This document shows positions 1-64,000 of a stretch of 64,000 nucleotides of DNA, in pieces (within the stretch, counting starts at the first letter, position 1; each line of letters opens with the position of its first letter). The notes below the pieces were generated by a model. It did no database searches, had not been told where the DNA came from, and saw only the letters and a program-made list of their open reading frames with translations. The DNA comes from Hymenobacter persicinus (GTDB lineage Bacteria; Bacteroidota; Bacteroidia; Cytophagales; Hymenobacteraceae): assembly GCF_004167665.1 (NCBI RefSeq), contig NZ_SEWE01000023.1:1-64000 (forward strand), written 5' to 3'. The position numbers and the translations under genes were made by a program.

Positions 1-2873
1 GCGCGTGGCGCGCCTGTGAGCGTGGCCTGACCAGATGCCGGGTTGGGATATAGATGCAGAGCCGCCGCATTACTGCCCGCAACAACCGATAGCGGGTTAG
101 CCACAACATTGTAGATGCCGAAGCGCGAGTTGACTTTGCTGCCATCACCAGAAACTGTAAAGTCGCCGCCGGCTATCAACTGGTTACCGGAGGCGACCAG
201 TGCCCGGACGTTTCCATTTAAGCCCGTACCCAACGTGTTCCATGTTGTGCCATTCCATTTGGCTATCATAGTGGCGGGCACCGCACCGCTGCTGTTATTA
301 ACTGTGAGGAAGTAGCCCCCCACGTAGAGTTCACCGCTCCCCGCGGCCAGCGCATTGACGACGTCACTCACCCCGTTGTTGGTACTGGTAGCAGTAGCCG
401 AACCACTCCCCAGCGCGCTCCAAGCTATGCCGTCCCATTTGGCGATATTATTAGCCGTCACCACACTGTTACTAGTGCGGGCAGTAGTAAAGTTGCCGCC
501 TACGTAAAGGTCATTGCCCCAGAATGTCATGGCATTGACGCCGTATTCAGGGAAGTTAAGATTAACAATTCCATTATTCGTGCTGGTGGCGGCAGCCGTG
601 CCATTGCCCAACGCGCTCCAAGAAGTGCCGTTCCACTTGGCTACGCTGTTAGCCGCTACTGCACTGCTGCCGTTGAATGCCGTGGTGAAACTACCGCCCA
701 CGTAGAGGTCGGTGCTGCGCACGACCAGGGCTGAGATATTACCGCTTGTACCGTTGTTGGTGCTAGTAGCCAGCGCGGTACCGTTACCCAGCGTACTCCA
801 GACAGTGCCATCCCACTTAGCTACATGGTTTGCAGATATCCGATTGGTTCCGTTGCGGACTGCGCTGAAGGTGCCACCCACGTAAAGTTCGTTGTTCAGC
901 ACGGCCAAACCAAGTACAAAACCATTCACCCCATTATTGGTACTCGTGGCGATGGCAGTACCATTCCCTAGCGTGCTCCAGACAGTGCCATTCCATTTGG
1001 CTATCTGACCGGCGGCCAACTCGCTGGTGCCATTGAAAACCCTGAAAAAGTAGCCGCCCACGTAGAGGTCATTGTTCAACATAGCCAGGGTATTGACTCT
1101 ATTATTTACCCCGTTGTTGATGCTAGTAGCAACAGCAGAGCCATTACCCAGCGCGCTCCAAGTTGTGCCGTTCCATTTGGCCACGTTGTTGGCCACGGTT
1201 GCGCCTATGCTTGTAAATTCCCCGCCCACGTACAGGTCACCGTTGCTGGCTCGTGCCACGGCATATATAGTGGCGTCGGCACCATTTTGCCCCGTATCCA
1301 GCGCGCTCCAAGCGGTACCGTTCCACCGGGCTATGCGGCTGGCTGCCACTTCACTGCTGCTATTGTTCACAATAGTGAAGTCCCCACCTACGTAGAGGTC
1401 ATTGCTTAGCACTACTAAGCAACCGGCCGTGTAATTCACCCCGTTATTAGTGCTGGTGGCAACGGCCGTGCCATTACCCAGCGCACTCCAGGTCGTGCCA
1501 TCCCATTTGGCAACGGAACTGGCCGATACCGGGTTGCTGCCATTGCGGACGGTACTGAAATACCCGGCTATGTAAAGCTCATTGTTCAATACCGCCAGGG
1601 CGAAGACCCCATCACTCACGCCGTTATTAGTGCTGGTGGCGACGGCCGTGCCATTACCCAGCGCGCTCCAGGCCGTGCCATTCCATTTAGCAATGTTATT
1701 AGCCGCCACTGCAGTGCTGCCATTACGAACCGCGCTGAAGCGCCCGCCCACGTAAAGGTCGGTGCCCATGACGGTCAGAGCGAAGACCGCTTGGGGATTT
1801 ACCCCGTTGTTGGTATTCGTGGCGACGGCCGTGCCATTGCCCAACGCACTCCAGGCCGTGCCATCCCATTTGGCAACGGAACTGGCGGCCACCGGACTGC
1901 TCCCATTGCGAACATCAGTGAATTGGCCGCCTACATAGAGGTCGTTGTTTAGTACGGCCAGGGCAAAGACTGCCTCATTTGCTCCATTGTTAGCGCTGGT
2001 AGCGGGAGCTGTGCCGTTGCCCAGCGCGCTCCAGGCGGTTCCGTCCCATTTCGCTATATAATTAGCTTGCACCGGACTATCACCGTTGTTGGCAGCGGTG
2101 AAGAAGCCGCCCGCGTAGAGGTCGTTATGTAGCACGGCTAGGACATCTGGTCTACTGTTTAGCCCATTGTTAGTAGCAGTAGCGACATCAGTACCATTGC
2201 CGAGCCCGCTCCAGGTGGCACCGTCCCATTTGGCAATGTAGTTGACGGCCACTACGCCGCTGCTAGAGCGGGCAGCGGTAAAATCACCGCCCACGTAGAG
2301 GTCGGTACCTACTACGGCTAGGGCGGTGACTATGTCATTTACTCCGTTGTTGGCACTGTTAGAGCGAGCGGCGCCATTGCCCAGCGCGCTCCAAGTTGTG
2401 CCGTTCCACTTGGCTATCCGGCGGGCCTGCACCGCGCCTACGCTCGTAAAGCGGCCGCCAACGTACAGGTCGCCGTTACTGGCCCGCGCCACCACATACA
2501 CGCTATTCGTGGCACCGTTCGCTCCAAAACCCTCCTGCCAGTTTTCGTCGCCCGCGCCGGTGGGGCGAAACGAGGGCTCACCCGAAGCCGGGTCGAGCGT
2601 CATGCGGTAACCCGTGGCATCAAACGAACCGGCCCCGCCGGGGCGCAGCGTGCCGTCAGCGTTGAGCATGGTGCCCACCGAGGGCGCCTTGCCGCCGGCC
2701 GGTGCCTGCGCCCGGCCCGTCCAGGGCAGCAACAGGCAGAGCAGCAGCAAAAAAACAGGCAGCCGGGGCGTTGACAGGGACTGTTGGGGGCCGCGATGCT
2801 CGGTCGGGCGCGACACAGGAACACTCGCGGCACGCAGACTGTGCCGAAAAAGAGCAGTAGAAAATGTAGTCAT
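1..2873 (-). CDS. Secreted repeat protein with type IX sorting domain (3' end cut by window edge)
   Basis: The minus-strand frame stays open from an ATG at 2873 to the window edge, giving at least 957 residues. After a basic N-terminus there is a hydrophobic segment (about residues 45-60, LLLLCLLLPW) followed by AQA, a plausible signal peptide on a long leader. The body is about 13 degenerate repeats of near 60 residues with cores such as DLYVGGRFT, IAKWDGTTWSALGNG and ATSTNNGVN. The last visible codons (about 59-3) read LHLYPNPASGQATL, the start of a type A type IX secretion sorting domain (TIGR04183 type). It is therefore probably exported by the T9SS encoded downstream and lacks only a few tens of residues. 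Its ligand is unknown. The beta-propeller-like fold is inference from the WxG/GG pattern. Confidence 0.85.
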   Translation of the reverse strand, partial: MTTFSTALFRHSLRAASVPVSRPTEHRGPQQSLSTPRLPVFLLLLCLLLPWTGRAQAPAGGKAPSVGTMLNADGTLRPGGAGSFDATGYRMTLDPASGEPSFRPTGAGDENWQEGFGANGATNSVYVVARASNGDLYVGGRFTSVGAVQARRIAKWNGTTWSALGNGAARSNSANNGVNDIVTALAVVGTDLYVGGDFTAARSSSGVVAVNYIAKWDGATWSGLGNGTDVATATNNGLNSRPDVLAVLHNDLYAGGFFTAANNGDSPVQANYIAKWDGTAWSALGNGTAPATSANNGANEAVFALAVLNNDLYVGGQFTDVRNGSSPVAASSVAKWDGTAWSALGNGTAVATNTNNGVNPQAVFALTVMGTDLYVGGRFSAVRNGSTAVAANNIAKWNGTAWSALGNGTAVATSTNNGVSDGVFALAVLNNELYIAGYFSTVRNGSNPVSASSVAKWDGTTWSALGNGTAVATSTNNGVNYTAGCLVVLSNDLYVGGDFTIVNNSSSEVAASRIARWNGTAWSALDTGQNGADATIYAVARASNGDLYVGGEFTSIGATVANNVAKWNGTTWSALGNGSAVATSINNGVNNRVNTLAMLNNDLYVGGYFFRVFNGTSELAAGQIAKWNGTVWSTLGNGTAIATSTNNGVNGFVLGLAVLNNELYVGGTFSAVRNGTNRISANHVAKWDGTVWSTLGNGTALATSTNNGTSGNISALVVRSTDLYVGGSFTTAFNGSSAVAANSVAKWNGTSWSALGNGTAAATSTNNGIVNLNFPEYGVNAMTFWGNDLYVGGNFTTARTSNSVVTANNIAKWDGIAWSALGSGSATATSTNNGVSDVVNALAAGSGELYVGGYFLTVNNSSGAVPATMIAKWNGTTWNTLGTGLNGNVRALVASGNQLIAGGDFTVSGDGSKVNSRFGIYNVVANPLSVVAGSNAAALHLYPNPASGQATLTGAPR
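300..2490 (-). repeat. About 13 tandem coding repeats of roughly 180 bp
   Basis: On the + strand the motif (c/t)acgta(g/a)aggtc or a close variant recurs near 322, 500, 701, 879, 1059, 1228, 1390, 1570, 1750, 1933, 2113, 2290 and 2460, and each copy is followed by a copy of the WDGTTWSALGNG-coding segment. The spacing is about 170-200 bp and stays in frame. Copies have diverged at third positions, so this is an old internal amplification of a protein module, not a recent duplication or a CRISPR array. Confidence 0.85.
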
Positions 2874-3266
2874 GTAATCGAGGCCGCGCTGTATTCGGAA
2901 AAAGTCCGAGCGAGCACAGAGCCAGTTAGAAGTACGATAGATGAAGAGCAATAAAAGCGAACGGCAAAAGTACGACTACTCTGCCTCTGCTTTGCTATGG
3001 CTGCGCAAAGCCGGGGAGGCCCAAGACTACATCCTGGGAATCTTCACCTCCGCAACGAAGCAGGCAGCACCCAGACCAGCGCACCAGAACCAGTAGGGGG
3101 GTATAACTTTTTGAGGGGGTTAAAAAGCTATACCCCCACGCCCACCATACGCATGGGGGTATAAGTTTTTAAGGGGGTCAAAAAGTTATACCCCCTTGTG
3201 CAAAGCTGCTTACTTTAGGTATCGAGTAGTCACCGATGATAAATCTTCCAGATAGAGCACCCCACG
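2874..3266. other. Intergenic region with promoter element and twin palindromes
   Basis: There is no convincing gene in these 393 bases. On the minus strand 2972-2965 reads TACTTTTG, a full match to the Bacteroidota -7 element TAnnTTTG, about 90 bases upstream of the repeat-protein ATG; no good -33 TTG is seen at the usual distance. The right half holds two 41-bp palindromes, listed separately. Confidence 0.5.
3097..3195. repeat. Two 41-bp palindromes in tandem (operator or hairpin pair)
   Basis: Two copies (3097-3137 and 3155-3195) share the layout GGGGGTATA-(A/T-rich)-GGGGG-(A/T-rich)-TATACCCCC. Each has 16-base arms with one mismatch around a 9-base centre containing a third G5 run. The copies are 58 bp apart start to start. 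They lie 72 bp upstream of an XRE-like regulator gene, so autoregulatory binding sites are a natural guess. There is no T-run, so a terminator is less likely. Confidence 0.75.
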
Positions 3267-3851
3267 ATGAGAAAAGCCCAGCATACCGTCGATAGCTCAG
3301 GATTGGAGGAGACGGTGCAGATCTACTGGGGGCTGTCGCAAGAAGCGTTGGGCCGACTGCTCGGCATACCGCAGGCGCGGCTGGCTCAGGCCAAAGCGGG
3401 CACCCGCCCCCTGCCCGCCGATGCCTCCTACCGCCTGCGCGCCCTGGCCCAACTGCTGCCCCCGCCCGGCGCGCCCGAGCCCCCGCTCCCACTTCTGGAC
3501 TACACTCCGCTCGAAGCCCGCTTAGTCGCCTGCCTCGACCAGGCCCGCCGCCTGCGCTTCCGCCTTGAGCACGAACTGCCCGCCCGGGCCCTACCCGCCC
3601 GGCACCGCCTGGCCCACGCCCAAAGCCTGCCCGCCGCGCTGGCCGCCGCCGAGGCCGATGCGCCCCTGCCCCCGCGCAAGCTCGAAGACCGGCAGGCCGA
3701 GCTCACGCTGCTGCTCAACGCGGCCCGCACCGAGCTGGAAGACCGCAGCGGCCCTACGCCGCTGGCGTTGCTGCGCGCCCGCCTGGCCGGGCTCGAAGCC
3801 GAGGCGGCCGCGCTGGCTCAGATGCTGGCCGAGGTTAATGCTGAAGGGTGA
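3267..3851 (+). CDS. XRE-like helix-turn-helix protein with helical C-terminal region
   Basis: The product is 194 residues. Residues 20-50 (YWGLSQEALGRLLGIPQARLAQAKAGTRPLP) have the spacing of an XRE/Cro helix-turn-helix: a GLSQ helix, then a second helix ending before a conserved LP. The rest is Ala/Leu/Arg/Glu-rich and predicted helical, probably coiled coil. A paralogue of the same design lies at 38608-39135 (shared GLSQ..LG..LG start and ALLR.RLA.L.AE end). Both are preceded by a large palindrome, which suggests DNA binding and perhaps self-regulation. The ATG at 3267 is the first in frame. The target is unknown. Confidence 0.65.
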   Translation: MRKAQHTVDSSGLEETVQIYWGLSQEALGRLLGIPQARLAQAKAGTRPLPADASYRLRALAQLLPPPGAPEPPLPLLDYTPLEARLVACLDQARRLRFRLEHELPARALPARHRLAHAQSLPAALAAAEADAPLPPRKLEDRQAELTLLLNAARTELEDRSGPTPLALLRARLAGLEAEAAALAQMLAEVNAEG

Positions 3852-3905
3852 CCAGCTAGAGGTGAAGCCCTAGCTAGCATGCAATCGATGCTGGTAAGCT
3901 ACTTT

Positions 3906-4547
3906 TTATCGGGACTTCGAAATCAGCCGCCGACTGGAAGTGATTGACACGTTGTTGTCGATACTTTCCACCCGCAGCGGCAAGTATATATCATACCATC
4001 TGCTTACCACCTTAGCATTTGACAGAGTATAAGGATAGTTGAAATTACGCACAGCTGTCCAGTCGTCCATTTTTAGATGAAGCCAAATAACTCTGACCTC
4101 CGCAAATCCAATCAGATGGTGGTTATCATACTTGCGCGAGTCTTTTACCTTGAAATATATTTGGGGATTTATCATACTGTTAATAGGAATACACTTGAGA
4201 TACTCGGCTAAGCACGAGTCAGCAAATAGACCGGTTATATAGTCCCCACGATCAGGCAGTACGGCAGCATATTTTATGGTGTCGTGCATATCATGTAATG
4301 CTTTTTCACAGATAGCATCAATCGTTTGATTTAACGCCGTGTTTTTGGCTATGTAGTAGGCAGCACTAGGCTTGGGGCCATCAATGGCGTAGGTGATGAT
4401 GCCAGGCTTAGGCTTCTCTTTCTTGATCTTCACCATAGTTTTGAAGAAAAAGCCGGTGGTAGTAACCGTGTCAACGCATATAATCTGCTGCGAGAATGTT
4501 TTTACGCTGCAAACAAGGAAAACAAATAGGAGCAAAAATCTTTTCAT
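3906..4547 (-). CDS. Hypothetical secreted protein
   Basis: The product is 213 residues from the ATG at 4547; an upstream in-frame ATG at 4571 would bury the signal peptide. MKRFLLLFVFLVCSVKTFSQQ is a clear Sec signal peptide with cleavage near SQ. The mature part has no domain I recognise. It has two or three Cys residues and is rich in Tyr, Lys and Asp. Base composition is visibly AT-richer than the flanking genes (many AAA, ATA and TTT codons), which suggests recent acquisition. It converges on the XRE-like gene. Confidence 0.6.
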   Translation of the reverse strand: MKRFLLLFVFLVCSVKTFSQQIICVDTVTTTGFFFKTMVKIKKEKPKPGIITYAIDGPKPSAAYYIAKNTALNQTIDAICEKALHDMHDTIKYAAVLPDRGDYITGLFADSCLAEYLKCIPINSMINPQIYFKVKDSRKYDNHHLIGFAEVRVIWLHLKMDDWTAVRNFNYPYTLSNAKVVSRWYDIYLPLRVESIDNNVSITSSRRLISKSR

Positions 4548-4822
4548 ACGTACTGTTTCACAATTTTTCAAGTCTTTTGAGAGCCTTTCTGTGCACGCAG
4601 CCTGAATAGCTGGGCGGTGCTGCTCAGCACGGCGGTCGGCACGTTAAAGCGCGCAACTATCGTTGCCGGTCGTACCCAGGCAGGCAATAAATAATTCCAA
4701 ATTCACTCGGCAGTTACGGGCGTGGTCTATGGATTATTTTTCCGAGTGTGGAGCATTTAGCTACTAAGACAAATTATTATATTAGGAGAGTAATTTTCTT
4801 TCACTCCTTTATCTTTTTTATT

Positions 4823-5236
4823 ATGGCGTACTCTATTACCCAACTGGCCACCAAGGCCGACTGCGACCTGGTGCTGGTGCCCCTGACGCAGAAACGCGAC
4901 CAGGCGGCTAACCGCCGGTCGAATCTGGCCTTTCAGCTGCAGACATTCAGCGACCCGGCCGGGCGCAACGCGGAACTCTCGCGCCTGAACCGCCGCATTG
5001 CCGATGCCCAGGCCGACCTGCCCACCCTGCCGGAGGGCAAAACCAAGCGCGACCTCGAAAACGAGCTGGCCACCAACACCAAGCGCCGCAACCAACTGCT
5101 CAACCAGAGCGACGCTCAGGGCTCCGACGACCGGGTGCTGCTCGAGTTTGAGCAGGCCACCCTCATCCAGGCCCACGACGAGGCCGTGAGCTTGATCGGG
5201 CAGGTCGAAAGCCACAAGGCCACGCTGCCCGCCTAA
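4823..5236 (+). CDS. Hypothetical coiled-coil protein
   Basis: The product is 137 residues starting MAYSITQLATKADCD at 4823. The frame is open from 4748, but the upstream codons are AT-rich and leader-like, so the internal ATG is preferred. It has no signal peptide or membrane segment. Residues 20-110 are Arg/Glu/Gln/Asn/Leu-rich with heptad spacing, predicting a helical hairpin or coiled coil. The function is unknown. A hairpin 53 bp downstream fits as its terminator. Confidence 0.6.
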   Translation: MAYSITQLATKADCDLVLVPLTQKRDQAANRRSNLAFQLQTFSDPAGRNAELSRLNRRIADAQADLPTLPEGKTKRDLENELATNTKRRNQLLNQSDAQGSDDRVLLEFEQATLIQAHDEAVSLIGQVESHKATLPA

Positions 5237-5288
5237 GACCGTCGGCCGGGGCTTTTCCGCTATCCGTACGCCTATTGCAATTTAGAAG

Positions 5289-5324
5289 AAACGCCTCACT
5301 TGCCTCGCGGCGGGTGGGGCGTTT
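5289..5324. terminator. Hairpin downstream of the coiled-coil gene
   Basis: AAACGCCTCAC (5289-5299) pairs with GTGGGGCGTTT (5314-5324) with one wobble pair, followed by gtttcgattt. The T-run is weak. It also sits just beyond the end of the possible minus-strand remnant, so it may work in both directions. Confidence 0.5.
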
Positions 5325-5347
5325 CGATTTCGGGGGGCATGCCCGCG

Positions 5348-5476
5348 CTAAGCCGCACCCACGGGGGCCGGAGCCGCCGGCAGCGCCCCCCCGTAAAGGG
5401 CCGCCCCCGCCGCATCGACCTGCGTCTCCAGGGCCAGCGTCTCGGCGGCCGGGTCAGCGGCCTGGGCATCGAGGAT
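5348..5476 (-). pseudogene. Possible 3' remnant of a degraded gene
   Basis: Between an in-frame stop (5477-5479) and a stop at 5348-5350 the minus strand encodes 42 residues beginning ILDAQAADPAAETLALET and ending PAAPAPVGAA, with coding-like composition and GC-rich third positions. It has no start codon and is followed by a hairpin. It could be the tail of a frameshifted protein. The 319-bp gap from 5237 to 5555 otherwise shows no credible gene. Confidence 0.25.
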
Positions 5477-5555
5477 TTACCGACTTTGTTGCCGCGCTCC
5501 GCCCCAGCTCCCGTACTGGTACCATCACCAGCAGACAAGTCGACTAGCCAAGCCT

Positions 5556-5987
5556 ATGAACCCGTCACAGCACCACCCGCCCGCAGAGCCAGCCTTCCTC
5601 AAAGCCATCCGGCTTCTCAACACGGCCGACGGCGGCTGCACGTTCCAAACCGGCTGGCTGCCCACGCAAACCCAGTGGGCCGTCAGCACCTGCTTTGCGG
5701 AAACCCAGGTTCACCACGAGCATCGCCCGCACGCCGCCCCGCGCACGCAGTACGTGGTTACGCTCCAGGGCAGGCTGCGCTTCCGGGTCAGCAATGGAGC
5801 CACGTTCCTCCTTGAGCCGGGAATCATCCTCGTGGCCAAGGATGTCAGCGGCCCCGGCCATACCTGGGACCTGATTGAGGGCCCCACTTGGGAGCGGCTC
5901 TACCTGCCGTTTGCCGCCGATGCCAACGACCATTTCATTGCCGATGACGGACCAGTTGCCGCTGGCCAACCGCAGCAGCTGCGCTAA
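5556..5987 (+). CDS. Cupin-like protein
   Basis: The product is 143 residues, cytoplasmic, with no signal. The segment around residues 50-110 fits a single cupin barrel: an HHEHRPH metal-ligand-like cluster, then YVVTLQGRLRFRV, an LEPG turn typical of cupins, and a second motif with GPGHTW supplying a His. The N-terminal segment with GGCTFQTGWL is typical of small cupins annotated only as 'cupin domain-containing'. Its substrate is not predictable. It converges on the ATP synthase operon across a strong terminator. Confidence 0.65.
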   Translation: MNPSQHHPPAEPAFLKAIRLLNTADGGCTFQTGWLPTQTQWAVSTCFAETQVHHEHRPHAAPRTQYVVTLQGRLRFRVSNGATFLLEPGIILVAKDVSGPGHTWDLIEGPTWERLYLPFAADANDHFIADDGPVAAGQPQQLR

Positions 5988-6142
5988 GCGCAGGCCCGGC
6001 CACGTGCCGGCCCCTGACCGACCCTGCCGATAACCGCCTGGCATCTCCCACCGCGCTACAACCGCGCTACAACCGGGCCCGGCCGCACCGCATGCTGCCA
6101 CCCAAAGTGTCTAGCTGAGTGGTCGGGCCACTGCTCACAAAA

Positions 6143-6174
6143 AAAGGCCCGCCTCCTTGCGGAAGCGGGCCTTT
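6143..6174. terminator. Terminator between cupin gene and atpG
   Basis: A perfect 10-bp stem, AAAGGCCCGC (6143-6152) with GCGGGCCTTT (6165-6174). Read on the minus strand it is followed by a run of eight T, so it ends the atp operon well. On the plus strand the T-tract is short. Confidence 0.85.
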
Positions 6175-6197
6175 CTGAATCAGAACTGAGCGTGTCC

Positions 6198-7091
6198 TTA
6201 GCCGCGGCTGGCGGCCAGGGCTTCGGCGCCCCCCACGATTTCGAGAATCTCGGTCGTGATGGCCGCCTGACGCGTGCGGTTGTAGGTTAGCTTGAGCGAC
6301 TTGAGCAGCTCACCGGCGTTTTCGGTGGCTTTGTCCATGGCCGTCATGCGGGCGCCGTGCTCCGAGGCGTTGCTTTCCAGCACCGCCTTGTAGAGCTGCA
6401 CTTTCAACGACTGCGGAATCAGGGTCTGCACGATTTCCTCTTTCGAGGGCTCGAAGATGTAGTCCACGTTCGAGGTAGCGGCAGCCGTGACAGGGGCGGC
6501 AGCGGGTACGAGCGGCAGGAGCTGCTCGGCCTGCACCACCTGGGTGGCCACGTTGCGGAACTCGTTGTAGACCATTGTCACCTCATCGTACTGACCGGCG
6601 CTGAAGCCTTCCATGGCCTGCTCGGCCGCTTCGCGCACGGTGTCGAAGGAAAGCTGGCCAAACACGTGGGTGTAGTTGCCCAGGATCGGGCCGCGCTTCG
6701 AGAAATACTCGTGAGCACGCTTGCCGATGGCCATCACCGTGATGTTGCCGGCGGCAGCCTGCGCCGCGTAGCGCTGGGCAATCAGGGCATTAACACCTTT
6801 GAAGATGTTGCTGTTGAAAGCCCCGGCCAGGCCGCGGTCGGAAGTGATGGCAATGATGAGCACGCGGCGCACCTCGCGCTGCGCCGTGTAGTCACTCTCC
6901 ACGCCCTCGCCGACCTGGGCCGTCAGGTTGCTGAGAATGCTGTTGAGCCGCTGGGCGTAGGGACGCATGCGCAGGATGTTGTCCTGGGCGCGCCGCAGCT
7001 TAGCCGCCGCCACCATTTTCATGGCTTTGGTGATCTGCTGCGTGCTCTGCACCGATACAATGCGGTTGCGGACTTCTTTTAAGCTTGCCAT
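6198..7091 (-). CDS. atpG: ATP synthase F1 subunit gamma
   Basis: The product is 297 residues, the usual length for AtpG. It forms the central rotor shaft that couples c-ring rotation to catalysis in the F1 head. The N-terminal MASLKEVRNRIVSVQSTQQITKAMKMVAAAKLRRAQ and the C-terminal YNRTRQAAITTEILEIVGGAEAL are the two long helices that form the coiled coil. The middle shows LIIAITSDRGLAGAFN. It is the last gene of the operon, with a terminator 24 bp on. It is separated from atpA by a 106-bp gap filled by a large palindrome. Confidence 0.98.
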   Translation of the reverse strand: MASLKEVRNRIVSVQSTQQITKAMKMVAAAKLRRAQDNILRMRPYAQRLNSILSNLTAQVGEGVESDYTAQREVRRVLIIAITSDRGLAGAFNSNIFKGVNALIAQRYAAQAAAGNITVMAIGKRAHEYFSKRGPILGNYTHVFGQLSFDTVREAAEQAMEGFSAGQYDEVTMVYNEFRNVATQVVQAEQLLPLVPAAAPVTAAATSNVDYIFEPSKEEIVQTLIPQSLKVQLYKAVLESNASEHGARMTAMDKATENAGELLKSLKLTYNRTRQAAITTEILEIVGGAEALAASRG

Positions 7092-7106
7092 TCTTGTGAA
7101 AAATAA

Positions 7107-7190
7107 GTTGTCAGTTGCTCGTTGTCAGCTGTCAGTTTGGGCCAGACTTAACGTCCTTCTCCTGACAACTGACAACGAGCAACTGACAAC
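7107..7190. repeat. Intergenic palindrome with 29-base arms in the atp operon
   Basis: The arm 7107-7135 and the reverse complement of 7162-7190 agree at 28 of 29 positions around a 26-base loop. The arms themselves are built of near-repeats of GTTGTCAG. In the atpA-atpG mRNA this would fold into a very stable stem, which could affect mRNA stability or the relative amounts of alpha and gamma. Confidence 0.85.
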
Positions 7191-7197
7191 CGATGAA

Positions 7198-8781
7198 TTA
7201 CTTCGAAGCGTATACCGCCGACAGGTCTTTGGCAACCTGACGGATGGCACCCGTAATCTCGTCGTCGAGCTTACCGGCTTTCAGCGACTTGAGCGCCTCG
7301 GGGTGGCGCGTCTGCATCACCTGACGGAATTCCGTCTCGAACTCGCGCACCTTGTTTACGGGCACTAGGTCAAGCAGACCGTTGGTAGCGGCGTAGATGA
7401 TGGCCACCTGGTCTTCCACTTTTACGGGGGAGAACTGGGGCTGCTTCAGGATTTCGAGGTTGCGACGGCCCCGCTCGATGGTGAGCTTGGTCGAGGCGTC
7501 GAGGTCGGAGCCGAACTTGGCGAAGGCTTCCAGCTCGCGGAACTGAGCCTGGTCGAGCTTCAGCGTACCGGCCACCTTTTTCATCGACTTGATCTGGGCG
7601 TTACCACCTACGCGCGATACCGAGATACCTACGTTGATGGCGGGACGCACACCCGAGTTGAACAGGTTGGTTTCGAGGAAGATCTGCCCGTCCGTAATCG
7701 AAATTACGTTCGTTGGGATGTAGGCCGAAACGTCACCAGCCTGGGTTTCGATGATCGGCAGAGCCGTCAGCGAGCCGCCGCCTTTCACCATGTGCTTGAT
7801 GGAGTCGGGCAGGTCGTTCATGTCGGCTGCAATCGTGTCGGAAGAGTTGATCTTCGCGGCACGCTCGAGCAGGCGGCTGTGCAGGTAGAATACGTCGCCG
7901 GGGTAGGCCTCACGTCCGGGAGGACGACGCAGCAGCAGCGACACTTCGCGGTAGGCTACGGCCTGCTTCGACAAGTCGTCGTATACCACCAGGGCGGGAC
8001 GACCCGTATCGCGGAAGAATTCGCCGATGGCAGCACCGGTGAAGGGAGCAAAGAACTGCATCGGAGCCGGATCGGAAGCCGAAGCGGCAACCACTACGGT
8101 GTAGTCCATGGCGCCGCCCTTGGTCAGGGCGTTTACCACCTGGGCTACGGTCGAAGCCTTCTGACCTACGGCTACGTAGATGCAGAACACGGGCTCGCCG
8201 CGCTCGAAGAACTCGCGCTGGTTCAGGATGGCGTCAAGCGCTACCGTCGACTTACCCGTCTGACGGTCGCCGATGATCAGCTCACGCTGGCCCCGGCCGA
8301 TTGGAATCATGGCGTCGATAGCCTTGATACCCGTCTGCATGGGCTCGGTTACGGGCTGACGGAAGATAACGCCGGGCGCCTTACGCTCCAGGGGCATATC
8401 GTAGGTGTCGCCGGCAATGGGGCCGCGGCCGTCGATGGGCTGACCGAGCGTGTTCACGACGCGGCCGATGATGCCGTCACCGACTTTGATGGAGGCAATC
8501 TTGTTGGTGCGGCGAACCGTGGCGCCTTCGCGGATGTCGCTGTAGTCGCCGAGCATTACGGCCCCTACGTTGTCTTCCTCGAGGTTGAGCACCAGGGCCT
8601 GCAGGCCATTTTCAAATTCAATCAGTTCCCCCGACTGGGCGTTGCCCAGGCCGTAGATGCGGGCTACACCGTCGCCAACCTGGAGTACCGTACCAACCTC
8701 TTCGAGTTCGGCTTCGGTCTTAAAGTTGGACAGCTGCTCCCGCAGGATGGCGGATACTTCATCCGGACGTACGTCTGCCAT
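7198..8781 (-). CDS. atpA: ATP synthase F1 subunit alpha
   Basis: The product is 527 residues and forms the non-catalytic nucleotide-binding subunit of the F1 hexamer. The order is a beta-barrel N-domain, then Walker A GDRQTGKS at 171-178, then a helical C-domain. [34 protein letters not shown] is the family signature. It starts 8 bp downstream of atpH, consistent with cotranslation. The partner beta subunit gene (atpD) is not in this window, as is usual in Bacteroidota, where atpDC lies elsewhere. Confidence 0.98.
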
Positions 8782-8789
8782 GTTTTTGT

Positions 8790-9350
8790 TTATAGATGGG
8801 GTTGGTAGGGGTTCTCTTTAAACGTGTTGCGCAGCTTGCGCAAGCTGTTACGCACCGATTCGTCGAGCTGACGGTCGCCTACGCGCAGGATAAACCCGCC
8901 GATGAGCGACTCATCAACCGATTCCTGCAAGGTAACGTTCTGCAAGCCGGACTGACGGCGCACCACTTTGTTGAGTTCTTCGCGCAGTTCGGGCGCGAGC
9001 GGGGCGGCGGTGGTCACCTGGGCAACCTGCATGCCGCGCAGCGCGTCGTACTGGCTCTGAAACTCGGTTGCCACCCATTCGAGGGCACTCTCGCGGTTGT
9101 GCTGGGTGATGATGGAGAAAAACTTCTCCGTCATTTCCGTCACTTTGCCGCCGAAAATTGCCTTCAGAATGGCCAGCTTCTTATCGTGCTTCACGATGGG
9201 GTTGCGCAGCAACAGGCGCAGGTCGCGGCTTTGCTCCAGCGTAGTGCGGAACAAATCCATGTCGGCCTTTACCTGCTCCAGCGTCCCGCGTTCCTCGGCC
9301 AGGTCCAGCAGGGACTTGGCGTAGCGGGAGGCAACTCGTTGTTCAGACAT
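8790..9350 (-). CDS. atpH: ATP synthase F1 subunit delta
   Basis: The product is 186 residues, the normal AtpH length. It links the top of F1 to the peripheral stalk. The N-terminal [17 protein letters not shown] and the C-terminal [28 protein letters not shown] are the conserved OSCP/delta motifs. It lies between atpF and atpA as expected, with a 105-bp repeat-filled gap before it and 8 bp after it. Confidence 0.96.
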
Positions 9351-9358
9351 TGGTTTTC

Positions 9359-9450
9359 AGTTGCGAGTTGCCAGTTGTCAGTTGCCAGATTCCAGTTGGC
9401 TGTCGATTCCACATCAACTGGCAACTGGTAACCGGCAACCGGCAACTGAT
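9359..9450. repeat. Imperfect intergenic palindrome of GTTGCCAGTT-type units
   Basis: The atpF-atpH gap is filled by near-repeats of CAGTTGCCAGTTGTCAG on the left and their complements (CAACTGGCAACTGG) on the right. It has the same unit type and layout as the palindrome between atpA and atpG, but is less perfect. Confidence 0.7.
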
Positions 9451-9455
9451 AACAA

Positions 9456-9950
9456 CTAGTTAAGCTTTACATCCTTCAGGTACGAGTCCACGAGTTGCTG
9501 CTGGGAACCGGAATCGGCCAGCTCCCGGCGCAGGATGCGCTCAGCAATGTCGATGGAAAGCTTGGCAGCCGTGTTTTTCACTTCGGTCAGCGCGGCGTTC
9601 TTCTCGTTCTGAATGGCTTCGCGGGCCTGCATGATCATGCGGCTGCCCTCTTCAGTGGCTTTGTTTTTGGCGGTCTCAACGAGTTGATTGGCCATTTGCG
9701 AAGCTTCCTGCATCATCTTGTCGCGCTCCATGCGGGCTTCGGTCAGCAAACGTTCGTTGCCGGCTTTGAGCTGCTGCATTTCCAGCTTGGCCTGGTCGGC
9801 CATGCGCAGGGCACTTTCGATAGAATCTTCGCGCTCCTTGAGGGAGAGCAGGATGGGCTTCCAGGCAAACTTGGCCAGCAGGAACAGCACGGTGAGGAAA
9901 ATCACCAACTGCCAGAAGATCAGACCAAATTCGGGCGTTACGATTTGCAT
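9456..9950 (-). CDS. atpF: ATP synthase Fo subunit b
   Basis: The product is 164 residues. One N-terminal transmembrane helix (about 8-28, FGLIFWQLVIFLTVLFLLAKF, then AWKPIL) is followed by a long charged helix (EREDSIESALRMADQAKLEMQQLKAGNERLL) ending near the delta-binding tail. This is the b-subunit plan: membrane anchor and peripheral stalk. There is no second b' copy nearby, so the stalk is probably a b homodimer. Confidence 0.96.
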   Translation of the reverse strand: MQIVTPEFGLIFWQLVIFLTVLFLLAKFAWKPILLSLKEREDSIESALRMADQAKLEMQQLKAGNERLLTEARMERDKMMQEASQMANQLVETAKNKATEEGSRMIMQAREAIQNEKNAALTEVKNTAAKLSIDIAERILRRELADSGSQQQLVDSYLKDVKLN

Positions 9951-10111
9951 AGCGCTTTAAACTCTGCGTTGGCCATACAGGCCAACAGATGAAAGGAGGA
10001 AATAGAATCAGCGCCCGGGGGCGGCTGAAAACCTACTTCAAAAAAGCCAAGTCAGCCCGCTGCGCCGTGCGCCGAAGCGACGCGCAGCGGGCTGCTCTTG
10101 CGGTGCCTCCT

Positions 10112-10372
10112 CTACTGGAGTTTGAACGAAATCAGCAGGCAGACTACTACTGCGAACAGCGCCAGACCTTCGATCAGAGCGGCTACGATCAGCATAGCGG
10201 TTTGGATCTTGCCGGAAGCCTCAGGCTGACGACCAATGGCCTCCATGGCCGAGCCACCGATGCGGCCGATACCCAGACCAGCACCCAGAGCAACCAGACC
10301 AGCACCGATACCGGCACCCATTACGGCGAGACCAGCGGCATTAACAACCTGCAACAACAGAGAAAGAAGCAT
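10112..10372 (-). CDS. atpE: ATP synthase Fo subunit c
   Basis: The product is 86 residues forming a two-helix hairpin. Helix 1 is rich in Gly (GAGIGAGLVALGAGLGIGRIGG), the polar loop is EAIGRQPEASGK, and helix 2 carries the ion-binding glutamate E68 in ALIEGLALF. The residue after the Glu is Gly, not the Ser seen in Na+-type rings, which points to proton coupling. The flanking gaps (161 and 56 bp) are longer than elsewhere in the operon, as often seen around the strongly expressed c subunit. Confidence 0.97.
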   Translation of the reverse strand: MLLSLLLQVVNAAGLAVMGAGIGAGLVALGAGLGIGRIGGSAMEAIGRQPEASGKIQTAMLIVAALIEGLALFAVVVCLLISFKLQ

Positions 10373-10428
10373 AAAACAGAGGTTTGAGAGAAATGTAAAA
10401 CAGAAAAAAGTCGGGTGAGAAAAGCGCG

Positions 10429-11481
10429 TTAGTGGCTAACGTGGGTCGAGGCCGAACCATCGTCGTAGCCCATCTGCAGGTCGGCGTCGTGGTGGTCTTC
10501 CACGGCCCCGCCGATGTACATGGCGGTCAGCAGGGTGAAGATGTAGGCCTGCAGGATGGCCACCAGCAATTCGAGCACGTTGATGAACAAGCCGAACGCC
10601 AGCGACACCGGGGCCAGGGCCGCCGTTTTGAAGATGAAGATCAGGCTGATGAAGCTCAGGATAACGATGTGGCCGGCCGTGATGTTGGCAAACAGACGAA
10701 CCATCAGCGAGAAGGGCTTTACCACGATGCCGATGAGTTCTACCGGACTCATGATGGGCAGCAGGGCCTTGGGCACGCCGGGCGTGGCGAAGATGTGGGC
10801 CCAGTAGTACTTATTGGACGAAGCCAGGGTGATAATCAGCGTCAGGATGGCCAGCGTGAAAGTCACGGCAATGTTGCCGGTCAGGTTGGCGGCCCCCGGA
10901 GTCAAACCGAGCAGGTTGTTGAACCAGATAAAGAAGAACACGGTCAGCAGGTAGGGCATGTAGCGCTCATACTTGGGGCCGATAGACTTCTTGGCTACCT
11001 CGTCGCGGATGAAGATGATGATGGGCTCGAAGAACGACTGGATGCCTTTGGGGGCTTTGCCGTGGTTTTTCTTGTAGCCGCGGGCAACGGCGGTGAACAC
11101 CAGCAGCAGGATAATTCCGCTGCCCATCAGGGCGGCGGCATTTTTGGTAATCGAGAAATCGTATACCTTGCTGCCGTCTTCCGACACCAGATGCTCGTGC
11201 TCGAGCTTCAGACCGTCGTAGGACTGGTCTTCCGCCAAGCGGGCCGACGAGAACGTCGACAACCCTTTGCCGGGACGGTAGGCAATGATGGGCAGCGGGG
11301 CAACAAAGTGGCCGTTGTCGGTCGAGAACCAGTGCCACTCGTGCGAGTCGCCGATGTGGTGCAGAATCATCTCCCCGGGGTTGAAAGCCTTGTCTTTGGA
11401 GCCCTCAGCCGCGGTAGCTGGTTCGTTAGCAAAAACGGGAAGCGTAAGAATGCAAAAGAGAGCTATCAGTAAGCGCTTCAT
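10429..11481 (-). CDS. atpB: ATP synthase Fo subunit a, with N-terminal extension
   Basis: The product is 350 residues, longer than the roughly 270 of E. coli. The extra length is an N-terminal signal-like segment (MKRLLIALFCILTLPVFANE) plus about 100 mostly soluble residues, the form typical of Bacteroidota. The core keeps the essential half-channel arginine R262 in LMVRLFANITAGH and several transmembrane helices. It forms the stator side of the proton channel with the c-ring. The extension probably lies in the periplasm. Confidence 0.97.
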   Translation of the reverse strand: MKRLLIALFCILTLPVFANEPATAAEGSKDKAFNPGEMILHHIGDSHEWHWFSTDNGHFVAPLPIIAYRPGKGLSTFSSARLAEDQSYDGLKLEHEHLVSEDGSKVYDFSITKNAAALMGSGIILLLVFTAVARGYKKNHGKAPKGIQSFFEPIIIFIRDEVAKKSIGPKYERYMPYLLTVFFFIWFNNLLGLTPGAANLTGNIAVTFTLAILTLIITLASSNKYYWAHIFATPGVPKALLPIMSPVELIGIVVKPFSLMVRLFANITAGHIVILSFISLIFIFKTAALAPVSLAFGLFINVLELLVAILQAYIFTLLTAMYIGGAVEDHHDADLQMGYDDGSASTHVSH

Positions 11482-11514
11482 TCAGTGGGGATTAAGGTAA
11501 ATTTCACAAAACCT

Positions 11515-11922
11515 TCATTTTGGATTTTCACCCGGTTTTGAAAACGGGCGCAAGTTACTCAGGATGCTCCAGACTTCAAACCCGGCGTACAAGAAATACA
11601 GAATAAAGAAGCAGCCGAGGAAGGTCCAGGTGCCCCGGCCTTCGTGGGCCCCGCCCTTGTATAAGTAGATCATCACCATGCCGATGGAAAGCAAAAGCCG
11701 CAGCACAATGGAGCTGAAGTAGGCCGCCATGAAGTTGTCGGGGCTGGCGCGCACGAGCCGGAGCGTAATCCAGTAGGTAATGGCGGTGAGCAGGGCGAAG
11801 AAGCCGAAGATGGAATAGGCCAGCGGATGAATGACGGCCGCGCCGTACTGCAGCTGCAAGCCATACAGAATGGCCCACACGACGACGGAGAAAAACAACA
11901 GGGAGCGAAGAAAAACGGCCAC
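11515..11922 (-). CDS. Small membrane protein of the atp operon
   Basis: The product is 135 residues with four predicted transmembrane helices (about 4-24, 30-52, 62-88 and 98-120) and a short basic C-terminus. It sits between atpZ and atpB, 10 bp after atpZ. Position and topology are like those of AtpI, the helper of c-ring assembly and Mg2+ supply in other bacteria, but I cannot show homology by eye. It is common in atp operons of Cytophagales as a hypothetical. Confidence 0.75.
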   Translation of the reverse strand: MAVFLRSLLFFSVVVWAILYGLQLQYGAAVIHPLAYSIFGFFALLTAITYWITLRLVRASPDNFMAAYFSSIVLRLLLSIGMVMIYLYKGGAHEGRGTWTFLGCFFILYFLYAGFEVWSILSNLRPFSKPGENPK

Positions 11923-11932
11923 TAGGGAGAGC

Positions 11933-12172
11933 TTACTCGTTGCGCGAGACGGCGCGAATGATTTGATAGGTGGCCGCCACGAGCCCGAACACCATCAGGC
12001 CAATGGTAAACCACGGGTTGCGGGTGTGGTAGTGCTCGTCGAGCTTGAGCCCGCCATAGGTGCACAACCCAATGATGGCCAGCATCTGAAAGCCCAGCCC
12101 CGAGTACTTGGCGAAACTGCGCAACCGGTCGGAGTCGTTGGATTTGGGCGGCTGGGGAACGTCGGCGGGCAT
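11933..12172 (-). CDS. atpZ: AtpZ/AtpI-family protein
   Basis: The product is 79 residues from the ATG at 12172 (MPADVPQPPKSNDSDRL); the frame is open further upstream to 12289 but that part is not protein-like. Two transmembrane helices (about 23-42 and 50-70) are joined by a short loop containing GGLKLDEHY, the pattern of the AtpZ/AtpI family (Pfam AtpZ type). It is the first gene of the ATP synthase operon. A role in c-ring assembly or Mg2+/Ca2+ handling is known for relatives and inferred here. Confidence 0.8.
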   Translation of the reverse strand: MPADVPQPPKSNDSDRLRSFAKYSGLGFQMLAIIGLCTYGGLKLDEHYHTRNPWFTIGLMVFGLVAATYQIIRAVSRNE

Positions 12173-12388
12173 GGCACGGGGCGGTTTGGGGCTGCGAAAG
12201 TATTGATTTTCGGCGCAGTAGCCTACGGTTATCGTCAGCATTTGGCTGAACTGCCAGCAGGGCTGGGGAAAAACCGTAATTTTACCCAATTGGCTACGTT
12301 ATCAACACGCAGGCGCCCCCGCGACGAACGAAACGGCGGAGCCCACGCGTTTGATTTTGCAACTTAGGGCCCCGCCTATCATTCTGCT

Positions 12389-15367
12389 TTGACAAAGTAT
12401 CCGCTTTTCCGCCTGCTTTACGTGCCCGTCGTGCTACTGCTGGCCGCTGCCGCCGTGGGCGCCTGCTCCTCGGAGCGCAAGTCCATTATCGGGCACGGCT
12501 ACGAGAACATCGTGGCCCGCGACAATGGCTTTTTCCTGGCCCGCGAGAAGCTGCGCGCCACGGAAGCCACCTTGTACGCGGCCCGCGTGAACGACTACAA
12601 CCGGGTGCTGCCGCTGTTTCCCACGCTCGACGACGCGACGGTAGCCCGGGTCACGGCCGACCTCGACGATATTATCAAGAAAGCCTCGCTGCCCATTCAG
12701 CACCGTCCCGGCTCCGACTGGACTGACAACAGCTATCTGCTCATCGGGCAGGCCCGCTTCTATAAAAAGGAGTTTGAGGACGCGGCCAAGACGTTTAAGT
12801 ACGTCAACACCACCAGCAAGGACGCCAACGCGCGACACGAGGCCCTGATCTGGCTGATGCGCACGTTTCTGGCCACCAAGGAGCTGGAAAGCGCCGCCGC
12901 CGTTTCCGATTTGCTCGACAAGGAGCAGGGCACCGGCCAGAATGCCCGGGAGCTGTTTCTGACCCGCGCCGAGTACTTTCTGCAGACCGGCGACCAGGCC
13001 AAGGCCATTGACAACCTGAACCGGGCCCTGCCCTACATCACGCCCAAAAACGAGTTGTCGCGCACGCGCTACATCCTGGCCCAGCTTTACCAGGCCAACA
13101 ACCAGGACAAGGAAGCCTACGCCCAACTCAACAAGATCCTGAAGCGCAACCCGCCCTACGAGCTGGACTTCTTCTCGAAGCTGATGCTGGGGCAGGTATC
13201 GGACCTCAACAACCAGGACAAGGCCCGCCTCGACAAGTACTTCGCCAAGCTGCTCAAGGACACCAAGAACAAGGAGTACCGCGACAAGATCTACTACGAA
13301 ATGAGCCGGCTCGAATACCGGCAGCAGCGCTACGACAACGCCTTGGCCTTGCTGCGGAAGTCGGCGCGGGCCACCACGACGAACAAAGCCCAGAAGTCGT
13401 ACACCTACCTGCTGGCGGGGCGCATTTACTACGAGAACCTGCAGAAGTACCGGCTGGCCGCGGCTTATTACGACAGCACCGTGCAGAATATGCCCCGGGA
13501 AGCCCCTGAATACGCCGCTACGGCCGAGCGGAGCACCATTCTGAAAGATTTCGCCCGACAGATTACGACCGTCGAAAACCAGGACAGCCTGCAGGCCCTG
13601 GCACGCCTGGATACGGCCGCCCTGCGCAGCCGCCTGACCGAGTATGCCACCGCCGAGCTGGCCGCCCGTAAGAAGGAAGCCGAGCGGCAGGAAGCCCTGC
13701 TGGCTCAGCAGGCCCGGCGGGACGATGCTGCCAGTAGCAACGCTACTTCCGCCTTTGGAACGGCCAACTTCGATCCGCTGGCCGCCGCCAACTCCGGCGC
13801 CGCCGTGTGGTACTTCGATAATCCGACTTCCCTGGCCGCCGCCCGCGCCGACTTTATCCGCAAGTGGGGCGACCGGCAGCTCCAGGACAACTGGCGCACG
13901 ACCAGCCAGGCCAGCTCTTCGCCAGTGGCCAACCAGGGCGGCAACGTGCCCGTGGCCATTGCGGGCGCCGGCAGCACGAGCGTGAATCCTCCCGGGGGCG
14001 CTACGGCCCCTTTGAGCGAGGAGGCGCAGGTTCAGGGCTTGGTGGCGGGCTACCGCCAGAATCTGCCCCTGACGGCAGACAAGATGAAGGTTTCGCAGAA
14101 GCAGGTGGAAGACGCCCTGTTTGCGTTGGGCGCCATCTATAACCAGCAGCTGCGGGAAACGGCGCGGGCCGCGGAAACCTACGAAAAGCTCGTGGCGCGC
14201 TTTCCGGCCAGCACCCACCTGCCCGAAACCTATTACAGCCTGTACCTGATTTATAAAGAGCAGAACGACCCGAAAGCTGAGCCCTACGCCCAGCGGCTGC
14301 GCCAGGAGTTTCCCAATTCCTCGTATGCCCGCCTAGTGGCCGACCCCGAATACCTACGGCGCACTTCGGTGGCCAATGCCCAGGTGGGCGTGCTACTGGA
14401 CTCGGCCTTCACGTTTTATAAAAAGCAGGAGTTCAAGAAAGCCTCCGCCGTGCTGGTCCGGGCCAAGAAGCAGTATCCGACAACCGACCTAAACGACCGG
14501 GCCGCTTTCCTGAACACGCTAATCATCATCCGCACCCAGCCGCCAGTGGCCGCGCGGGCCGCCGTTGACAAGTTCCGCAAGGACTACCCCGAAAGCCCAC
14601 TGCAAAGCCGGGCCGACGCCCTGCTGGGCAGCTACAAGCGCTACGAGGAAGGACAGATTTCCGGTGCCCTGGCCTCCACCGACAAGCCGGTCGTATCGGT
14701 GTTCCGACCCGGGGAAGTGGAAAACCGCATGCGGATTTTCTATACCGATAGTGAAACGCCGGCCAGCAAAGCGCCCCAGCCTGCCCCCACGCCAACGCCA
14801 GTAGAAAAAGCAACCACGGATAAAGCCCCGGTAGCGGCGCCGACTCCCGCCCCAGCTCCTGCTCCTGCCCCGACGAAAACCAAAGCCGCCGGCAAAACGC
14901 CCGCCAAGGGCGCCGAGCCCACCCCGCTGCCCGTACCCGACCCCACTCCTACCCCACCCACCGGGACGGAGCCCGTGGCGCCGGCGAAGCCAGCTACGGC
15001 GTATTCTACCAACCTGAACGCCGGCCACGCCGTGGTGCTGGCCTTTCCGAAGGGCGCGGCGCCGCTGAAGGATTTGCCGGCCCTGCTGGGCACGTACAAC
15101 GGCCGCTACTTCAAGGCCAACAATCTGCAGGTGCAACAATCGACGCTGGGCGACAGTCTGGACCTAGTGGTGGTGCAACCTTTGCCGGGCGCCAAGGTCG
15201 CGCAGAGCTACGCCCTGAAGCTACGGGGGCCCCAATCGCCGCTGAGCCGGCTCCGCGGGGCGGGTTACCAAACCCTGATCATCGGTATTGATAACATTCC
15301 GCTGCTGCTGCAAAGCAAGGACGTAGAGGAGTATCAGCGCTTCTACCAGAAGACGTACGGTAAATAA
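12389..15367 (+). CDS. sprE: Type IX secretion lipoprotein SprE/PorW (TPR)
   Basis: The product is 992 residues. No ATG is available: a stop lies at 12365-12367 and the first usable codon is TTG at 12389, giving a lipoprotein signal with lipobox VGAC (C26). The mature start IGHGYENIVARDNGFFLAREKL matches the PorW/SprE pattern. TPR-like helical repeats cover about 90-780. A Pro/Thr/Ala-rich linker (about 790-880) leads to a small C-terminal domain (about 880-992). PorW is an outer-membrane lipoprotein linking the PorK/N ring to the translocon, so it belongs with gldKLMN a few kb away. It is divergent from atpZ. Confidence 0.85.
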   Translation: MTKYPLFRLLYVPVVLLLAAAAVGACSSERKSIIGHGYENIVARDNGFFLAREKLRATEATLYAARVNDYNRVLPLFPTLDDATVARVTADLDDIIKKASLPIQHRPGSDWTDNSYLLIGQARFYKKEFEDAAKTFKYVNTTSKDANARHEALIWLMRTFLATKELESAAAVSDLLDKEQGTGQNARELFLTRAEYFLQTGDQAKAIDNLNRALPYITPKNELSRTRYILAQLYQANNQDKEAYAQLNKILKRNPPYELDFFSKLMLGQVSDLNNQDKARLDKYFAKLLKDTKNKEYRDKIYYEMSRLEYRQQRYDNALALLRKSARATTTNKAQKSYTYLLAGRIYYENLQKYRLAAAYYDSTVQNMPREAPEYAATAERSTILKDFARQITTVENQDSLQALARLDTAALRSRLTEYATAELAARKKEAERQEALLAQQARRDDAASSNATSAFGTANFDPLAAANSGAAVWYFDNPTSLAAARADFIRKWGDRQLQDNWRTTSQASSSPVANQGGNVPVAIAGAGSTSVNPPGGATAPLSEEAQVQGLVAGYRQNLPLTADKMKVSQKQVEDALFALGAIYNQQLRETARAAETYEKLVARFPASTHLPETYYSLYLIYKEQNDPKAEPYAQRLRQEFPNSSYARLVADPEYLRRTSVANAQVGVLLDSAFTFYKKQEFKKASAVLVRAKKQYPTTDLNDRAAFLNTLIIIRTQPPVAARAAVDKFRKDYPESPLQSRADALLGSYKRYEEGQISGALASTDKPVVSVFRPGEVENRMRIFYTDSETPASKAPQPAPTPTPVEKATTDKAPVAAPTPAPAPAPAPTKTKAAGKTPAKGAEPTPLPVPDPTPTPPTGTEPVAPAKPATAYSTNLNAGHAVVLAFPKGAAPLKDLPALLGTYNGRYFKANNLQVQQSTLGDSLDLVVVQPLPGAKVAQSYALKLRGPQSPLSRLRGAGYQTLIIGIDNIPLLLQSKDVEEYQRFYQKTYGK

Positions 15368-15465
15368 TTCTGAATTATGAATTCTGAATTATGAATTGTT
15401 CTGCATTACAGGCTCAGTTCAAGCCATAATTCAGAATTCATAATTCATCATTCAGAAGTGAATTC
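15368..15465. repeat. AT-rich intergenic palindrome (GAATTATGAATTC units)
   Basis: The whole sprE-PBP gap is made of tandem near-repeats of TTCTGAATTATGAA on the left (to about 15400) and their complement on the right (from about 15425), around a short centre. It has the same architecture as the palindromes in the atp operon and near 62.6 kb, but an unrelated sequence. Confidence 0.8.
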
Positions 15466-17799
15466 ATGGCTTACCCTGCCACTAAAAACAAACCCACTAC
15501 CCGCAAACCGCAACGGCCGGGCCGCTTTTCGGCTTTCACCCGCACTCTTTGGCTGCTCTTCGGCGGCGGAGTACTCGGCTTTGTGCTGTACGTGCTGGCG
15601 GTGAGCGTCAACTTTCTGGGGCTGTTTGGGCGGATGCCCAACCTCAAAACCCTCGAAAACCCCAAAAGCGAGCTGGCCTCCGAGGTGTATTCCGCCGATG
15701 GTGTGCTCATGGGCAAGTACTTCCACGAAAACCGCACTCCGGCCGAATACGAAGACCTGCCCCAGCACCTGATTGACGCCCTCATTGCCACCGAAGATTC
15801 CCGCTTCGAGCAGCACTCCGGTATCGACCCCAAGGCCACGGGCCGGGTAGCGGCGGGCCTACTCACTGGCGGTAGCGGCGGCGGTGGCTCCACCCTGACC
15901 CAGCAGCTGGCCAAAGTGCTGTTCCGCACCCGCGGCGACCTGAACGACGGCACGCTCAACGATGTGCCCGGCGTGCGGATGCTGGTTACGAAAACCAAGG
16001 AGTGGATTCTGGCCATCCGGCTGGAGCGCAACTATACCAAGCGCGAAATCCTGCGCATGTACCTCAACACCAACGACTACGGCTCCAACGCCTTTGGTAT
16101 CAACACGGCCTCGAAGACCTTCTTCAACAAGAAGCCCAAGGATTTGACCGTACCCGAGGCCGCCACGCTGGTGGGCGTGCTCAATGCCCCGTCGCGCTTC
16201 AGCCCGCGGTTCAACCCGGCCCGCTCGAAGCGGCGGCGCAACTGGGTGCTGCTGCAAATGAACAAGTACGGCTACCTCGACGAGGCCGCCCTGCGCGCCG
16301 ATACGCTCAAGCCCATCAAGCTCGACTACAGCGTTGAAAACCAGAACGAAGGCATTGCTCCTTACTTCCGCGTTGAGGTCAGCAAGATGCTCAAGGAATG
16401 GGCCCGGGAAACCGACCACGACCTATACGCCGACGGTCTGAAAATCTACACCACGATTGATTCGCGGATGCAGAAGTACGCCGAGTCGGCCATTGCGGAG
16501 CACATGAAGCTCCAGCAGAAGTGGTTTGATGCGCACTGGAAAGGTCAGCAGCCCTGGCGCGACGAAAACGGCAAGGTGATTCCTAACTTCATTAACACCT
16601 CCATCCGCCGCACCGAGCGGTACAAGTCGCTTAGCAACCGCTTTGAGGGCAATAAGGACTCCATCAACTACTACCTGCGCAAGAAGTACAAGATGACGGT
16701 GTTTTCGTGGCAGGGCGAAAAGGAAATGGTGATGTCGCCGCTGGATTCGCTGGCTTATTACAAGCGGTTTTTGCAGGCTGGCTTTATGGCCATGAACCCG
16801 CTCAACGGCCAGATCAAAGCCTGGGTGGGCGGCACCAACTACAAATACTTCAAGTACGACCACGTCAAGCAGGGTAAGCGCCAGCCGGGCTCCACGTTTA
16901 AGCCCATCGTGTACACGGCGGCCATCGACCAGGGCTTCTCGCCCTGCTACCAGCGCCCCGACGTGGCCACGACCTTCCCGCCGGTGGCCGGCCGCCCCGC
17001 CTACACGCCCAAAAACTTCGAGGGCGGCTTCTCGGGCCGCACCTTCACCCTGCGTCAGGCTTTGGCCCGGTCCATGAACTCGATTACGGCCTGGGTGGTG
17101 CAGAAAGTAGGCCCTGAAACGGTGGTTTCCTACGCCAAGCGCCTGGGCATCACCTCCCCCATCGAGGCCGTGCCGGCCGTGGGCTTCGGCTCCTCCGACG
17201 TGAGCATGTACGAGCTCTGCGGGGCCTACGGCACGTTTGTGAACAAGGGCGTCTGGACCGCGCCCATGATGGTGACCCGCATTGAGGACAAAAACGGCAA
17301 CGTGCTCCGTGAATTTGTGCCCCAGACCCGGGAAGCGCTAAGCGAGGAAACGGCCTATATCATGACCTACATGCTCCAGGCGTCCACCACGGAAAAGGGC
17401 GGTACGTCGGTTATTCTGAAAACGGGCTTTAAGTTTCCCTACGAAATCGGGGCCAAGACCGGCACGACCAGCAACTACTCCGACGCCTGGTTTATGGGCA
17501 TCACCCCGGATCTGGTCTGCGGCATGTGGGTGGGCGGCGAAGACCGCAGCATTCACTTCCGCACCGGGGCCTACGGGCAGGGCGCGCGCCTGGCACTACC
17601 CATCTACGGGGTGTTTATGCGTAAGGTGTACGCCGACAAGAACATCGGCGTCAGCACCGCGCCCTTTCCCAAGCCCACCGAACCGCTGAGCATCGAAATT
17701 GACTGCAGCCGCTACTACGGTGGCCAGCGCGACACCATTCCGTACGAGCAGAAGCTCAACCAGACCGACTTGCAGGACTTGCAGGACCAGGATATTTAA
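15466..17799 (+). CDS. Class A penicillin-binding protein (PBP1A type)
   Basis: The product is 777 residues, a bifunctional peptidoglycan synthase. There is a cytoplasmic N-tail, then a transmembrane helix at about 28-50. The GT51 glycosyltransferase domain has catalytic E110 in ATEDSRFEQH, GGSTLTQQLAK at 141-150 and RNYTKREILRMYLN. The transpeptidase domain carries S476-TFK479, S536-MN538 and K664-TGT. All catalytic motifs are intact, so it should polymerise and cross-link glycan. The strong hairpin just downstream ends transcription before uvrC. Confidence 0.95.
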   Translation: MAYPATKNKPTTRKPQRPGRFSAFTRTLWLLFGGGVLGFVLYVLAVSVNFLGLFGRMPNLKTLENPKSELASEVYSADGVLMGKYFHENRTPAEYEDLPQHLIDALIATEDSRFEQHSGIDPKATGRVAAGLLTGGSGGGGSTLTQQLAKVLFRTRGDLNDGTLNDVPGVRMLVTKTKEWILAIRLERNYTKREILRMYLNTNDYGSNAFGINTASKTFFNKKPKDLTVPEAATLVGVLNAPSRFSPRFNPARSKRRRNWVLLQMNKYGYLDEAALRADTLKPIKLDYSVENQNEGIAPYFRVEVSKMLKEWARETDHDLYADGLKIYTTIDSRMQKYAESAIAEHMKLQQKWFDAHWKGQQPWRDENGKVIPNFINTSIRRTERYKSLSNRFEGNKDSINYYLRKKYKMTVFSWQGEKEMVMSPLDSLAYYKRFLQAGFMAMNPLNGQIKAWVGGTNYKYFKYDHVKQGKRQPGSTFKPIVYTAAIDQGFSPCYQRPDVATTFPPVAGRPAYTPKNFEGGFSGRTFTLRQALARSMNSITAWVVQKVGPETVVSYAKRLGITSPIEAVPAVGFGSSDVSMYELCGAYGTFVNKGVWTAPMMVTRIEDKNGNVLREFVPQTREALSEETAYIMTYMLQASTTEKGGTSVILKTGFKFPYEIGAKTGTTSNYSDAWFMGITPDLVCGMWVGGEDRSIHFRTGAYGQGARLALPIYGVFMRKVYADKNIGVSTAPFPKPTEPLSIEIDCSRYYGGQRDTIPYEQKLNQTDLQDLQDQDI

Positions 17800-17825
17800 G
17801 TTCGGCTTTCGGGCGCAAATTGCCG

Positions 17826-17855
17826 GTGGCAGGTGTTCTACACCTGCCACTTTTT
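17826..17855 (+). terminator. Rho-independent terminator after the PBP gene
   Basis: A perfect 11-bp stem, GTGGCAGGTGT (17826-17836) with ACACCTGCCAC (17840-17850), a TCT loop and TTTTT directly after. Confidence 0.92.
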
Positions 17856-17954
17856 GTTTCTTTACGCCTCGCCTGGGCGCTTTGCTGCCGTCGGCCGCCA
17901 AACAATTCCGGCCGGGCGGAGTACTCAGGAAATCATCCGCGACTCACGACCCTT

Positions 17955-19778
17955 ATGGCCGCTAACGCCCACCTCCAGGAGCAAATCCGCCAGCTGCCCC
18001 ACCAGCCCGGCATCTATAAGTTCTTCGACGACGAAGGCATCATCTACGTCGGCAAAGCCATTGATATCCGCAAGCGGGTCAGCAGCTACTTCACCAAGCA
18101 GGACCACAACAAGAAAACCCAGCAGCTGGTCAAGAATATCCGGCGCATCGAATTCACCATCGTCAACAGTGAGTCCGACGCGTTTCTACTCGAAAACAAC
18201 CTCATCAAGCAGAATCAGCCCAAGTACAACATCCTGCTCAAGGACGGCAAGACGTATCCGTACCTGTGCATCACCAATGAGCGGTTTCCGCGCCTGTTGC
18301 CGACGCGCAACAAGATCAACGACGGCTCCCGCTACTACGGGCCCTACGCCAACCTGACGGCCATGAATGTGGTGCTGGAGCTGATCCGGGCCCTGTACCC
18401 GCTGCGCACCTGCACCTACAACCTTTCCCCGGCCAACGTGGAAGCCGGCAAATTCAAGGTGTGTCTGGAATACCACATCGGCAACTGCAAAGGCCCCTGT
18501 GAAGGGCTGCAGGACGAGGAAACCTACAACCAGTACATTCAGCAAATCCGCAACATCCTCAGCGGCAACCTGACGGTACCCAAAACCTACTTTCGGGAAC
18601 GGATGATGGCTGCCGCCCAGGACCAGCAGTATGAGCTGGCCCACGGCATCAAGCAGAAGCTCGACCGCCTCGACGACTTCCAGGCCAAATCGACGGTGGT
18701 GAATGCCTCCCTGTCCAACATCGACGTGTTCAGCATCGCCTCCAACGAGAAAAGCGCCTTTATCAACTACCTCAAGGTGATGAGCGGCTCCATTATTCTC
18801 ACCCAGTCGGTGGAGGTGCAAAAGAAGCTTGATGAAACCGATGCCGAGATTCTGGCCCCGATGATTATGCAGATGCGGGACGAATTTGAGAGCCAATCCA
18901 AGGAAATTCTGGTCAATACGGCCGTGGATGAGCTGCCCCTACCCGGCGTGACGGTCACCGTGCCCCAGATTGGCGACAAGCGCAAGCTGCTGGAAGTTTC
19001 GCTTAAAAATGTGCTCTACCTGCGCAAGGAAAAGGAAAGCATGAACGACCGGAGCAAGGACGTCAACGAGGTCCGCATCATGGAAGGCATCAAGCGGGAT
19101 TTGCGCCTCACGGAGCTGCCTAAGCACATCGAATGCTTCGACAACTCCAACTTCCAGGGCGACAACCCGGTGGCCGCCATGGTGTGTTTCCGCAACGCCA
19201 AGCCCAGCAAGAAAGACTACCGCCATTACCACATCAAAACGGTCATCGGCCCCAACGACTTCGACTCGATGTACGAAGTCGTCACGCGCCGCTACCGCCG
19301 CCTCGTCGACGAAGGTGCCTCCCTGCCCCAGCTCGTCATTGTCGACGGCGGCAAGGGCCAGCTGAGCATGGCCGTCAAAGCCATCAAGGACCTGAATCTA
19401 TGGGGCCAGATGGCCGTCATCGGCATCGCCAAGCGTCTGGAGGAAATCTACGTGCCCAACGACCCGCTCCCGCTCTACATCGACAAGAAGAGCGAATCCC
19501 TGCGCCTGTTTCAGCGCATGCGCGACGAAGTGCACCGCTTCGGCATCACCTTCCACCGCAGCCGCCGCGACGCGGCCACCCTCAAAACGGAGCTGACCGA
19601 CGTGAAAGGCCTCGGCCCGGTCACCGCCGACAAGCTACTGACCAAGTTTAAGTCGGTTAAGAAAATCAGGGAGCTCACCGAAGCCCAACTTATTGAAGAA
19701 GTCGGCAAAGCCAAAGCCCGGATTCTGATCAACTATTTCAACGAGCAGGAAACGCCGGCCGCTAAGCCTCAGGAATAG
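17955..19778 (+). CDS. uvrC: Excinuclease ABC subunit C
   Basis: The product is 607 residues from the ATG at 17955; the frame is open to 17820 but the upstream part overlaps the terminator. UvrC makes both incisions in nucleotide excision repair. Residues 15-95 form the GIY-YIG nuclease (GIYKFF, then IIYVGKA). A UvrB-binding UVR-like segment lies near 215-240. The RNase H-like 5' nuclease starts near IECFDNSNFQGDNPVAAMVCF. Two helix-hairpin-helix motifs (VKGLGPVTADKLL, IEEVGKAKARIL) end the protein. It is a single gene between two terminators. Confidence 0.97.
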   Translation: MAANAHLQEQIRQLPHQPGIYKFFDDEGIIYVGKAIDIRKRVSSYFTKQDHNKKTQQLVKNIRRIEFTIVNSESDAFLLENNLIKQNQPKYNILLKDGKTYPYLCITNERFPRLLPTRNKINDGSRYYGPYANLTAMNVVLELIRALYPLRTCTYNLSPANVEAGKFKVCLEYHIGNCKGPCEGLQDEETYNQYIQQIRNILSGNLTVPKTYFRERMMAAAQDQQYELAHGIKQKLDRLDDFQAKSTVVNASLSNIDVFSIASNEKSAFINYLKVMSGSIILTQSVEVQKKLDETDAEILAPMIMQMRDEFESQSKEILVNTAVDELPLPGVTVTVPQIGDKRKLLEVSLKNVLYLRKEKESMNDRSKDVNEVRIMEGIKRDLRLTELPKHIECFDNSNFQGDNPVAAMVCFRNAKPSKKDYRHYHIKTVIGPNDFDSMYEVVTRRYRRLVDEGASLPQLVIVDGGKGQLSMAVKAIKDLNLWGQMAVIGIAKRLEEIYVPNDPLPLYIDKKSESLRLFQRMRDEVHRFGITFHRSRRDAATLKTELTDVKGLGPVTADKLLTKFKSVKKIRELTEAQLIEEVGKAKARILINYFNEQETPAAKPQE

Positions 19779-19790
19779 AATCAGCAGTAT

Positions 19791-19831
19791 AAAGAAAAAG
19801 CCTCTCCCGTAATGGAAGAGGCTTTTTCTTT
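19791..19831. terminator. Bidirectional terminator between uvrC and gldN
   Basis: A 15-bp perfect stem, AAAGAAAAAGCCTCT (19791-19805) with AGAGGCTTTTTCTTT (19817-19831). The T-rich arm serves uvrC and the A-rich arm serves the converging gldN. Confidence 0.92.
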
Positions 19832-19851
19832 GCCTTGGGAAACTCTAAAAA

Positions 19852-20739
19852 CTAGAAGCTCCAGAGGTTGTATTCGTACTCAATCAGGTCCGAAGCAGCC
19901 TGCTGCGAAGCCAGGATACCCTGCTGCTGCCCACCGTAGATTTCGTCCAGACGCGAATCGTTCGGGTTGGAAACCTTTACGATGTAGGAGTTGAACAGCC
20001 ACAGCTCGAAGGCATCCGCCAGGTTCTTGTGCTGGGCGTCGTTCTGAGAGTTAAACCAGATAGCCTTGTCCGGGTTGGCGCGGAATACGCGAACCAAGTC
20101 GCTGTACTTGAACGTGCCAATCGGCTTTTCAATGCCCGAAGTGTTCGAGCCCAAGGTCGAAGGAACCAGCAGCGTTACGGTTTTGATGTCGTGATACATC
20201 CGCGACCGTTTCTTGTCGAAGATCATATCCTCTTTCAATTCCATCTGATACAAGTCCTTGTAGCGGTACTCGTAGCTTGGTGGCGCAACGGGCTTCTTAG
20301 GAGCTGCAGCTACCTTTTTGCCTTTCGTCGACTTCTTAGGAGTTCCCCAGTCATCAGCGGCAGCGTCATCGCTGAAGCCGGCCGCTTTTTCCTCGTCGCT
20401 CAGACCGGCGCTAGCTTCAGCGTACGACATGTTGCCGGACACTTCGGATGGCGTGTAGGTCGTCGTCAGCGAGTCGTTGCGGTAAGCCTGGAGTTCTCCA
20501 CGCTTTACCGCTTCGAGGATTACGCGGCTGATTTCCTTGCCCTCGGAGAACATCGGCTTGTTTTGCTTCTCACGAAGGTCAACAGCCCGCCAGATGGTCT
20601 TCCGGAACATGATGTCCGAATTCGGAATCGGACGGTACGAGCCATTGCTGCTCGCGGTGGTGGCTTGCTCCTGAGCCGAAGCTGCCACCGACAGCATCAG
20701 ACCGGCCGAAAGGGCGGCGAAGGAAAGGAATTTGTTCAT
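19852..20739 (-). CDS. gldN: Gliding motility / T9SS protein GldN (PorN)
   Basis: The product is 295 residues from the ATG at 20739 (MNKFLSFAALSAGLMLSVAASAQ, a good signal peptide; the ATG at 20763 would spoil it). It is a periplasmic protein that forms a ring with GldK under the outer membrane and contacts the GldLM motor. IPNSDIMFRKTIWRAVDLREKQNKP and the C-terminal DSRLDEIYGG are family hallmarks. A Lys/Ala/Pro-rich insertion (about 130-155) is variable in the family. It is the last gene of gldKLMN. Confidence 0.95.
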   Translation of the reverse strand: MNKFLSFAALSAGLMLSVAASAQEQATTASSNGSYRPIPNSDIMFRKTIWRAVDLREKQNKPMFSEGKEISRVILEAVKRGELQAYRNDSLTTTYTPSEVSGNMSYAEASAGLSDEEKAAGFSDDAAADDWGTPKKSTKGKKVAAAPKKPVAPPSYEYRYKDLYQMELKEDMIFDKKRSRMYHDIKTVTLLVPSTLGSNTSGIEKPIGTFKYSDLVRVFRANPDKAIWFNSQNDAQHKNLADAFELWLFNSYIVKVSNPNDSRLDEIYGGQQQGILASQQAASDLIEYEYNLWSF

Positions 20740-20787
20740 ACCCTGGTAATCAAAAAAGCGCATCGGTTAGTTCAGCAGTGTAACGCT

Positions 20788-22371
20788 TTACAGCAGCGGA
20801 ATATTGAATTGCTTCGACACTTTAACTTCTTCCTGCTGATCCTGGAAGTTCAGGCGGCGTACTTCCTTCACCTCGATGTACAGACGGTCACCTTCACGGC
20901 CCGAGTTTACAACGGAAGTCAGGTTAGCATCGGGGCTGTTGAACGTCATCGTTGGCATGGCGGGGCGCTTACCCCGCACCAACGTTACTTCGTAGCGCGT
21001 CACGCGGTAGCGAGCATCGTCGGGCAGGAAGGTGGCGAAACCAGCATCCGGAACAGCCTTCAGAATCATATTGCGCACGGCCGTAATCGGAGTGCCCTGC
21101 TTTTCGTTGGCCGGACGACCACCTACCCAGCACTGAATCTCTGGCTTAGGAATCGGACGGACCTGGAAAGTCTGGGAACCGATGGCGTTGCCGCCGCTGC
21201 TCACGCTCAGGGTCACCTCGCGCGAGTTGGGCACCAGCGTTACGTCACCCAGCTTGGAACCTTGGATAACCGAGGCCCCGGAAGCACCGAAGCTTGGCTT
21301 GTACTGAGCCCCGAGTGCGGGAACCTGTACGCTGAGCTTGTTGCCGCATTTGAAATACAGTGCCTGCACCGAAGCCGACTGAATCTGCATAACGGGCTTG
21401 GTAACCACGTAGTCAACTTTCTTGGTGAAAGTGGTGTCGCGGCCGTTCTGCTTGAAGCGAATCGTACCCGTCCAGCTCTTCTTGGCGTTACCGGCTGCGT
21501 CGAAGCCGCCGGGCGTTGCCGTGAACTCAACCAGACCATGACCGTCCGAATTCACGCGCAGCGGCGAGCCGTTCAGCGTCATCGACGGGTTCAGCCCCGA
21601 AGCCGAAGCCGTCAGGAACAGCTCAGCTTTGTACTTCGTACCAGCTGCTACCGTGTTCGACTCCGCGCTGGCGAAGGCGCCCACTTTGTCGAATACAATG
21701 ATGTTGCCACCAACCTTGGCCGACTGGGCAGCCAGAGCATCCGACTCGTACTTCAGTACTTCGGCCTCTTTCTGCGACAGTACTGCCAAAGCAGCTACCA
21801 GCGGAGTGTTTTCGAAGTTCAGCTCAGCAAAGTTTTTGCTTTTCTGCTCGGGCTCCATGATGCTGGCGTCATCCTTGGCGTCGAGGGCCAGGGGAGCAGC
21901 GTTTGGTACAAACTGCTTGATGTAGGTCGAGTACTTGTTGAGCTCATCCTTCATAGCGTAGGCAGCACCGTTCTTGCTACCGCCCAGCATGGTGATGGCC
22001 ACCTTGTCTTCGGCCGACATGTTCTTGTACTCGTTCTTGCCTTTGGTGTTCTCCGTGGCCGTTACGAGTTTGTCCCGGATGTCGCGCAGATAGGCAACCA
22101 TCTGCTGCGAGCGGGTCCGGATTTCTTCGCTTTGTTTCAATACGGCCACATCCTGGGGCGTATTGCGGTTCTTCACGACTTGTGCCTGAATCCCCTTTAC
22201 CGTGCCTTCGTTCGCCTTGGACACCTTTTCGTTGATACCGAACAGGCTGTCATCCAAGAATTTGAACTTGAGCAGAATTGCTGAGTTAACTTGTAGGGCA
22301 AGAAGGGCAGTCAGTACCAGGTACATCATGCCAATCATTTTTTGCCGTGGAGTCTCTTTTCCTCCCGCCAT
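20788..22371 (-). CDS. gldM: Gliding motility / T9SS motor protein GldM (PorM)
   Basis: The product is 527 residues. It has one N-terminal transmembrane helix (about 12-32, KMIGMMYLVLTALLALQVNSA) and a long periplasmic part of stacked beta domains that reaches the GldKN ring. With GldL it forms the proton-driven rotary motor that powers T9SS and gliding. ETPRQKMIGMMYLVLTALLAL is highly conserved. It starts 62 bp after gldL. Confidence 0.96.
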   Translation of the reverse strand: MAGGKETPRQKMIGMMYLVLTALLALQVNSAILLKFKFLDDSLFGINEKVSKANEGTVKGIQAQVVKNRNTPQDVAVLKQSEEIRTRSQQMVAYLRDIRDKLVTATENTKGKNEYKNMSAEDKVAITMLGGSKNGAAYAMKDELNKYSTYIKQFVPNAAPLALDAKDDASIMEPEQKSKNFAELNFENTPLVAALAVLSQKEAEVLKYESDALAAQSAKVGGNIIVFDKVGAFASAESNTVAAGTKYKAELFLTASASGLNPSMTLNGSPLRVNSDGHGLVEFTATPGGFDAAGNAKKSWTGTIRFKQNGRDTTFTKKVDYVVTKPVMQIQSASVQALYFKCGNKLSVQVPALGAQYKPSFGASGASVIQGSKLGDVTLVPNSREVTLSVSSGGNAIGSQTFQVRPIPKPEIQCWVGGRPANEKQGTPITAVRNMILKAVPDAGFATFLPDDARYRVTRYEVTLVRGKRPAMPTMTFNSPDANLTSVVNSGREGDRLYIEVKEVRRLNFQDQQEEVKVSKQFNIPLL

Positions 22372-22433
22372 CGTGTTCTTTCCTAGTCGATAAAATTATT
22401 GGACAGAAACGTTCTATGCAGTTGCTATCAGCC

Positions 22434-23240
22434 TTAGCTGGTAGCGCGCATGGCGTTTAGCATGTTGCCGTAGACGCGGTTCAGCGAACCCAGGTTGGTG
22501 GTCAGCTGAGTCACTTCCTGCTTGAACTGGTCGGTCTCTTTGCCAGCTTCGGTCAGGTTTTCCATAGCCTGGCTCAACGTGCCGTAGAACTTATTCATGG
22601 ACTTCAGGTGCGTGTTAGCATCCTGGAGCTCCATTTCGTAGACTGCGTTCAGAGCACCCAAGTTCTTGGTTACGTTCTGCACCTGCAGGTGGTACTCACG
22701 GGCATCCGAAGTAGCATCCGACATAGCGCCGATAGCCTGGGCGGTCTGCGAGTAAGCTTCGTTGATTTTCTCGAGCGACTGAGCCGCCGAACGCACTTTG
22801 GTCGTGTACTCTTCCGTAGCGTTGGTAGCATCACCGAGCGAGGAAAGCTGCTGGGTAGTGGTGCTCAACCGGTTCAGGCCCTGGCCCAGCGAAGCAATAG
22901 CCTCTGGGGTTACGTTGGCGTCCTTCAGCATGTCGTCCAGCTTGCGGGTCAGACCCTGGCTGTTGTTGTTAGCCGACAGGCTGTTGCTATTCGTCGAGGG
23001 GTCGTAGCCTTCCGAAAGCTCGGGGTATACCAACGACCAATCCGTTTCCTTGGGGTTTGGCTGGAAAGCACTCAGAAAGAAAATCAGAGCTTCCGTGCCC
23101 AGACCTACCATCAACATTACGTCGGCACCTTTCCAGTGCAGAATCTTAAACAATGCCCCGATGATTACGACTGCGGCCCCGATGCCATACACCTTGGGCA
23201 TAACCACGTCATACATGAAGCTACCGCCTTTTGCTGCCAT
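22434..23240 (-). CDS. gldL: Gliding motility / T9SS motor protein GldL (PorL)
   Basis: The product is 268 residues. Two transmembrane helices (about 17-34 and 40-60) are followed by a long cytoplasmic helical tail. The second helix keeps the buried glutamate E50 in VGLGTEALIFF, the residue implicated in proton use by GldL, and the first ends with ALFKILHWKG, also conserved. GldL pentamers surround the GldM helices as stator. The tail has heptad-like repeats (LNRLSTTTQQL, KNLGALNAVYEMEL). Confidence 0.96.
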   Translation of the reverse strand: MAAKGGSFMYDVVMPKVYGIGAAVVIIGALFKILHWKGADVMLMVGLGTEALIFFLSAFQPNPKETDWSLVYPELSEGYDPSTNSNSLSANNNSQGLTRKLDDMLKDANVTPEAIASLGQGLNRLSTTTQQLSSLGDATNATEEYTTKVRSAAQSLEKINEAYSQTAQAIGAMSDATSDAREYHLQVQNVTKNLGALNAVYEMELQDANTHLKSMNKFYGTLSQAMENLTEAGKETDQFKQEVTQLTTNLGSLNRVYGNMLNAMRATS

Positions 23241-23328
23241 TTTACTTGAGTTGAAAGAATTGGATTGGATGAAGTTGAGAAGCGAAAACGTGTTGAAACG
23301 GAAATCTAAAAGGCTGCTGTAGGCGGAA

Positions 23329-24348
23329 TTAGTTCAGAGCGTTGTTGGTACCCTGGCCGATCTGGATCATAGCGGTGCGGAAACCGATGTAGGAGCGAGC
23401 CGAGTCCTGGTATTCGAAGTTGCGCGAGCCCGTTTCGAGGAAGTACGAAATGTCCTTCCAAGAGCCGCCACGAACTACTTTGCGAGGCTCGTTGTCGTCC
23501 GGGTTGGTTGGGTTCATGTCCCATACCACGGGTACCGAAGCTTCCATGTAAGCATCGTCGCACCACTCGGCTACGTTGCCCGACATGTCGTAGAGACCAA
23601 AGTCGTTGGGGAAGAACGAACCGACCGGAGCGGTGTAGGCATACCCGTCGCTGGCGTAGTCACCGCGGCCGGGCTTGAAGTTCGCCAGCATGCAGCCTTT
23701 CGAGTTGCGCAGGTATGGACCACCCCAAGGGTAAGTAGCAAGGTTACGACCACCCCGGGCGGCGTACTCCCACTCAGCCTCGGAGGGCAGACGGAAGTTT
23801 GGCGTTGGCGCGAGGCCGGCTTCGGCGTTAGCCGCATTCTTGTTCTTGGTGCGCCAGTTGCAGAAATACTTCGCCGCGAACCAGTCGACGCCCACTACTG
23901 GGTAATCGTCGAAAGCTGGGTGGGTGTAGTAGTACTCCATCAGCGGGTCACCCATGTGGTAGGTAAAGTCGCGCACCCACACGGTGGTATCCGGATACAA
24001 TTCCGTCATCACATACTCTTCGCCGAGCACGTCAATCGAGTCTTGGCGGATGGCATTCATGAACTGCCGGTACTCATTGTTAGTAATCTCCGTCTCATCC
24101 ATGTAGAAGCCGGCGATAGTCACCTGCTTGTTCATGTTGACCATCGAAGCCGAGATATCCTGGTCCGTCTGACCCATGTGGAAGGTGCCGCCTGGGCAAG
24201 GAACCATGCCGAACGGCACTTCCTGGGGATTGAACTCGGGGCGGTCTTGTGCCCCGACCAGGTCGCCCTGCGGTCCTTTTCCAAAACCACAGCCTCCCAA
24301 GAACAGCGCCGAAAGGGCGAAGAGAGGCAATACGAGTAACTTGTTCAT
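23329..24348 (-). CDS. gldK: Gliding motility / T9SS lipoprotein GldK (PorK)
   Basis: The product is 339 residues, an outer-membrane lipoprotein with lipobox LGGC (C20) and a formylglycine-generating-enzyme-like (SUMF1) domain: GGTFHMGQTDQD, FYMDETEITNNEYRQF, RLPSEAEWEYAARGG, DMSGNVAEWCDDAY, VVRGGSW. GldK forms the periplasmic ring with GldN. Position ahead of gldLMN separates it from the related GldJ. A possible promoter lies upstream on the minus strand (TTTG at 24412-24409, TAATCTTCG at 24392-24384), but the spacing is short. Confidence 0.93.
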   Translation of the reverse strand: MNKLLVLPLFALSALFLGGCGFGKGPQGDLVGAQDRPEFNPQEVPFGMVPCPGGTFHMGQTDQDISASMVNMNKQVTIAGFYMDETEITNNEYRQFMNAIRQDSIDVLGEEYVMTELYPDTTVWVRDFTYHMGDPLMEYYYTHPAFDDYPVVGVDWFAAKYFCNWRTKNKNAANAEAGLAPTPNFRLPSEAEWEYAARGGRNLATYPWGGPYLRNSKGCMLANFKPGRGDYASDGYAYTAPVGSFFPNDFGLYDMSGNVAEWCDDAYMEASVPVVWDMNPTNPDDNEPRKVVRGGSWKDISYFLETGSRNFEYQDSARSYIGFRTAMIQIGQGTNNALN

Positions 24349-24583
24349 GTCAAGAAAAAAAAGACTGTTTAGGCGGCGATACCCGAAGATTACAATTTAA
24401 TGAGCTGGCAAATTTAGTGAATCTTACATTCGTCCGCAAGCATATCGTTTAATACCGCTCAAGTGTCTACGAACTAGACAACTTACCGGTTAAACGAAGA
24501 AACTTAGCGACTTAGTACAGCAACACCAGAAAACCAGTCAGCACGTAATCAGAGGGTGGAGTTGGTCCGCAACAGCCCGTAAT

Positions 24584-25573
24584 TTAGAAGCTGTAACGGG
24601 GAGTCCGGATAGCCGGGCGAATAGCCAGCCCGGGCTTGGGCAGACGGTAGGAGAGCATAATTTCGTGCGAACTAAATGCACGTGCGTCTTGGTTGAATGC
24701 AATAAAGTCGAATGCATAACCAAAGCGCAGAGCGTTGTCTTTAGCAAAGCTCATGCCCAAAAGCCCCGTAAACGATTCATCGTAGCGGTATCCTACGCCC
24801 CCCCAAAACTTATCATTAAAGGTAGCGCGCACGCCGGCCTCATACGAATTATTCTTAAAGGTAAATTTGTTGCTGTCGCCAAACTTGCCCGGCATCACCA
24901 GCTTAGCCAACACTGTCGGCGTGACGACAACCGACGAGGAGGCTTCGATATTATAACCGGCCGTGAGGTAAGCGTGGTTTTCGCCAATGACCTGGGCCGT
25001 ATTGTCGCCGCCCTCGCTCTTGAATTTGTACTGGGAACGCAGCAGGTTGTTGGCGCTCAAGCCCACGTACAGCTTATCGGATTCGTACCAGACGCCGACG
25101 CCGGCATCAATCTTCTGGTCGGAACCATCCCGGGGCACGCTGCCGTCGTTTTTATCGATTGGACGGTACAGACCTTTGCTCAGGTGGTTGAAGATACCCT
25201 GCACCCCAATACCGAGACGGCCTTCCCCAACTTTGATGTGCTTGGAATAGGACAGCTGGGCGTTGGTGATATTCGACTGCGCCACTTTATCCCGAAATAC
25301 GCTGATGCCGATGCCACCGCCAATGGCCGCCACGGGCAGGGAGGCGCTCAGCATGTAGGTTTGCGGAGAGCCTCCATCGTCGAAGGTGGCGTTGTAGCCA
25401 AGATACTGGTACCGACCAAGGGTGGTAATTTCACCTTGGCCTTTTATTCCGGCGTAGGCAGGGTTCAGATACATCCCGTTAAAGCCATAATGGCTAAACT
25501 GGGGCTGCTGCTGTGCAAGGGCTGAACCGGCAACTGCCGATAGCAGGAGGGTGGCAAGTAGAGTTCCCTTCAT
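24584..25573 (-). CDS. PorP/SprF family type IX secretion outer-membrane protein
   Basis: The product is 329 residues from the ATG at 25573, with signal peptide MKGTLLATLLLSAVAGSALAQ; the upstream ATG at 25621 would prevent export. The mature start QQPQFSHYGFNGMYLNPAYAG is the PorP/SprF signature, and the rest is alternating beta strands ending in aromatic Phe, as in a 14-strand outer-membrane barrel. Family members are T9SS components that anchor or guide particular substrates. It lies just upstream of gldK in transcription order, with a 235-bp gap. Confidence 0.9.
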   Translation of the reverse strand: MKGTLLATLLLSAVAGSALAQQQPQFSHYGFNGMYLNPAYAGIKGQGEITTLGRYQYLGYNATFDDGGSPQTYMLSASLPVAAIGGGIGISVFRDKVAQSNITNAQLSYSKHIKVGEGRLGIGVQGIFNHLSKGLYRPIDKNDGSVPRDGSDQKIDAGVGVWYESDKLYVGLSANNLLRSQYKFKSEGGDNTAQVIGENHAYLTAGYNIEASSSVVVTPTVLAKLVMPGKFGDSNKFTFKNNSYEAGVRATFNDKFWGGVGYRYDESFTGLLGMSFAKDNALRFGYAFDFIAFNQDARAFSSHEIMLSYRLPKPGLAIRPAIRTPRYSF

Positions 25574-25670
25574 AGAAGCGACTGATATGGGGTTTGTTAC
25601 GCGCTGGGGTGGACAACGCAAGTGTTTCCAAATGTATGGAAAAAACCCTCTGCAACAAATACGCTAAAAA

Positions 25671-25710
25671 AAACAGGCGAATCACTCCGAAGGAGCTGAC
25701 TCGCCTGTTT
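25671..25710 (-). terminator. Terminator of the hemD-like gene
   Basis: AAACAGGCGA (25671-25680) pairs perfectly with TCGCCTGTTT (25701-25710). Read on the minus strand it is followed by a long T-run. Confidence 0.88.
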
Positions 25711-25729
25711 GTTCAATTAGGTACCTTGT

Positions 25730-26560
25730 CTAGGCGCTCTGCTTGCCGCTCGCCTTCTTGTCTTTGTAGGCGTCGATTCCGTGGTGGTGCCGGATGTAGG
25801 CTTCAATGGCCCCGGTCATGGAGGGCGCATTGGGCTGCGGCGCTTCAATGTCCAATTCCAAGCCCGCGTCGCGCACAGCTTTGGCCGTCGTTGGGCCAAA
25901 AGCCGCTATGCGAGTGCCATTCTGCTCAAAATCAGGGAAGTTGATGAACAGGGAGCTAATGCCCGAGGGGCTGAAAAACGCGAGGCAGTCGTACTTCACG
26001 TCGGTCAAGTCCGACAGGTCGCTGGCCACCGTGCGGTAGATAACGGCCTCGGTGAATTTGAAACCGTTGGCGCGCATAAACTCCGGAATATCATCCTTGC
26101 GGATGTCGGAGCAAGGATACAGGAACTTCTCGGTCTTGTGCTTCTTGATAACGTCGAACAGATCGACGGCCGTGCGCTGGCCCACAAAGAGCTTGCGCTT
26201 ACGCAGCACGATGTATTTCTGCAGATAGTTGGCAGTTTGTTCCGAGATGCAGAAGTACTTCATTTCGGCGGGCATCTCCAGCTTTGCCTCCTGACAGATC
26301 CGGAAGAAGTGGTCAACCGCGTTGCGGCTCGTGAAGATGATTGCCGTGTGTTCAGCAATGTTGACTTTTTCCTTGCGGAAGTCCTTGTAAGAAACCGGAT
26401 CAACCTGAATGAACTCCCGAAAATCCACTTTGATACCGTATTTCTCGGCAATGGCAAAGTAAGGATTGATGTCGTTCGTCGGCTTAGGCTGGGTTACCAG
26501 AATGCTGGAAATGCGCTTTGCATGCCGGCCCGTACCCGGTTTGTCTTTGCTTTCGGCCAT
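25730..26560 (-). CDS. hemD: Uroporphyrinogen-III synthase-like protein
   Basis: The product is 276 residues from the ATG at 26560 (MAESKDKPGTGRHAKRISSILVTQPKP). Motifs IIFTSRNAVDHFF, YPCSDIRKDDIPEFM, YDCLAFFSPSGISSLF and RIAAFGPTTAKAVRDAG match the two-domain HemD fold, which closes hydroxymethylbilane with D-ring inversion in haem synthesis. HemD is poorly conserved, and in Bacteroidota this version usually stands next to the DUF4271 gene, as here, rather than with hemBC. Activity is inferred from the fold. Confidence 0.8.
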   Translation of the reverse strand: MAESKDKPGTGRHAKRISSILVTQPKPTNDINPYFAIAEKYGIKVDFREFIQVDPVSYKDFRKEKVNIAEHTAIIFTSRNAVDHFFRICQEAKLEMPAEMKYFCISEQTANYLQKYIVLRKRKLFVGQRTAVDLFDVIKKHKTEKFLYPCSDIRKDDIPEFMRANGFKFTEAVIYRTVASDLSDLTDVKYDCLAFFSPSGISSLFINFPDFEQNGTRIAAFGPTTAKAVRDAGLELDIEAPQPNAPSMTGAIEAYIRHHHGIDAYKDKKASGKQSA

Positions 26561-26641
26561 AAAATTAAAAGAAGGGTAAATTTCGGGCAATAGGTGGGTC
26601 GTTGGGAGAAATCAGCGTTCAAGCCACTGACACTCGGGGCA

Positions 26642-27835
26642 TTAGTAGGTAAAAACGATCAATTTCAGCAAAATGACCAGTGGAATCACTTCCGTGGCGC
26701 AAAGGTACGAAAACAAATGTAGATTAAGTAGGGAGGCCCGGCGGTGCAGCGTGCGCGCAATGCGAACCACGGTGCCCACCAACATCAAGGAAACCACCCC
26801 GTTGGAAACCCACAGCACCGTTTCGGGCAGGGTTTGGTTGAGCCCCAGGTAGAGCAGCATCACTAGAGGCAGAAACAGACCCATGAACAGAATGGTCCGC
26901 ACAAATTCGCGGTACTGTACCATCACCAGGGGCGTAACATCGAAAATATAGCCCATCAGCTCCAGAAACAGGTATTTACCCAGCACGAACCCCGCAATCA
27001 GGGCGGCGTAGAGCAGTACCCGCAGCACAATGGCGGACTCGGGCACGTCGAAGAGGCGGCGCAGGATAACGATGGTCTGGATGTTGGTGTGAATGGCCAC
27101 CAGCAGCAGGGCAAAGGACAGCGCAAAAACCATGACCAGCAGCAAATTGAGCCAGGTCAGCGTGGGCTTGGTCAGGAAGTCCTGGTCGTTGGACTGCTTG
27201 CTCCAGAGACCCTCAAACTGGTAGATTCGGGCAAAGCCCGGCTGGTAGGTGGCCCGGATACCGCCGTAGAGCAGCCCAATGACCAGCAGAAAGCACAGAA
27301 ATACGTTCTGGCCCTGGTGCCCCAGCGGCCGGGGCTGAGCGAGCAGAGCGGCCGTAGCGGTGCCCTTACCGCTCTGGGCGACGGGAACCACGGTAGCATT
27401 GGTGAAAGACGCCAGATTAGGCGGTACTTCCGGCTGCCACACGCAGAGTAGGTGGTTACCTAGCCGCTCGGTTTTGGGCAATAGCTCCGCCAGGTCCAGA
27501 GTATAGGAGGCGGGACGGCTGGCCGTAAACACCAGCCGGTTGTCGAGAAACAAGCTCAGGTTTTTGCGGGCCGCAAACGTGATAAGTAAGGGCTTGTTGG
27601 GGCGCAACCCCACCCACTGGTAGTAGGCTGCCGCTGGGGCGTGGTAGTCCGGCAGGTAGAGAATAAGGCTGTTGCGGGCCGTATCGTAGATCAGCCAATC
27701 GGCGGTGAGGCCCCCGCGGGGTGCCGGCGGCAAGGGCCGGTACTCAGCAGCTGTGGCCCGAAGCTGGGTCAGCAGCAGAGCCAGGAGAGGGATTAGCCAA
27801 TGGAAGCGGAACAGCAACATACTTTTCCCCTGCAT
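26642..27835 (-). CDS. DUF4271 membrane protein
   Basis: The product is 397 residues. A signal peptide (to about residue 30) is followed by a periplasmic beta-rich domain (about 35-160), then about seven or eight transmembrane helices (160-397), including LLLVMVFALSFALLLVAI and IVLRVLLYAALIAGFVLGKYLFLELMG. This arrangement and the hemD neighbour identify the DUF4271 family of Bacteroidota. Function is unknown. The ATG at 27820 is an alternative start. Confidence 0.8.
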   Translation of the reverse strand: MQGKSMLLFRFHWLIPLLALLLTQLRATAAEYRPLPPAPRGGLTADWLIYDTARNSLILYLPDYHAPAAAYYQWVGLRPNKPLLITFAARKNLSLFLDNRLVFTASRPASYTLDLAELLPKTERLGNHLLCVWQPEVPPNLASFTNATVVPVAQSGKGTATAALLAQPRPLGHQGQNVFLCFLLVIGLLYGGIRATYQPGFARIYQFEGLWSKQSNDQDFLTKPTLTWLNLLLVMVFALSFALLLVAIHTNIQTIVILRRLFDVPESAIVLRVLLYAALIAGFVLGKYLFLELMGYIFDVTPLVMVQYREFVRTILFMGLFLPLVMLLYLGLNQTLPETVLWVSNGVVSLMLVGTVVRIARTLHRRASLLNLHLFSYLCATEVIPLVILLKLIVFTY

Positions 27836-27853
27836 GGTGGGCGGAGCTCCGCG

Positions 27854-28921
27854 CTAGGAAGCCACCCGCTGCTGGGCGCTCCGGCTCTGGTACACGCCCA
27901 GAAACACGCTCAGCACGAGCGAAAATGCTACCAGCCCCACAATCAGCCACGTATTGCCGACGGCCGCGAAGTTGATAACGAACAGAATCACGACCAGATT
28001 GAGCAGCCCGAGCAGCATCACGGTGCTAATCTGCTGGAAGCCCATGGCCAGAATGCGGTGGTGAATGTGGTTTTTATCGGGCGCAAAGGGGGAACGGCCG
28101 GCCATCATGCGCACGATAAAGACGCGCAGCGTGTCGAAGAGGGGCACGAACAGGATGCCGATGGCCACCGCAGGCGACGAAGCACCGAAGGGCTGCCCGA
28201 TTTTGCCCCCCATCTCAATAAATTGAATCGTCAGGATCGAGACGATAAAGCCGCAGACCAGGGAGCCGGTGTCGCCCATGAAGATACTGGCGCGGTGGAA
28301 GTTGTAGCGCAAGAAGCCCAGCATACCGCCAATCAGGCAGACGGAAACGAAAACGTAGTTGCCGTAGTTGGGCCCGCCATAGCGCAGAAAGTAGTAGCCG
28401 TAGGTGCTGGTAATAATCAGCACGATGGTGCCGGCCAGACCGTCGAGGCCATCAATGAGGTTGATGGCGTTGGTGATACCCACAATGGCCAGAAAGGTGA
28501 AGGCGTAGCTGATGCCGATGGGCAGCTCGTGAATACCCAGAATTCCCTGGAAGCTGGTTACCCGCACATCGGCCATAATCATGACGATGCCAGTAGCCAG
28601 CAGTTGGCCCACGAACTTCTTGCCGACCGTAATGCTAACCAGGTCGTCTTTGAGGCCTACGAAGAACAGCACGATGCAGCCAGCCAGGAGTTGCTGAATA
28701 CCATTGCTGAGATTGGCGAAGATGGTGAGCGACGACATGAAGCCCGCAAAGACGGCCACCCCACCCAGCCGCGGCGTGAGCGACTCGTGCACGGTGCGCA
28801 CGTTGGGCGTGTCGAGCATGTTTTTCAGGTGGGCAATATAGATGATGGAGGGCACCGCAAACAGTGCCACCAGAAATGCCCAGAGAAAGGACAGGCCCAA
28901 CTGAATTCCGATTGGATTCAT
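27854..28921 (-). CDS. MraY/WecA-family undecaprenyl-phosphate sugar-1-phosphate transferase
   Basis: The product is 355 residues with about ten to eleven transmembrane helices. It moves a UDP-HexNAc-1-phosphate onto a polyprenyl phosphate carrier at the inner membrane, starting O-antigen, exopolysaccharide or teichoic-type glycans. Signatures are FVGLKDDLVSI (Mg2+-binding DD), NAINLIDGLDGLAG, FMGDTGSLVCGF and HIHHRILAMG. The NxxNxxDGxDGL loop and HIHHR tail favour the WecA/TagO branch over MraY. The sugar cannot be told. Confidence 0.88.
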   Translation of the reverse strand: MNPIGIQLGLSFLWAFLVALFAVPSIIYIAHLKNMLDTPNVRTVHESLTPRLGGVAVFAGFMSSLTIFANLSNGIQQLLAGCIVLFFVGLKDDLVSITVGKKFVGQLLATGIVMIMADVRVTSFQGILGIHELPIGISYAFTFLAIVGITNAINLIDGLDGLAGTIVLIITSTYGYYFLRYGGPNYGNYVFVSVCLIGGMLGFLRYNFHRASIFMGDTGSLVCGFIVSILTIQFIEMGGKIGQPFGASSPAVAIGILFVPLFDTLRVFIVRMMAGRSPFAPDKNHIHHRILAMGFQQISTVMLLGLLNLVVILFVINFAAVGNTWLIVGLVAFSLVLSVFLGVYQSRSAQQRVAS

Positions 28922-28989
28922 ATTATCGACTCAAAATTAAGCAAATATGCCCGAAGATGTACGCTCGCCGGGCTTTTGCGGATCAGTGC

Positions 28990-29406
28990 CTAGCTATGCA
29001 GTACGCCTTCGCGGTTGAGCAGGGCAATGTGGATTAGGTTAGCTGGAACAATGGAATCGGGCACGAAGATGAATTTCTTGTCGAAAATCTGCGGTCCGTG
29101 GTAGTAGCTCACCCAGTACTGGTTGTTGAGGTGAAACAGGTCAGGGTCGATGGGCTCGATGGGAACGGCGCTCTGGGGCTCCACTTCCATCATTACGTGC
29201 CGCAGCGTAGATGTCCGCACCACTTCGCCGCCCTCGCGGGTGCCGTAGCCGTTGGAGCTGACAATGACGTTGCTCAGGGGAAAGGGGTTGTGGTTGAGCA
29301 GGTACACCTGCCACACCTGCTTGCCCTCCCCGGGGGTAGGATTATCGTCCGGCACCACGGCAATGGATACGCCCTCAACCGGATCAAACTTGATATCGTC
29401 TTTCAT
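28990..29406 (-). CDS. Conserved hypothetical protein
   Basis: The product is 138 residues with no signal or membrane segment. It contains an immunoglobulin-like beta pattern (VWQVYLLNHNPFPLSNVIVSSNGYGTREG) and a C-terminal half ending in NREGVLHS. It starts 6 bp after the lipB stop, so it is probably cotranslated with lipB. I recognise it only as a hypothetical common in Cytophagales. Confidence 0.65.
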   Translation of the reverse strand: MKDDIKFDPVEGVSIAVVPDDNPTPGEGKQVWQVYLLNHNPFPLSNVIVSSNGYGTREGGEVVRTSTLRHVMMEVEPQSAVPIEPIDPDLFHLNNQYWVSYYHGPQIFDKKFIFVPDSIVPANLIHIALLNREGVLHS

Positions 29407-29412
29407 GCCTGC

Positions 29413-30207
29413 TTAACGGATAAGCTCGGCATCGAGCAGGGTAGCCAGATGCCGGAGCAGCTTTTCTTCGACCTCGGGCAAGGGCACGGCACGGCCCAGC
29501 TCCTGCTGGAGCGAGGTCACGGCCTTATCGGTGATACCGCAGGGCACGATGTAGCCGAAGTACGCGAGGTCGGTGTTGATGTTGAGAGCAAAGCCGTGCA
29601 TGGTCACCCAGCGGCTGCACTTGACGCCCATGGCGCAGATTTTCCGCGGGTTGGCGGCTCCTTCGGCAAAGTCGAGCCAGACGCCGGTCAGGCCCGCAAT
29701 GCGGCCCGCCCGCAGCCCATACTCGGCCAGAGTATTGATAACGGCTTCCTCGAGCACCCGCAGGTAGCGGTGAATGTCGTTGAAGAAATTGTCGAGGTCC
29801 AGAATGGGGTAGCCCACCAGCTGACCGGGGCCGTGGTAGGTGATGTCGCCGCCGCGGTTGATGCGGTGGTAAGTGGCGCCGTGCTCGGCCAGCTCGGCTT
29901 CGCTGAGCAGCAAATGCTCGGGCTTGCCACTCTTACCCAGCGTGTACACGTGCGGGTGCTGGCACAGCACTATACTATTAGGAGTGGGGGTGATGGGCGA
30001 CCCCGCCTCGGCCGCCTGCCGGTTGTGGTTTTTGAGGGCCACCGTAGCCGCCAGCAGCTCTTCCTGGTGGGCCCAGGTGGCTTCGTAGCCAACCAACCCC
30101 AACTTTTCCACCCGAATCTGCCGGTTCTGCCCCGGCTTCCTGGCATCGGGCACCAGCGCCGCCTCGGGGGCAGCAAACGGCGTTACACAGGCGGATAGCA
30201 GATCCAT
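29413..30207 (-). CDS. lipB: Octanoyl-[ACP]:protein octanoyltransferase
   Basis: The product is 264 residues from the ATG at 30207; a longer frame to 30264 exists. LipB moves octanoate from acyl carrier protein to lipoyl domains, the first step of lipoate synthesis. It shows RGGDITYHGPGQLVGYPILDL, KICAMGVKCSRWVTMHGFALNI (catalytic Lys region) and GYIVPCGI with the catalytic Cys. The first 30 residues are an extension compared with E. coli. The promoter element is listed separately. Confidence 0.94.
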   Translation of the reverse strand: MDLLSACVTPFAAPEAALVPDARKPGQNRQIRVEKLGLVGYEATWAHQEELLAATVALKNHNRQAAEAGSPITPTPNSIVLCQHPHVYTLGKSGKPEHLLLSEAELAEHGATYHRINRGGDITYHGPGQLVGYPILDLDNFFNDIHRYLRVLEEAVINTLAEYGLRAGRIAGLTGVWLDFAEGAANPRKICAMGVKCSRWVTMHGFALNINTDLAYFGYIVPCGITDKAVTSLQQELGRAVPLPEVEEKLLRHLATLLDAELIR

Positions 30208-30283
30208 AGCGGTGTTTTTATATAGCCCGGTCAACCCTGGCCGGAAGTCTAACGAGCGGCGCAAGCCGACCCGCAGATAGGCG

Positions 30284-30291
30284 CAAAGGTA
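30284..30291 (-). promoter_or_regulatory. Bacteroidota -7 element upstream of lipB
   Basis: The minus strand reads TACCTTTG, a full match to TAnnTTTG, about 77 bases before the lipB ATG. A TTG lies upstream but at a short 13-base spacing, so only the -7 part is convincing. Confidence 0.45.
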
Positions 30292-30340
30292 CTAGATTTA
30301 GCTCCAACCTCTACTTCCCCCCTTTCGCTCCCTCCCTCCT

Positions 30341-30697
30341 ATGCCCAGTTCTGCCCACCTGCTCGGCCAAGCCGGCGAGGCCGCCGCCGCCCACCTGCAG
30401 GCCCAGGGCTTCACCATCGTGGAGCGCAACTACCGCTTCCGGCGCGCCGAAGTCGACCTGATTGCCCGGCTGGGCGATGCGCTGCTGGTTTTCGTGGAAG
30501 TCAAGGCCCGGTCCTCGGCCCGGTTCGGCCATCCGGAGGAATTCGTGACGGAGCGGAAGCGGGCGCTGTTTCGGCTGGCGGCTGAGCAGTACCAGGAGGA
30601 AGTGAACTGGGCCGGCGACATTCGGTTCGACATTCTGGCCCTGCAGCAGGTGGCCGGCGGCTTTCGCCTCGAGCACTTTGAGGATGCATTTTACTAG
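30341..30697 (+). CDS. yraN: UPF0102 (YraN) family endonuclease-like protein
   Basis: The product is 118 residues, the standard length. It contains G..GE..AA..L...G at the N-terminus, then NYRFRRAEVDLIARLGDALLVFVEVKARSS, the D...EVK core of a PD-(D/E)XK nuclease-like fold, and R.AEQYQEE. YraN relatives are thought to act in recombination or DNA maintenance; no activity is proven for this group. It is divergent from lipB and ends at a convergent terminator. Confidence 0.9.
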   Translation: MPSSAHLLGQAGEAAAAHLQAQGFTIVERNYRFRRAEVDLIARLGDALLVFVEVKARSSARFGHPEEFVTERKRALFRLAAEQYQEEVNWAGDIRFDILALQQVAGGFRLEHFEDAFY

Positions 30698-30720
30698 AGC
30701 CGACGAGCAGACTTAGGCAC

Positions 30721-30756
30721 AAAAGAAGCCCGCCGGGGTGCCGACGGGCTTCTTTT
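30721..30756. terminator. Bidirectional terminator between yraN and the MORN-type lipoprotein gene
   Basis: A 12-bp perfect stem, AAAAGAAGCCCG (30721-30732) with CGGGCTTCTTTT (30745-30756). Confidence 0.9.
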
Positions 30757-30771
30757 GAGAGCTAGTTATCT

Positions 30772-31734
30772 TTACTTTTTCGACCCGGGACGGTCCGTAA
30801 CGGCGTCGCGCTTGTCGAGCTTGTCCTTTTCGTAGACCAGCACGCCGTTGCGGTTGTATTCCTTGAGCAGCACCGGCTCCTGCACTTCCGGCTCGTAGCC
30901 TGATTCGCCGTACTGATACACGTAGTGGCGGCGGTCCTTGGTGTTGCGGAAGCCCCAGTACTTGGTCCACTCCCCTACTTTCTTGCCGTTTTCAAACTGG
31001 CCTTCCCACTCCCGCTTGCCGTGCTCGGTGAAGCTCACATAGTCGCCGTCGATTTTGCCCTGGGTGTAGGGAATCACTTCCTTCAGGCGCTTTTTGTCGT
31101 TGGCGTAGTAGCTCACCTGGGCGTCGCGGGGGAAGCCCATTTCGTAGTGGTTCTTGCTGAGCAGCACGTTGTCCTTGTTGAACTTCTCCCAGCGCAGGTG
31201 ACGGGTACCCAGAGCGAAATAGCCGGTTTCGATAACCTTACCGCCCTGGAGCTTCTTGTAGGGCCCGTGCAGCACTTTGGCCGTGGCGGGGTCCAGCTCG
31301 TCGGTGGTTTTGAAGATTTTACGCTTGCGCGCGTCGAAATAGTAGCGAGCCGGGGCGAAGTCGTTGGGCTGCTGAAACGTGCGCAGGTAGTAGAACACCT
31401 CGATGATCTGGTTGCGTCCCTTTGGCCCCGACTTGGTGAAGCCCTTCTTGATTCGCTCCCCGAGGAACACGTTCTTCTTCTTTTTCGGGGCGCGTTGGGC
31501 GGCCTTTTGCTTTTCCTTGGCGGCCCGCTCCTGCTCCTTGGTCAGCACCACCCGGTTGGTTTCCAGCGAAGGCGCGTTGGTGGTGTCGCGGGCCGTAGTG
31601 AGCGAATCGCGCACCACCCCGCCCGCCAGGCCGGAATCCGGCTTGCTGTTGAAGGAAACGGTCTTTTTAGAGCAGGCCCCAGTGGCCAGCAGTAGAGCCG
31701 TGAGCAGAAGCAGTAAAAGCTGAAATGGACGCAT
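30772..31734 (-). CDS. YwqK/MORN-repeat lipoprotein
   Basis: The product is 320 residues from the ATG at 31734, with an N-terminal lipobox ATGAC. A Lys/Ala-rich linker (QERAAKEKQKAAQRAPKKKKN) precedes repeats of the MORN/YwqK type: HGPYKKLQGGKVIETGYF, GKIDGDYVSFTEHGKREWEGQFENGKKVGEWTKYWG, LLKEYNRNGVLVYEKDKLD. Such repeats are common in Bacteroidota lipoproteins, where automatic annotation often misnames them as antitoxin components. Role unknown, probably envelope. Confidence 0.75.
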   Translation of the reverse strand: MRPFQLLLLLLTALLLATGACSKKTVSFNSKPDSGLAGGVVRDSLTTARDTTNAPSLETNRVVLTKEQERAAKEKQKAAQRAPKKKKNVFLGERIKKGFTKSGPKGRNQIIEVFYYLRTFQQPNDFAPARYYFDARKRKIFKTTDELDPATAKVLHGPYKKLQGGKVIETGYFALGTRHLRWEKFNKDNVLLSKNHYEMGFPRDAQVSYYANDKKRLKEVIPYTQGKIDGDYVSFTEHGKREWEGQFENGKKVGEWTKYWGFRNTKDRRHYVYQYGESGYEPEVQEPVLLKEYNRNGVLVYEKDKLDKRDAVTDRPGSKK

Positions 31735-31812
31735 CAACGAGGAAAAGCGGTTCGGAAGGGCAAACGTAATGGTAGAGGGATTTGGTGCCCGACCGGCACC
31801 GGAGCTCCCGCC

Positions 31813-32301
31813 CTACCACTTCACCGGCTGGTTCATAATCTGGTTGTAGTCGGCGCGCTGGTAGGTGGTGGTGTCGCTGGCCGGAAACGGGAAGTACTTG
31901 GGCGGCAGCAAAGCATAATCAAACACGCCCTAGGCGGCAATAAACGCCTGCCGCTTGTTCAGGCCGCCGGCGTGCTCATCGGGGTTGCCGCTGATGCAGA
32001 TAGAGCGGGCCTGGTAGGGCTTTTCCAGGGACGAGAGCAGCCAGAACTCGTAGGACGTGGCAAACGTCATCATCACCGTATCCATGCGAATGTCCTTGTC
32101 GGCAAACAGCAGCTTGCGCTGGGGCAGGTGCTCGGTGCGGCGCAGCACGTGCTCGGCCCACTGCAGTCGCTCGGAATAAGGCTTGTGGACCAGCCCGATG
32201 TGCACCACCCGCACCAGCAGTACCAGCGCCGCGTAAGTAACCAGACCACCCCAGGCAATGGTCTTGCGCAGCGGTTCCGGGTACGATAGATGATCAAACA
32301 T
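31813..32301 (-). pseudogene. Hypothetical gene interrupted by in-frame TAG
   Basis: From the ATG at 32301 the frame encodes 123 residues with one transmembrane helix (WGGLVTYAALVLLVRVVHIGL) and stops at a TAG (31930-31932) after AFIAA. The same frame then continues without break as GVFDYALLPPKYFPFPASDTTTYQRADYNQIMNQPVKW to a TAG at 31813-31815. This tail is clearly protein-like, so the first stop looks like a nonsense mutation (or readthrough) in a gene of about 161 codons. It resembles the C-terminal part of a larger membrane protein, so the 5' part may also be lost. Confidence 0.6.
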
Positions 32302-32375
32302 AACGAGGAAAGCAGATGAAGCCGTCGGCCACGACGGCAGCCAAAGTTACATAGTCTGCTTGTTCCCGCCCGCCT

Positions 32376-32406
32376 AAAAAGAAAACCCCTGACCAACGGC
32401 CAGGGG
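32376..32406 (-). terminator. Terminator of htpG
   Basis: CCCCTGACC (32386-32394) pairs with GGCCAGGGG (32398-32406) with one A/C mismatch. On the minus strand the stem is followed by TTTTCTTTTTA. Confidence 0.85.
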
Positions 32407-32441
32407 CTCCTTATTACCTAGGTAGCAAAAACGGCGGGCGG

Positions 32442-34277
32442 CTACTCGGCGGCCAGCAAATCGGCGCTGCGCTTTACAAAGGCCGTCAGGGCTTCGCCTT
32501 TCAGCAGGCCCTGGGCCAGCAGGCCAAGGTCGAAGGCCTGACGGGCCAGCTTCTCGCCGGCTTCGCCCTCGGCGCTGAGCACGCGCTGGGCCACGGGGTG
32601 GTTGGCATTCACGCTCACCGTGTACGAGTCGGGCAGGTTACCGAACATCTGCATGCCGCCGCCCCCGCCGGTGCGCTGCATGTCCTTCATGCGGCGCATA
32701 AACTCGGGCAGCGTGATGACCACCGGCGAGTCCTGGGGCGAGAGGGCCTCCACCTGCACGTGCATGTGCTCGTTGCGGATAGCCTTGGTAAACAGCTCCT
32801 GCAAACGAGTTTTGTCGTCGTCGCTGAGCACGCTCTCGGTCGTGTCGTCCTTCTCGATCAGCTTGCCGATGGTCTCGGCATCTACGCGCTTGAAGGTGGT
32901 TTTCTCCAGCTTCTGCTCGAGTTGGCCAATGAAGTGCGAGTCCAGCGGGCCGTCGAGCTTGAGCACGTCGTAGCCGCGGTCCTGGGCGGCCTGCACGAAG
33001 GCGTGCTGAGCCTCGGCATCGGTGGTGTACAGTACCACGGTCTGCTCGTTTTTATCCTTCTGGTTGGCCTGCACAAATTCCTGGTACTCGGGCAGGGTGA
33101 AGAACTTGCCGGCCACGTTCTGCACCAAGGCAAAGTCCTTAGCCTTGTCGTAAAACTTTTCGTCGGAGAGCATGCCGTACTTCACGAACAGCCCGATGTC
33201 CGACCACTTCTCCTCGAAGCCCGCGCGGTCCTTGCGGTAGAGCTCGGCCAGCTTGTCGGCGACCTTCTTGGTAATGTAGGTATTGATTTTCTTCACCGCG
33301 GCATCAGCCTGCAGGAAGCTGCGCGACACGTTCAGCGGAATATCGGGCGAGTCAATCACGCCGTGGAGCAGCATCAGGAACTCGGGCACCACGTCCTTCA
33401 CCTCGTCGGTGATGAACACCTGCCGCGAGTAGAGCTGGATTTTGTTGCGCTGGAACTGCAGCTCGTCCTTCACCTTGGGGAAATACAGGATGCCGGTCAG
33501 GTTGAACGGGTAGTCCACGTTGAGATGAATCCAGAACAGGGGTTCGTCCATGCTCATCGGATACAGCTCGTGGTAGAACTTCTTGTAGTCCTCGTCGGTC
33601 AGCTCGGCCGGCTGCTTGGTCCAGATGGGCTGGGTCTGGTTGATAACCTCGCCCTCGAACTCGATTTCGACGGGCAGGAACTTGCAGTACTTGTTCAGGA
33701 TGGTGCGGAGGCGGGCCGGCTCCAGGAACTCGTCGGAATCGGCGGCCACGTGCAGCACGATGTCGGTGCCCCGGTCGGCTTTATCGGTGGTTTCGAGCGT
33801 AAATTCCGTGCTGCCGTCGCAGGTCCAGTGGGCGCCCTCGGTGCCTTCCTGGTAGCTTTTGGAGAAGATTTCCACGTTGTCGGCCACCATGAAGGCCGAG
33901 TAGAAGCCCATGCCGAACTTACCGATGATCTGGTCCTTGGTGGCCGCGTCCTGCTCCTTGTATTTCTCCACAAACTCGGAAGCCCCGGAGAAGGCAATCT
34001 GGTTGATGTACTTCTTGATTTCCTCGGCCGTCATGCCCAGGCCGCGGTCCGAGATGGTGATGGTGCGGGCTTCCTTGTCCACGCTCACCTTCACCTTCAG
34101 TTCCCCTAGCTCGCCCTTAAACTCGCCCAGCTGGGCCAGGCTCTTGAGCTTCTGAGTGGCGTCTACCGCGTTGGAAACCAGCTCCCGCAGGAAGATTTCG
34201 TGGTCGGAGTACAGGAATTTCTTGATGATGGGGAAGATATTCTCGGTGTGAATCGAGATGCTACCTTTCTCTTGCAT
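32442..34277 (-). CDS. htpG: Molecular chaperone HtpG (Hsp90)
   Basis: The product is 611 residues from the ATG at 34277 (MQEKGSISIHTENIFPIIKK). The frame is open to 34412, but those 45 codons are not conserved in Hsp90. The GHKL ATPase domain shows ELVSNAVDATQKL, DRGLGMT and GKFGMGFYSAFMVAD; the middle domain has ILYFPKV and YSRQVFITD; the C-terminal part has the dimerisation region. HtpG is a cytosolic ATP-dependent chaperone. It is flanked by its own terminator downstream and a 17-bp palindrome upstream. Confidence 0.95.
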   Translation of the reverse strand: MQEKGSISIHTENIFPIIKKFLYSDHEIFLRELVSNAVDATQKLKSLAQLGEFKGELGELKVKVSVDKEARTITISDRGLGMTAEEIKKYINQIAFSGASEFVEKYKEQDAATKDQIIGKFGMGFYSAFMVADNVEIFSKSYQEGTEGAHWTCDGSTEFTLETTDKADRGTDIVLHVAADSDEFLEPARLRTILNKYCKFLPVEIEFEGEVINQTQPIWTKQPAELTDEDYKKFYHELYPMSMDEPLFWIHLNVDYPFNLTGILYFPKVKDELQFQRNKIQLYSRQVFITDEVKDVVPEFLMLLHGVIDSPDIPLNVSRSFLQADAAVKKINTYITKKVADKLAELYRKDRAGFEEKWSDIGLFVKYGMLSDEKFYDKAKDFALVQNVAGKFFTLPEYQEFVQANQKDKNEQTVVLYTTDAEAQHAFVQAAQDRGYDVLKLDGPLDSHFIGQLEQKLEKTTFKRVDAETIGKLIEKDDTTESVLSDDDKTRLQELFTKAIRNEHMHVQVEALSPQDSPVVITLPEFMRRMKDMQRTGGGGGMQMFGNLPDSYTVSVNANHPVAQRVLSAEGEAGEKLARQAFDLGLLAQGLLKGEALTAFVKRSADLLAAE

Positions 34278-34386
34278 AGCGCGTTGCCTAAGGGTGGTGA
34301 AACTAAAAAACCGGACGAAACGCCAGCCTCTACAAGCCGGGGTTCGTTTGGTTTCGTGTTTCAAAAGCTGTTCCACGCCGCTGCGC

Positions 34387-34403
34387 GCTGTCAGTTTGAC
34401 AGC
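34387..34403. promoter_or_regulatory. 17-bp palindrome upstream of htpG
   Basis: GCTGTCA-GTT-TGACAGC, perfect 7-bp arms, 110 bp before the htpG ATG and 11 bp after the end of the upstream gene. It does not match the CIRCE heat-shock element. It could be an operator or a short terminator stem for 34414-34881. Confidence 0.35.
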
Positions 34404-34413
34404 CGCCGGCACA

Positions 34414-34881
34414 CTATGCGACCAAGGGCCGCGGCTCCCGGCAGCCCACCGACTGCTCCCACTGCTGCTCCAGCGCCATAATCTGCGGGGACGAGTCGGT
34501 GAGCCAGTCCAGGCCGGCCAGCGAGTCGGAAAAGAACTGCAGGTTGGCCGGCGTGTAGCGCTGGGTGTCCACCATCAGGTGCTCAATCACCAGCACATTG
34601 TGCAGGCTCAGCGGCAGCACCAGCCCGATCTTGCTCACGCCCAGCCGAACAAACCGCGGCAGCCATTCTTCCCCCAGCCATACCTGCTCATCGATGCCGA
34701 CCAGTGGCATGTCCGATGTATCGGCCAGCCAGCGGGTGACGTGGTGCTGTTGGGAAAAGTCGGCCAGGTAGTCCAGGGCCTGGCTAAATTTGATCAAATC
34801 AATGGAGCCGCGCCATTTCCAGCGCAGCAAATCCATTGAAATGTCATATTGAAAACAAAGTGAATCCAGTGTGTAAATCAT
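34414..34881 (-). CDS. Hypothetical protein, possibly STAS/SpoIIAA-like
   Basis: The product is 155 residues, cytoplasmic. It begins MIYTLDSLCFQYDISMDLLRWKWRGSIDLIKFSQALDYLADFSQQHHVTRWLADTSDMPLVGI. The alternation of a beta hairpin, then a helix, then the strand WLADTSDMP resembles SpoIIAA/STAS-like small proteins frequent in Hymenobacter-type genomes. No catalytic motif is visible. It lies upstream of htpG in the same direction with a 136-bp gap, so it is probably transcribed separately or weakly coupled. Confidence 0.6.
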   Translation of the reverse strand: MIYTLDSLCFQYDISMDLLRWKWRGSIDLIKFSQALDYLADFSQQHHVTRWLADTSDMPLVGIDEQVWLGEEWLPRFVRLGVSKIGLVLPLSLHNVLVIEHLMVDTQRYTPANLQFFSDSLAGLDWLTDSSPQIMALEQQWEQSVGCREPRPLVA

Positions 34882-35159
34882 CCCCTCTACGCAGCCGCCT
34901 TAGCGCGGTCAATCGGGAACAAATATACTACCGTGCAATGCATTACGCCTAATTCCATTAGCCCAGCGCCGGATATTAGTCGACCAAAGGCTGGATTCAT
35001 CCGCCGTACGCCGTTCACTGGCACCTTGCCCGGCCCTGTTTTATTTTATATTCCCCTCATTCCGAACAATCAATTATTTATATAACAATACCCAGCAGCA
35101 CAACACCGCGAAGCCCCGCACCTGCGGCTGAGCTTCACCGCATCGGGCGGGTCTGGGCC

Positions 35160-35261
35160 TTACACGAACAGCGCTACGTCTTCGGCCGGGCGGGGCCGCT
35201 GACGGGCCGGACGCAGGGAGGAAACCAACGACCACAGCAAACGGCGGGACAGGCTTTTCAT
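35160..35261 (-). CDS. Possible small basic peptide gene
   Basis: A 33-residue frame (MKSLSRRLLWSLVSSLRPARQRPRPAEDVALFV) within a longer open frame to 35414. It is very Arg-rich, with a short hydrophobic stretch. Nothing else occupies 34882-35422 apart from promoter elements. The coding call rests on the frame alone. Confidence 0.25.
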   Translation of the reverse strand: MKSLSRRLLWSLVSSLRPARQRPRPAEDVALFV

Positions 35262-35368
35262 GGCAAAGCAGTTAGGGTGAATTACGCTGGCAAAGGTGGG
35301 GCGCCGGTGTTGCCTGCGCGTTTCCCGACCATTATGCTTTGGTGAAAAGCCGAGCCCCGGTACGCACG

Positions 35369-35397
35369 TTGCTGCAAGTAAAAATCTACTACCTTTG
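35369..35397 (+). promoter_or_regulatory. Promoter of the His-rich gene with overlapping palindromic site
   Basis: TTG (35369-35371), 18 bases, then TACCTTTG (35390-35397): a full match to the Bacteroidota TTG/TAnnTTTG promoter 26 bases before the ATG at 35423. The -33 region overlaps TTGCTGCAA (35369-35377), and a second copy TTGTTGCAA (35414-35422) abuts the start codon. The pair may bind a regulator. Confidence 0.6.
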
Positions 35398-35422
35398 GGC
35401 ACTTTCTGACACATTGTTGCAA

Positions 35423-35755
35423 ATGCGTGCTTTTCGGTCCCATCTGGCGGTATTGCTGCTCCTGTGCTTCGTGCGGGTGCTGCTGCCCGATGCGCTGATA
35501 CTGGCCCTGCACGCCCACAAGCACACCGAGCAGGAACCTAGCCGGGAGCTGAAGACCGCCAAGGCTATCCTGACGGCCAAGCACCAGCACTGCCAGACTG
35601 ACCACTTCTGCACGCTGCCGTTTCAGGTAGCACCGCTGCTCGAATTTGGAGTGGCCGCGGCCTACTACCAGCCCCATTCCATCCGGCCATTTGTGGCCTG
35701 GGGCAAAGCTTCGGCCCCGGCAGCCCTGCTGCGCGGCCCCCCGGCCCGCGCTTAG
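35423..35755 (+). CDS. Small His-rich secreted protein upstream of a metal-type TonB receptor
   Basis: The product is 110 residues from the ATG at 35423, chosen because it follows the promoter and begins a signal-like helix (MRAFRSHLAVLLLLCFVRVLLPDALILALH). The mature part has HAHKHTEQ, then KHQHCQTDHFC, a cluster of His and Cys fit for metal binding, and ends LLRGPPARA. Small proteins with this His/Cys core and LRGPP tail commonly precede TonB-dependent receptors in Bacteroidota. It probably acts in the periplasm in metal handling; the metal is unknown. Confidence 0.65.
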   Translation: MRAFRSHLAVLLLLCFVRVLLPDALILALHAHKHTEQEPSRELKTAKAILTAKHQHCQTDHFCTLPFQVAPLLEFGVAAAYYQPHSIRPFVAWGKASAPAALLRGPPARA

Positions 35756-36041
35756 CGTCCCGCCTGTTTTGCCGCCCCGGCGCGTGCGTGGCTTGGCTGC
35801 GCACCGGCGGCCCACTCCCACTTTTTTTTTGCGGATACCAGCCCGCCCGCCACTCAGCCGCCCCGCTGGGTGGTGGGCGGCGGCTTGCCGCTTGGTATGC
35901 CGGCTCCCGCGCGGAGCCCGGCGCCGGCTCTCCTGGTTTGGTTGGAGAAACGGGGAAGGCGCCGGCCACTGGCTGGCGTTTTCTTCCCCCGGGGCTGCGC
36001 CCCCTTGCCGCTTCATTTTCTGATTTTCACTTCCCGCTGAT

Positions 36042-38465
36042 ATGTTCCGATTTTTTCTGGCTACCGCGCTGCTGGGGCCGGCCACTGCTGCCTGGGCCCA
36101 GTCGGCTCCGGCGCCTAAGCCCGCCCGCGTGGCGACCCTGCCGGTTACCGGCCGCGTTATCGACGACGCCACCAAAGAGCCCCTCCCGGGCGCCACGGTA
36201 TTGTTTCCCGACCTCAAGCAGGCCACGGCTACCGGCCCCGACGGCACATTTCAATTCAACAGCCTGCCTCGGGGACGCTTCCTGATGCAGGTGCGCTTTC
36301 TGGGCTACAACACCGTGGTGCGCACCGTAGACGTGGGCAGCCCCCAGGCCCTGGACGTTGCCCTGACTTCGGCCGCCACCGAAATTGGGCAGGTGGTCGT
36401 CACGGGCGTGTCGGCGGCCACCGAGCTGCGCCGCTCCCCGGTTCCGACCACCGTTATCGACCGGACCCGCCTCAATCAGACGGCGGCCAGCAATGCCGTC
36501 GATGCCATTGCCCACACGCCCGGCGTGGCCCAGATTACCACCGGCGCCGGCATCAGCAAGCCCGTTATCCGAGGGCTGGGTTCCAACCGCGTGATTACGC
36601 TCAACAACGGCGCCAAGCAGGAAGGCCAGCAGTGGGGCGACGAGCACGGCATCGAAATAGACGAGTACGCCATCGACCGGGCCGAGGTCATCAAAGGCCC
36701 CGGCAGCCTGCTCTACGGCTCCGACGGCATGGCCGGCGTGGTCAACTTCCTGGCCCCCGACCCGGTGGAGGAAGGTAAAATCCTGGGTTCGGTAGCGGCC
36801 AATTACCAAACCAACAACCATTTGCAGGGCTATTCCCTGCTCAATGCCGGCAACAAGAATGGCTTCAACTGGCTCGTACGCGGCAGCAGCAAGCTGGCCG
36901 GCGACTACCGCAACCGCTACGACGGCCGCGTCTACAACTCCGGCTTCCGGGAGCTCGACGCCAATGGCTACGTGGGCCTGAACAAAAGCTGGGGCTACTC
37001 CCACCTCACCGTGTCGTCGTTTAATCAGCGCGTGGGCCTCGTAGAAGGTGACCGGGACGAAACCACCGGCCGCTTCCTTAAGCAGGTGGCCTCCGGCGAC
37101 TCCGCCCTGGGCGTGCCCGTGACGGATGCCGACCTGCGCGGCTACGGCCTGGCCGTGCCCCAGCAGCAGATCAACCACTTGCGTATCGGCACCGACAACA
37201 ACTTCATTCTGGGCCAGAGCCGGCTGACGGTGAACGTGGGCTGGCAGCAGAACCTGCGCCGGGAATTCGGCAACGTAGTGGACCCGGCCGAAACCTCGCT
37301 GTTTTTCCAGCTCCGCACCCTCGACTACGCTGTGCGCTACTACCTGCCCGAAATGCGCGGCTGGAACCTCACGCTGGGCACCAGTGGCATGCAGCAGCAA
37401 AACGTGAACAAGGGCGTCGAATTCCTGATTCCGGCCTACCGCCTGTTCGACAACGGCGTGTTTGCCGTGGCCAAGAAAAGCTTCGGCCGCCTCGACCTCA
37501 GCGGCGGTCTGCGCGAAGACGTGCGCACCATCACCGGCGACGCGCTGTACCTGAATGCCGACGAGCAGCCGGCCGCCGATGGAGAGCTGAAGTTTGCGGG
37601 CTTCCGCCGCACGTTCCGCAACGTATCGGGCAGCGCGGGCGGCTCGTTCAGCGCCACCGACAAGCTGGTGCTCAAAGCCAACGTGTCGAGGGGCTTCCGG
37701 GCGCCCAACATTGCCGAGCTGGCCTCCAACGGCAAGCATGAGGGCACCATCCGCTACGAAATCGGGGAAACCAACCTCAAGGCCGAAACCAGCCTCCAGC
37801 TCGACGGGGGCGTGAGCTACACCACCGACCACGTCAGCCTGAGCGTGGATGCCTTCCGCAACCAGATTCAGAACTACATCTTCCCCAGCCGGCTCAATGA
37901 CTCCATTTCGGCCGAAGGTGACCCAGTGTTTCGCTACGGGCAGGGTACGGCCCGGCTGGCCGGCGGCGAAATCAGCCTCGACCTGCACCCCCACCCGCTC
38001 GACTGGCTGCACTTCGAAAACTCGTTTTCGATGGTGCGCGCCGTGCAGCTCGGCCAGTCTGCCGACCACAAATACCTGCCCTTCATTCCCGCCGACCGGC
38101 TGCAATCGGAGCTGCGGGTGAATTTCCGGAAGGTGGGCACCACCCGCCTGGCCAACCTCTACGCCCGCGGGGGCGTGGAGCACACCTTCGCCCAGAACCG
38201 TTTCTTCTCCGCCTTTGATACTGAAACCCGCACCCCGGGCTATACCCTCGTCAACCTGGGCCTGGGCTCAGACGTGCAGAACGCCGCGGGCAAAACGCTT
38301 TTTTCGGTGTTTCTGGCCGGCAACAACCTATTTGACGTGGGCTACCAAAGCCACCTGAGCCGCCTCAAGTACGCCGCCTTCAATGCCGCCAACGGCCGCA
38401 CCGGTGTGTTCAATCAGGGCCGCAACGTGAGTGTGAAGCTGGTGGTGCCCCTGGCTTTCAACTAA
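36042..38465 (+). CDS. TonB-dependent receptor, ZnuD-like, with carboxypeptidase-regulatory-like domain
   Basis: The product is 807 residues. A signal peptide (to about 20) is followed by a carboxypeptidase-D regulatory-like beta domain (about 28-115, TGRVIDDATKEPLPGATV, GTFQFNSLPRGRFLMQVRFLGY). Then comes a plug with VIRGLGSNRVITLNNGAKQEGQQWGDEHGIEID and RAEVIKGPGSLLYGSDGMAGVVNF, then a 22-strand barrel ending in a C-terminal Phe-Asn. The RGLG/WGDEHG plug form is that of metal-type (zinc/ZnuD-like) receptors. It follows the His-rich gene; a CDF exporter lies 1.8 kb further on. Metal uptake is inference. Confidence 0.85.
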   Translation: MFRFFLATALLGPATAAWAQSAPAPKPARVATLPVTGRVIDDATKEPLPGATVLFPDLKQATATGPDGTFQFNSLPRGRFLMQVRFLGYNTVVRTVDVGSPQALDVALTSAATEIGQVVVTGVSAATELRRSPVPTTVIDRTRLNQTAASNAVDAIAHTPGVAQITTGAGISKPVIRGLGSNRVITLNNGAKQEGQQWGDEHGIEIDEYAIDRAEVIKGPGSLLYGSDGMAGVVNFLAPDPVEEGKILGSVAANYQTNNHLQGYSLLNAGNKNGFNWLVRGSSKLAGDYRNRYDGRVYNSGFRELDANGYVGLNKSWGYSHLTVSSFNQRVGLVEGDRDETTGRFLKQVASGDSALGVPVTDADLRGYGLAVPQQQINHLRIGTDNNFILGQSRLTVNVGWQQNLRREFGNVVDPAETSLFFQLRTLDYAVRYYLPEMRGWNLTLGTSGMQQQNVNKGVEFLIPAYRLFDNGVFAVAKKSFGRLDLSGGLREDVRTITGDALYLNADEQPAADGELKFAGFRRTFRNVSGSAGGSFSATDKLVLKANVSRGFRAPNIAELASNGKHEGTIRYEIGETNLKAETSLQLDGGVSYTTDHVSLSVDAFRNQIQNYIFPSRLNDSISAEGDPVFRYGQGTARLAGGEISLDLHPHPLDWLHFENSFSMVRAVQLGQSADHKYLPFIPADRLQSELRVNFRKVGTTRLANLYARGGVEHTFAQNRFFSAFDTETRTPGYTLVNLGLGSDVQNAAGKTLFSVFLAGNNLFDVGYQSHLSRLKYAAFNAANGRTGVFNQGRNVSVKLVVPLAFN

Positions 38466-38528
38466 GCTCACTGCCCATTAGAGCAAGCCCAACATTAGGC
38501 CTTGCTTTACGTATTACGGAATATACCT

Positions 38529-38567
38529 AAAAGTAAAGCAGGTTCTGTTTGGATCTGCTTTACTTTT
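38529..38567. repeat. 13-13-13 palindrome between the receptor and the second XRE-like gene
   Basis: AAAAGTAAAGCAG (38529-38541) and CTGCTTTACTTTT (38555-38567) are perfect 13-base arms with a 13-base spacer, followed by TTT. A further TTGCTTTAC near 38502 repeats half an arm. It could terminate the receptor mRNA, or act as an operator for the XRE-like gene 40 bp on. Confidence 0.75.
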
Positions 38568-38607
38568 TTTGTGATTTCCAACATCATAAAGCACAACCAG
38601 CTTGAGT

Positions 38608-39135
38608 ATGCAAAACGTTGCGGCAAACATGGGCCTGCTGCCCCGGCTCCGGGCTTGGTTTGGGCTGAGCCAGACTGGTCTGGGCCAGTGCCTGGGGCTG
38701 AGTAAGATGATGGTGTCGCAGGTGGAACGCGGGGTGCGGGGACTGCCGGGGCGGGCCGCTATGCCCCAGGCGGCCCTCACGCTGGCCCTGCATTCCACCG
38801 CTACCGACCCCAGTCCGGAGCCGCTGGACGCCCAAGCGGTGCTTCAGCGTCAGCAGGCTTGCCAGCAGCGGGCCAACCAGCTGGCTTTTGAGTTGAGCGG
38901 AATGCTGGAGCGGGCTACTTGGGCCCGGCGGCGGCTGGCGGCCTTGCCCACCCTGCTGGCGGCCCTAGCGCCGCCGGGTACTGCCGCACCAGCTTGGCTG
39001 GCCACCTTCGAAGCCGACGCCCGGCAGGAGCTGGCGCGCAGCGGCACCACGGCTCAGGCCCTGCTGCGCCTGCGGCTGGCGGCTCTCACGGCCGAGGTAG
39101 CCGAGGCCGAGCAGCTACTGGCGCCAACCAAGTAA
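38608..39135 (+). CDS. XRE-like helix-turn-helix protein, paralogue of the 3267 gene
   Basis: The product is 175 residues from the ATG at 38608 (a TTG at 38602 is in frame). Residues 11-45 (RLRAWFGLSQTGLGQCLGLSKMMVSQVERGVRGLP) form an XRE-type HTH closely parallel to the 3267 product, including GLSQ and the LP at its end. The remainder is a helical Leu/Ala/Arg/Glu-rich region with the same ALLRLRLAALTAEVAEAE ending. Both genes lie downstream of large palindromes. DNA binding is likely; targets are unknown. Confidence 0.65.
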   Translation: MQNVAANMGLLPRLRAWFGLSQTGLGQCLGLSKMMVSQVERGVRGLPGRAAMPQAALTLALHSTATDPSPEPLDAQAVLQRQQACQQRANQLAFELSGMLERATWARRRLAALPTLLAALAPPGTAAPAWLATFEADARQELARSGTTAQALLRLRLAALTAEVAEAEQLLAPTK

Positions 39136-39295
39136 GCCCATCTACTGTGGGTGTGACACGCCTGCCGTGTGGCCTGGCCACCTACTGCGACGACAGGACC
39201 GAACGGAATGGTAAAACGCTCGTACTTTGGCGCCCATCTATTCCCTTACTTCCGGGCCCACCCACGGCCAGCCGGGCCGTCATTTCCCCCATCCC

Positions 39296-40150
39296 ATGTT
39301 CCGACTCTCCTTTCTCTGGTTCGCGCTGCTGTTCGGGTTTGCTTCCGCTGCAAACGCTCAAAACGCCGTTAAAAGCCCCGCAGCCGCCCCTCTGGTTATC
39401 GGCCAGACGTTTACCCTGAACTCCAAAGTGATGGGGGAAATGCGCCGGATCAACGTGTATCTGCCGGCGGCCTACCAGGACTCGGCCACGCTGCGGCTGC
39501 CGGTACTTTATATGCCGGACGGGGGCCTCAAGGAGGATTTTCTCCACGTGGCCGGGCTGGTACAGGTGCTGACCGGCAACGAAGGCATGCGGCCCTTTAT
39601 CCTGGTGGGCATTGAAAATACCCAGCGCCGACGCGACATGACGGGCCCCACCACCAACGCCGAGGACAAGAAGATTGCGCCTAAAGTGGGCGGCTCGGCC
39701 ACGTTCCGGCAGTTTATCCGCACGGAGCTGATGCCAGAAATAACCCGGCGCTACCGCACCACGTCCGAAAAAGCCATTGTGGGCGAGTCGTTGGCAGGGC
39801 TGTTTGTCTTGGAAACAATGGTTCTGGAGCCTGCCCTGTTCGACACCTACGTGGCCATTGACCCTAGTATCTGGTGGAACAACGAGCAGCTCGTAAATCA
39901 GGCTGGTAGCCTCCAGCTTAAGGAAGACGGCGCGCCCAAAACGCTGTACGTGGCCACCAGCAGCGATGCGCAGGGTCCCGCCGCCCAGCGCCTCGACCAA
40001 ACTATGCGAGCCAAGGCCGGCCGCGCCCTGAAGTGGTACTACGCGCCCATGCCTCAGGAAACCCACGCCACCATCTATCATCCGGCGGCCCTGCAGGCCT
40101 TTCGCACCGTGTTTAAGCCCCAGCCGGTAGCGAAGCCGACCAGCCACTAA
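39296..40150 (+). CDS. Secreted esterase, alpha/beta hydrolase (EstD/Fes-like)
   Basis: The product is 284 residues from the ATG at 39296, with signal peptide MFRLSFLWFALLFGFASAANAQ; an upstream in-frame ATG at 39227 lacks this. It belongs to the putative esterase family (IroE/BesA/EstD type): RRINVYLPAAYQDS, LPVLYMPDGG, nucleophile elbow GESLAGLF (Ser), IDPSIWWNN and a C-terminal HAT(I)YHPAAL with the catalytic His. Relatives hydrolyse siderophore esters or acyl esters. Location by a TonB receptor makes a siderophore or metallophore role possible but not shown. Confidence 0.8.
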   Translation: MFRLSFLWFALLFGFASAANAQNAVKSPAAAPLVIGQTFTLNSKVMGEMRRINVYLPAAYQDSATLRLPVLYMPDGGLKEDFLHVAGLVQVLTGNEGMRPFILVGIENTQRRRDMTGPTTNAEDKKIAPKVGGSATFRQFIRTELMPEITRRYRTTSEKAIVGESLAGLFVLETMVLEPALFDTYVAIDPSIWWNNEQLVNQAGSLQLKEDGAPKTLYVATSSDAQGPAAQRLDQTMRAKAGRALKWYYAPMPQETHATIYHPAALQAFRTVFKPQPVAKPTSH

Positions 40151-40295
40151 AAGCATCACCGGCCGAGTTGAACCCCAAGGCTGAGTTCGGAGTAAGGAGC
40201 AGAGCTCGTTGCCGCTACGTTGCTGCCCGGCACCCAGTAGTGAACGAGCCGGCGCTGTGCCGCAGTTTTACCTGTCCCCGCTTTCTGCTCTTCCC

Positions 40296-41240
40296 ATGGC
40301 CCACGACCACCACGGATCCGACCACGCCGGTCATCACCACGGCCCCCCGCCTGACGGCAACTTCAGCAAGGCCTTTGGCTGGGGCATTGCCCTGAACCTG
40401 CTGTTTGTGGCCCTGGAAGCCGCGGGCGGGCTGTGGGCCAATTCCTCGGCCCTGCTTTCCGACGCGGGTCATAACCTGAGCGACGTGCTGAGCCTGGCCC
40501 TGGCCTGGGGCGCGGCGCTGCTGGCCAAGCGGCGCTCCTCAGCCCGCTACACCTACGGCTACAAGGGCATTACGATTCAGGCGGCACTGCTGAATGCGGC
40601 GCTGCTCTACGCGGCGCTGGGCGGTATTCTGTGGGAAACCATCAGCCACCTGCGCCACCCCGAGCCGGTGAACGGCAAGCTGGTGATGCTGTTGGCCGGC
40701 CTGGGCATTGTAGTCAACGGCTTCACGGCCTGGCTGTTCAGCAGCGGGCAAAAGGGCGACGTAAACGTGCGCGGGGCTTACCTGCACATGCTCACTGATG
40801 CGCTGGTATCGGTGGGCGTGGTTATCGGCGGGGGGCTGGTGCTCTGGACCGGCTGGCTCTGGCTAGACCCGGTTATCAGCCTGGGCATTCTGGGCATTGT
40901 GGCCTACGGCTCCTGGGGATTAATGCGCGAAACCGTGCAGCTGAGCATGCAGGCCGTACCCGCGGGCATTGACCTGGAAAAAGTGCGGGAGTTTCTACTG
41001 GCCCGGCCCGGCGTGACCGACGTGCACGACCTGCACGTGTGGCCGTTGAGCACCCAGGAAACGGCCCTCACGGTGCACTTGGTGCGCCCCAGCGGCAGCG
41101 GTCCGGCTAATACTTTTTTGCAGGAGCTACACCACGCCCTCCAGCACGAGTTCAACATCGGGCACAGCACCGTCCAGATTGAGCAGGACTCGCCCCTAGC
41201 CGGGCCCCACGGCTGCTGCGACGAGGAGGACGCGGCCTGA
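40296..41240 (+). CDS. Cation diffusion facilitator (CzcD/ZitB type)
   Basis: The product is 314 residues from the ATG at 40296 (MAHDHHGSDHAGHHHG, a His-rich N-tail). It has six transmembrane helices and the metal-binding pair ALLSDAGHNLSDVLSL and AYLHMLTDALVSVGVV (HxxxD), which indicates Zn2+ preference in known CDFs. The cytoplasmic C-terminal domain has VTDVHDLHVWPLS and ends GCCDEED. It exports Zn2+ (or Co2+/Cd2+) in exchange for protons. It follows the esterase with 145 bp between. Confidence 0.93.
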   Translation: MAHDHHGSDHAGHHHGPPPDGNFSKAFGWGIALNLLFVALEAAGGLWANSSALLSDAGHNLSDVLSLALAWGAALLAKRRSSARYTYGYKGITIQAALLNAALLYAALGGILWETISHLRHPEPVNGKLVMLLAGLGIVVNGFTAWLFSSGQKGDVNVRGAYLHMLTDALVSVGVVIGGGLVLWTGWLWLDPVISLGILGIVAYGSWGLMRETVQLSMQAVPAGIDLEKVREFLLARPGVTDVHDLHVWPLSTQETALTVHLVRPSGSGPANTFLQELHHALQHEFNIGHSTVQIEQDSPLAGPHGCCDEEDAA

Positions 41241-41301
41241 ACCCAACATCAGCGAAATCTGACTAATATGCGGCTTCTATCCGCCCGTTTCGCTTCGCTG
41301 C

Positions 41302-42552
41302 ATGCCCACGCCCACCCTGCCGGAAACTCCCGTCAAAACCGCCTCCCTGTTCAGCGCCATCGTCATTGTGGCCTCGCTGGGCTACTTCGTCGACATCTAC
41401 GATTTGATCCTGTTCAGCATCGTGCGGGTGAAAAGCCTGAACGAGCTGGGCATCACGGCCGCGGCCGAAGTCACCGACCAAGGCCTGTTTCTGATCAACA
41501 TGCAAATGGGCGGCATGCTGCTCGGCGGCATTCTGTGGGGCATCCTGGGCGACAAGCGCGGCCGGCTGTCGGTACTCTTCGGCTCGATTCTGCTGTATTC
41601 GGTGGCCAACCTCGCCAACGGCTTCGTGCAAACCATCGACCAGTACGCCTGGCTGCGCCTGATTGCCGGCGTGGGGCTGGCCGGGGAGCTGGGCGCGGGC
41701 ATCACGCTGGTGTCCGAAACGCTGCCCAAGGAAAAGCGCGGCTACGGCACCATGATTGTGGCCACCGTGGGCGTTTCGGGCGCCATGCTGGCCTACTGGG
41801 TGGGGGAGGCCCTGGGCTGGCGCAATGCCTACTTCGTGGGCGGCGGCCTAGGCCTGGCGCTGCTGGCCTTGCGGGTGGGCGTGTACGAGTCGGGCATGTT
41901 TGAGCAAACCAAGCAGACCGACGCGCCCCGCGGGCAGTTTCTGAGCCTCTTTACCAACGGCCCCCGCCTGGCCCGCTACCTCAAGTGCCTGCTCATCGGC
42001 GTGCCGCTGTGGTTCGTGGTCGGCATCCTGATTACGCTGGCCCCGGAGTTTGGCCGGGAGCTGGGCGTGACGGGCGCCGTGACGGCCGGCCTGGCCGTGT
42101 TCTGGTGCTACTTCGGCCTCGTCTTCGGCGACTTTGCCAGCGGCACGCTCAGCCAGTTGCTGCGCAGCCGCAACCGCGCCCTGCAGCTTTTCCTGGGGCT
42201 GTGCGGCGTGATGGTGGCAGCTTACCTCTTCGGCACCCGCGGCGTGTCGCCTACCGTCTTCTACGCCGTGTGCTTTCTGCTGGGCCTGTCGGTGGGCTTT
42301 TGGGCGCTGTTTGTGACCGTGGCCGCCGAGCAGTTTGGGACCAACCTGCGGGCCACGGTGGCTACCACGGCGCCCAACTTCGCCCGGGGCTCGGTGGTGC
42401 TACTCGTGCCGCTGTTCAAGGGCCTGACCGGGCCGCTGGGCTTTATCGGCAGCGCCATCACCATTGGCCTGGTCTCGTTGCTGGTAGCCTTCTGGGCCGT
42501 GAGCAGCCTGCCCGAGAGCTACGGCAAAGACCTCGACTACGTGGAAGAATAA
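41302..42552 (+). CDS. MFS transporter
   Basis: The product is 416 residues with 12 transmembrane helices. The loop between helices 2 and 3 carries GILGDKRGR, the MFS signature, and the second half shows a degenerate copy. It looks like the sugar-porter/metabolite:H+ symporter branch: FSAIVIVASLGYFVDIYDLILFSIV at helix 1 with a membrane Asp pair, and LRLIAGVGLAGELGAGITLVSE in helix 4. The substrate is not predictable. It starts 61 bp after the CDF gene. Confidence 0.88.
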   Translation: MPTPTLPETPVKTASLFSAIVIVASLGYFVDIYDLILFSIVRVKSLNELGITAAAEVTDQGLFLINMQMGGMLLGGILWGILGDKRGRLSVLFGSILLYSVANLANGFVQTIDQYAWLRLIAGVGLAGELGAGITLVSETLPKEKRGYGTMIVATVGVSGAMLAYWVGEALGWRNAYFVGGGLGLALLALRVGVYESGMFEQTKQTDAPRGQFLSLFTNGPRLARYLKCLLIGVPLWFVVGILITLAPEFGRELGVTGAVTAGLAVFWCYFGLVFGDFASGTLSQLLRSRNRALQLFLGLCGVMVAAYLFGTRGVSPTVFYAVCFLLGLSVGFWALFVTVAAEQFGTNLRATVATTAPNFARGSVVLLVPLFKGLTGPLGFIGSAITIGLVSLLVAFWAVSSLPESYGKDLDYVEE

Positions 42553-42618
42553 GCCGGCTGGTTCCCAACCATGCGGGGCCCGCGCCGTTACAGACGCAGC
42601 CGTACCATCGGCCCTGCC

Positions 42619-43011
42619 ATGAAAAAGATTCTTGCCCTATTTGCCTTCGTTACCCTGCTGACCGGTGCTGCCCAGGCCCAGACTACGACCCCAACTCCGG
42701 CGCCCACCATGTCGACTACGCCCGAGCAGCCCGCGCTGACGCCCGCCATGCAGGAGCAGCGCGCCGCCGAGGCCCGCACCACCTACGACGCCCAGAAGCA
42801 GCAGGCCAACGCCAGCGCCCAAGCCTCCCGCGACACCCGCAGTGCCATGCAGGAAAGCAAGCAGCAGCTGCGCGAACAGAAAAGCCAGATGCGCGCCCAA
42901 AGTGCCCAGCTCAAGGAGCAGCGCCGGACGGAAAAAGATGCCCGGGCCAAAGAAAAGGCCGCCCGTACCCAGATGAAGGAAGAAAAGAAGCGGGCCAAAG
43001 AAATGAAGTAA
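42619..43011 (+). CDS. Periplasmic charged helical protein
   Basis: The product is 130 residues from the ATG at 42619, with signal peptide MKKILALFAFVTLLTGAAQAQ. A Thr/Pro-rich stretch (TTTPTPAPTMSTTP) follows, then a continuous helix of Gln, Arg, Lys, Glu and Ala (QASRDTRSAMQESKQQLREQKSQ...) to the end. It is probably a periplasmic coiled coil. Function unknown. Terminator 26 bp downstream. Confidence 0.7.
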   Translation: MKKILALFAFVTLLTGAAQAQTTTPTPAPTMSTTPEQPALTPAMQEQRAAEARTTYDAQKQQANASAQASRDTRSAMQESKQQLREQKSQMRAQSAQLKEQRRTEKDARAKEKAARTQMKEEKKRAKEMK

Positions 43012-43036
43012 GCCGCCCGCCGGTCCGTCAGTTCCG

Positions 43037-43062
43037 AAAACTCCGGCTTCGGCCGGAGTTTT
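43037..43062 (+). terminator. Rho-independent terminator
   Basis: AAAACTCCGGC (43037-43047), TTCG loop, GCCGGAGTTTT (43052-43062), then TT. Perfect 11-bp stem with a stable UUCG tetraloop. Confidence 0.95.
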
Positions 43063-43108
43063 TTGTTACCTAAGCATTCCTCTCTTCTACCCTTCTTTTC
43101 CCCGCCCT

Positions 43109-43558
43109 ATGGCTGACCGTCCGACCAAGAACAAGCCCATGTACTACCCCTGGCACCATTTCGTGCTGCTGCCCGCCGCCCTGGTGCTGGCCGGCTACGG
43201 CATCCGCCGCTATATCGGCGTAGCGGGCCAGGACGACGAAATTGCCCGGCTTTGGTTTACGGTCATGGCCCTGGCCGTGGTGGGCCTGGGCGTGCTCATC
43301 ATGCTGCGCCAGCACTACGCCCTGAGCTTGCAGGACCGCCTGATCCGGCTGGAGGTGCGCCAGCGTTACTTCGAGCTGAGCGGGCAGCGCCTGCAGCCGC
43401 TGGAAAGCCAGCTCAGCATGGCCCAGATTCTGTCGTTGCGCTTCGCCGGCGACGCCGAGCTGCCCGCGCTGGTGCAGGCGGCCATCACCGAAAAACTCAG
43501 CCCCCAGGACATCCAGGCCCGGATTCAGGACTTCCAGTTCGACTACCTGCGGGTGTGA
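43109..43558 (+). CDS. DUF6526 family membrane protein
   Basis: The product is 149 residues. Two transmembrane helices (about 17-36 and 48-66) follow a conserved start KNKPMYYPWHHF. The cytoplasmic part has LQDRLIRLEVRQRYFELSGQ, LSMAQILSLRFAGDAELPALVQ, and SPQDIQARIQDFQFDYLRV, features of the DUF6526 family in Bacteroidota. Function unknown. Confidence 0.85.
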   Translation: MADRPTKNKPMYYPWHHFVLLPAALVLAGYGIRRYIGVAGQDDEIARLWFTVMALAVVGLGVLIMLRQHYALSLQDRLIRLEVRQRYFELSGQRLQPLESQLSMAQILSLRFAGDAELPALVQAAITEKLSPQDIQARIQDFQFDYLRV

Positions 43559-43698
43559 GCCGGGCACTAAAGTTTCCGGCGTGGATTTTTCCGCCGACTT
43601 TTGTGTTGAAGTAAGCTCCCGGCACAGGGCCGGGCGGTGCAGTTCTTCCATTCCTCACGTTCAGCTCTCCCGTCACCGGGCGGCAGGCGCCCCTGCTT

Positions 43699-44001
43699 AT
43701 GATTCTCTACAACGTTACCACCAGCCTCGACCCGGAAATTGCCGAAGAGTGGGTTACCTACATGCGCGACATCCACATGCCGGAAGTAATGGCCACGGGC
43801 TTTTTCCTCAAAAGCCAGCTTTGCCGCCTGCTCAACGAAGAAGACAACGGCATCACCTACGCCTCCCAGTACTACTGCGTGAGCCTGGAGCAGCTCGAAG
43901 AATACCAGCTGGTGGCCGCCCCGGCTTTGATTCAGGAAATCGAAAAGCACTTCGGCGGCCGCTACGCCTCCTTCCGCACCATGCTGGAAGTGGTAGACTA
44001 G
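43699..44001 (+). CDS. DUF4286 family protein
   Basis: The product is 100 residues, cytoplasmic, and full length. MILYNVTTSLDPEIAEEWVTYMRDIHMPEVMATGFF, then SQYYCVSLEQLEEYQ and FGGRYASFRTMLEVV, is the DUF4286 pattern, a ferredoxin-like dimeric fold common across Bacteroidota. Function unknown. Confidence 0.9.
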   Translation: MILYNVTTSLDPEIAEEWVTYMRDIHMPEVMATGFFLKSQLCRLLNEEDNGITYASQYYCVSLEQLEEYQLVAAPALIQEIEKHFGGRYASFRTMLEVVD

Positions 44002-44022
44002 CTTCGCGCCGACGGACCACAA

Positions 44023-44054
44023 AAAAGGGCTGCTTCGTTCGGGGCAGCCCTTTT
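44023..44054. terminator. Convergent terminator between DUF4286 gene and GNAT gene
   Basis: AAAAGGGCTGC (44023-44033) with GCAGCCCTTTT (44044-44054), a perfect 11-bp stem flanked by A and T runs on the appropriate sides. Confidence 0.9.
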
Positions 44055-44098
44055 CGATTCTTTTGACTTCGGCAACCACCGGCGGCGAAACCGGTGGG

Positions 44099-44614
44099 TT
44101 AGGCGTTATGCCCCACGGCTGCTTCCACGGCCGGGTCGCAGGCGTACGCCTGAAGCTGGTCAGCCGTCATATTGCCATTGAACCACTCCGGGTCGAGGTT
44201 GGCGCCGATGCGCTTGTAGAAGCCAATGGCGGGCTCGTTCCACTCCAGCACCTGCCACTTCAGGCGGTAGGCATGAGTGCGGCGCGCCTCGGCTACCACC
44301 GCATCGAACAGCTTCCGGCCGATGCCGGTGCCGCGGGCGGCTTCGGTTACCACGAGGTCTTCGAGGTAGAGCATGCGGCCCTTCCAGGTGGAATAGGCGG
44401 TGTAAAACAAGGCAATGCCCAGAATGCCCTGCGTCGGGGTTTCGGCCACGAAGAACCCAAAAATCGGCTCCGGCCCAAACCCGTCGCGCTGCATGTCGGC
44501 CAGGGTATTGGTTACTTCGTCGGGGGCGCGCTCATACACGGCCAGCTCCACGATAAGCGCGTGTACGCGGGGCAAATCGGCTTCGGTGCCGCGGCGGATG
44601 GTGATAGTAGACAT
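44099..44614 (-). CDS. GNAT family N-acetyltransferase
   Basis: The product is 171 residues from the ATG at 44614 (MSTITIRRGTEADLPRV). Acetyl-CoA binding motif A is present as LEDLVVTEAARGTGIGRKLFDAVVAEA, followed by WNEPAIGFYKRIGANL. The pattern with FYTAYSTWKGRMLYLEDL is that of the diamine/thialysine acetyltransferase group (SSAT2-like). A polyamine-like substrate is plausible, not shown. Confidence 0.9.
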   Translation of the reverse strand: MSTITIRRGTEADLPRVHALIVELAVYERAPDEVTNTLADMQRDGFGPEPIFGFFVAETPTQGILGIALFYTAYSTWKGRMLYLEDLVVTEAARGTGIGRKLFDAVVAEARRTHAYRLKWQVLEWNEPAIGFYKRIGANLDPEWFNGNMTADQLQAYACDPAVEAAVGHNA

Positions 44615-44732
44615 AGAAAAAAAGGGGAAGCGCCGCCTGCTCGGCCGGTACGAAAAAAACCAACGCAGCAACGCCCACCTGCGCGGGCGCAAATGGGCGT
44701 TGAAAAAATACTCCGGGGCCCGGAGGCCGGAA

Positions 44733-44963
44733 TTACATCTGCGGCTGCATCTTTTTGATGTCCTGCGTGGCGTTAACCGCGTTGATTTCGCGGGTCGCGG
44801 GATTTTCCGGGGCCACTTTGCCGCCCGTCGTGTCGGGCGCGGCGGGAATCTCGGGCAGGGGCTTGGTAGCTACGTCCTCGTCGGTTTTGTAGTCCGGGTT
44901 GTGGCACGAGGTAACGGTGAGGGAAGCAGCGGCCAGCAGACCGAGCAGGAGCTTTTTATTCAT
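44733..44963 (-). CDS. Small lipoprotein
   Basis: The product is 76 residues from the ATG at 44963: MNKKLLLGLLAAASLTVTSC, lipobox VTSC, then a short acidic/Pro-rich hydrophilic tail ending KKMQPQM. No domain recognised. It stands between the prolyl oligopeptidase and GNAT genes, 79 bp after the former. Confidence 0.7.
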   Translation of the reverse strand: MNKKLLLGLLAAASLTVTSCHNPDYKTDEDVATKPLPEIPAAPDTTGGKVAPENPATREINAVNATQDIKKMQPQM

Positions 44964-45042
44964 GGGTAAGCCGAAATAAGACAGTCGTTTGGGACTTTGG
45001 GGCCGCAAGATACGAAGCGGGCCGCGAAACCCGCCTACGCAA

Positions 45043-47268
45043 TTAGCGCCCCGTCGGATACGGGTTGACGCCCATATTCTGGAAAGCAAACGCCCAGATG
45101 TCGGTCCACTCCTGAATCTGCAGGGCCGTACTCTTGCCCGCCCCGTGCCCGGCATTCACGTCGACGCGGATCAGCTGGGGGTTGGGGCCCGCGTTGGCTT
45201 CCTGCAGGGTGGCGGCAAACTTAAACGAGTGCGCGGGCACCACCCGGTCGTCGTGGTCGGCGGTGGTAATCATGGTGGCCGGGTACTCGGTGCCGGTCTT
45301 CAGGTTGTGCAGGGGCGAGAACTTGTAGAGGTTCTGGAACTGCTGGTAGTTGTCGGAAGTGCCGTACTCGGGAGCCCAGTTCCAGCCGATGGTAAACTTC
45401 TGGTAGCGCAGCATGTCCATCACGCCCACGGCCGGGAAAGCCACGTGAGCCAGGTCGGGGCGCTGGGTCATGGTGGCGCCCACGAGCAGGCCGCCGTTGG
45501 AGCCGCCGGCAATGGCCAGGTGGCGGGCATCGGTGTAGCTCTGGATTTTGAGGTACTCGGCGGCGGCAATGAAGTCGTCGAACACGTTCTGCTTGTTGGG
45601 CGTCATGCCGGCCTGGTGCCAGGCTTCGCCGTACTCCCCGCCCCCACGCAAGTTCGGAATGGCCAGGATGCCACCGTTTTCGAGCCACAGCATCCGCACC
45701 ACCGAGAAGCTCGGCGTCAGGGAGATATTGAAGCCGCCGTAGGCGTAGAGGTAGGTCGGGTTCTGGCCGTTGAGCTTCACGCCTTTCTTGTGGGTGATGA
45801 ACATCGGAATCTTGGTGCCGTCCTTGCTGGCGTAGAACACCTGGGTGGTCACGTAGTCGGCGGGGTTCACGTCGACCTGCGGGGCGCGCAGCACGGTGCT
45901 TTGCTTCGTGGCGAAGTCGTAGCGGTAGATGGTGGTGGGGTAGGTAAACGAGGTGAAGGCGTAGTACACGCTCTTCGCGTCGCGGCGGCCGCCGAAGCCC
46001 GCGGCCGTGCCGAGGGCGGGCAGCTCCACGTCGTTCTGAAACTTGCCGGTTTCGCTGTACACCTTCACCTGGCTGCTGGCATCCTTGAGGTAGGTCACGA
46101 TGAGGTGGCCGCCGGCGTGCTCGATGCTTTCGAGCTTGTTCTCGCTCTGCGGAATCACCTCTTTCCAGGCCGTTTCCTGGGGCTTTTTGGGGTCAATCAG
46201 CACCACGCGGTAGCGCGGGGCCTTATAGTTGGTGAGCACCAGCAGCTGCCCGCCCACGTTGCCGACCACCGAGTTGTTGTACTCGTAGCTGCCCATCAGG
46301 GTCGTAAACTTGGTGGCCTGCTTGGGGTCGGTGAGGTCGCGCACGGCCACCCGGTTGCCGTCGGCCTTGCCGTCGGTGGTGTAGAGCACCAAGAACCGTT
46401 CGTCCTCGGTGGTGCCCACGGTGCGGAAGCCCAGGGCCATGCTCTTGTCTTCGTAGACCAGCTTATCGGCGCTCTGGGGCGTGCCCAGCTTGTGGTAATA
46501 GACCTTGTGAAACTCGTTTTTGCCCGAGAGCTGGTTCTGCCCCGCCTTGGGGGCGTCGTAGCGGCTGTAGTAGAAGCCGTCCTTGGCCCAGGCCGCCCCC
46601 GACACCTTCACCCACTGCAGCTCATCGGTGAGCGTTTTGCGGGTTTGCAGGTCCATCACCTTGAGCTTCTGCCAGTCGGAGCCGCCCCCGCTGGTGGCGT
46701 AGGCCAGGTAGCGGTGGTCGTTGGAGAAGTAGGTGCCGGCCAGGGCCGTGGTACCGTCGGCGGAGAACTTGTTGGGGTCGAGCAGCACGTCGGGCTGGCC
46801 GTTGGCGCCGTTTTGCTGCACGTAGAGCACGGCCTGGTTTTGCAGACCGTCGTTTTTGGAGAAGTACATGTTCTCGCCTTCCACCTGCGGCACGCCGTAG
46901 CGCTCATAGTTCCAGAGCTTGGTGAGGCGGGCCTTGATTTGCTCCCGGAACGGAATCTTGTCGAGGTAGCCGAAAGTCACTTTGTTTTCGGCCGTCACCC
47001 AGGCCTTGGTTTCGGGCGAGTCGAGGTCTTCGAGCCAGCGGTAGGGGTCGGTGACGGACGTGCCGAAGTAGTCGTCGGTCTGGTTGGATTTGCGGGTTTT
47101 GGGGTATTCCACGGTCAGGCGGGGAGTTTCGGGCGCGGCGGTGCCGCTGCGGCGGTCGGCGGTGCCCGAAGTGGAGGTGGTTTGAAGCGCCGGTTCCTGG
47201 GTGGGTTGGGAGGAGCGGCAGGCAGCCAGCGCGGTCAGCGACAGCAGGGCGAGGGTGGTGGTACGCAT
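45043..47268 (-). CDS. Prolyl oligopeptidase (S9A) lipoprotein
   Basis: The product is 741 residues. The N-terminus MRTTTLALLSLTALAAC has a lipobox (LAAC), then a Ser/Thr-rich linker. The seven-bladed propeller domain begins with TDDYFGTSVTDPYRWLEDLDSPETKAWV. The alpha/beta hydrolase domain carries the triad: Ser near 588 in IAGGSNGGLLVGA, Asp near 670 in DHDDRVVPAHSF, and His near 704 in NAGHGAGK. It cleaves short peptides after proline in the periplasm or at the outer membrane. All catalytic motifs are intact. Confidence 0.94.
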   Translation of the reverse strand: MRTTTLALLSLTALAACRSSQPTQEPALQTTSTSGTADRRSGTAAPETPRLTVEYPKTRKSNQTDDYFGTSVTDPYRWLEDLDSPETKAWVTAENKVTFGYLDKIPFREQIKARLTKLWNYERYGVPQVEGENMYFSKNDGLQNQAVLYVQQNGANGQPDVLLDPNKFSADGTTALAGTYFSNDHRYLAYATSGGGSDWQKLKVMDLQTRKTLTDELQWVKVSGAAWAKDGFYYSRYDAPKAGQNQLSGKNEFHKVYYHKLGTPQSADKLVYEDKSMALGFRTVGTTEDERFLVLYTTDGKADGNRVAVRDLTDPKQATKFTTLMGSYEYNNSVVGNVGGQLLVLTNYKAPRYRVVLIDPKKPQETAWKEVIPQSENKLESIEHAGGHLIVTYLKDASSQVKVYSETGKFQNDVELPALGTAAGFGGRRDAKSVYYAFTSFTYPTTIYRYDFATKQSTVLRAPQVDVNPADYVTTQVFYASKDGTKIPMFITHKKGVKLNGQNPTYLYAYGGFNISLTPSFSVVRMLWLENGGILAIPNLRGGGEYGEAWHQAGMTPNKQNVFDDFIAAAEYLKIQSYTDARHLAIAGGSNGGLLVGATMTQRPDLAHVAFPAVGVMDMLRYQKFTIGWNWAPEYGTSDNYQQFQNLYKFSPLHNLKTGTEYPATMITTADHDDRVVPAHSFKFAATLQEANAGPNPQLIRVDVNAGHGAGKSTALQIQEWTDIWAFAFQNMGVNPYPTGR

Positions 47269-47626
47269 AGCTCGGATACTGGTAAAACGAATGCTTCAGG
47301 CCCAAGGTAACGCCAAATACGCCGGGCAGGCCGATTTTATTTCCCCCGAAACAGGATTTCACCCCCAATGGTTGCCGGCCCGCAGGAGGATGAGTGGACC
47401 GCTGAAGTTAAGACTGTCATGCTTCGCTTCGCTCGGCATAACAGTATCTCTCTCCAACGACCGGCCCGGCATAGTGCAAAACCTTGCCTTAGCCGCTCCG
47501 TGCACTTCACCCGAGGGCAACCCGAAGCCAACCCGAAGGCAACCCGAACGGAATACGAAGGCACTGCGAAGCCATACTGAACCGACCTTCCCGGCAGGAT
47601 GCTATTTCCTTGGAACGAATAAGGGG
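47269..47626. other. Intergenic region with dispersed repeat fragments
   Basis: No convincing gene is present. It holds a hairpin (47414-47444, ends CTGTCATGC and GCATAACAG) of the type scattered through such genomes, and a short tandem array with period 11 at 47517-47548 (three copies of GCAACCCGAA or one-base variants). It separates the prolyl oligopeptidase gene from the end of the candidate system and shows no clear terminator. Confidence 0.6.
47414..47444. repeat. Dispersed-type hairpin repeat
   Basis: Inverted ends CTGTCATGC / GCATAACAG enclose TTCGCTTCGCTCG. It is related in style to the TCATCCTGAGC element at 48838-48875. Confidence 0.5.
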
Positions 47627-48307
47627 TTACCGGGCCGTGGCCATGCGCCCGATCTTGGGAATCACCTGAATCAGGAAGCGCTTGTTCTGGCCTTCGCGGG
47701 CGCCGGCATAGCGGCCGGTGCCAAAGAAGCCGCTGCCGCCGATAATGAGCTCAATGCCGCGGTCCTGGCTGAAGTCGAGGCCGTTCTGCTTCCAGAAGTT
47801 GAGAAGGTTCAGGGCCCGGCGGTAGCTGAGCTGGTAGGTGAGCTGCTCCTCGGCCCGGTTGCGGGGGTCGTTGCCGGCGTAGCGGGCGGCCATGCCCTCC
47901 ACGATAACCAGGTAGCGCACGGGCTGCTCGGTGCGGATGGTCTTGAGCACGTCGCGCAGGGTGCGGCCGGCCTGGAGCAGGGCAGGCTTGTAGGCGTCCT
48001 GGATTTCGTCGCGGCCGGCCTTGAACTGCACCGGCACCAGCAGCTCGTGGCGCTCCAGCAACGGGTCGTACTTGAAGTAGCGGCCCTCCAGGCGCTTGAG
48101 GGAGTTGCGGATCTTGGTTATCTGCTCCAGCTCCTCGGCCTTGGCCTTCAGCTCCCCGTTGGCCTTTTTCAGGTCGTGTTCCCGGTCCTTAAACAGCTTG
48201 AAGCTGTAGACGAACAGCACCAGCATCACCACAAAGAGCGACGTCATCAGGTCCACGTAGCTGGGCCAGAAGAAGTCGTTGGAAGAGCGGTTTTGCGGGT
48301 CGTTCAT
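47627..48307 (-). CDS. MotB/ZorB-like stator subunit with OmpA-like domain
   Basis: The product is 226 residues. A short cytoplasmic N-tail leads into one transmembrane helix (about 15-37) with an acidic residue at its start, D19 in WPSYVDLMTSLFVVMLVLFV, the place of the proton-carrying Asp of MotB and ZorB. A coiled-coil (40-70) follows, then an OmpA/MotB-like peptidoglycan-binding domain: VQFKAGRDEIQ, LVIVEGMA, YRRALNLLNFW, and a GSGFFGTGR..EGQNKRFLIQVIP tail. It should pair with the channel protein at 48874-50331. It is the last gene of the candidate system. Confidence 0.85.
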   Translation of the reverse strand: MNDPQNRSSNDFFWPSYVDLMTSLFVVMLVLFVYSFKLFKDREHDLKKANGELKAKAEELEQITKIRNSLKRLEGRYFKYDPLLERHELLVPVQFKAGRDEIQDAYKPALLQAGRTLRDVLKTIRTEQPVRYLVIVEGMAARYAGNDPRNRAEEQLTYQLSYRRALNLLNFWKQNGLDFSQDRGIELIIGGSGFFGTGRYAGAREGQNKRFLIQVIPKIGRMATAR

Positions 48308-48333
48308 GGGGAAGGAATTGCGGAAAGGAAACC

Positions 48334-48816
48334 TTAAAACGTGCTGGTATCAACCCGCCTTTTGTTCTGCTCAACCAACTGGGCAATTTTGGCCTGCAAC
48401 TGGTTAAGCGAGGTTTCGGGCATACAAGTGCTGTCCGCTTTGCCTTTCCAGAAGGCTTTTACTAAGCTCTTATGCTGCGAGTAGCTTTTCATATTCTGCA
48501 CATACCAAAGCTCATCATCTGCTTTGACTACAACCACCAGATTGCCCGCTGTATGGTCGGTAGCACCTTGCCCGAATCTGTACAATCCGGTACCGGAGCA
48601 AGCGGCTAAGGCAACAATTGTGGTATCCTCGGGGAAAACATGTCGGGACTTTGTGAGCCTTGGTTTTGCCAAAACCCTTTTGATTGCTTCCTCGGTGCTA
48701 TAGCTCCGATATTCAAGCGGAATTTCAACTTTGCTGATGCTCTGCGCACTGACAGAATTGAACGCACTGATGCTTAGCAACAGGATGAATAAGAATGTGA
48801 CGCGCAGGTGCACCAT
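48334..48816 (-). CDS. Orphan secreted protein inside the candidate system
   Basis: The product is 160 residues with a signal peptide (MVHLRVTFLFILLLSISAFNSVSAQ). No family recognised. The mature part has two Cys (AACSGTG and STCMPE). Codon and base use are clearly AT-richer than the two stator genes on either side, so it is probably a later insertion. It separates the MotA-like and MotB-like genes, which are normally adjacent. Confidence 0.6.
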   Translation of the reverse strand: MVHLRVTFLFILLLSISAFNSVSAQSISKVEIPLEYRSYSTEEAIKRVLAKPRLTKSRHVFPEDTTIVALAACSGTGLYRFGQGATDHTAGNLVVVVKADDELWYVQNMKSYSQHKSLVKAFWKGKADSTCMPETSLNQLQAKIAQLVEQNKRRVDTSTF

Positions 48817-48837
48817 GTATATTGGATATTCTGATTG

Positions 48838-48875
48838 AACGTCATCCTGAGCTTGCGAAGGACCTTATGACAGTT
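48838..48875. repeat. TCATCCTGAGC-type dispersed repeat abutting the MotA-like gene
   Basis: AACGTCATCCTGAGC...ACCTTATGACAGTT has inverted ends (AACGTCAT / ATGACaGTT). The last two bases lie within the stop codon region of the channel gene (48874-48876). Sequences with this CATCCTGAGC core are, as far as I know, scattered in many Hymenobacter-type genomes. Confidence 0.55.
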
Positions 48876-50331
48876 ACACCGGCTTTACCCCGCCAAACAG
48901 GCTGTCCATAAACCGCTGGAACCGGTTTTTGGCCGTGGCTTTCACCAGCACCGTGTTCAGGTTGGAAAGTTCGGACAGCAGCTTGGCCTGGATCTGGGAG
49001 TCCAGCTCGATTTTGCGCAGCAGCTCCCGCTGGGTGGCCGATACTTCGCGGCCGAGCACGTCCTGCTGGGCGTTGAGCTGCTGGAAGGGCTCCAGGTACT
49101 GGCGGATCCGGTCGAAGACGTTGTCCTTGTTGAGCTGCTGGAAGTGCTGGCTCCACTTCTCGTAGGCCTGCTGGGCGTCCCGCTCGTGGAAGCTCAGGCG
49201 CTGCTGCATCAAATCGGTGAGGCGGCCGGTGGCCTCGTCGAAGTACTGCTCGGTGCGGGCGGCCACGTTGCCCATTTCCTTCTGGTGGCGCTGGAAAAAG
49301 TCGAGCTGGGCCTGTACCAGGTTGTCGTGCTGGCCGATGTACTGGCCCACGTTGTTGATGCCCCGCTCGAATCCCACGAGGCGGTCGAGGATACTGCCCA
49401 CGGCCCGAGCGGTGGCGGTGCCGTCTTCCAGCATCTGGTTGAGCCGCTGCTGGTAGCCGATAAACTGCTGGAACATTTCGGCCGACTGGCTCACTTTCTC
49501 GAACACGGCCACGTTGGCGTTGGCCATCTTATCGAAGCCGATTTCGTTGAGGCGCATGAGGAAGTCGCGCTGCACCTTCACGTTCTCGGTGAGCGTGCCG
49601 ATGACGGGCTCGAAGATGGTGACCTTGCTGACGAAATCCTGGTTGAAGGCGTCGAGCACGGCCTTCAGGTTCGACAGGCTGCCGGCCATGTCGGAGTGCA
49701 GGATGGGCAGCAGGCGGGCCTGCAGGAAGGTGTAGTAGTTGTTCTGGGCCTGGTCGAGGCGCTGGTGGGCGGTGCGCACGAGGCCGTTGCCGAGCAAGGT
49801 GAGCAGCAACCCCACGAAGGAGCCCGTCATGGCGATGAGCACCCCGGTCAGGAAGGGCGTCAGGGCCGCATCGTCCGACACGCCGTTGCGGGCAATGCCG
49901 ACCAGGCCCAGAATCACGCCCAGGAAGGTGCCGAGCAGCCCCAGGTAGAGCGGGGTGGCCACGTTAGCCTGCACCGCGTTTTCCATTACCTGGCTCTGGC
50001 GCTCGGAAATATCCTTGAGGATGCTGAAGTCGGCCGCGCCCTTGTTGTAGCGCAGGTAGCCGTTGGTGTCGGCCATGATTTCGCGGAAGCCGTCGGACAC
50101 AGCGTCGGCCTTGATGATTTCCACCGGGAAAGAGCCTTCCGGGGCGTTGGCGGCGTAGTCGGGCAGATCCTCGCCGCTGGGCGTGACGAGGCGGCGCTCC
50201 ACGCGCAGCGCATTTTTATCGGGGTAGAGCTGGCTCAGCTGCCGGGCCTGGGTGCGGGTGCGCAGAAACGTGCGAATCTGCAGGCCCACGACAATGGCCA
50301 CCACGACGACTTCGAGAATTATTTCGAGCAT
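48874..50331 (-). CDS. MotA/ZorA-like proton channel with long coiled-coil tail
   Basis: The product is 485 residues. Helix 1 is at about 2-19. Helices 2 and 3 (about 124-146 and 160-181) carry ATPLYLGLLGTFLGVILGLVGIA and FLTGVLIAMTGSFVGLLLTLLGN, the conserved core of the MotA/TolQ/ExbB family. About 300 residues of Gln/Leu/Asp-rich helix follow, predicting a long cytoplasmic coiled coil, as in ZorA of the Zorya system rather than in flagellar MotA. With the MotB-like protein it should form an inner-membrane, proton-driven stator. No zorC, zorD or zorE gene is nearby. Confidence 0.85.
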   Translation of the reverse strand: MLEIILEVVVVAIVVGLQIRTFLRTRTQARQLSQLYPDKNALRVERRLVTPSGEDLPDYAANAPEGSFPVEIIKADAVSDGFREIMADTNGYLRYNKGAADFSILKDISERQSQVMENAVQANVATPLYLGLLGTFLGVILGLVGIARNGVSDDAALTPFLTGVLIAMTGSFVGLLLTLLGNGLVRTAHQRLDQAQNNYYTFLQARLLPILHSDMAGSLSNLKAVLDAFNQDFVSKVTIFEPVIGTLTENVKVQRDFLMRLNEIGFDKMANANVAVFEKVSQSAEMFQQFIGYQQRLNQMLEDGTATARAVGSILDRLVGFERGINNVGQYIGQHDNLVQAQLDFFQRHQKEMGNVAARTEQYFDEATGRLTDLMQQRLSFHERDAQQAYEKWSQHFQQLNKDNVFDRIRQYLEPFQQLNAQQDVLGREVSATQRELLRKIELDSQIQAKLLSELSNLNTVLVKATAKNRFQRFMDSLFGGVKPV

Positions 50332-50426
50332 GAAACTTCAAACGGGAACGAAGCACAAAGGTCAGCGCAAATACGCTGACCGAAGTGGGAAGATGCAAAA
50401 AAGGCGGCGGCTCGTACCGGAATGAG

Positions 50427-50509
50427 GTAGAAACGCCTATTTGCGGCTCGTCGGCCGCGCCGTTTGGATGGTGGCTGTTCAACGAGCAGACGCAAGCAGG
50501 CGTCTCTAC
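50427..50509. repeat. GTAGAGACGC-type dispersed palindrome
   Basis: Left arm GTAGAAACGCCTATTTGCGG.. (50427-50448) and right arm ending GGCGTCTCTAC (50488-50509) match at about 18 of 22 positions, with further pairing inside (GCTCGT/ACGAGC). It fills most of the 196-bp gap between the small lipoprotein and the MotA-like gene. A second, perfect member lies at 57905-57995. Confidence 0.75.
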
Positions 50510-50527
50510 ACCGTTCGGTCAACTTGG

Positions 50528-50872
50528 TTACTTCAGCGGCTCCAGCGCGAAACCCTGGTCGGTTTTCACCACGCGGAACCGGCGGTTGGCGCACTGCACG
50601 GTCGTCGTCTGCTCGTTGAGCGGCACGCGGCTGCGCGTCCACGAGCGGGTCCGGCCCAGGAAAGCCCCGCGCTTGTACGTAACCAGGAGCGTGTCACCCA
50701 CCATTTCCTGCTTGGTAATCTGGGTCTGGATGGCCGAGCTGAGCGAGGATATCCGGGGTTGACCGTTGTCCTGCACGAGCATAAAAGCGGAGTCTTCCTG
50801 AGTAGGGCCCACTTTGGAAGACAAGCAGCCGGCCAACGGCAGCCCCAGTAGCAGCAGGCAATACCGGTTCAT
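50528..50872 (-). CDS. Small lipoprotein of the candidate system
   Basis: The product is 114 residues with lipobox LAGC (MNRYCLLLLGLPLAGC). The mature part is short, beta-rich and basic toward the end (RSWTRSRVPLNEQTTTVQCANRRFRVVKTDQGFALEPLK). No family recognised. It starts 12 bp after the single-pass protein gene, so it is in the same transcript. Confidence 0.65.
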   Translation of the reverse strand: MNRYCLLLLGLPLAGCLSSKVGPTQEDSAFMLVQDNGQPRISSLSSAIQTQITKQEMVGDTLLVTYKRGAFLGRTRSWTRSRVPLNEQTTTVQCANRRFRVVKTDQGFALEPLK

Positions 50873-50884
50873 CGGGCCTGCCTC

Positions 50885-52435
50885 CTACTCAAAGTGAATG
50901 GCCGCCTTCTGCTCAATCTGCCAGGCGCCGTTGCTCTTGATGAGCGTGCCGTCCTTGTCGGTGACGATGCGGGAAACGGGGCCGTTGGGCTGCTGGTAGG
51001 CGCAAGCATCGCGCAGGGAGTATTGGGCGCTCTGGATGGCGTAGGCGTGCACCCCGGAGTTGGCCGTGACCCGGAACGTGGCCCGCTCGGGCACCCGGGG
51101 GTCGGGGGTTATTTCGTAGATGCTGTCGTGCTGGGGCTGCTCCTGCAGGTCATAGTCACTAAAGCCCCCGTTGACGGGCACCTTCACGTAGTAGCGCGAC
51201 GGCGCCGGTGGCGTAGGCTGGGGGGTCGGTACTGCCGGAGCAGTGGCTTCGCTCCAGTTGGTACCGGGCAGCTGCACGGGCGGAATCAGGCTTTCGAATT
51301 CGTCGCGGGGGGTACTGGCTGGCGAGCCGGCGGGCTGCACCGGCGGCTGGGGCATAGCTTCCTGAAACGACTCGGGAGCCGCCACGGGCGCTGGTACCGA
51401 CGCAGGAGCAGGCGGGGCGGCTACGGGCTGAGGCCGCGGCTGGGGCTGGGGCTGGGGCTGGGATGAGGGCGCCGCCGCAGCCGGAGCCGCTTGGCGGGGC
51501 GGAGTACTTTGCTGGGTGCCCTGGGGGCGCGGCTGGTTCTGCTTGCCCTGGTTCTGACCTTGCGGCTGCCCACTCCCCTGCTGGCGCTTGCCCAGCTCCT
51601 CGGCCACGCGCTGCTGCACCAGCTTCTCGATGTCGCGCTGCAGTTCCGGGGTCAGACCCTTGGCGGCAGCCACCGGGCGTGCCGGCATGCCATTGGCGGA
51701 GGCTTTCACCGATTCCAGCTCGTTGCGGTGACGGTCGGCACGGCTGCCCAGGTCGTTGATGCTACGGCGCAGCATGACGTAAAGAAACAAACTCAGCAAC
51801 GACATAATCAGCGCCAGCGGGGCAAAGAACTTGCTCATCAGGCTCTCCCCGCCCGCGGCCCGCGGGGCCGCGCTGGCTATTTGCTGGCTACCCAGCCCGG
51901 TTTCGGCCGGACCGGCCACGGCTTCGTCGGTGGCGGTGGTGTCGATAACGTCGGTCTGGTCGTCAGAGGCCACGGCCGTGGCGACGTCGGTGGGCGGGGT
52001 GCCGTTTTCGACGTAGCCTTTCAGCTGGGCTTCCAGGGCCTGCACGCCCTGCATGCGGGCGGCGTCTTTGCGGCGGGCCGGGGAGGCTTTGAGCTTGTTG
52101 ATGATTTCGGTAGCCAGCTTCTGCAGGCGCGACTTATCCGAGCCCAGCCCTTTGTACATCGTGCCGCGGGCCTCTAGGGGCTGGTAGAGCATGCTGTACA
52201 CCTTCTGGCTGTCGGCCTTGATGCTGTTTTCAAACTCCTTCAGGCTGCCGCCGCAGCGCAGGGTGCTTTGCAGGTTGGGCCGGCCGGTGTCGCCGTACAC
52301 GAACTTCATCGTGGCGCACCAGATCTGGGTTTTCTGCTCGTCGAGCGTGGGCTGGCCGAGCTGGGTTTGGGCGTGGGTGGCAGTCGAAGAAAACAGCCCG
52401 GCAAGCAGCAAGGCGCAGGAAAGGAAAATCCTCAT
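50885..52435 (-). CDS. Single-pass coiled-coil/Pro-Gln-rich protein of the candidate system
   Basis: The product is 516 residues. There is a signal peptide (1-23), a periplasmic domain with two Cys (C40 and C61 in WCATMKFVYGDTG and LRCGGSLKEFE), and a transmembrane helix at about 203-222. A coiled-coil segment (225-290) follows, then a long low-complexity Pro/Gln/Ala-rich stretch (290-440). A compact C-terminal domain (about 440-516, YYVKVPVNGGFSDYDLQEQ) is flanked by IYEITPDP and ATFRVTANS. The topology suggests a link between periplasm and cytoplasm. No family recognised. Confidence 0.7.
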   Translation of the reverse strand: MRIFLSCALLLAGLFSSTATHAQTQLGQPTLDEQKTQIWCATMKFVYGDTGRPNLQSTLRCGGSLKEFENSIKADSQKVYSMLYQPLEARGTMYKGLGSDKSRLQKLATEIINKLKASPARRKDAARMQGVQALEAQLKGYVENGTPPTDVATAVASDDQTDVIDTTATDEAVAGPAETGLGSQQIASAAPRAAGGESLMSKFFAPLALIMSLLSLFLYVMLRRSINDLGSRADRHRNELESVKASANGMPARPVAAAKGLTPELQRDIEKLVQQRVAEELGKRQQGSGQPQGQNQGKQNQPRPQGTQQSTPPRQAAPAAAAPSSQPQPQPQPRPQPVAAPPAPASVPAPVAAPESFQEAMPQPPVQPAGSPASTPRDEFESLIPPVQLPGTNWSEATAPAVPTPQPTPPAPSRYYVKVPVNGGFSDYDLQEQPQHDSIYEITPDPRVPERATFRVTANSGVHAYAIQSAQYSLRDACAYQQPNGPVSRIVTDKDGTLIKSNGAWQIEQKAAIHFE

Positions 52436-52461
52436 GAAGGTGGGGTATTGAGGATGAGAAA

Positions 52462-52881
52462 TTATTCTAACAGCAGAATCCAGCCTATTTTCGAGTCGTC
52501 AGGTGTTCCCGGGGCATCCCGCAGAAACTCCCATGATTCGCCTTGCAACGTCAATTGATACCGAGCTATTAACTCGTCACTAATTGACACTGTATTCGAC
52601 AGCCAAGCAAACATGAGCCGGTCATAGGCCTCCAAAAGAGGAGTTTGCCCAACCAGTATTTTGAAGTGGTCCGGCAGATACAACAGATTCTTCTGCTGTA
52701 TCAGATGCACCAAGTTGGCTTTATCCCGAAGCGAGATTCTGACTTCTCCCGTTTCATGCACAACATAGCCAGTGGATTCCAAATCGGGGAGATGCTCATC
52801 ATATGGATAGCAACTGAATACCGAATTATTCGGCATCAGCTCTAACACGTCCACTATAAAAGCTTCTCCCCGATCCAGCAT
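52462..52881 (-). CDS. Orphan cytoplasmic protein inside the candidate system
   Basis: The product is 139 residues with no signal or membrane helix. Its ATG (52881-52879) overlaps the stop of the large ATPase gene by one base, so translation is probably coupled. Composition is AT-richer than both neighbours. It contains no motif I recognise. It may be a small regulator or adaptor of the ATPase, or an inserted gene. Confidence 0.6.
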   Translation of the reverse strand: MLDRGEAFIVDVLELMPNNSVFSCYPYDEHLPDLESTGYVVHETGEVRISLRDKANLVHLIQQKNLLYLPDHFKILVGQTPLLEAYDRLMFAWLSNTVSISDELIARYQLTLQGESWEFLRDAPGTPDDSKIGWILLLE

Positions 52882-55800
52882 TACCCGTTCGTCATCAGCT
52901 CCCGGCTCAGGTTGTACAGGGCCTGCTTAAGCGGGTAGAAGAACAGCGTTTCGGGGAGGGTTTCGCCCTGGCCGAGGTTGCGGCCAATCTGGTGCAGGCC
53001 CAGGTTGAGGCTGTCCTCGATTTCGCGCAGCAGCATTTCCTTGATGCGGGTGCGGTCCACGTCCACGCCGACCTCGCGCATGAGCGGGGCCACGTCGTCG
53101 TTGTCGAGCACGATGTCCAGGAAACGTTTCGTGTTGTCGATGACGCTCTGCTTGAGGTCGGCATCCACCTGGGGCATTTTCAGGCGGGCCGTGTCGATGT
53201 CCTGGCCGGTCAGGGCGCCGTCCAGCTTCACGGTGCGGATCTGGTCGAAGTCGGCGGCGCTGGTGGCGCTTTCCTCGAACAGCACCCCGCCGTTGGTAGT
53301 GGCTTCTTTGGGGTTGTCGGCCAAGATGACGCGGAAGTTCTGGGGGGCTTCCTGGCCCGTGGCGGCCTTGAACACGGCTTTGCTGATCTTCTCAATGGCG
53401 GCCATGCTGGCGCCGCCGCTGAGCAGGCGCAGGTAGAGGCTGCCCTTACCCGAGAAGCACAGGTAGCGCGGGGGCTTGAGGCCCAGGTGCTGCACCAGCT
53501 GGGCCACGTGGTAGACGATGGCCGTGTAGTGCAGGTAAAACAGCACCCGCAGCTGCCGCCCCTTGCCCAGGCCGAGGCTCTGGGTGAAGCGCAGCGCGTC
53601 GTTGTACGTGAACAGCAGGCTGGTCACGTCGGCCGAGCCGAAGTCGGGGTTTTGCAGGGCGGCGCGCAGGTAGCCCTTGTACTCCTGGTTTTCCTCCGAG
53701 TCGGGCAGACTTTCCACGTACTGCACGCCGAGGCGGAGCAGGCCGTTCTGCTTGGGCGCGCCCTGCACGCGGGCGTAGCCGTCACCCCACAGGTCGTCGC
53801 CGGCGAAGCGGAAGGACGAGCTGAAGGCGGGCTTCTGGTCGGCGAAGATCAGCAGGTCGGTGGTGCCGCCGCCGATGTCGATGTTAATGACGTTTTCGTC
53901 GCGGTTGGGTACTACCTGGTTGGTAGCCGTGAGGTAGTAGTACGGCGCCACCGACTCCGAAATGCACTGGGTGGGGCGGCGGGCCCGGAAAATCTGCTGG
54001 AAAGCCTCGTCCCAGACCTGCTGGAACTGGTTGCGCAGGAACATATCAAAGCTCAGCGGGGCAAACCACACCACGCGGGTGTCTTCCAGGATGCCGCCCT
54101 GCATGGCCGCCTTGTGCTTCATCAGCAGCAGGATTTCCTTGAAGAAGGCCGCAATGCGGTTCACGCCCTGGGGGTCCAGTTCGGCGCTCCACTTCAGGTT
54201 GGTCACGAAGCGGTTCTGGGGCGGCTGCCCGGTTTCGGTGTTGATGCTGAAGCCGATGTTGATGTTGCTGAGCACCTTGCTGGGCTCGTTGGCGTAGGAG
54301 TTCGTCTCGCACACGGCGGTCCGGATTGGGAACTCATACACTGAGCCGGCCTCGCCGATGATGCTGGGCACAAATTCCCGGTTCTGAATCAGCGGAATGT
54401 CGAACAGCTGACCGGGGCCACGCATATAGCGCTGGTAGGCCGAGTAGCCGGTGTCAGGCAGCGGGGCGTTGAGCAGTTCCATCTGCAGGTCACTTTCCCC
54501 GATGGTGAACGGGCGCGGGTGGGCCGAGGGGCCATCAGCATACGCCACGTGGGTGTTGCTGGTGCCAAAGTCGACGGCGAAGGTGAAGCGGCGGGTACCG
54601 CGGTCCAGCTCCCGCCAGCGCGGCACGATCAGGCCCCGGGCCGGGGGCGCGCCGTGGAAAGCCGGCGGACAAGTCAGCTCGGCCAGGTCGAAGTGCGTCC
54701 CGGTGATTTCGTAGTAGGTGCTGCCGGCCGTGGACACGCTTTTCTGGGTGCGCTCAAACTTGGTGGCCCGCTTCGACGCGCCCTGGTCGGTGAGCCGCTC
54801 CCCGCCCACAAAGAACGTGAGGTCGTAGCGGCGCTGGAGCATGGTGGGCGAGTTGTCGGCGTCCACGAGCATGACCTTGTAGAAGTCGTTGTACTCGGGC
54901 TGGGCGCGCATCTTGTAGAACGGGAACACGCCCAGGCCGATGTTGGCCTTCACGATGCGGCCCTTCTCGGGAATCTCCCGGCCCTGGGCGTCCTTGGGGT
55001 TCTGCGGGTTCTGGTAGTAGCTCCGCTCGAAGGTGATGAAGCGGCCGCCCTGCACCGGAATCCGCAGCGCAATGCGCACGTGGTTCAGATCAATGGTGAA
55101 GGTGAGCAGCTCGGCCAGGTCGTGGTCGGAGAAGTACTCGAAGAAGGTCTGGCGCAGGGGCAGCAGGTATGGAAACCGCGCCCGGCCCTGGGTATCGGCC
55201 CCGTACTGGAACGTGACCTTGCCGGTGTGGAAGCGCTGGGCATTCAGCTCGTAGGGCAGCTCCACCAGGGCATCTTCCAGGAAGTCACCGACGGTCAGGT
55301 ACGGGTACTTGAAGCCTTTGCCGGGCAGCACGCGGTTTTCCAGGGTCAGCTCGTCGGCGTAGGGCACCGGGGTGCGGTCGTCCCAGGGCTGGCCGTTGAG
55401 GTAGTTGGCGCCCTGCATGGTCAGGTTGGGGCGCAGCACCAGCGGGGTGGGTCGGCTCTGATTGGTTTGCCGCGTCGGCGCAATGAACAGGTCCGAGCTG
55501 GTCACGGCCGACTGGTCGGCGCGGCTGGGCAGGGGCACGTGCTTCACGCTGGCCAGGTTGCCCTGGAAGTCGGCAATGGCGGGGTAATTGGTGGCAAACT
55601 GCTGGGCCGTGTGGTCGCCCTGCATCTGCATCTGGTTGATACGGTTCCGGTCGAGGCCGGCAAACACGCTGCCGGCAAATTCCCGGCGCTGCAGCTGCGG
55701 GTAGGCCAGGAACAGCTCGTAGACAAACTCCCGGAACGCCGGGGACCGGTCTTCGAGCAGCACCACCTGGTTGTCGAAGTAGTGGCCGCGGGCCTGGGCG

Positions 55801-56351
55801 CGCTCCAGGTCCAGCTGGCGCACGGCCGGCGCGGTGAACAGCAAGGTCAAAGGCGAAGTACCGCCCAGCAGCTGGGGCCCGCCGGGCAGATTCGGCGACT
55901 CGTAGAACACGAGGTACATATCCGAGAAGTCGCGGAACCGGTCGTCCTGCAAAAACAGGCGCAGGGTTTCGCCCAGCAGGCGGGTACCTTCGTCGCCCTG
56001 CATCCGGCGCAGCTCGGCCTCCACGTTCCAGCGGCGCAGGGTAATTTTGCGGCCGGCCTGGGTGTAGAGGTTGTAGTTGTAGAGGATTTCGAACAGGTCC
56101 CAGAAGTGCGACACCAACTCGTGGTAGACCGAGCCGGGGTTGCGCTGCCCTTCCCGGGCCAGGAAGTCGAAGGCGGTTTCAAACAGGTGCATTCGCGCAA
56201 ACGGCGTCGGGATGCTCACCGCCACGTTCTTGGCCCGCCCGCCCGTGGGGTCGGTGACGGTGTTGATTTCGGTGCTGGTGATGGGCGCAGTTTTCTGCCA
56301 GCCCTGCACCTGCTGGGAACCATTGTTGTGAAGACGAAGGACTTTGGGCAT
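52881..56351 (-). CDS. Very large Hsp70/actin-fold ATPase, SrfB-like
   Basis: The product is 1156 residues. An N-terminal region of about 580 residues has no obvious family signature; it is helical at the start (FARMHLFETAFDFLAREGQRN) and beta-rich later. An ASKHA (actin/Hsp70) ATPase follows, with phosphate-1 FAVDFGTSNTHVAYADGPS at about 588-606 and phosphate-2 NIDIGGGTTDLLIFAD at about 822-837. The adenosine region with CFSGKGSLYLRLLSGG lies further on. Size and motifs resemble virulence factor SrfB, an Hsp70-like protein of unknown role. It is placed directly after the tubulin-like gene. Confidence 0.8.
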   Translation of the reverse strand: MPKVLRLHNNGSQQVQGWQKTAPITSTEINTVTDPTGGRAKNVAVSIPTPFARMHLFETAFDFLAREGQRNPGSVYHELVSHFWDLFEILYNYNLYTQAGRKITLRRWNVEAELRRMQGDEGTRLLGETLRLFLQDDRFRDFSDMYLVFYESPNLPGGPQLLGGTSPLTLLFTAPAVRQLDLERAQARGHYFDNQVVLLEDRSPAFREFVYELFLAYPQLQRREFAGSVFAGLDRNRINQMQMQGDHTAQQFATNYPAIADFQGNLASVKHVPLPSRADQSAVTSSDLFIAPTRQTNQSRPTPLVLRPNLTMQGANYLNGQPWDDRTPVPYADELTLENRVLPGKGFKYPYLTVGDFLEDALVELPYELNAQRFHTGKVTFQYGADTQGRARFPYLLPLRQTFFEYFSDHDLAELLTFTIDLNHVRIALRIPVQGGRFITFERSYYQNPQNPKDAQGREIPEKGRIVKANIGLGVFPFYKMRAQPEYNDFYKVMLVDADNSPTMLQRRYDLTFFVGGERLTDQGASKRATKFERTQKSVSTAGSTYYEITGTHFDLAELTCPPAFHGAPPARGLIVPRWRELDRGTRRFTFAVDFGTSNTHVAYADGPSAHPRPFTIGESDLQMELLNAPLPDTGYSAYQRYMRGPGQLFDIPLIQNREFVPSIIGEAGSVYEFPIRTAVCETNSYANEPSKVLSNINIGFSINTETGQPPQNRFVTNLKWSAELDPQGVNRIAAFFKEILLLMKHKAAMQGGILEDTRVVWFAPLSFDMFLRNQFQQVWDEAFQQIFRARRPTQCISESVAPYYYLTATNQVVPNRDENVINIDIGGGTTDLLIFADQKPAFSSSFRFAGDDLWGDGYARVQGAPKQNGLLRLGVQYVESLPDSEENQEYKGYLRAALQNPDFGSADVTSLLFTYNDALRFTQSLGLGKGRQLRVLFYLHYTAIVYHVAQLVQHLGLKPPRYLCFSGKGSLYLRLLSGGASMAAIEKISKAVFKAATGQEAPQNFRVILADNPKEATTNGGVLFEESATSAADFDQIRTVKLDGALTGQDIDTARLKMPQVDADLKQSVIDNTKRFLDIVLDNDDVAPLMREVGVDVDRTRIKEMLLREIEDSLNLGLHQIGRNLGQGETLPETLFFYPLKQALYNLSRELMTNG

Positions 56352-56411
56352 TGTCGGAAGTTTGCTTTGATAAGGAGAACGGGCCGTTTGGGGCCGAAGC
56401 CCGGCTCGTTC

Positions 56412-57860
56412 TTACACCACTTTCACCTTTTCCTCGAAGGCTTTGTCGGTTACCTGGTCGAACAGGGCGACGAGCTTGCGGAAGCTGTCGGGCTCGTGGA
56501 TGGACTTGGCCGCGTCGTTGAGCTGGTTGAGGAAGTAGTTCTGGCTGAGGCCCTTGTTGAAGAAGTCGTTCCACTTCTTTTCCACCGGCTTGCCCGAAAT
56601 CATGGCGTTGAAGTCGTCGGTGGTCAGGTCGAAGGGGCGGAAGCTGCGGCGGTTCTGGCTGAGCTCCTTGAGCCACTCGTCGACGCCGTACTCGGGGCTG
56701 TGCAGGAAGTTATTGAGCTCCTTGAAGATGGGCTCGTTGCGCAGGGCGTGGTCCAGGTTTAGGTTGTCGTGGTAGGGCGCCTTGTCGGTGGGCAGGTGCT
56801 GCTTGTGGTAGCGCGAGAAGTACAGCAGCTGGGTCAGGTGCTTGGCAATCAGCTCCCGGCTCTCGTCGGGCAGGTGGCTGAAGTTCAGGTCCTGGGTGTC
56901 GGTGCCGAGGCCGTACTCGTGGAAGTGGGGCGCGCCGTTGCGCAGCTCGGCGTCGGAGTACTGCATGAAGTCGACCACGCTCAGGGCGGCCAGTAGCTCG
57001 ATGAGGTGGGCCTTGTTGCGCTGGGCGGTGCCGCCGGGCTGGTTTTCGTAGGGCGTGTCGGGCGTGTCGGCCAGGTAGTACAGCGCGTCGAGGCCCTGCA
57101 GGTTGTGCTCGTAGTAGCTGAGCGCGGCCTTGGTCTTGGTCAAAAAGGAGTTGGAGTCGATAACCGAGTTGTCTTCGCTCTGCAGGGCGAAGTAGGGCAT
57201 CACCGTCACGGCGCCGGTGAGGGCATTGCGCAGGTAGCCGGCGTTGCTGAGACGGGTGTTGGGGTCTTTGAGGTTTTTGAGCAGCAGTGGGAAGCCCGCG
57301 GCCCCGGTCCCGCCGAAGATGCTGGAAATGAAGAACACCCGGTCGCCGGCCTGGAAGTTGTCGGCAAAAAACCGGATTTCCGGCGACTCCACCACTTTGT
57401 TCAGCACGATGCTGCCCACGTTGGGCGAACCGCGGAAACCAATGGTGAGCGGGCTTTCCAGGTTGTCCTGGGTGAAGAGCAGCTCCACGAGGCCCTTGGA
57501 ATCCACCGACAACTGGTCGTAGCTCAGGTACTGGCGGAAGCTCTGGTTGATGCCGCCGAAGTCGAACACAAAGGTGTCTTTCACCCCGCCGTTGGTGTCG
57601 GCCGAGATGCTGCTCAGGGTGCTGACATCGGTCTGGAAGAAGCCGTCGTCACGGGGGCCCAGGTGCTGGTAGATCTGCTGGTAGCTTTTGAGCATGTCCA
57701 CCGTGCGGTTCATGTCGCCGTTGTGAGCGTCGGGGTCGATGATGATGGGCACCACCCGGTCGCAGTTGGCGAGCTTCACGCCCGAGGCCAGCAGCATGGT
57801 TAGGGACCGAATGACGCGGGAGCCGGTGCCGCCAATGCCGAAAATGAACAGTTTAGCCAT
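56412..57860 (-). CDS. Tubulin-like domain protein
   Basis: The product is 482 residues from the ATG at 57860; an in-frame ATG at 57980 lies inside a repeat-rich leader. The first strand-turn is KLFIFGIGGTGSRVIRSL, a Rossmann-type GxGGTGS nucleotide loop. At 183-189 comes GGTGAAG in ISSIFGGTGAAGFPLLL, the tubulin/FtsZ signature loop. Together they fit the bacterial 'tubulin-like' family (Pfam Tubulin_2 type), distinct from FtsZ. It is probably a GTP-binding cytoplasmic protein; polymerisation is not known. It is 60 bp upstream of the large ATPase gene. Confidence 0.82.
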   Translation of the reverse strand: MAKLFIFGIGGTGSRVIRSLTMLLASGVKLANCDRVVPIIIDPDAHNGDMNRTVDMLKSYQQIYQHLGPRDDGFFQTDVSTLSSISADTNGGVKDTFVFDFGGINQSFRQYLSYDQLSVDSKGLVELLFTQDNLESPLTIGFRGSPNVGSIVLNKVVESPEIRFFADNFQAGDRVFFISSIFGGTGAAGFPLLLKNLKDPNTRLSNAGYLRNALTGAVTVMPYFALQSEDNSVIDSNSFLTKTKAALSYYEHNLQGLDALYYLADTPDTPYENQPGGTAQRNKAHLIELLAALSVVDFMQYSDAELRNGAPHFHEYGLGTDTQDLNFSHLPDESRELIAKHLTQLLYFSRYHKQHLPTDKAPYHDNLNLDHALRNEPIFKELNNFLHSPEYGVDEWLKELSQNRRSFRPFDLTTDDFNAMISGKPVEKKWNDFFNKGLSQNYFLNQLNDAAKSIHEPDSFRKLVALFDQVTDKAFEEKVKVV

Positions 57861-57904
57861 TGAATCGCAGATTTTGCTGAGTAAGCGCGGATTGCGCAGA
57901 TTCG

Positions 57905-57995
57905 TGTAGAGACGCATACTTGCGTCTGGCGTTGAATAACGACTGCCCAGCAGTTGGGTCGTCCAACGATTGAGACGCAAGTATGCGTCTCTACA
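57905..57995. repeat. Perfect GTAGAGACGC-type palindrome between system genes
   Basis: TGTAGAGACGCATACTTGCG.. (57905-57927) is the exact reverse complement of 57973-57995 over 23 bases. The inner part also pairs (CGTTG/CAACG, ACGAC/GTCGT, ACTG/CAGT), giving a nearly continuous stem of 91 nucleotides. It lies between the three-helix protein gene and the tubulin-like gene. Confidence 0.9.
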
Positions 57996-57998
57996 TTC

Positions 57999-58391
57999 CT
58001 AAAAAGGAGTCGTGCTGGCGTTGGTCGAGCCGCGCTTGAGCAGGACGGAGAACAGGAAAAACCAGAACAGGCCCAGGATGGCGTTCCAGGTCGACATCCA
58101 GTAGACGTAGGAGTGCGAGGCCACTTCCTGGGAGCTGGTCTGCCAGAGGCCGATGAAGAAGGCCAGCAGCGCATTGATTACCAAAAAGATAACCCAGTGG
58201 CGCAGCTTATTAAAGGTAGCCACGCCCATGGCGCGGTTAATCAGGTAGTAGAAAATCAGCACCATGGCCAACGACAGGCCGATGGTGAGCAAACCCACGT
58301 TCGGGAAAATCACCTCCCGGTACACCGGAGTTTCCGACGGCGGCTGGGGCGTGCCAATGAGTTCGTAGAGGAAGCGGAAGAAACCTTTCAT
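57999..58391 (-). CDS. Three-helix membrane protein of the candidate system
   Basis: The product is 130 residues from the ATG at 58391. Transmembrane helices at about 28-50, 64-83 and 98-119 separate short loops, with NRAMGVATFNKLRHW between the first two and a short polar C-tail. No signature is recognised. Its gene stands between the VWA-like lipoprotein gene and the repeat ahead of the tubulin-like gene. It is a candidate inner-membrane anchor for the cytoplasmic parts. Confidence 0.7.
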   Translation of the reverse strand: MKGFFRFLYELIGTPQPPSETPVYREVIFPNVGLLTIGLSLAMVLIFYYLINRAMGVATFNKLRHWVIFLVINALLAFFIGLWQTSSQEVASHSYVYWMSTWNAILGLFWFFLFSVLLKRGSTNASTTPF

Positions 58392-58473
58392 AGAGCGGAG
58401 AGTGGCGCAAACCAAGGTTTGCGAAGCGTGGAACGGGTTGGAAGAAAGGAAAGGGAACGAACGGGTGCTGCTT

Positions 58474-59856
58474 CTAGTCGGCGGGCTGGAGCGTGAGTGG
58501 AATGGTGAAAACCGGAGCTTTTTGCTCCCCGCCCGCCACGGCTTCAACTCCGTCGAGCAGGCTGCTCAGGGCAAAGGTCTTGGCCCCGGTCTGGTTGATG
58601 TTGCTGTCATTCTTGGTGGTCCACTGGCTTACCCAGGCCGGCCGCTGGTCCCGGAGCACGAGCTGCACGGGGCGGGCCCCCGCGCCGAGCTTGGTAACGC
58701 GCACTTTGACAAAATGCGTGTATTGATTTTCGGCCCCGCTGCTGTTTTTTGTCTGGTCGCTGGCTCCAAAGACGCTCACAATCTTGGCGTCAGTGTCCTG
58801 GGCCTGCAGTTGCAGGTTGGCTTTCAAGTAGTTCAGGTCGCGGTACAGGCCGGGCAGGGCCTGCAGATCGAGGCCCACCACAAACTCCACCGGCTCCTTC
58901 GCCGACACCTTGCTGATGGCCACCGTGTGATAAGAGGCCCCGGCCGTGCGCTTGCTGGCGTCCTTTTCCCCGTAGTACCAGGCGCCCACGTTTTGGAAGC
59001 GGCTGAGCAGGGAAGTCGGCGGCGCCGGGTATTTCACCCCGAAGTGGGCCTGCTGGGCGGGCTGCTTTTCGAGCTGGGCGGCATCGAAGCGGCGCACGGC
59101 GTCGGCGGGCCCAATCACCCAGAAGTAGTACGGAACAGCCGTGTCGCAGCAGCCCGTGATTTTCTTGGGGCCGCTTTTCAGGGCCGGATAATACGTGCCG
59201 CGGAAGTCGGAAGCGTAGCCGTACACCGATACGGCCAGGTCGGCGCGACGGGTGCGGTTCAGGGCATCGGTAATGTCGGTGCTGATATAGGGAATGGCCC
59301 CGGCATTCTTGGGCGAGTAAATGAAGTCCGAAATCAGCACGCTAACTGAGTTGGGCGCGTAGTAGCCGGTCACGAGCGTGTCGAGGACCGTGGGAATGTC
59401 GGTGCTGCTGGCGGGCTGCTGAATGCCGCCGCGCACGGTTTGGGAAAGCTGTTGGTAGGAATCCCGGTAAGGTTTTTCCTTGATGCGGAAATAGGTTTTG
59501 CGGGCTGCTGAGCTGCGGTTCACCTCCGACAGAAACTGCGCCACGTGCTGCTGAAAGCGGGTGTTGGCGGCATCGGCGCCGGTTTTGGGCATGAAGCCTT
59601 CCATCGAGCCCGACACTTCCAGAAACACGTTGACCTGGGCCAGCGGCCCAGTACCAGCTGGCGCGGCGGCGGCTTCCGCGGCCGGGGTTTCCGTGGGCGC
59701 TGCGGCGCCGGGAGTTTCTGCGGGCGGCACCGTTTCCGTCACGGCGGGCTCCGCAGCGCGATTTTCGCCCTTCATATCGGAGCGGGAGTAGCAGCCGGAA
59801 AGCAGCACGCCCAGGGCCAGGGCAGGCAGCAGCGGGAAAGAGCGGGTCAAATGCAT
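58474..59856 (-). CDS. VWA-like lipoprotein of the candidate system
   Basis: The product is 460 residues from the ATG at 59856, with lipobox LLSGC (C22) and an Ala/Pro/Glu/Thr-rich linker to about residue 70. From about 75 a von Willebrand A-like fold is suggested by VNVFLEVSGSMEGFM, where E80-x-S82-x-S84 stands in place of the usual DxSxS metal site. SVSVLISDFIYSP and ADLAVSVYGYASDF follow as later strands. The C-terminal 200 residues are beta-rich. It is the first gene of the operon, probably exposed to the periplasm. The frame is open to 60054 but without a plausible leader. Confidence 0.75.
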   Translation of the reverse strand: MHLTRSFPLLPALALGVLLSGCYSRSDMKGENRAAEPAVTETVPPAETPGAAAPTETPAAEAAAAPAGTGPLAQVNVFLEVSGSMEGFMPKTGADAANTRFQQHVAQFLSEVNRSSAARKTYFRIKEKPYRDSYQQLSQTVRGGIQQPASSTDIPTVLDTLVTGYYAPNSVSVLISDFIYSPKNAGAIPYISTDITDALNRTRRADLAVSVYGYASDFRGTYYPALKSGPKKITGCCDTAVPYYFWVIGPADAVRRFDAAQLEKQPAQQAHFGVKYPAPPTSLLSRFQNVGAWYYGEKDASKRTAGASYHTVAISKVSAKEPVEFVVGLDLQALPGLYRDLNYLKANLQLQAQDTDAKIVSVFGASDQTKNSSGAENQYTHFVKVRVTKLGAGARPVQLVLRDQRPAWVSQWTTKNDSNINQTGAKTFALSSLLDGVEAVAGGEQKAPVFTIPLTLQPAD

Positions 59857-60170
59857 TCGGACTAAGTGAGGTTCGTCGGCGGGCGTCGCCCCTTGCGTAC
59901 TGCGGCCGGGGCCGGCAGGTTGTGGGCAACGTCGTGTAAGGCTATAAAATTTTACGGCATAATCCGCATATAGACCTGTTCCGATGCGTTCCGCGGGGCC
60001 AGTTGCCCCGACAAAATTGTGCCACAAAGCCGGAAGCCCCGCTACCTTGGCCAACGCCCCGCTTGCGAAAACAACCCGACCGTTCAGCTTTATTGCTTGG
60101 CAATCCGGGCTTTGTTGTTTGCGCTCTGCGCCTGCTTATCCACTTTTCCGCTACTTATTTCTAATCCCGC
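59857..60170. other. Divergent intergenic region upstream of the candidate system
   Basis: These 314 bases separate the divergent genes at 59856 and 60171 and should hold both promoters. I see A/T-rich blocks on the minus strand (TTTTATAGCC near 59950) but no full TTG/TAnnTTTG promoter and no clear gene, palindrome or terminator. Confidence 0.4.
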
Positions 60171-60725
60171 ATGCCCAAAAGCAAAACCTTCCTGCTATTC
60201 GTTTCCAGCCTGTGCTTCCCTTATGTTCAGTTGTTACTGATGTCCCGCAATCATTCCTTCCTGCTGGACTTTCTGGCCTTTATGTGCGTGGTAATCACCG
60301 CCATTATCTTGATATTCCGTGCCCGGGATAGTAGTACTGCCCTGATTCTTTATCTCCTGGTAGCCGGGGGAATCATACTGCTGTGCTTCGCGGCCTTCGA
60401 TACCCTCCAACGCGCCGGTGATTACCTAATCTTTAAAAGTCAGCAGAGACAACTGGACAAGTTCGTGGCTGAAATCCGACCCCACCACAAGCCCGAAGGC
60501 CTTCAACTTTTCTCACCGACCCAGTCTCTTTCGGGCTTCATCAGATACTACGAGGTGCTACCGGACAGCACTATCCTCTTCACGCGGGGCGGTGAAGAAA
60601 GCATTTTTTTCTGGGGCTTTGCTTACTCCTCCACCGGCGCTAAACCCACGGTCAACTTTGCCCCTATGCCCTATTGGCACCAGCTTGACACCCACTGGTA
60701 CGCCTGGTTCCGCTACGACAACTAG
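60171..60725 (+). CDS. Orphan membrane protein
   Basis: The product is 184 residues. About three transmembrane helices lie in the first half (VSSLCFPYVQLLL, FLLDFLAFMCVVITAIILIF, ALILYLLVAGGIILLCFAAF), followed by a soluble C-terminal half rich in aromatic residues and ending MPYWHQLDTHWYAWFRYDN. No family recognised. It is AT-richer than its neighbours and is divergent from the candidate system. Confidence 0.6.
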   Translation: MPKSKTFLLFVSSLCFPYVQLLLMSRNHSFLLDFLAFMCVVITAIILIFRARDSSTALILYLLVAGGIILLCFAAFDTLQRAGDYLIFKSQQRQLDKFVAEIRPHHKPEGLQLFSPTQSLSGFIRYYEVLPDSTILFTRGGEESIFFWGFAYSSTGAKPTVNFAPMPYWHQLDTHWYAWFRYDN

Positions 60726-60740
60726 ATGCTGCACAAAAGC

Positions 60741-60776
60741 TAACAGCTACTTCCTGAGCAGAAAGCAGCTGTTAGT
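60741..60776. terminator. Possible convergent terminator
   Basis: CTAACAGCT (60741-60749) pairs with AGCTGTTAG (60768-60776), between two converging genes. There is no T-run, so this is tentative. Confidence 0.4.
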
Positions 60777-60805
60777 AAACAACATGCATAAGAACAGCCA
60801 ACGGC

Positions 60806-61804
60806 CTAGCTGTAATCGATTTCGGTGTTATCACCGATGTTCAAACTATGGTTCAGGCCCCGGAACGAGGCGTCGGAGCCCACGATACAGTCGTGCATGA
60901 CGGCCTGCCGCAGCTCGGAGTAGGAGCCGATGATGGAGTCGCTCAGAATCGTGTTCTTGACGATGGTCCGGTCGCCGATGGCCACGTTGGGCCCGATGAT
61001 GGAGTGCGAAATCTGGCAGTCCTTGCCGATGCTGACGGGCGGAATGATGATGGTATCGGGAAACTCGGGGTAGTGGCGCTCCAGAAACTCGGGCCGCCCC
61101 AGCAGACGGGCGTTGGCTTCGAGCAGGCTTTCCTTGCGGCCGCAGTCAAACCAGTTGTCGACCGGGGCGGTGCTCATCTGGGCCCCGTCGTTGATCATCA
61201 GCATCAGGGCATCGGTGAGCTGAAACTCGCCGTGGGTGCGCTGGTCCTGCCCAATCAGGCGCTCCAGGGCCGAGGCCAGCCAGGCCGGGTCGGCAATCTT
61301 GTAGAGGCCCACCAGGGCGTAGTTCGACTTCGGAATGCGCGGCTTCTCCACCACTTTCGTCACCCGGCCGCTGGGGCTGGTTTCAACCAGGCCAAACATG
61401 CTTGGGGTCTTCACTTCCTTCACGGCCAGGATGCTGCCCGGCAGTTGGAGCAACTGGGGCAGGTCCACGTCCACGATGGTGTCGCCGAGCATGATGAGCA
61501 CCCCATCCTGGTCGTGGCGAAACGTGTCGCGGGCCAGCCACAGGGCGTGGCCGATACCCTCGCGCGGCTCCTGCACCACGAAGGTGGCGCGCAGCTCGGG
61601 ATACTGCCGGCGCACGTAGCTCTCAATCTTCTCGCCCAGGTAGCCGATGATGAAGACGAACTCCTCGATGCCGGCCGCCCGCAGCCGGTCGATGATGTGA
61701 CCCAGAATGGTATTGCCGGCCACGGGCACCAGCGACTTGGGCTGGGTGTGCGTGTGGGGCCGCAACCGCGACCCAATACCAGCAACAGGAATAACAGCTT
61801 TCAT
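60806..61804 (-). CDS. Sugar nucleotidyltransferase with left-handed beta-helix tail
   Basis: The product is 332 residues from the ATG at 61804. It opens with the pyrophosphorylase signature MKAVIPVAGIGSRLRPHTHTQPKSLVPVAGNT and continues with GIGHALWLA, LIMLGDTIVDVDL and NWFDCGRKESLLEAN. Hexapeptide repeats (IGKDCQISHSIIGPNVAIGDRTIVKNTILSDSIIG) follow. It is of the glucose-1-phosphate thymidylyl/uridylyltransferase or GDP-mannose type and makes an NDP-sugar for envelope glycans; the sugar is not certain. Confidence 0.88.
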   Translation of the reverse strand: MKAVIPVAGIGSRLRPHTHTQPKSLVPVAGNTILGHIIDRLRAAGIEEFVFIIGYLGEKIESYVRRQYPELRATFVVQEPREGIGHALWLARDTFRHDQDGVLIMLGDTIVDVDLPQLLQLPGSILAVKEVKTPSMFGLVETSPSGRVTKVVEKPRIPKSNYALVGLYKIADPAWLASALERLIGQDQRTHGEFQLTDALMLMINDGAQMSTAPVDNWFDCGRKESLLEANARLLGRPEFLERHYPEFPDTIIIPPVSIGKDCQISHSIIGPNVAIGDRTIVKNTILSDSIIGSYSELRQAVMHDCIVGSDASFRGLNHSLNIGDNTEIDYS

Positions 61805-62000
61805 GAACAGCAACGCTAGCGTAAGTCCGCAAAGTAATCAATCATTGTCGAGTGAGCCCCGGCACAACCGCAACGACCCGAATGCGTACTTTGCAGCGCA
61901 CCGGGTGGTGGCCCGTCGTAACCAGCCACGGGCCGTCCGGGTTTTCGCCCTTCCTTTGCTTTCTCCTTCCTTTTTTCCCTTCCATCCTATTTCCTTCCAC

Positions 62001-62579
62001 ATGAAACGGTTTCTCCTCTACTTCGCGGGCCTGGTCATTCTGCTTTCGCAGTCCTCCTGCGGCTACAACTCCATGGTGTCGAAAGACCAAGCCGTGAAGG
62101 CGCAGTGGGCCAACGTGCAAAACAGCTACCAGCGCCGCGCCGACCTGATTCCGAACCTGGTGAACACCGTAAAAGGGGCTGCCAACTTCGAAAAGTCGAC
62201 CCTGACCGACGTAATTAATGCCCGCGCCAAGGCTACTAGCGTGCAGATTTCGAGCGACCAGCTCACGCCCGAAAACCTGCAGAAATTCCAGGAAGCCCAG
62301 AGCCAGGTTAGCGCCGGGCTGGGCCGGCTGCTGGCCGTGTCGGAAAACTACCCCGACCTGAAGGCCAACGCCAACTTCCAGGAGCTGCAGGCCCAGATTG
62401 AGGGCACCGAAAACCGCATCAACGTGGAGCGCGGCAAGTTCAACGCCGTCACCAACGACTATAACGGCTACATCAAGTCGTTCCCCAACAACCTGTTTGC
62501 CGGCATGTTTGGCTTCAAGGAGAAGCCTTACTTCGAAGCCGACGCGGCCTCGCAGAAGGCGCCGACGGTTCAGTTCTAA
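62001..62579 (+). CDS. lemA: LemA family lipoprotein
   Basis: The product is 192 residues from the ATG at 62001. N-terminal lipobox SSC in LLSQSSCGYNSMVSKDQAVKAQWANVQ. LemA hallmarks are YQRRADLIPNLVNTVKG, LGRLLAVSENYPDLKAN and FQELQAQIEGTENRI. The product is a helical bundle attached to the membrane. It stands directly before two TPM-domain genes, a pairing conserved in many bacteria, where the set is thought to act in envelope stress or protein turnover; function is not established. Confidence 0.93.
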   Translation: MKRFLLYFAGLVILLSQSSCGYNSMVSKDQAVKAQWANVQNSYQRRADLIPNLVNTVKGAANFEKSTLTDVINARAKATSVQISSDQLTPENLQKFQEAQSQVSAGLGRLLAVSENYPDLKANANFQELQAQIEGTENRINVERGKFNAVTNDYNGYIKSFPNNLFAGMFGFKEKPYFEADAASQKAPTVQF

Positions 62580-62583
62580 GCTT

Positions 62584-62657
62584 GTTTTTGGCTTCTGGTT
62601 TTTGGTTTTCGGCCGTGACTGGCCGAAGCCAAAAACCAAAAATGAACTCCCAAAAAC
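62584..62657. repeat. TTTTTGG-unit intergenic palindrome
   Basis: The lemA-TPM gap consists of near-repeats of GGTTTTTGG on the left (TTTTTGGCTTCTGG, then TTTTCGGCC) and their complement on the right (GGCCGAAGCCAAAAACC). It is the same type of composite palindrome as in the atp operon and at 15.4 kb, with different units. Confidence 0.75.
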
Positions 62658-62664
62658 CATTGCC

Positions 62665-63120
62665 ATGAACAATCCTCTTACCCCCGAGCAGGAAGCGGCA
62701 TTAGTGGCCGCCATCCGGCAGGCGGAAACTACCACCTCCGGCGAAATCCGGGTGCACCTGGAAGACACCTGCCCCACGCCCGAGCCCCTGGATCGGGCCG
62801 CCCAGGTGTTTGCCGAACTCAACATGCACAAAACGGCCCTGCGCAACGGCGTGCTGTTTTACCTGGCTTGGGACACCCGACAGTTTGCCGTTATCGGCGA
62901 CGCGGGCATTAACTCCGTCGTGTCGGATGAGTTCTGGGAAATTACCAAGGAAGCGGTACTCGAGCAGTTCCGCATCGGCAAGTTTGTGCTGGGCCTGGAG
63001 CGCGGCATCAAGATGGTGGGCGAGCAGCTCAAGCGCAACTTCCCCTACGACGCCACCACCGACCAGAACGAACTCGACGACACCATCTCGTTTGGCGACG
63101 CCAAGCCGCCGCGCGTATGA
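62665..63120 (+). CDS. TPM-domain protein
   Basis: The product is 151 residues, without a signal peptide. The TPM fold (DUF477 type) shows in TTSGEIRVHLED, LNMHKTALRNGVLFYLAWDTRQFAVIGDAGI and FRIGKFVLGLERGIKMVGEQLKRNFPYD. It lacks membrane helices, so it is cytoplasmic or cell-surface-associated by partners. Its TGA overlaps the ATG of the next gene (ATGA), so the two are translationally coupled. Confidence 0.88.
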   Translation: MNNPLTPEQEAALVAAIRQAETTTSGEIRVHLEDTCPTPEPLDRAAQVFAELNMHKTALRNGVLFYLAWDTRQFAVIGDAGINSVVSDEFWEITKEAVLEQFRIGKFVLGLERGIKMVGEQLKRNFPYDATTDQNELDDTISFGDAKPPRV

Positions 63121-63947
63121 CAACACTCCCCTTTTTGCCGCCCCGCGGCCTTTGGCTCCGGCTCCTGCTGCTGGTTGTGCTGGTCGTCGGCGGGCTGCGC
63201 CCGGCCCTGGCCCAGAATCTACCCCCGCGCCCCAACCCGCCCCGCCTCGTCAATGACCTGGCCGGGATGCTGCGGCCCGATGAGGTGCAGGCCTTGGAAG
63301 ACAAGCTGGTGGCCTACAACGACTCCACTTCCTCCCAGATTGCCATCGTGACCGTGCCCACGCTCGGCGACTACGAAATTGCCGACTATGCCCAGCAGCT
63401 CTACGAAAGCTGGGGTATCGGGCAGAAAGGCACCAACAACGGCGTGCTGCTGCTGGTAGCTGAGCAGGAGCACCGGGCCCGCATCCAGACCGGCTACGGC
63501 CTGGAAGGTGCCATTCCGGATGCCTTGGCCAAGCGCATCATCTCCAATACCATCGTCCCGGCCTTCCGCGAAAAGCAGTACTACCAGGGCCTGAACCTGG
63601 CTACCGACGAGCTCATTGCCCTGGCCAAAGGTGAGTACAAAGCCGACCAGGCCCCCGCCACCCGCGACGATGCGGACACGAGTGGGTCGGGTTGGAAGTT
63701 CTGGCTCATCATTGCCGCGCTGGTGCTGTTTATCATCCTGCGCAGCCGCGGGGGCGGCAACGGCGGGCGGCGTAGCGGCGGCTTCGGCGGCGGCATGATT
63801 CCGCCCATCATCTTCGGCGACTTCAGCGGGGGCCGCGGCGGCTTCGGCGGAGGGTTTGGGGGTGGCTTCGGCGGCGGAGGTGGCGGCGGATTCGGCGGTT
63901 TCGGGGGCGGCAGCTCCGGGGGCGGCGGGGCCAGCGGCAGCTGGTAA
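63117..63947 (+). CDS. TPM-domain membrane protein with Gly-rich tail (YgcG family)
   Basis: The product is 276 residues. A signal peptide (to about 33, ending ALAQN) is followed by a periplasmic TPM domain (about 40-175: LVNDLAGMLRPDEVQALEDKL, SSQIAIVTVPTLGDYEIADYA, WGIGQKGTNNGVLLLVAEQEHRARIQTGYGLEGAIPDA). Then there is a transmembrane helix (about 192-208) and a tail of nearly pure Gly/Phe/Ser. This is the standard plan of the YgcG family next to lemA. Confidence 0.92.
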   Translation: MTTLPFLPPRGLWLRLLLLVVLVVGGLRPALAQNLPPRPNPPRLVNDLAGMLRPDEVQALEDKLVAYNDSTSSQIAIVTVPTLGDYEIADYAQQLYESWGIGQKGTNNGVLLLVAEQEHRARIQTGYGLEGAIPDALAKRIISNTIVPAFREKQYYQGLNLATDELIALAKGEYKADQAPATRDDADTSGSGWKFWLIIAALVLFIILRSRGGGNGGRRSGGFGGGMIPPIIFGDFSGGRGGFGGGFGGGFGGGGGGGFGGFGGGSSGGGGASGSW

Positions 63948-63974
63948 ACGGCTCATTTATTTGCACGAAATAAA

Positions 63975-64000
63975 AAGGGCGGCTCAGATGAGTCGCCCTT
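63975..64000 (+). terminator. Terminator stem after the TPM cluster (cut by window end)
   Basis: AAGGGCGGCTC (63975-63985), AGAT loop, GAGTCGCCCTT (63990-64000) with one mismatch. Any following T-run lies outside the window. Confidence 0.75.

Follow-up and report, generated by a model that had tools for sequence, protein, structure and literature searches.

This locus raises the question of what a ZorA/ZorB-like stator pair does outside a Zorya system. The pair lies at 47627-50331, on the minus strand, in a 64,000-nt stretch of Hymenobacter persicinus (GCF_004167665.1, NZ_SEWE01000023.1), the whole of which we call the window. It comes last in an operon whose genes, all on the minus strand, encode in order a lipoprotein with a MIDAS motif, a protein with three transmembrane (TM) segments, a tubulin-like GTPase, a 1156-aa actin-fold protein, an adaptor and the ZorA-like and ZorB-like subunits. 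Smaller genes are interspersed: a 139-aa ORF present in few relatives (52462..52881), a 114-aa lipoprotein with the motif LAGC (50528..50872) and, between the stator genes, a 160-aa ORF with a hydrophobic, signal-peptide-like N terminus (48334..48816). Relatives of the latter two were absent from the 20 loci searched.

The original prediction held that no ZorC, ZorD or ZorE lies in the window, which was borne out by PADLOC for the operon and ten flanking genes (41302-63947). Models of ZorC, ZorD and ZorE matched nothing among the 8 remaining operon proteins; the flanking genes, searched up to E 0.01, gave a weak PglX match (E 0.0063) as their sole hit. All three SNF2 matches of the genome fall on contigs other than the operon's, and the EH_Signature profile was silent on this genome and equally silent on the controls.

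As predicted, the ZorA-like channel subunit (485 aa, 48874..50331) combines three membrane helices with a helical tail of about 300 residues: by hydropathy, its TM segments start at residues 1, 128 and 163, and 304 residues lie beyond the last. The same three segments were found in 79 of 80 rows (the window protein and 79 homologues), with tails of 302-357 residues. In the AF2 model almost everything past residue 154 is helix, at a pLDDT of just 38-67 beyond residue 210. Residues T135, S171 and T178 are conserved. The proposed comparison of tail lengths gave a divided answer, since 304 residues is long beside the 21-79 of four MotA/TolQ/ExbB proteins measured but falls below the 368-414 of four Zorya-type references.

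The ZorB-like subunit (226 aa, 47627..48307) has a single TM segment starting at residue 18 (hydropathy), which puts D19 at the beginning of the helix, as expected; this membrane Asp, whose loss in close homologues had been named as a refuting result, is kept in 77 of 77 rows. For the anticipated periplasmic OmpA-like domain Pfam gave a weak score (E 0.029, under the cut-off), but PADLOC identifies it clearly as ZorB (ZorB1, PDLC00608, E 1.6e-12). Within it R164 is invariant, and most members have EGMAA or EGRAA where a Pal-type peptidoglycan site has GHT, so that peptidoglycan binding by this domain is uncertain.

By fold and sequence, the A subunit belongs to the MotA/TolQ/ExbB superfamily; PF01618 matches it at E 8.9e-4 (19.4 bits, under the 22.9 cut-off). 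PADLOC ZorA matches it at E 2.9e-5, although 4 of 20 family members is the most that any single PADLOC ZorA model reaches (E<=0.01). Its ZorA match among PDB sequences is not significant (E 0.31), and the curated NCBIfam cut-offs are unmet (ZorA2, 19.7 of 700 bits; ZorB1, 23.2 of 400 bits). With hhalign, the A subunit showed no similarity to flagellar MotA. For the B subunit, the PDB sequence match was ZorB 8vvn (E 1.2e-8), and the matches in PDB and PADLOC were to ZorB, none to TolR/ExbD; hhalign tied ZorB with MotB and was discarded as a discriminator for this subunit. PADLOC ZorB1 was also given up as a genome-wide probe because it matched 219 of 296 genomes, which we ascribe to the OmpA domain.

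The A-subunit tree (12 of the 20 rows in alignments A1/A2, the loci L061, L164 and L066, and references) keeps the subunit apart from TolQ/ExbB by a branch of 96/94 and splits the MotA rows plus one unknown from all others by a branch of 91/84; it contains long branches (L066 above all), its outgroup does not form one side of a branch and its bootstrap is not fully settled. Reference L190, with a ZorB1 score of E 1.6e-44 and large neighbours, was labelled Zorya I. ZorB1 matches and neighbouring genes, rather than ZorC/D/E profiles, led us to label L165, L191, L196 and L197 Zorya-type, and L192, L198 and L199 were taken as flagellar by the genes around them. Alignments A1 and A2 omit L037, whose ZorA runs off the contig with no ZorB before the end; A3 and A4 omit L040 (broken frames), and A5 omits L026, L030 and L039. 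The phylogeny with ZorA, MotA, TolQ and ExbB thus sets the A subunit outside the MotA and TolQ/ExbB clades, and together with PADLOC, PDB and hhalign it favours, as suggested, kinship with ZorA/ZorB over kinship with flagellar MotA. Judged by sequence, the pair is nearer to ZorA/ZorB than to MotA or TolQ/ExbB and appears as a separate, long-stemmed sister clade.

Comparison of the modelled structure does not separate ZorA from ExbB/TolQ. Foldseek placed ExbB (4.9e-4) before ZorA (4.0e-3) and MotA (7.2e-2), and VIA scored ZorA (Z 11.2, over residues 1-235), ExbB (11.2) and TolQ (11.1) alike, with unrelated helical proteins reaching 9.9; GldL was not among the 50 matches listed by each, which excludes nothing. 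The slight lead of ExbB/TolQ in Foldseek, the tie in VIA and the presence of a lipoprotein and a signal-peptide-bearing adaptor in the operon would suit an energiser like ExbBD/TolQR, in which ZorB passes motor work to the periplasmic lipoprotein and the outer membrane and the cytoplasmic NTPases are regulators only. We consider this improbable in view of the cytoplasmic tail (304 residues against 21-79), the branch of 96/94 leading away from TolQ/ExbB and the exclusively ZorB-type PDB and PADLOC matches of the B subunit.

The partners of the stator are of another kind than in Zorya. By its nucleotide loops and profile matches, the 482-aa protein (56412..57860) is assigned to the tubulin/FtsZ superfamily of GTPases. 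Both GGTG loops (near residues 10-13 and 183-186) are intact in 81 of 81 rows, and PF00091 and PF13809 each match 20 of 20 members at E<=1 (best 4.7e-5 and 1.1e-6), the window protein staying below both cut-offs (15.4 of 27 bits for PF13809) and a cyanobacterial relative clearing that of PF13809 with 40.8 bits. In hhalign the profile showed no direct similarity to Tubulin_2, and the link is indirect, by way of six divergent relatives that the profile matches at E 1.3e-60 and that themselves match Tubulin_2 at 1.3e-10. Direct kinship with FtsZ was rejected, as hhalign found no similarity to 12 FtsZ sequences. A PDB sequence search with the profile returned nothing up to E 1, and 50,697 phage records contained no tubulin-like match that would indicate a phage origin. 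The genome's own FtsZ is located elsewhere, and the tubulin-like gene is therefore an extra paralogue. A TerD gene adjoins a divergent tubulin-like gene.

The 1156-aa protein (52881..56351) carries, according to its AF2 model, an actin/MreB/Hsp70-fold ATPase domain with two phosphate motifs at about residues 587-1036 (pLDDT 78.6). MreB was the best structural match (Foldseek E 1.9e-8; VIA Z 12.9, rmsd 3.9 over 265 residues), with Hsp70 almost level. The motifs D594/G596/T597 and D825/G827-829/D832 occur in 81 of 81 rows; 78 rows have T at position 830 and the other 3 have S. Fold and motifs are those of MreB/MamK actins, from which the protein differs in its length and its N-terminal region of ~590 residues. 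SrfB was dropped as the actin family, since it matched weakly and in no more than 2 of the 20 members (best E 0.014). Among both NTPases and the stator channel, nucleotide motifs and channel residues are invariant or nearly so.

The lipoprotein (LSGC, Cys24; 58474..59862) shows a vWA-like MIDAS motif, E82-x-S84...T154...D179, with positions E/D82, S84, T/S154 and D179 kept in 81 of 81 rows. Pfam gave no vWA match in 18 members or in 4 distant ones, and the assignment therefore holds at motif level only. It is followed by the 130-aa protein with three hydrophobic TM segments by hydropathy (57999..58391). The single-pass adaptor (50885..52435) has a signal peptide, an N domain with weak similarity to DUF6683, a TM segment at 204, a P/Q-rich region and a conserved C-terminal domain (~412-516).

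This gene set is related in kind, through its tubulin/actin core, to FtsZl1/vWA and DO-GTPase systems. The membrane-remodelling operons of FtsZl1 (Tubulin_2) and vWA proteins likewise join a divergent tubulin-superfamily gene to a vWA protein, membrane proteins and an OmpA-like protein (Makarova & Koonin 2010, PMC2875224). In contrast to these, our 482-aa protein is short (982-1208 aa in five Bacteroidota Tubulin_2 proteins) and, in the alignment of 20, lacks the coiled coil and alpha-helical C-terminal domain of the ~1000-aa FtsZl1 form; Pfam matches of the operon proteins include no P-loop GTPase, and the actin-fold and MotA-like partners are unmentioned in the accessible text of PMC2875224. 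Tubulin, HSP70-superfamily and vWA themes are shared with DO-GTPase/GAP1 systems, for which such proteins were proposed to form NTP-driven assemblies (Kaur 2020, PMC7159879); neither a DO-GTPase nor GAP1 was recognised here among the Pfam matches of the operon proteins, and the word MotA is absent from the main text of that paper.

To judge whether stator and NTPases belong together, we surveyed the best 80 tubulin-like matches, 76 of them in Hymenobacteraceae genera. All 80 loci contain the first four genes, 79/80 the ZorA-like gene and 76/80 the ZorB-like gene; gene order is identical in 70/80. This recurrence in conserved order indicates an association beyond chance. It could still be that the stator serves a purpose of its own and that its place in the operon reflects hitch-hiking, seeing that the NTPase pair and the stator each occur without the other and that ZorA and ZorB lie as far as 662 bases apart at one locus. 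We hold this to be very improbable: in 76/80 loci ZorA and ZorB come after the actin-like gene and share its strand, three of the four misses being at contig ends; in a phylum sample of 395 genomes, 6 of 6 with a strong ZorB of the stator clade (E<1e-20) carry the tubulin-like gene; and in the distant locus L066 ZorA-like and ZorB-like genes again flank a tubulin/actin pair.

The tubulin/actin pair without the stator was seen at L058, L059, L062 and L161-L163 (Prevotella, cyanobacterial plasmids and other Bacteroidota), and some other lineages have another membrane protein where the stator would be, or no recognisable replacement; the motor is therefore not essential to the pair. In Parabacteroides (L164) the stator adjoins DarT and no tubulin/actin pair, and the motor can thus be viewed as a module attached to a core. 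A NADAR-DarT1-like gene and DarT adjoin the same stator family, near genes of mobile-element appearance. Of the suggestion that the stator was recruited to a cytoskeletal-type effector, what holds is the cytoskeletal-type neighbour, or rather two such neighbours, one of actin fold and one of the tubulin superfamily; these would be putative effectors at most, and a Zorya origin does not follow, as the stator forms a sister clade and is not nested.

We tentatively favour a peptidoglycan-anchored, proton-powered trans-envelope machine whose tail acts on an assembly of the actin- and tubulin-type NTPases, and we infer its coupling, filaments and function. By analogy with MotAB, TolQR, ExbBD and GldLM, members of the same superfamily, the motor would be a ZorA5:ZorB2 (5:2) complex in the inner membrane, probably driven by protons, from which MotA, TolQ and ExbB differ in tail and operon partners. 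The ZorB domain would grip peptidoglycan, opening a proton path at D19, and the ZorA pentamer would turn, carrying its helical tail; tail and conserved C-terminal domain of the adaptor might then load, turn or disassemble the actin-like/tubulin-like assembly mechanically. The lipoprotein may sense or anchor on the periplasmic or outer-membrane side, and the stator would be a plug-in to the tubulin/actin core. That a rotary stator acts directly on the cytoskeleton, its tail turning or feeding actin-like and tubulin-like filaments and ion flow becoming motion or force across the envelope, is a stronger version that we think rather unlikely. To our knowledge, no stator-cytoskeleton coupling of this kind has been described in any organism; titles and abstract openings among the literature matches listed, covering few subscription papers, joined no stator to tubulin/actin genes. 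For Zorya's own tail, transmission of motor motion is just hypothesised in the accessible text of PMC11890865, and for divergent tubulin/vWA operons no power source is described in the texts consulted.

The pair resembles Zorya types I-III in the three-TM A subunit with a long helical cytoplasmic tail and in the one-TM B subunit with a membrane Asp and OmpA-like domain, whose best PADLOC and PDB matches are ZorB. It differs from Zorya in having no ZorC/D/E adjoining, in its long-stemmed sister branch and shorter tail, in being near-core in a genus and in being joined to actin/tubulin-type NTPases. The kinship with ZorAB, the DarT, NADAR-DarT1-like and mobile-element-like neighbours of the stator family, the TerD neighbour, the tubulin/actin pairs on cyanobacterial plasmids and the proposal of tubulin/HSP70/vWA operons as conflict systems (Kaur 2020, PMC7159879) speak for an anti-phage system in which ZorAB, with the lipoprotein, senses envelope damage done by phage and the NTPases are effectors assembling or trapping phage components. 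We see this as possible, if on the unlikely side. Against it, profile searches recognised no nuclease, helicase or toxin among the operon proteins, and the distribution looks like that of a core gene: the operon's actin-like gene was found in 66/66 same-genus genomes among those listed, and 35/80 loci share two flanking genes (60806-61813 and 61995-62579). Because the actin-like gene is present in all 66, the role of the machine we favour is in Hymenobacter probably housekeeping, such as envelope organisation, tension sensing or transport; a motor family of virus-defence fame may here be at work on the internal skeleton.

Hymenobacter is grown in the laboratory, many of the records being named strains, and with motor and tubulin/vWA-type core in one inherited gene set the coupling is therefore open to genetic tests. 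If real, this coupling would amount to a novel form of energy transduction, from ion gradient to cytoskeleton; even without it, the locus shows the ZorAB-type motor to be an interchangeable module with at least two non-Zorya partners, the actin/tubulin pair and DarT. In the wider family, the actin-like protein occurs in 122 of 150 genomes, 8 of the 28 negatives lying outside the genomes listed.

Both stator genes lie on the minus strand of the window, the ZorA-like open reading frame at 48874-50331 and the ZorB-like one at 47627-48307. The ZorA-like channel protein (A subunit) has three hydrophobic segments and then 304 residues after the last one; three segments were found in 79 of 80 rows (window protein and 79 homologues), with tails of 302-357 residues. 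Its AF2 model begins with a long helix (residues 2-33) and a beta pair (42-49 and 68-75), after which two membrane helices lead into a helical tail; block pLDDT values are 69-91 over residues 1-200 and 38-67 past residue 210. PMC12505986 names a cytoplasmic beta-sheet as a trait of Zorya. Three membrane helices with a helical tail of about 300 residues, as originally predicted, were thus recovered, the tail helix being modeled at low pLDDT. The prediction of D19 in the single helix of the ZorB-like partner (B subunit) likewise held, as this membrane Asp was retained in 77/77 rows and no loss was found. Despite equal conservation of R164 in the LSxxRA motif (77/77), peptidoglycan binding by this protein is not assured, because the Pal-type GHT lacks such conservation in the alignments.

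The best PADLOC matches were ZorB1 for the ZorB-like protein (E 1.6e-12) and ZorA2 for the ZorA-like window protein (E 2.9e-5); no PADLOC ZorA model matched more than 4 of 20 family members at E≤0.01, and the scores of the operon stator fell well short of the curated NCBIfam cut-offs for Zorya. Against the PDB, the ZorB-like profile clearly matched only ZorB chains (8vvn, 1.2e-8; 8qyd, 2.1e-5), followed by 8vvi at 0.075, with no MotB, TolR or ExbD among the matches up to E 10; 8vvn and 8vvi are Zorya I and Zorya II structures, respectively, according to PMC11890865. The sole superfamily match of the ZorA-like profile was ZorA, at a non-significant E of 0.31. In the A-subunit tree (28 rows), a 96/94 branch split the operon, DarT-linked and Zorya-type proteins and that of the very divergent locus L066 from TolQ/ExbB and MotA, and the operon and DarT-linked proteins formed their own clade (92/100). 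The corresponding B-subunit clade (27 rows) received 100/100, its join with Zorya only 85/80. Profile comparison ranked Zorya-type A subunits (1.5e-9) before TolQ/ExbB (3.5e-6), with no match to MotA, and left the B subunit tied between ZorB (7.9e-13) and MotB (3.1e-12). Foldseek placed ExbB/TolQ first for the ZorA-like model (4.9e-4), then ZorA (4.0e-3) and MotA (7.2e-2), and the VIA Z scores of ZorA (11.2), ExbB (11.2) and TolQ (11.1) tied. PomA scored 8.2, and helical proteins unrelated to the superfamily reached up to 9.9. The anticipated ZorA affinity therefore stands insofar as the A subunit falls outside MotA and TolQ/ExbB in the phylogeny, whereas the structure searches tie ZorA with ExbB/TolQ or rank them higher. 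As judged from sequence, there is moderate support for the operon stator as a ZorAB-like sister group.

Upstream of the stator, on the same strand, are genes for a single-pass adaptor, an actin-fold ATPase, a tubulin-superfamily protein, a 3-TM protein and a lipoprotein. The ATPase model (AF2 pLDDT 78.6) matched MreB (E 1.9e-8; Z 12.9 with 265 residues aligned within 587-1036) and Hsp70s (Z about 12). Tubulin and Tubulin_2 were both matched by 20/20 members of the tubulin-like family at E≤1 (best 4.7e-5 and 1.1e-6), and the lipoprotein has MIDAS-like residues and no Pfam vWA match. Nucleotide motifs were kept in 81/81 rows except for one actin position (T in 78, S in 3). The genome's own FtsZ is encoded elsewhere. 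At 1435-2303 of L001, in the same genome, an ExbB/TolQ-like gene is apparently split over two overlapping frames, which may be either a sequencing error or a real break.

Zorya depends on peptidoglycan being bound, on the flow of ions and on the ZorA tail, all three being required (PMC11890865). By analogy, the ZorB-like subunit would be tethered to peptidoglycan, protons may flow at D19 and the ZorA-like tail may turn. Since the conserved neighbors are actin-fold and tubulin-type NTPases, the simplest reading is that the tail would act mechanically on their assembly as its putative target.

Related operons have been described by Makarova and Koonin, in which FtsZl1 is joined by vWA, GTPase and OmpA proteins (PMC2875224), and by Kaur et al., who found tubulin and HSP70 themes alongside DO-GTPases and vWA (PMC7159879). 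The operon is alike in kind to the FtsZl1 systems, but its tubulin-like protein fails the tested length and profile cut-off; it also resembles the DO-GTPase systems, but the Pfam matches of its proteins gave no sign of a DO-GTPase. We therefore count it as a variant of the known tubulin/vWA systems. Its new element is the motor module, mentioned in the covered parts of neither paper.

The actin-like gene was present in 122 of 150 family genomes, including all 66 listed from the same genus; the 20 listed among the 28 genomes without it all came from other genera. A genome-collection scan yielded at least 574 relatives of the tubulin-like protein, and the best 80 loci were analyzed, which were picked by similarity and are not representative of the phylum. 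Of these, 76 belong to Hymenobacteraceae genera by name and taxonomy, the others to Solirubrum, Nafulsella, Cesiribacter and one Cesiribacteraceae. The first four operon genes occurred in 80/80, ZorA in 79, ZorB in 76 and the adaptor in 75, with a single identical gene order in 70. Where ZorB was missing, contig ends were reached (L071, L130, L133) or a weak ZorB-like match lay at the expected place (L122, E 9e-4). Near-universal occurrence across the genus, along with flanks common to 35 of the best 80 loci, favors a housekeeping role over accessory anti-phage defense of the Zorya type, to which links to DarT and TerD and plasmid-borne tubulin/actin pairs point. The tubulin-like protein of some Hymenobacter (L124, L125, L127-L146; the intervening L126 is Rufibacter) is just 44-53% identical to that of the window, and that of Pontibacter 56-57%; the Hymenobacter values could reflect either an ancient split or gene replacement through intrageneric transfer.

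The DarT link comes from Parabacteroides distasonis (L164, NZ_OY725823.1), where a stator of the operon clade (ZorA, E 2.4e-69; ZorB, 6.2e-53) adjoins DarT (PF14487, E 4.5e-30) and a DUF6939/NADAR-DarT1-like gene instead of tubulin and actin. The order at 5520-9642 of L164, DarT, DUF6939/NADAR-DarT1-like, ZorA-like, ZorB-like, marks a candidate DarT-ZorAB defense locus. Nearby genes look mobile-element-borne from their annotation.

Among 395 genomes sampled across the phylum, 13 carried the tubulin-like gene, nine of them outside the genus; a strong ZorB of the operon clade occurred in six, and the tubulin-like gene in 6/6 of these. One of the nine loci (L060) breaks off inside the actin gene. 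ZorA/ZorB-like genes adjoin the tubulin-like gene in three of the remaining eight: L061 matched the lipoprotein, TM protein, tubulin, actin, ZorA and ZorB profiles; L063 has broken frames and no actin match; and L066 matched the tubulin, actin and ZorB profiles, with a ZorA-like ORF seen by PADLOC and no lipoprotein match. L058, L059 and L062 encode lipoprotein, TM protein, tubulin, actin and adaptor with no stator after them. Its place is held by one-TM proteins, with WG repeats (above cut-off) in L058 (15605-17020) and L059 (15051-16352) and a bacterial SH3-type stretch (below cut-off) in L062 (14710-16014). In L064, tubulin is paired with an actin detected only weakly (E 4.4e-6), and in L065 tubulin is followed by a 1301-aa ORF without an actin profile match and, after it, by TerD genes, one of them confirmed (E 2.8e-68). 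The divergent tubulin-like gene of L065 (1172-10172) is accompanied by two more genes resembling the confirmed TerD, and that of L064 (368-8455) by a TerD-resembling ORF matched by no Pfam model.

On a Prevotella replicon, genes for lipoprotein, TM protein, tubulin and actin are found with an adaptor-like gene, and the stretch analyzed contains no stator. In two cyanobacterial plasmids, from Gloeothece and Picosynechococcus (L162, L163), tubulin-like and actin-like genes are grouped with a lipoprotein-like gene bearing the MIDAS motif, which one of the two plasmids has on the opposite strand. A plasmid of Synechococcus NIES-970 (L200) has a similar set, a reading based on gene sizes and the tubulin match only.
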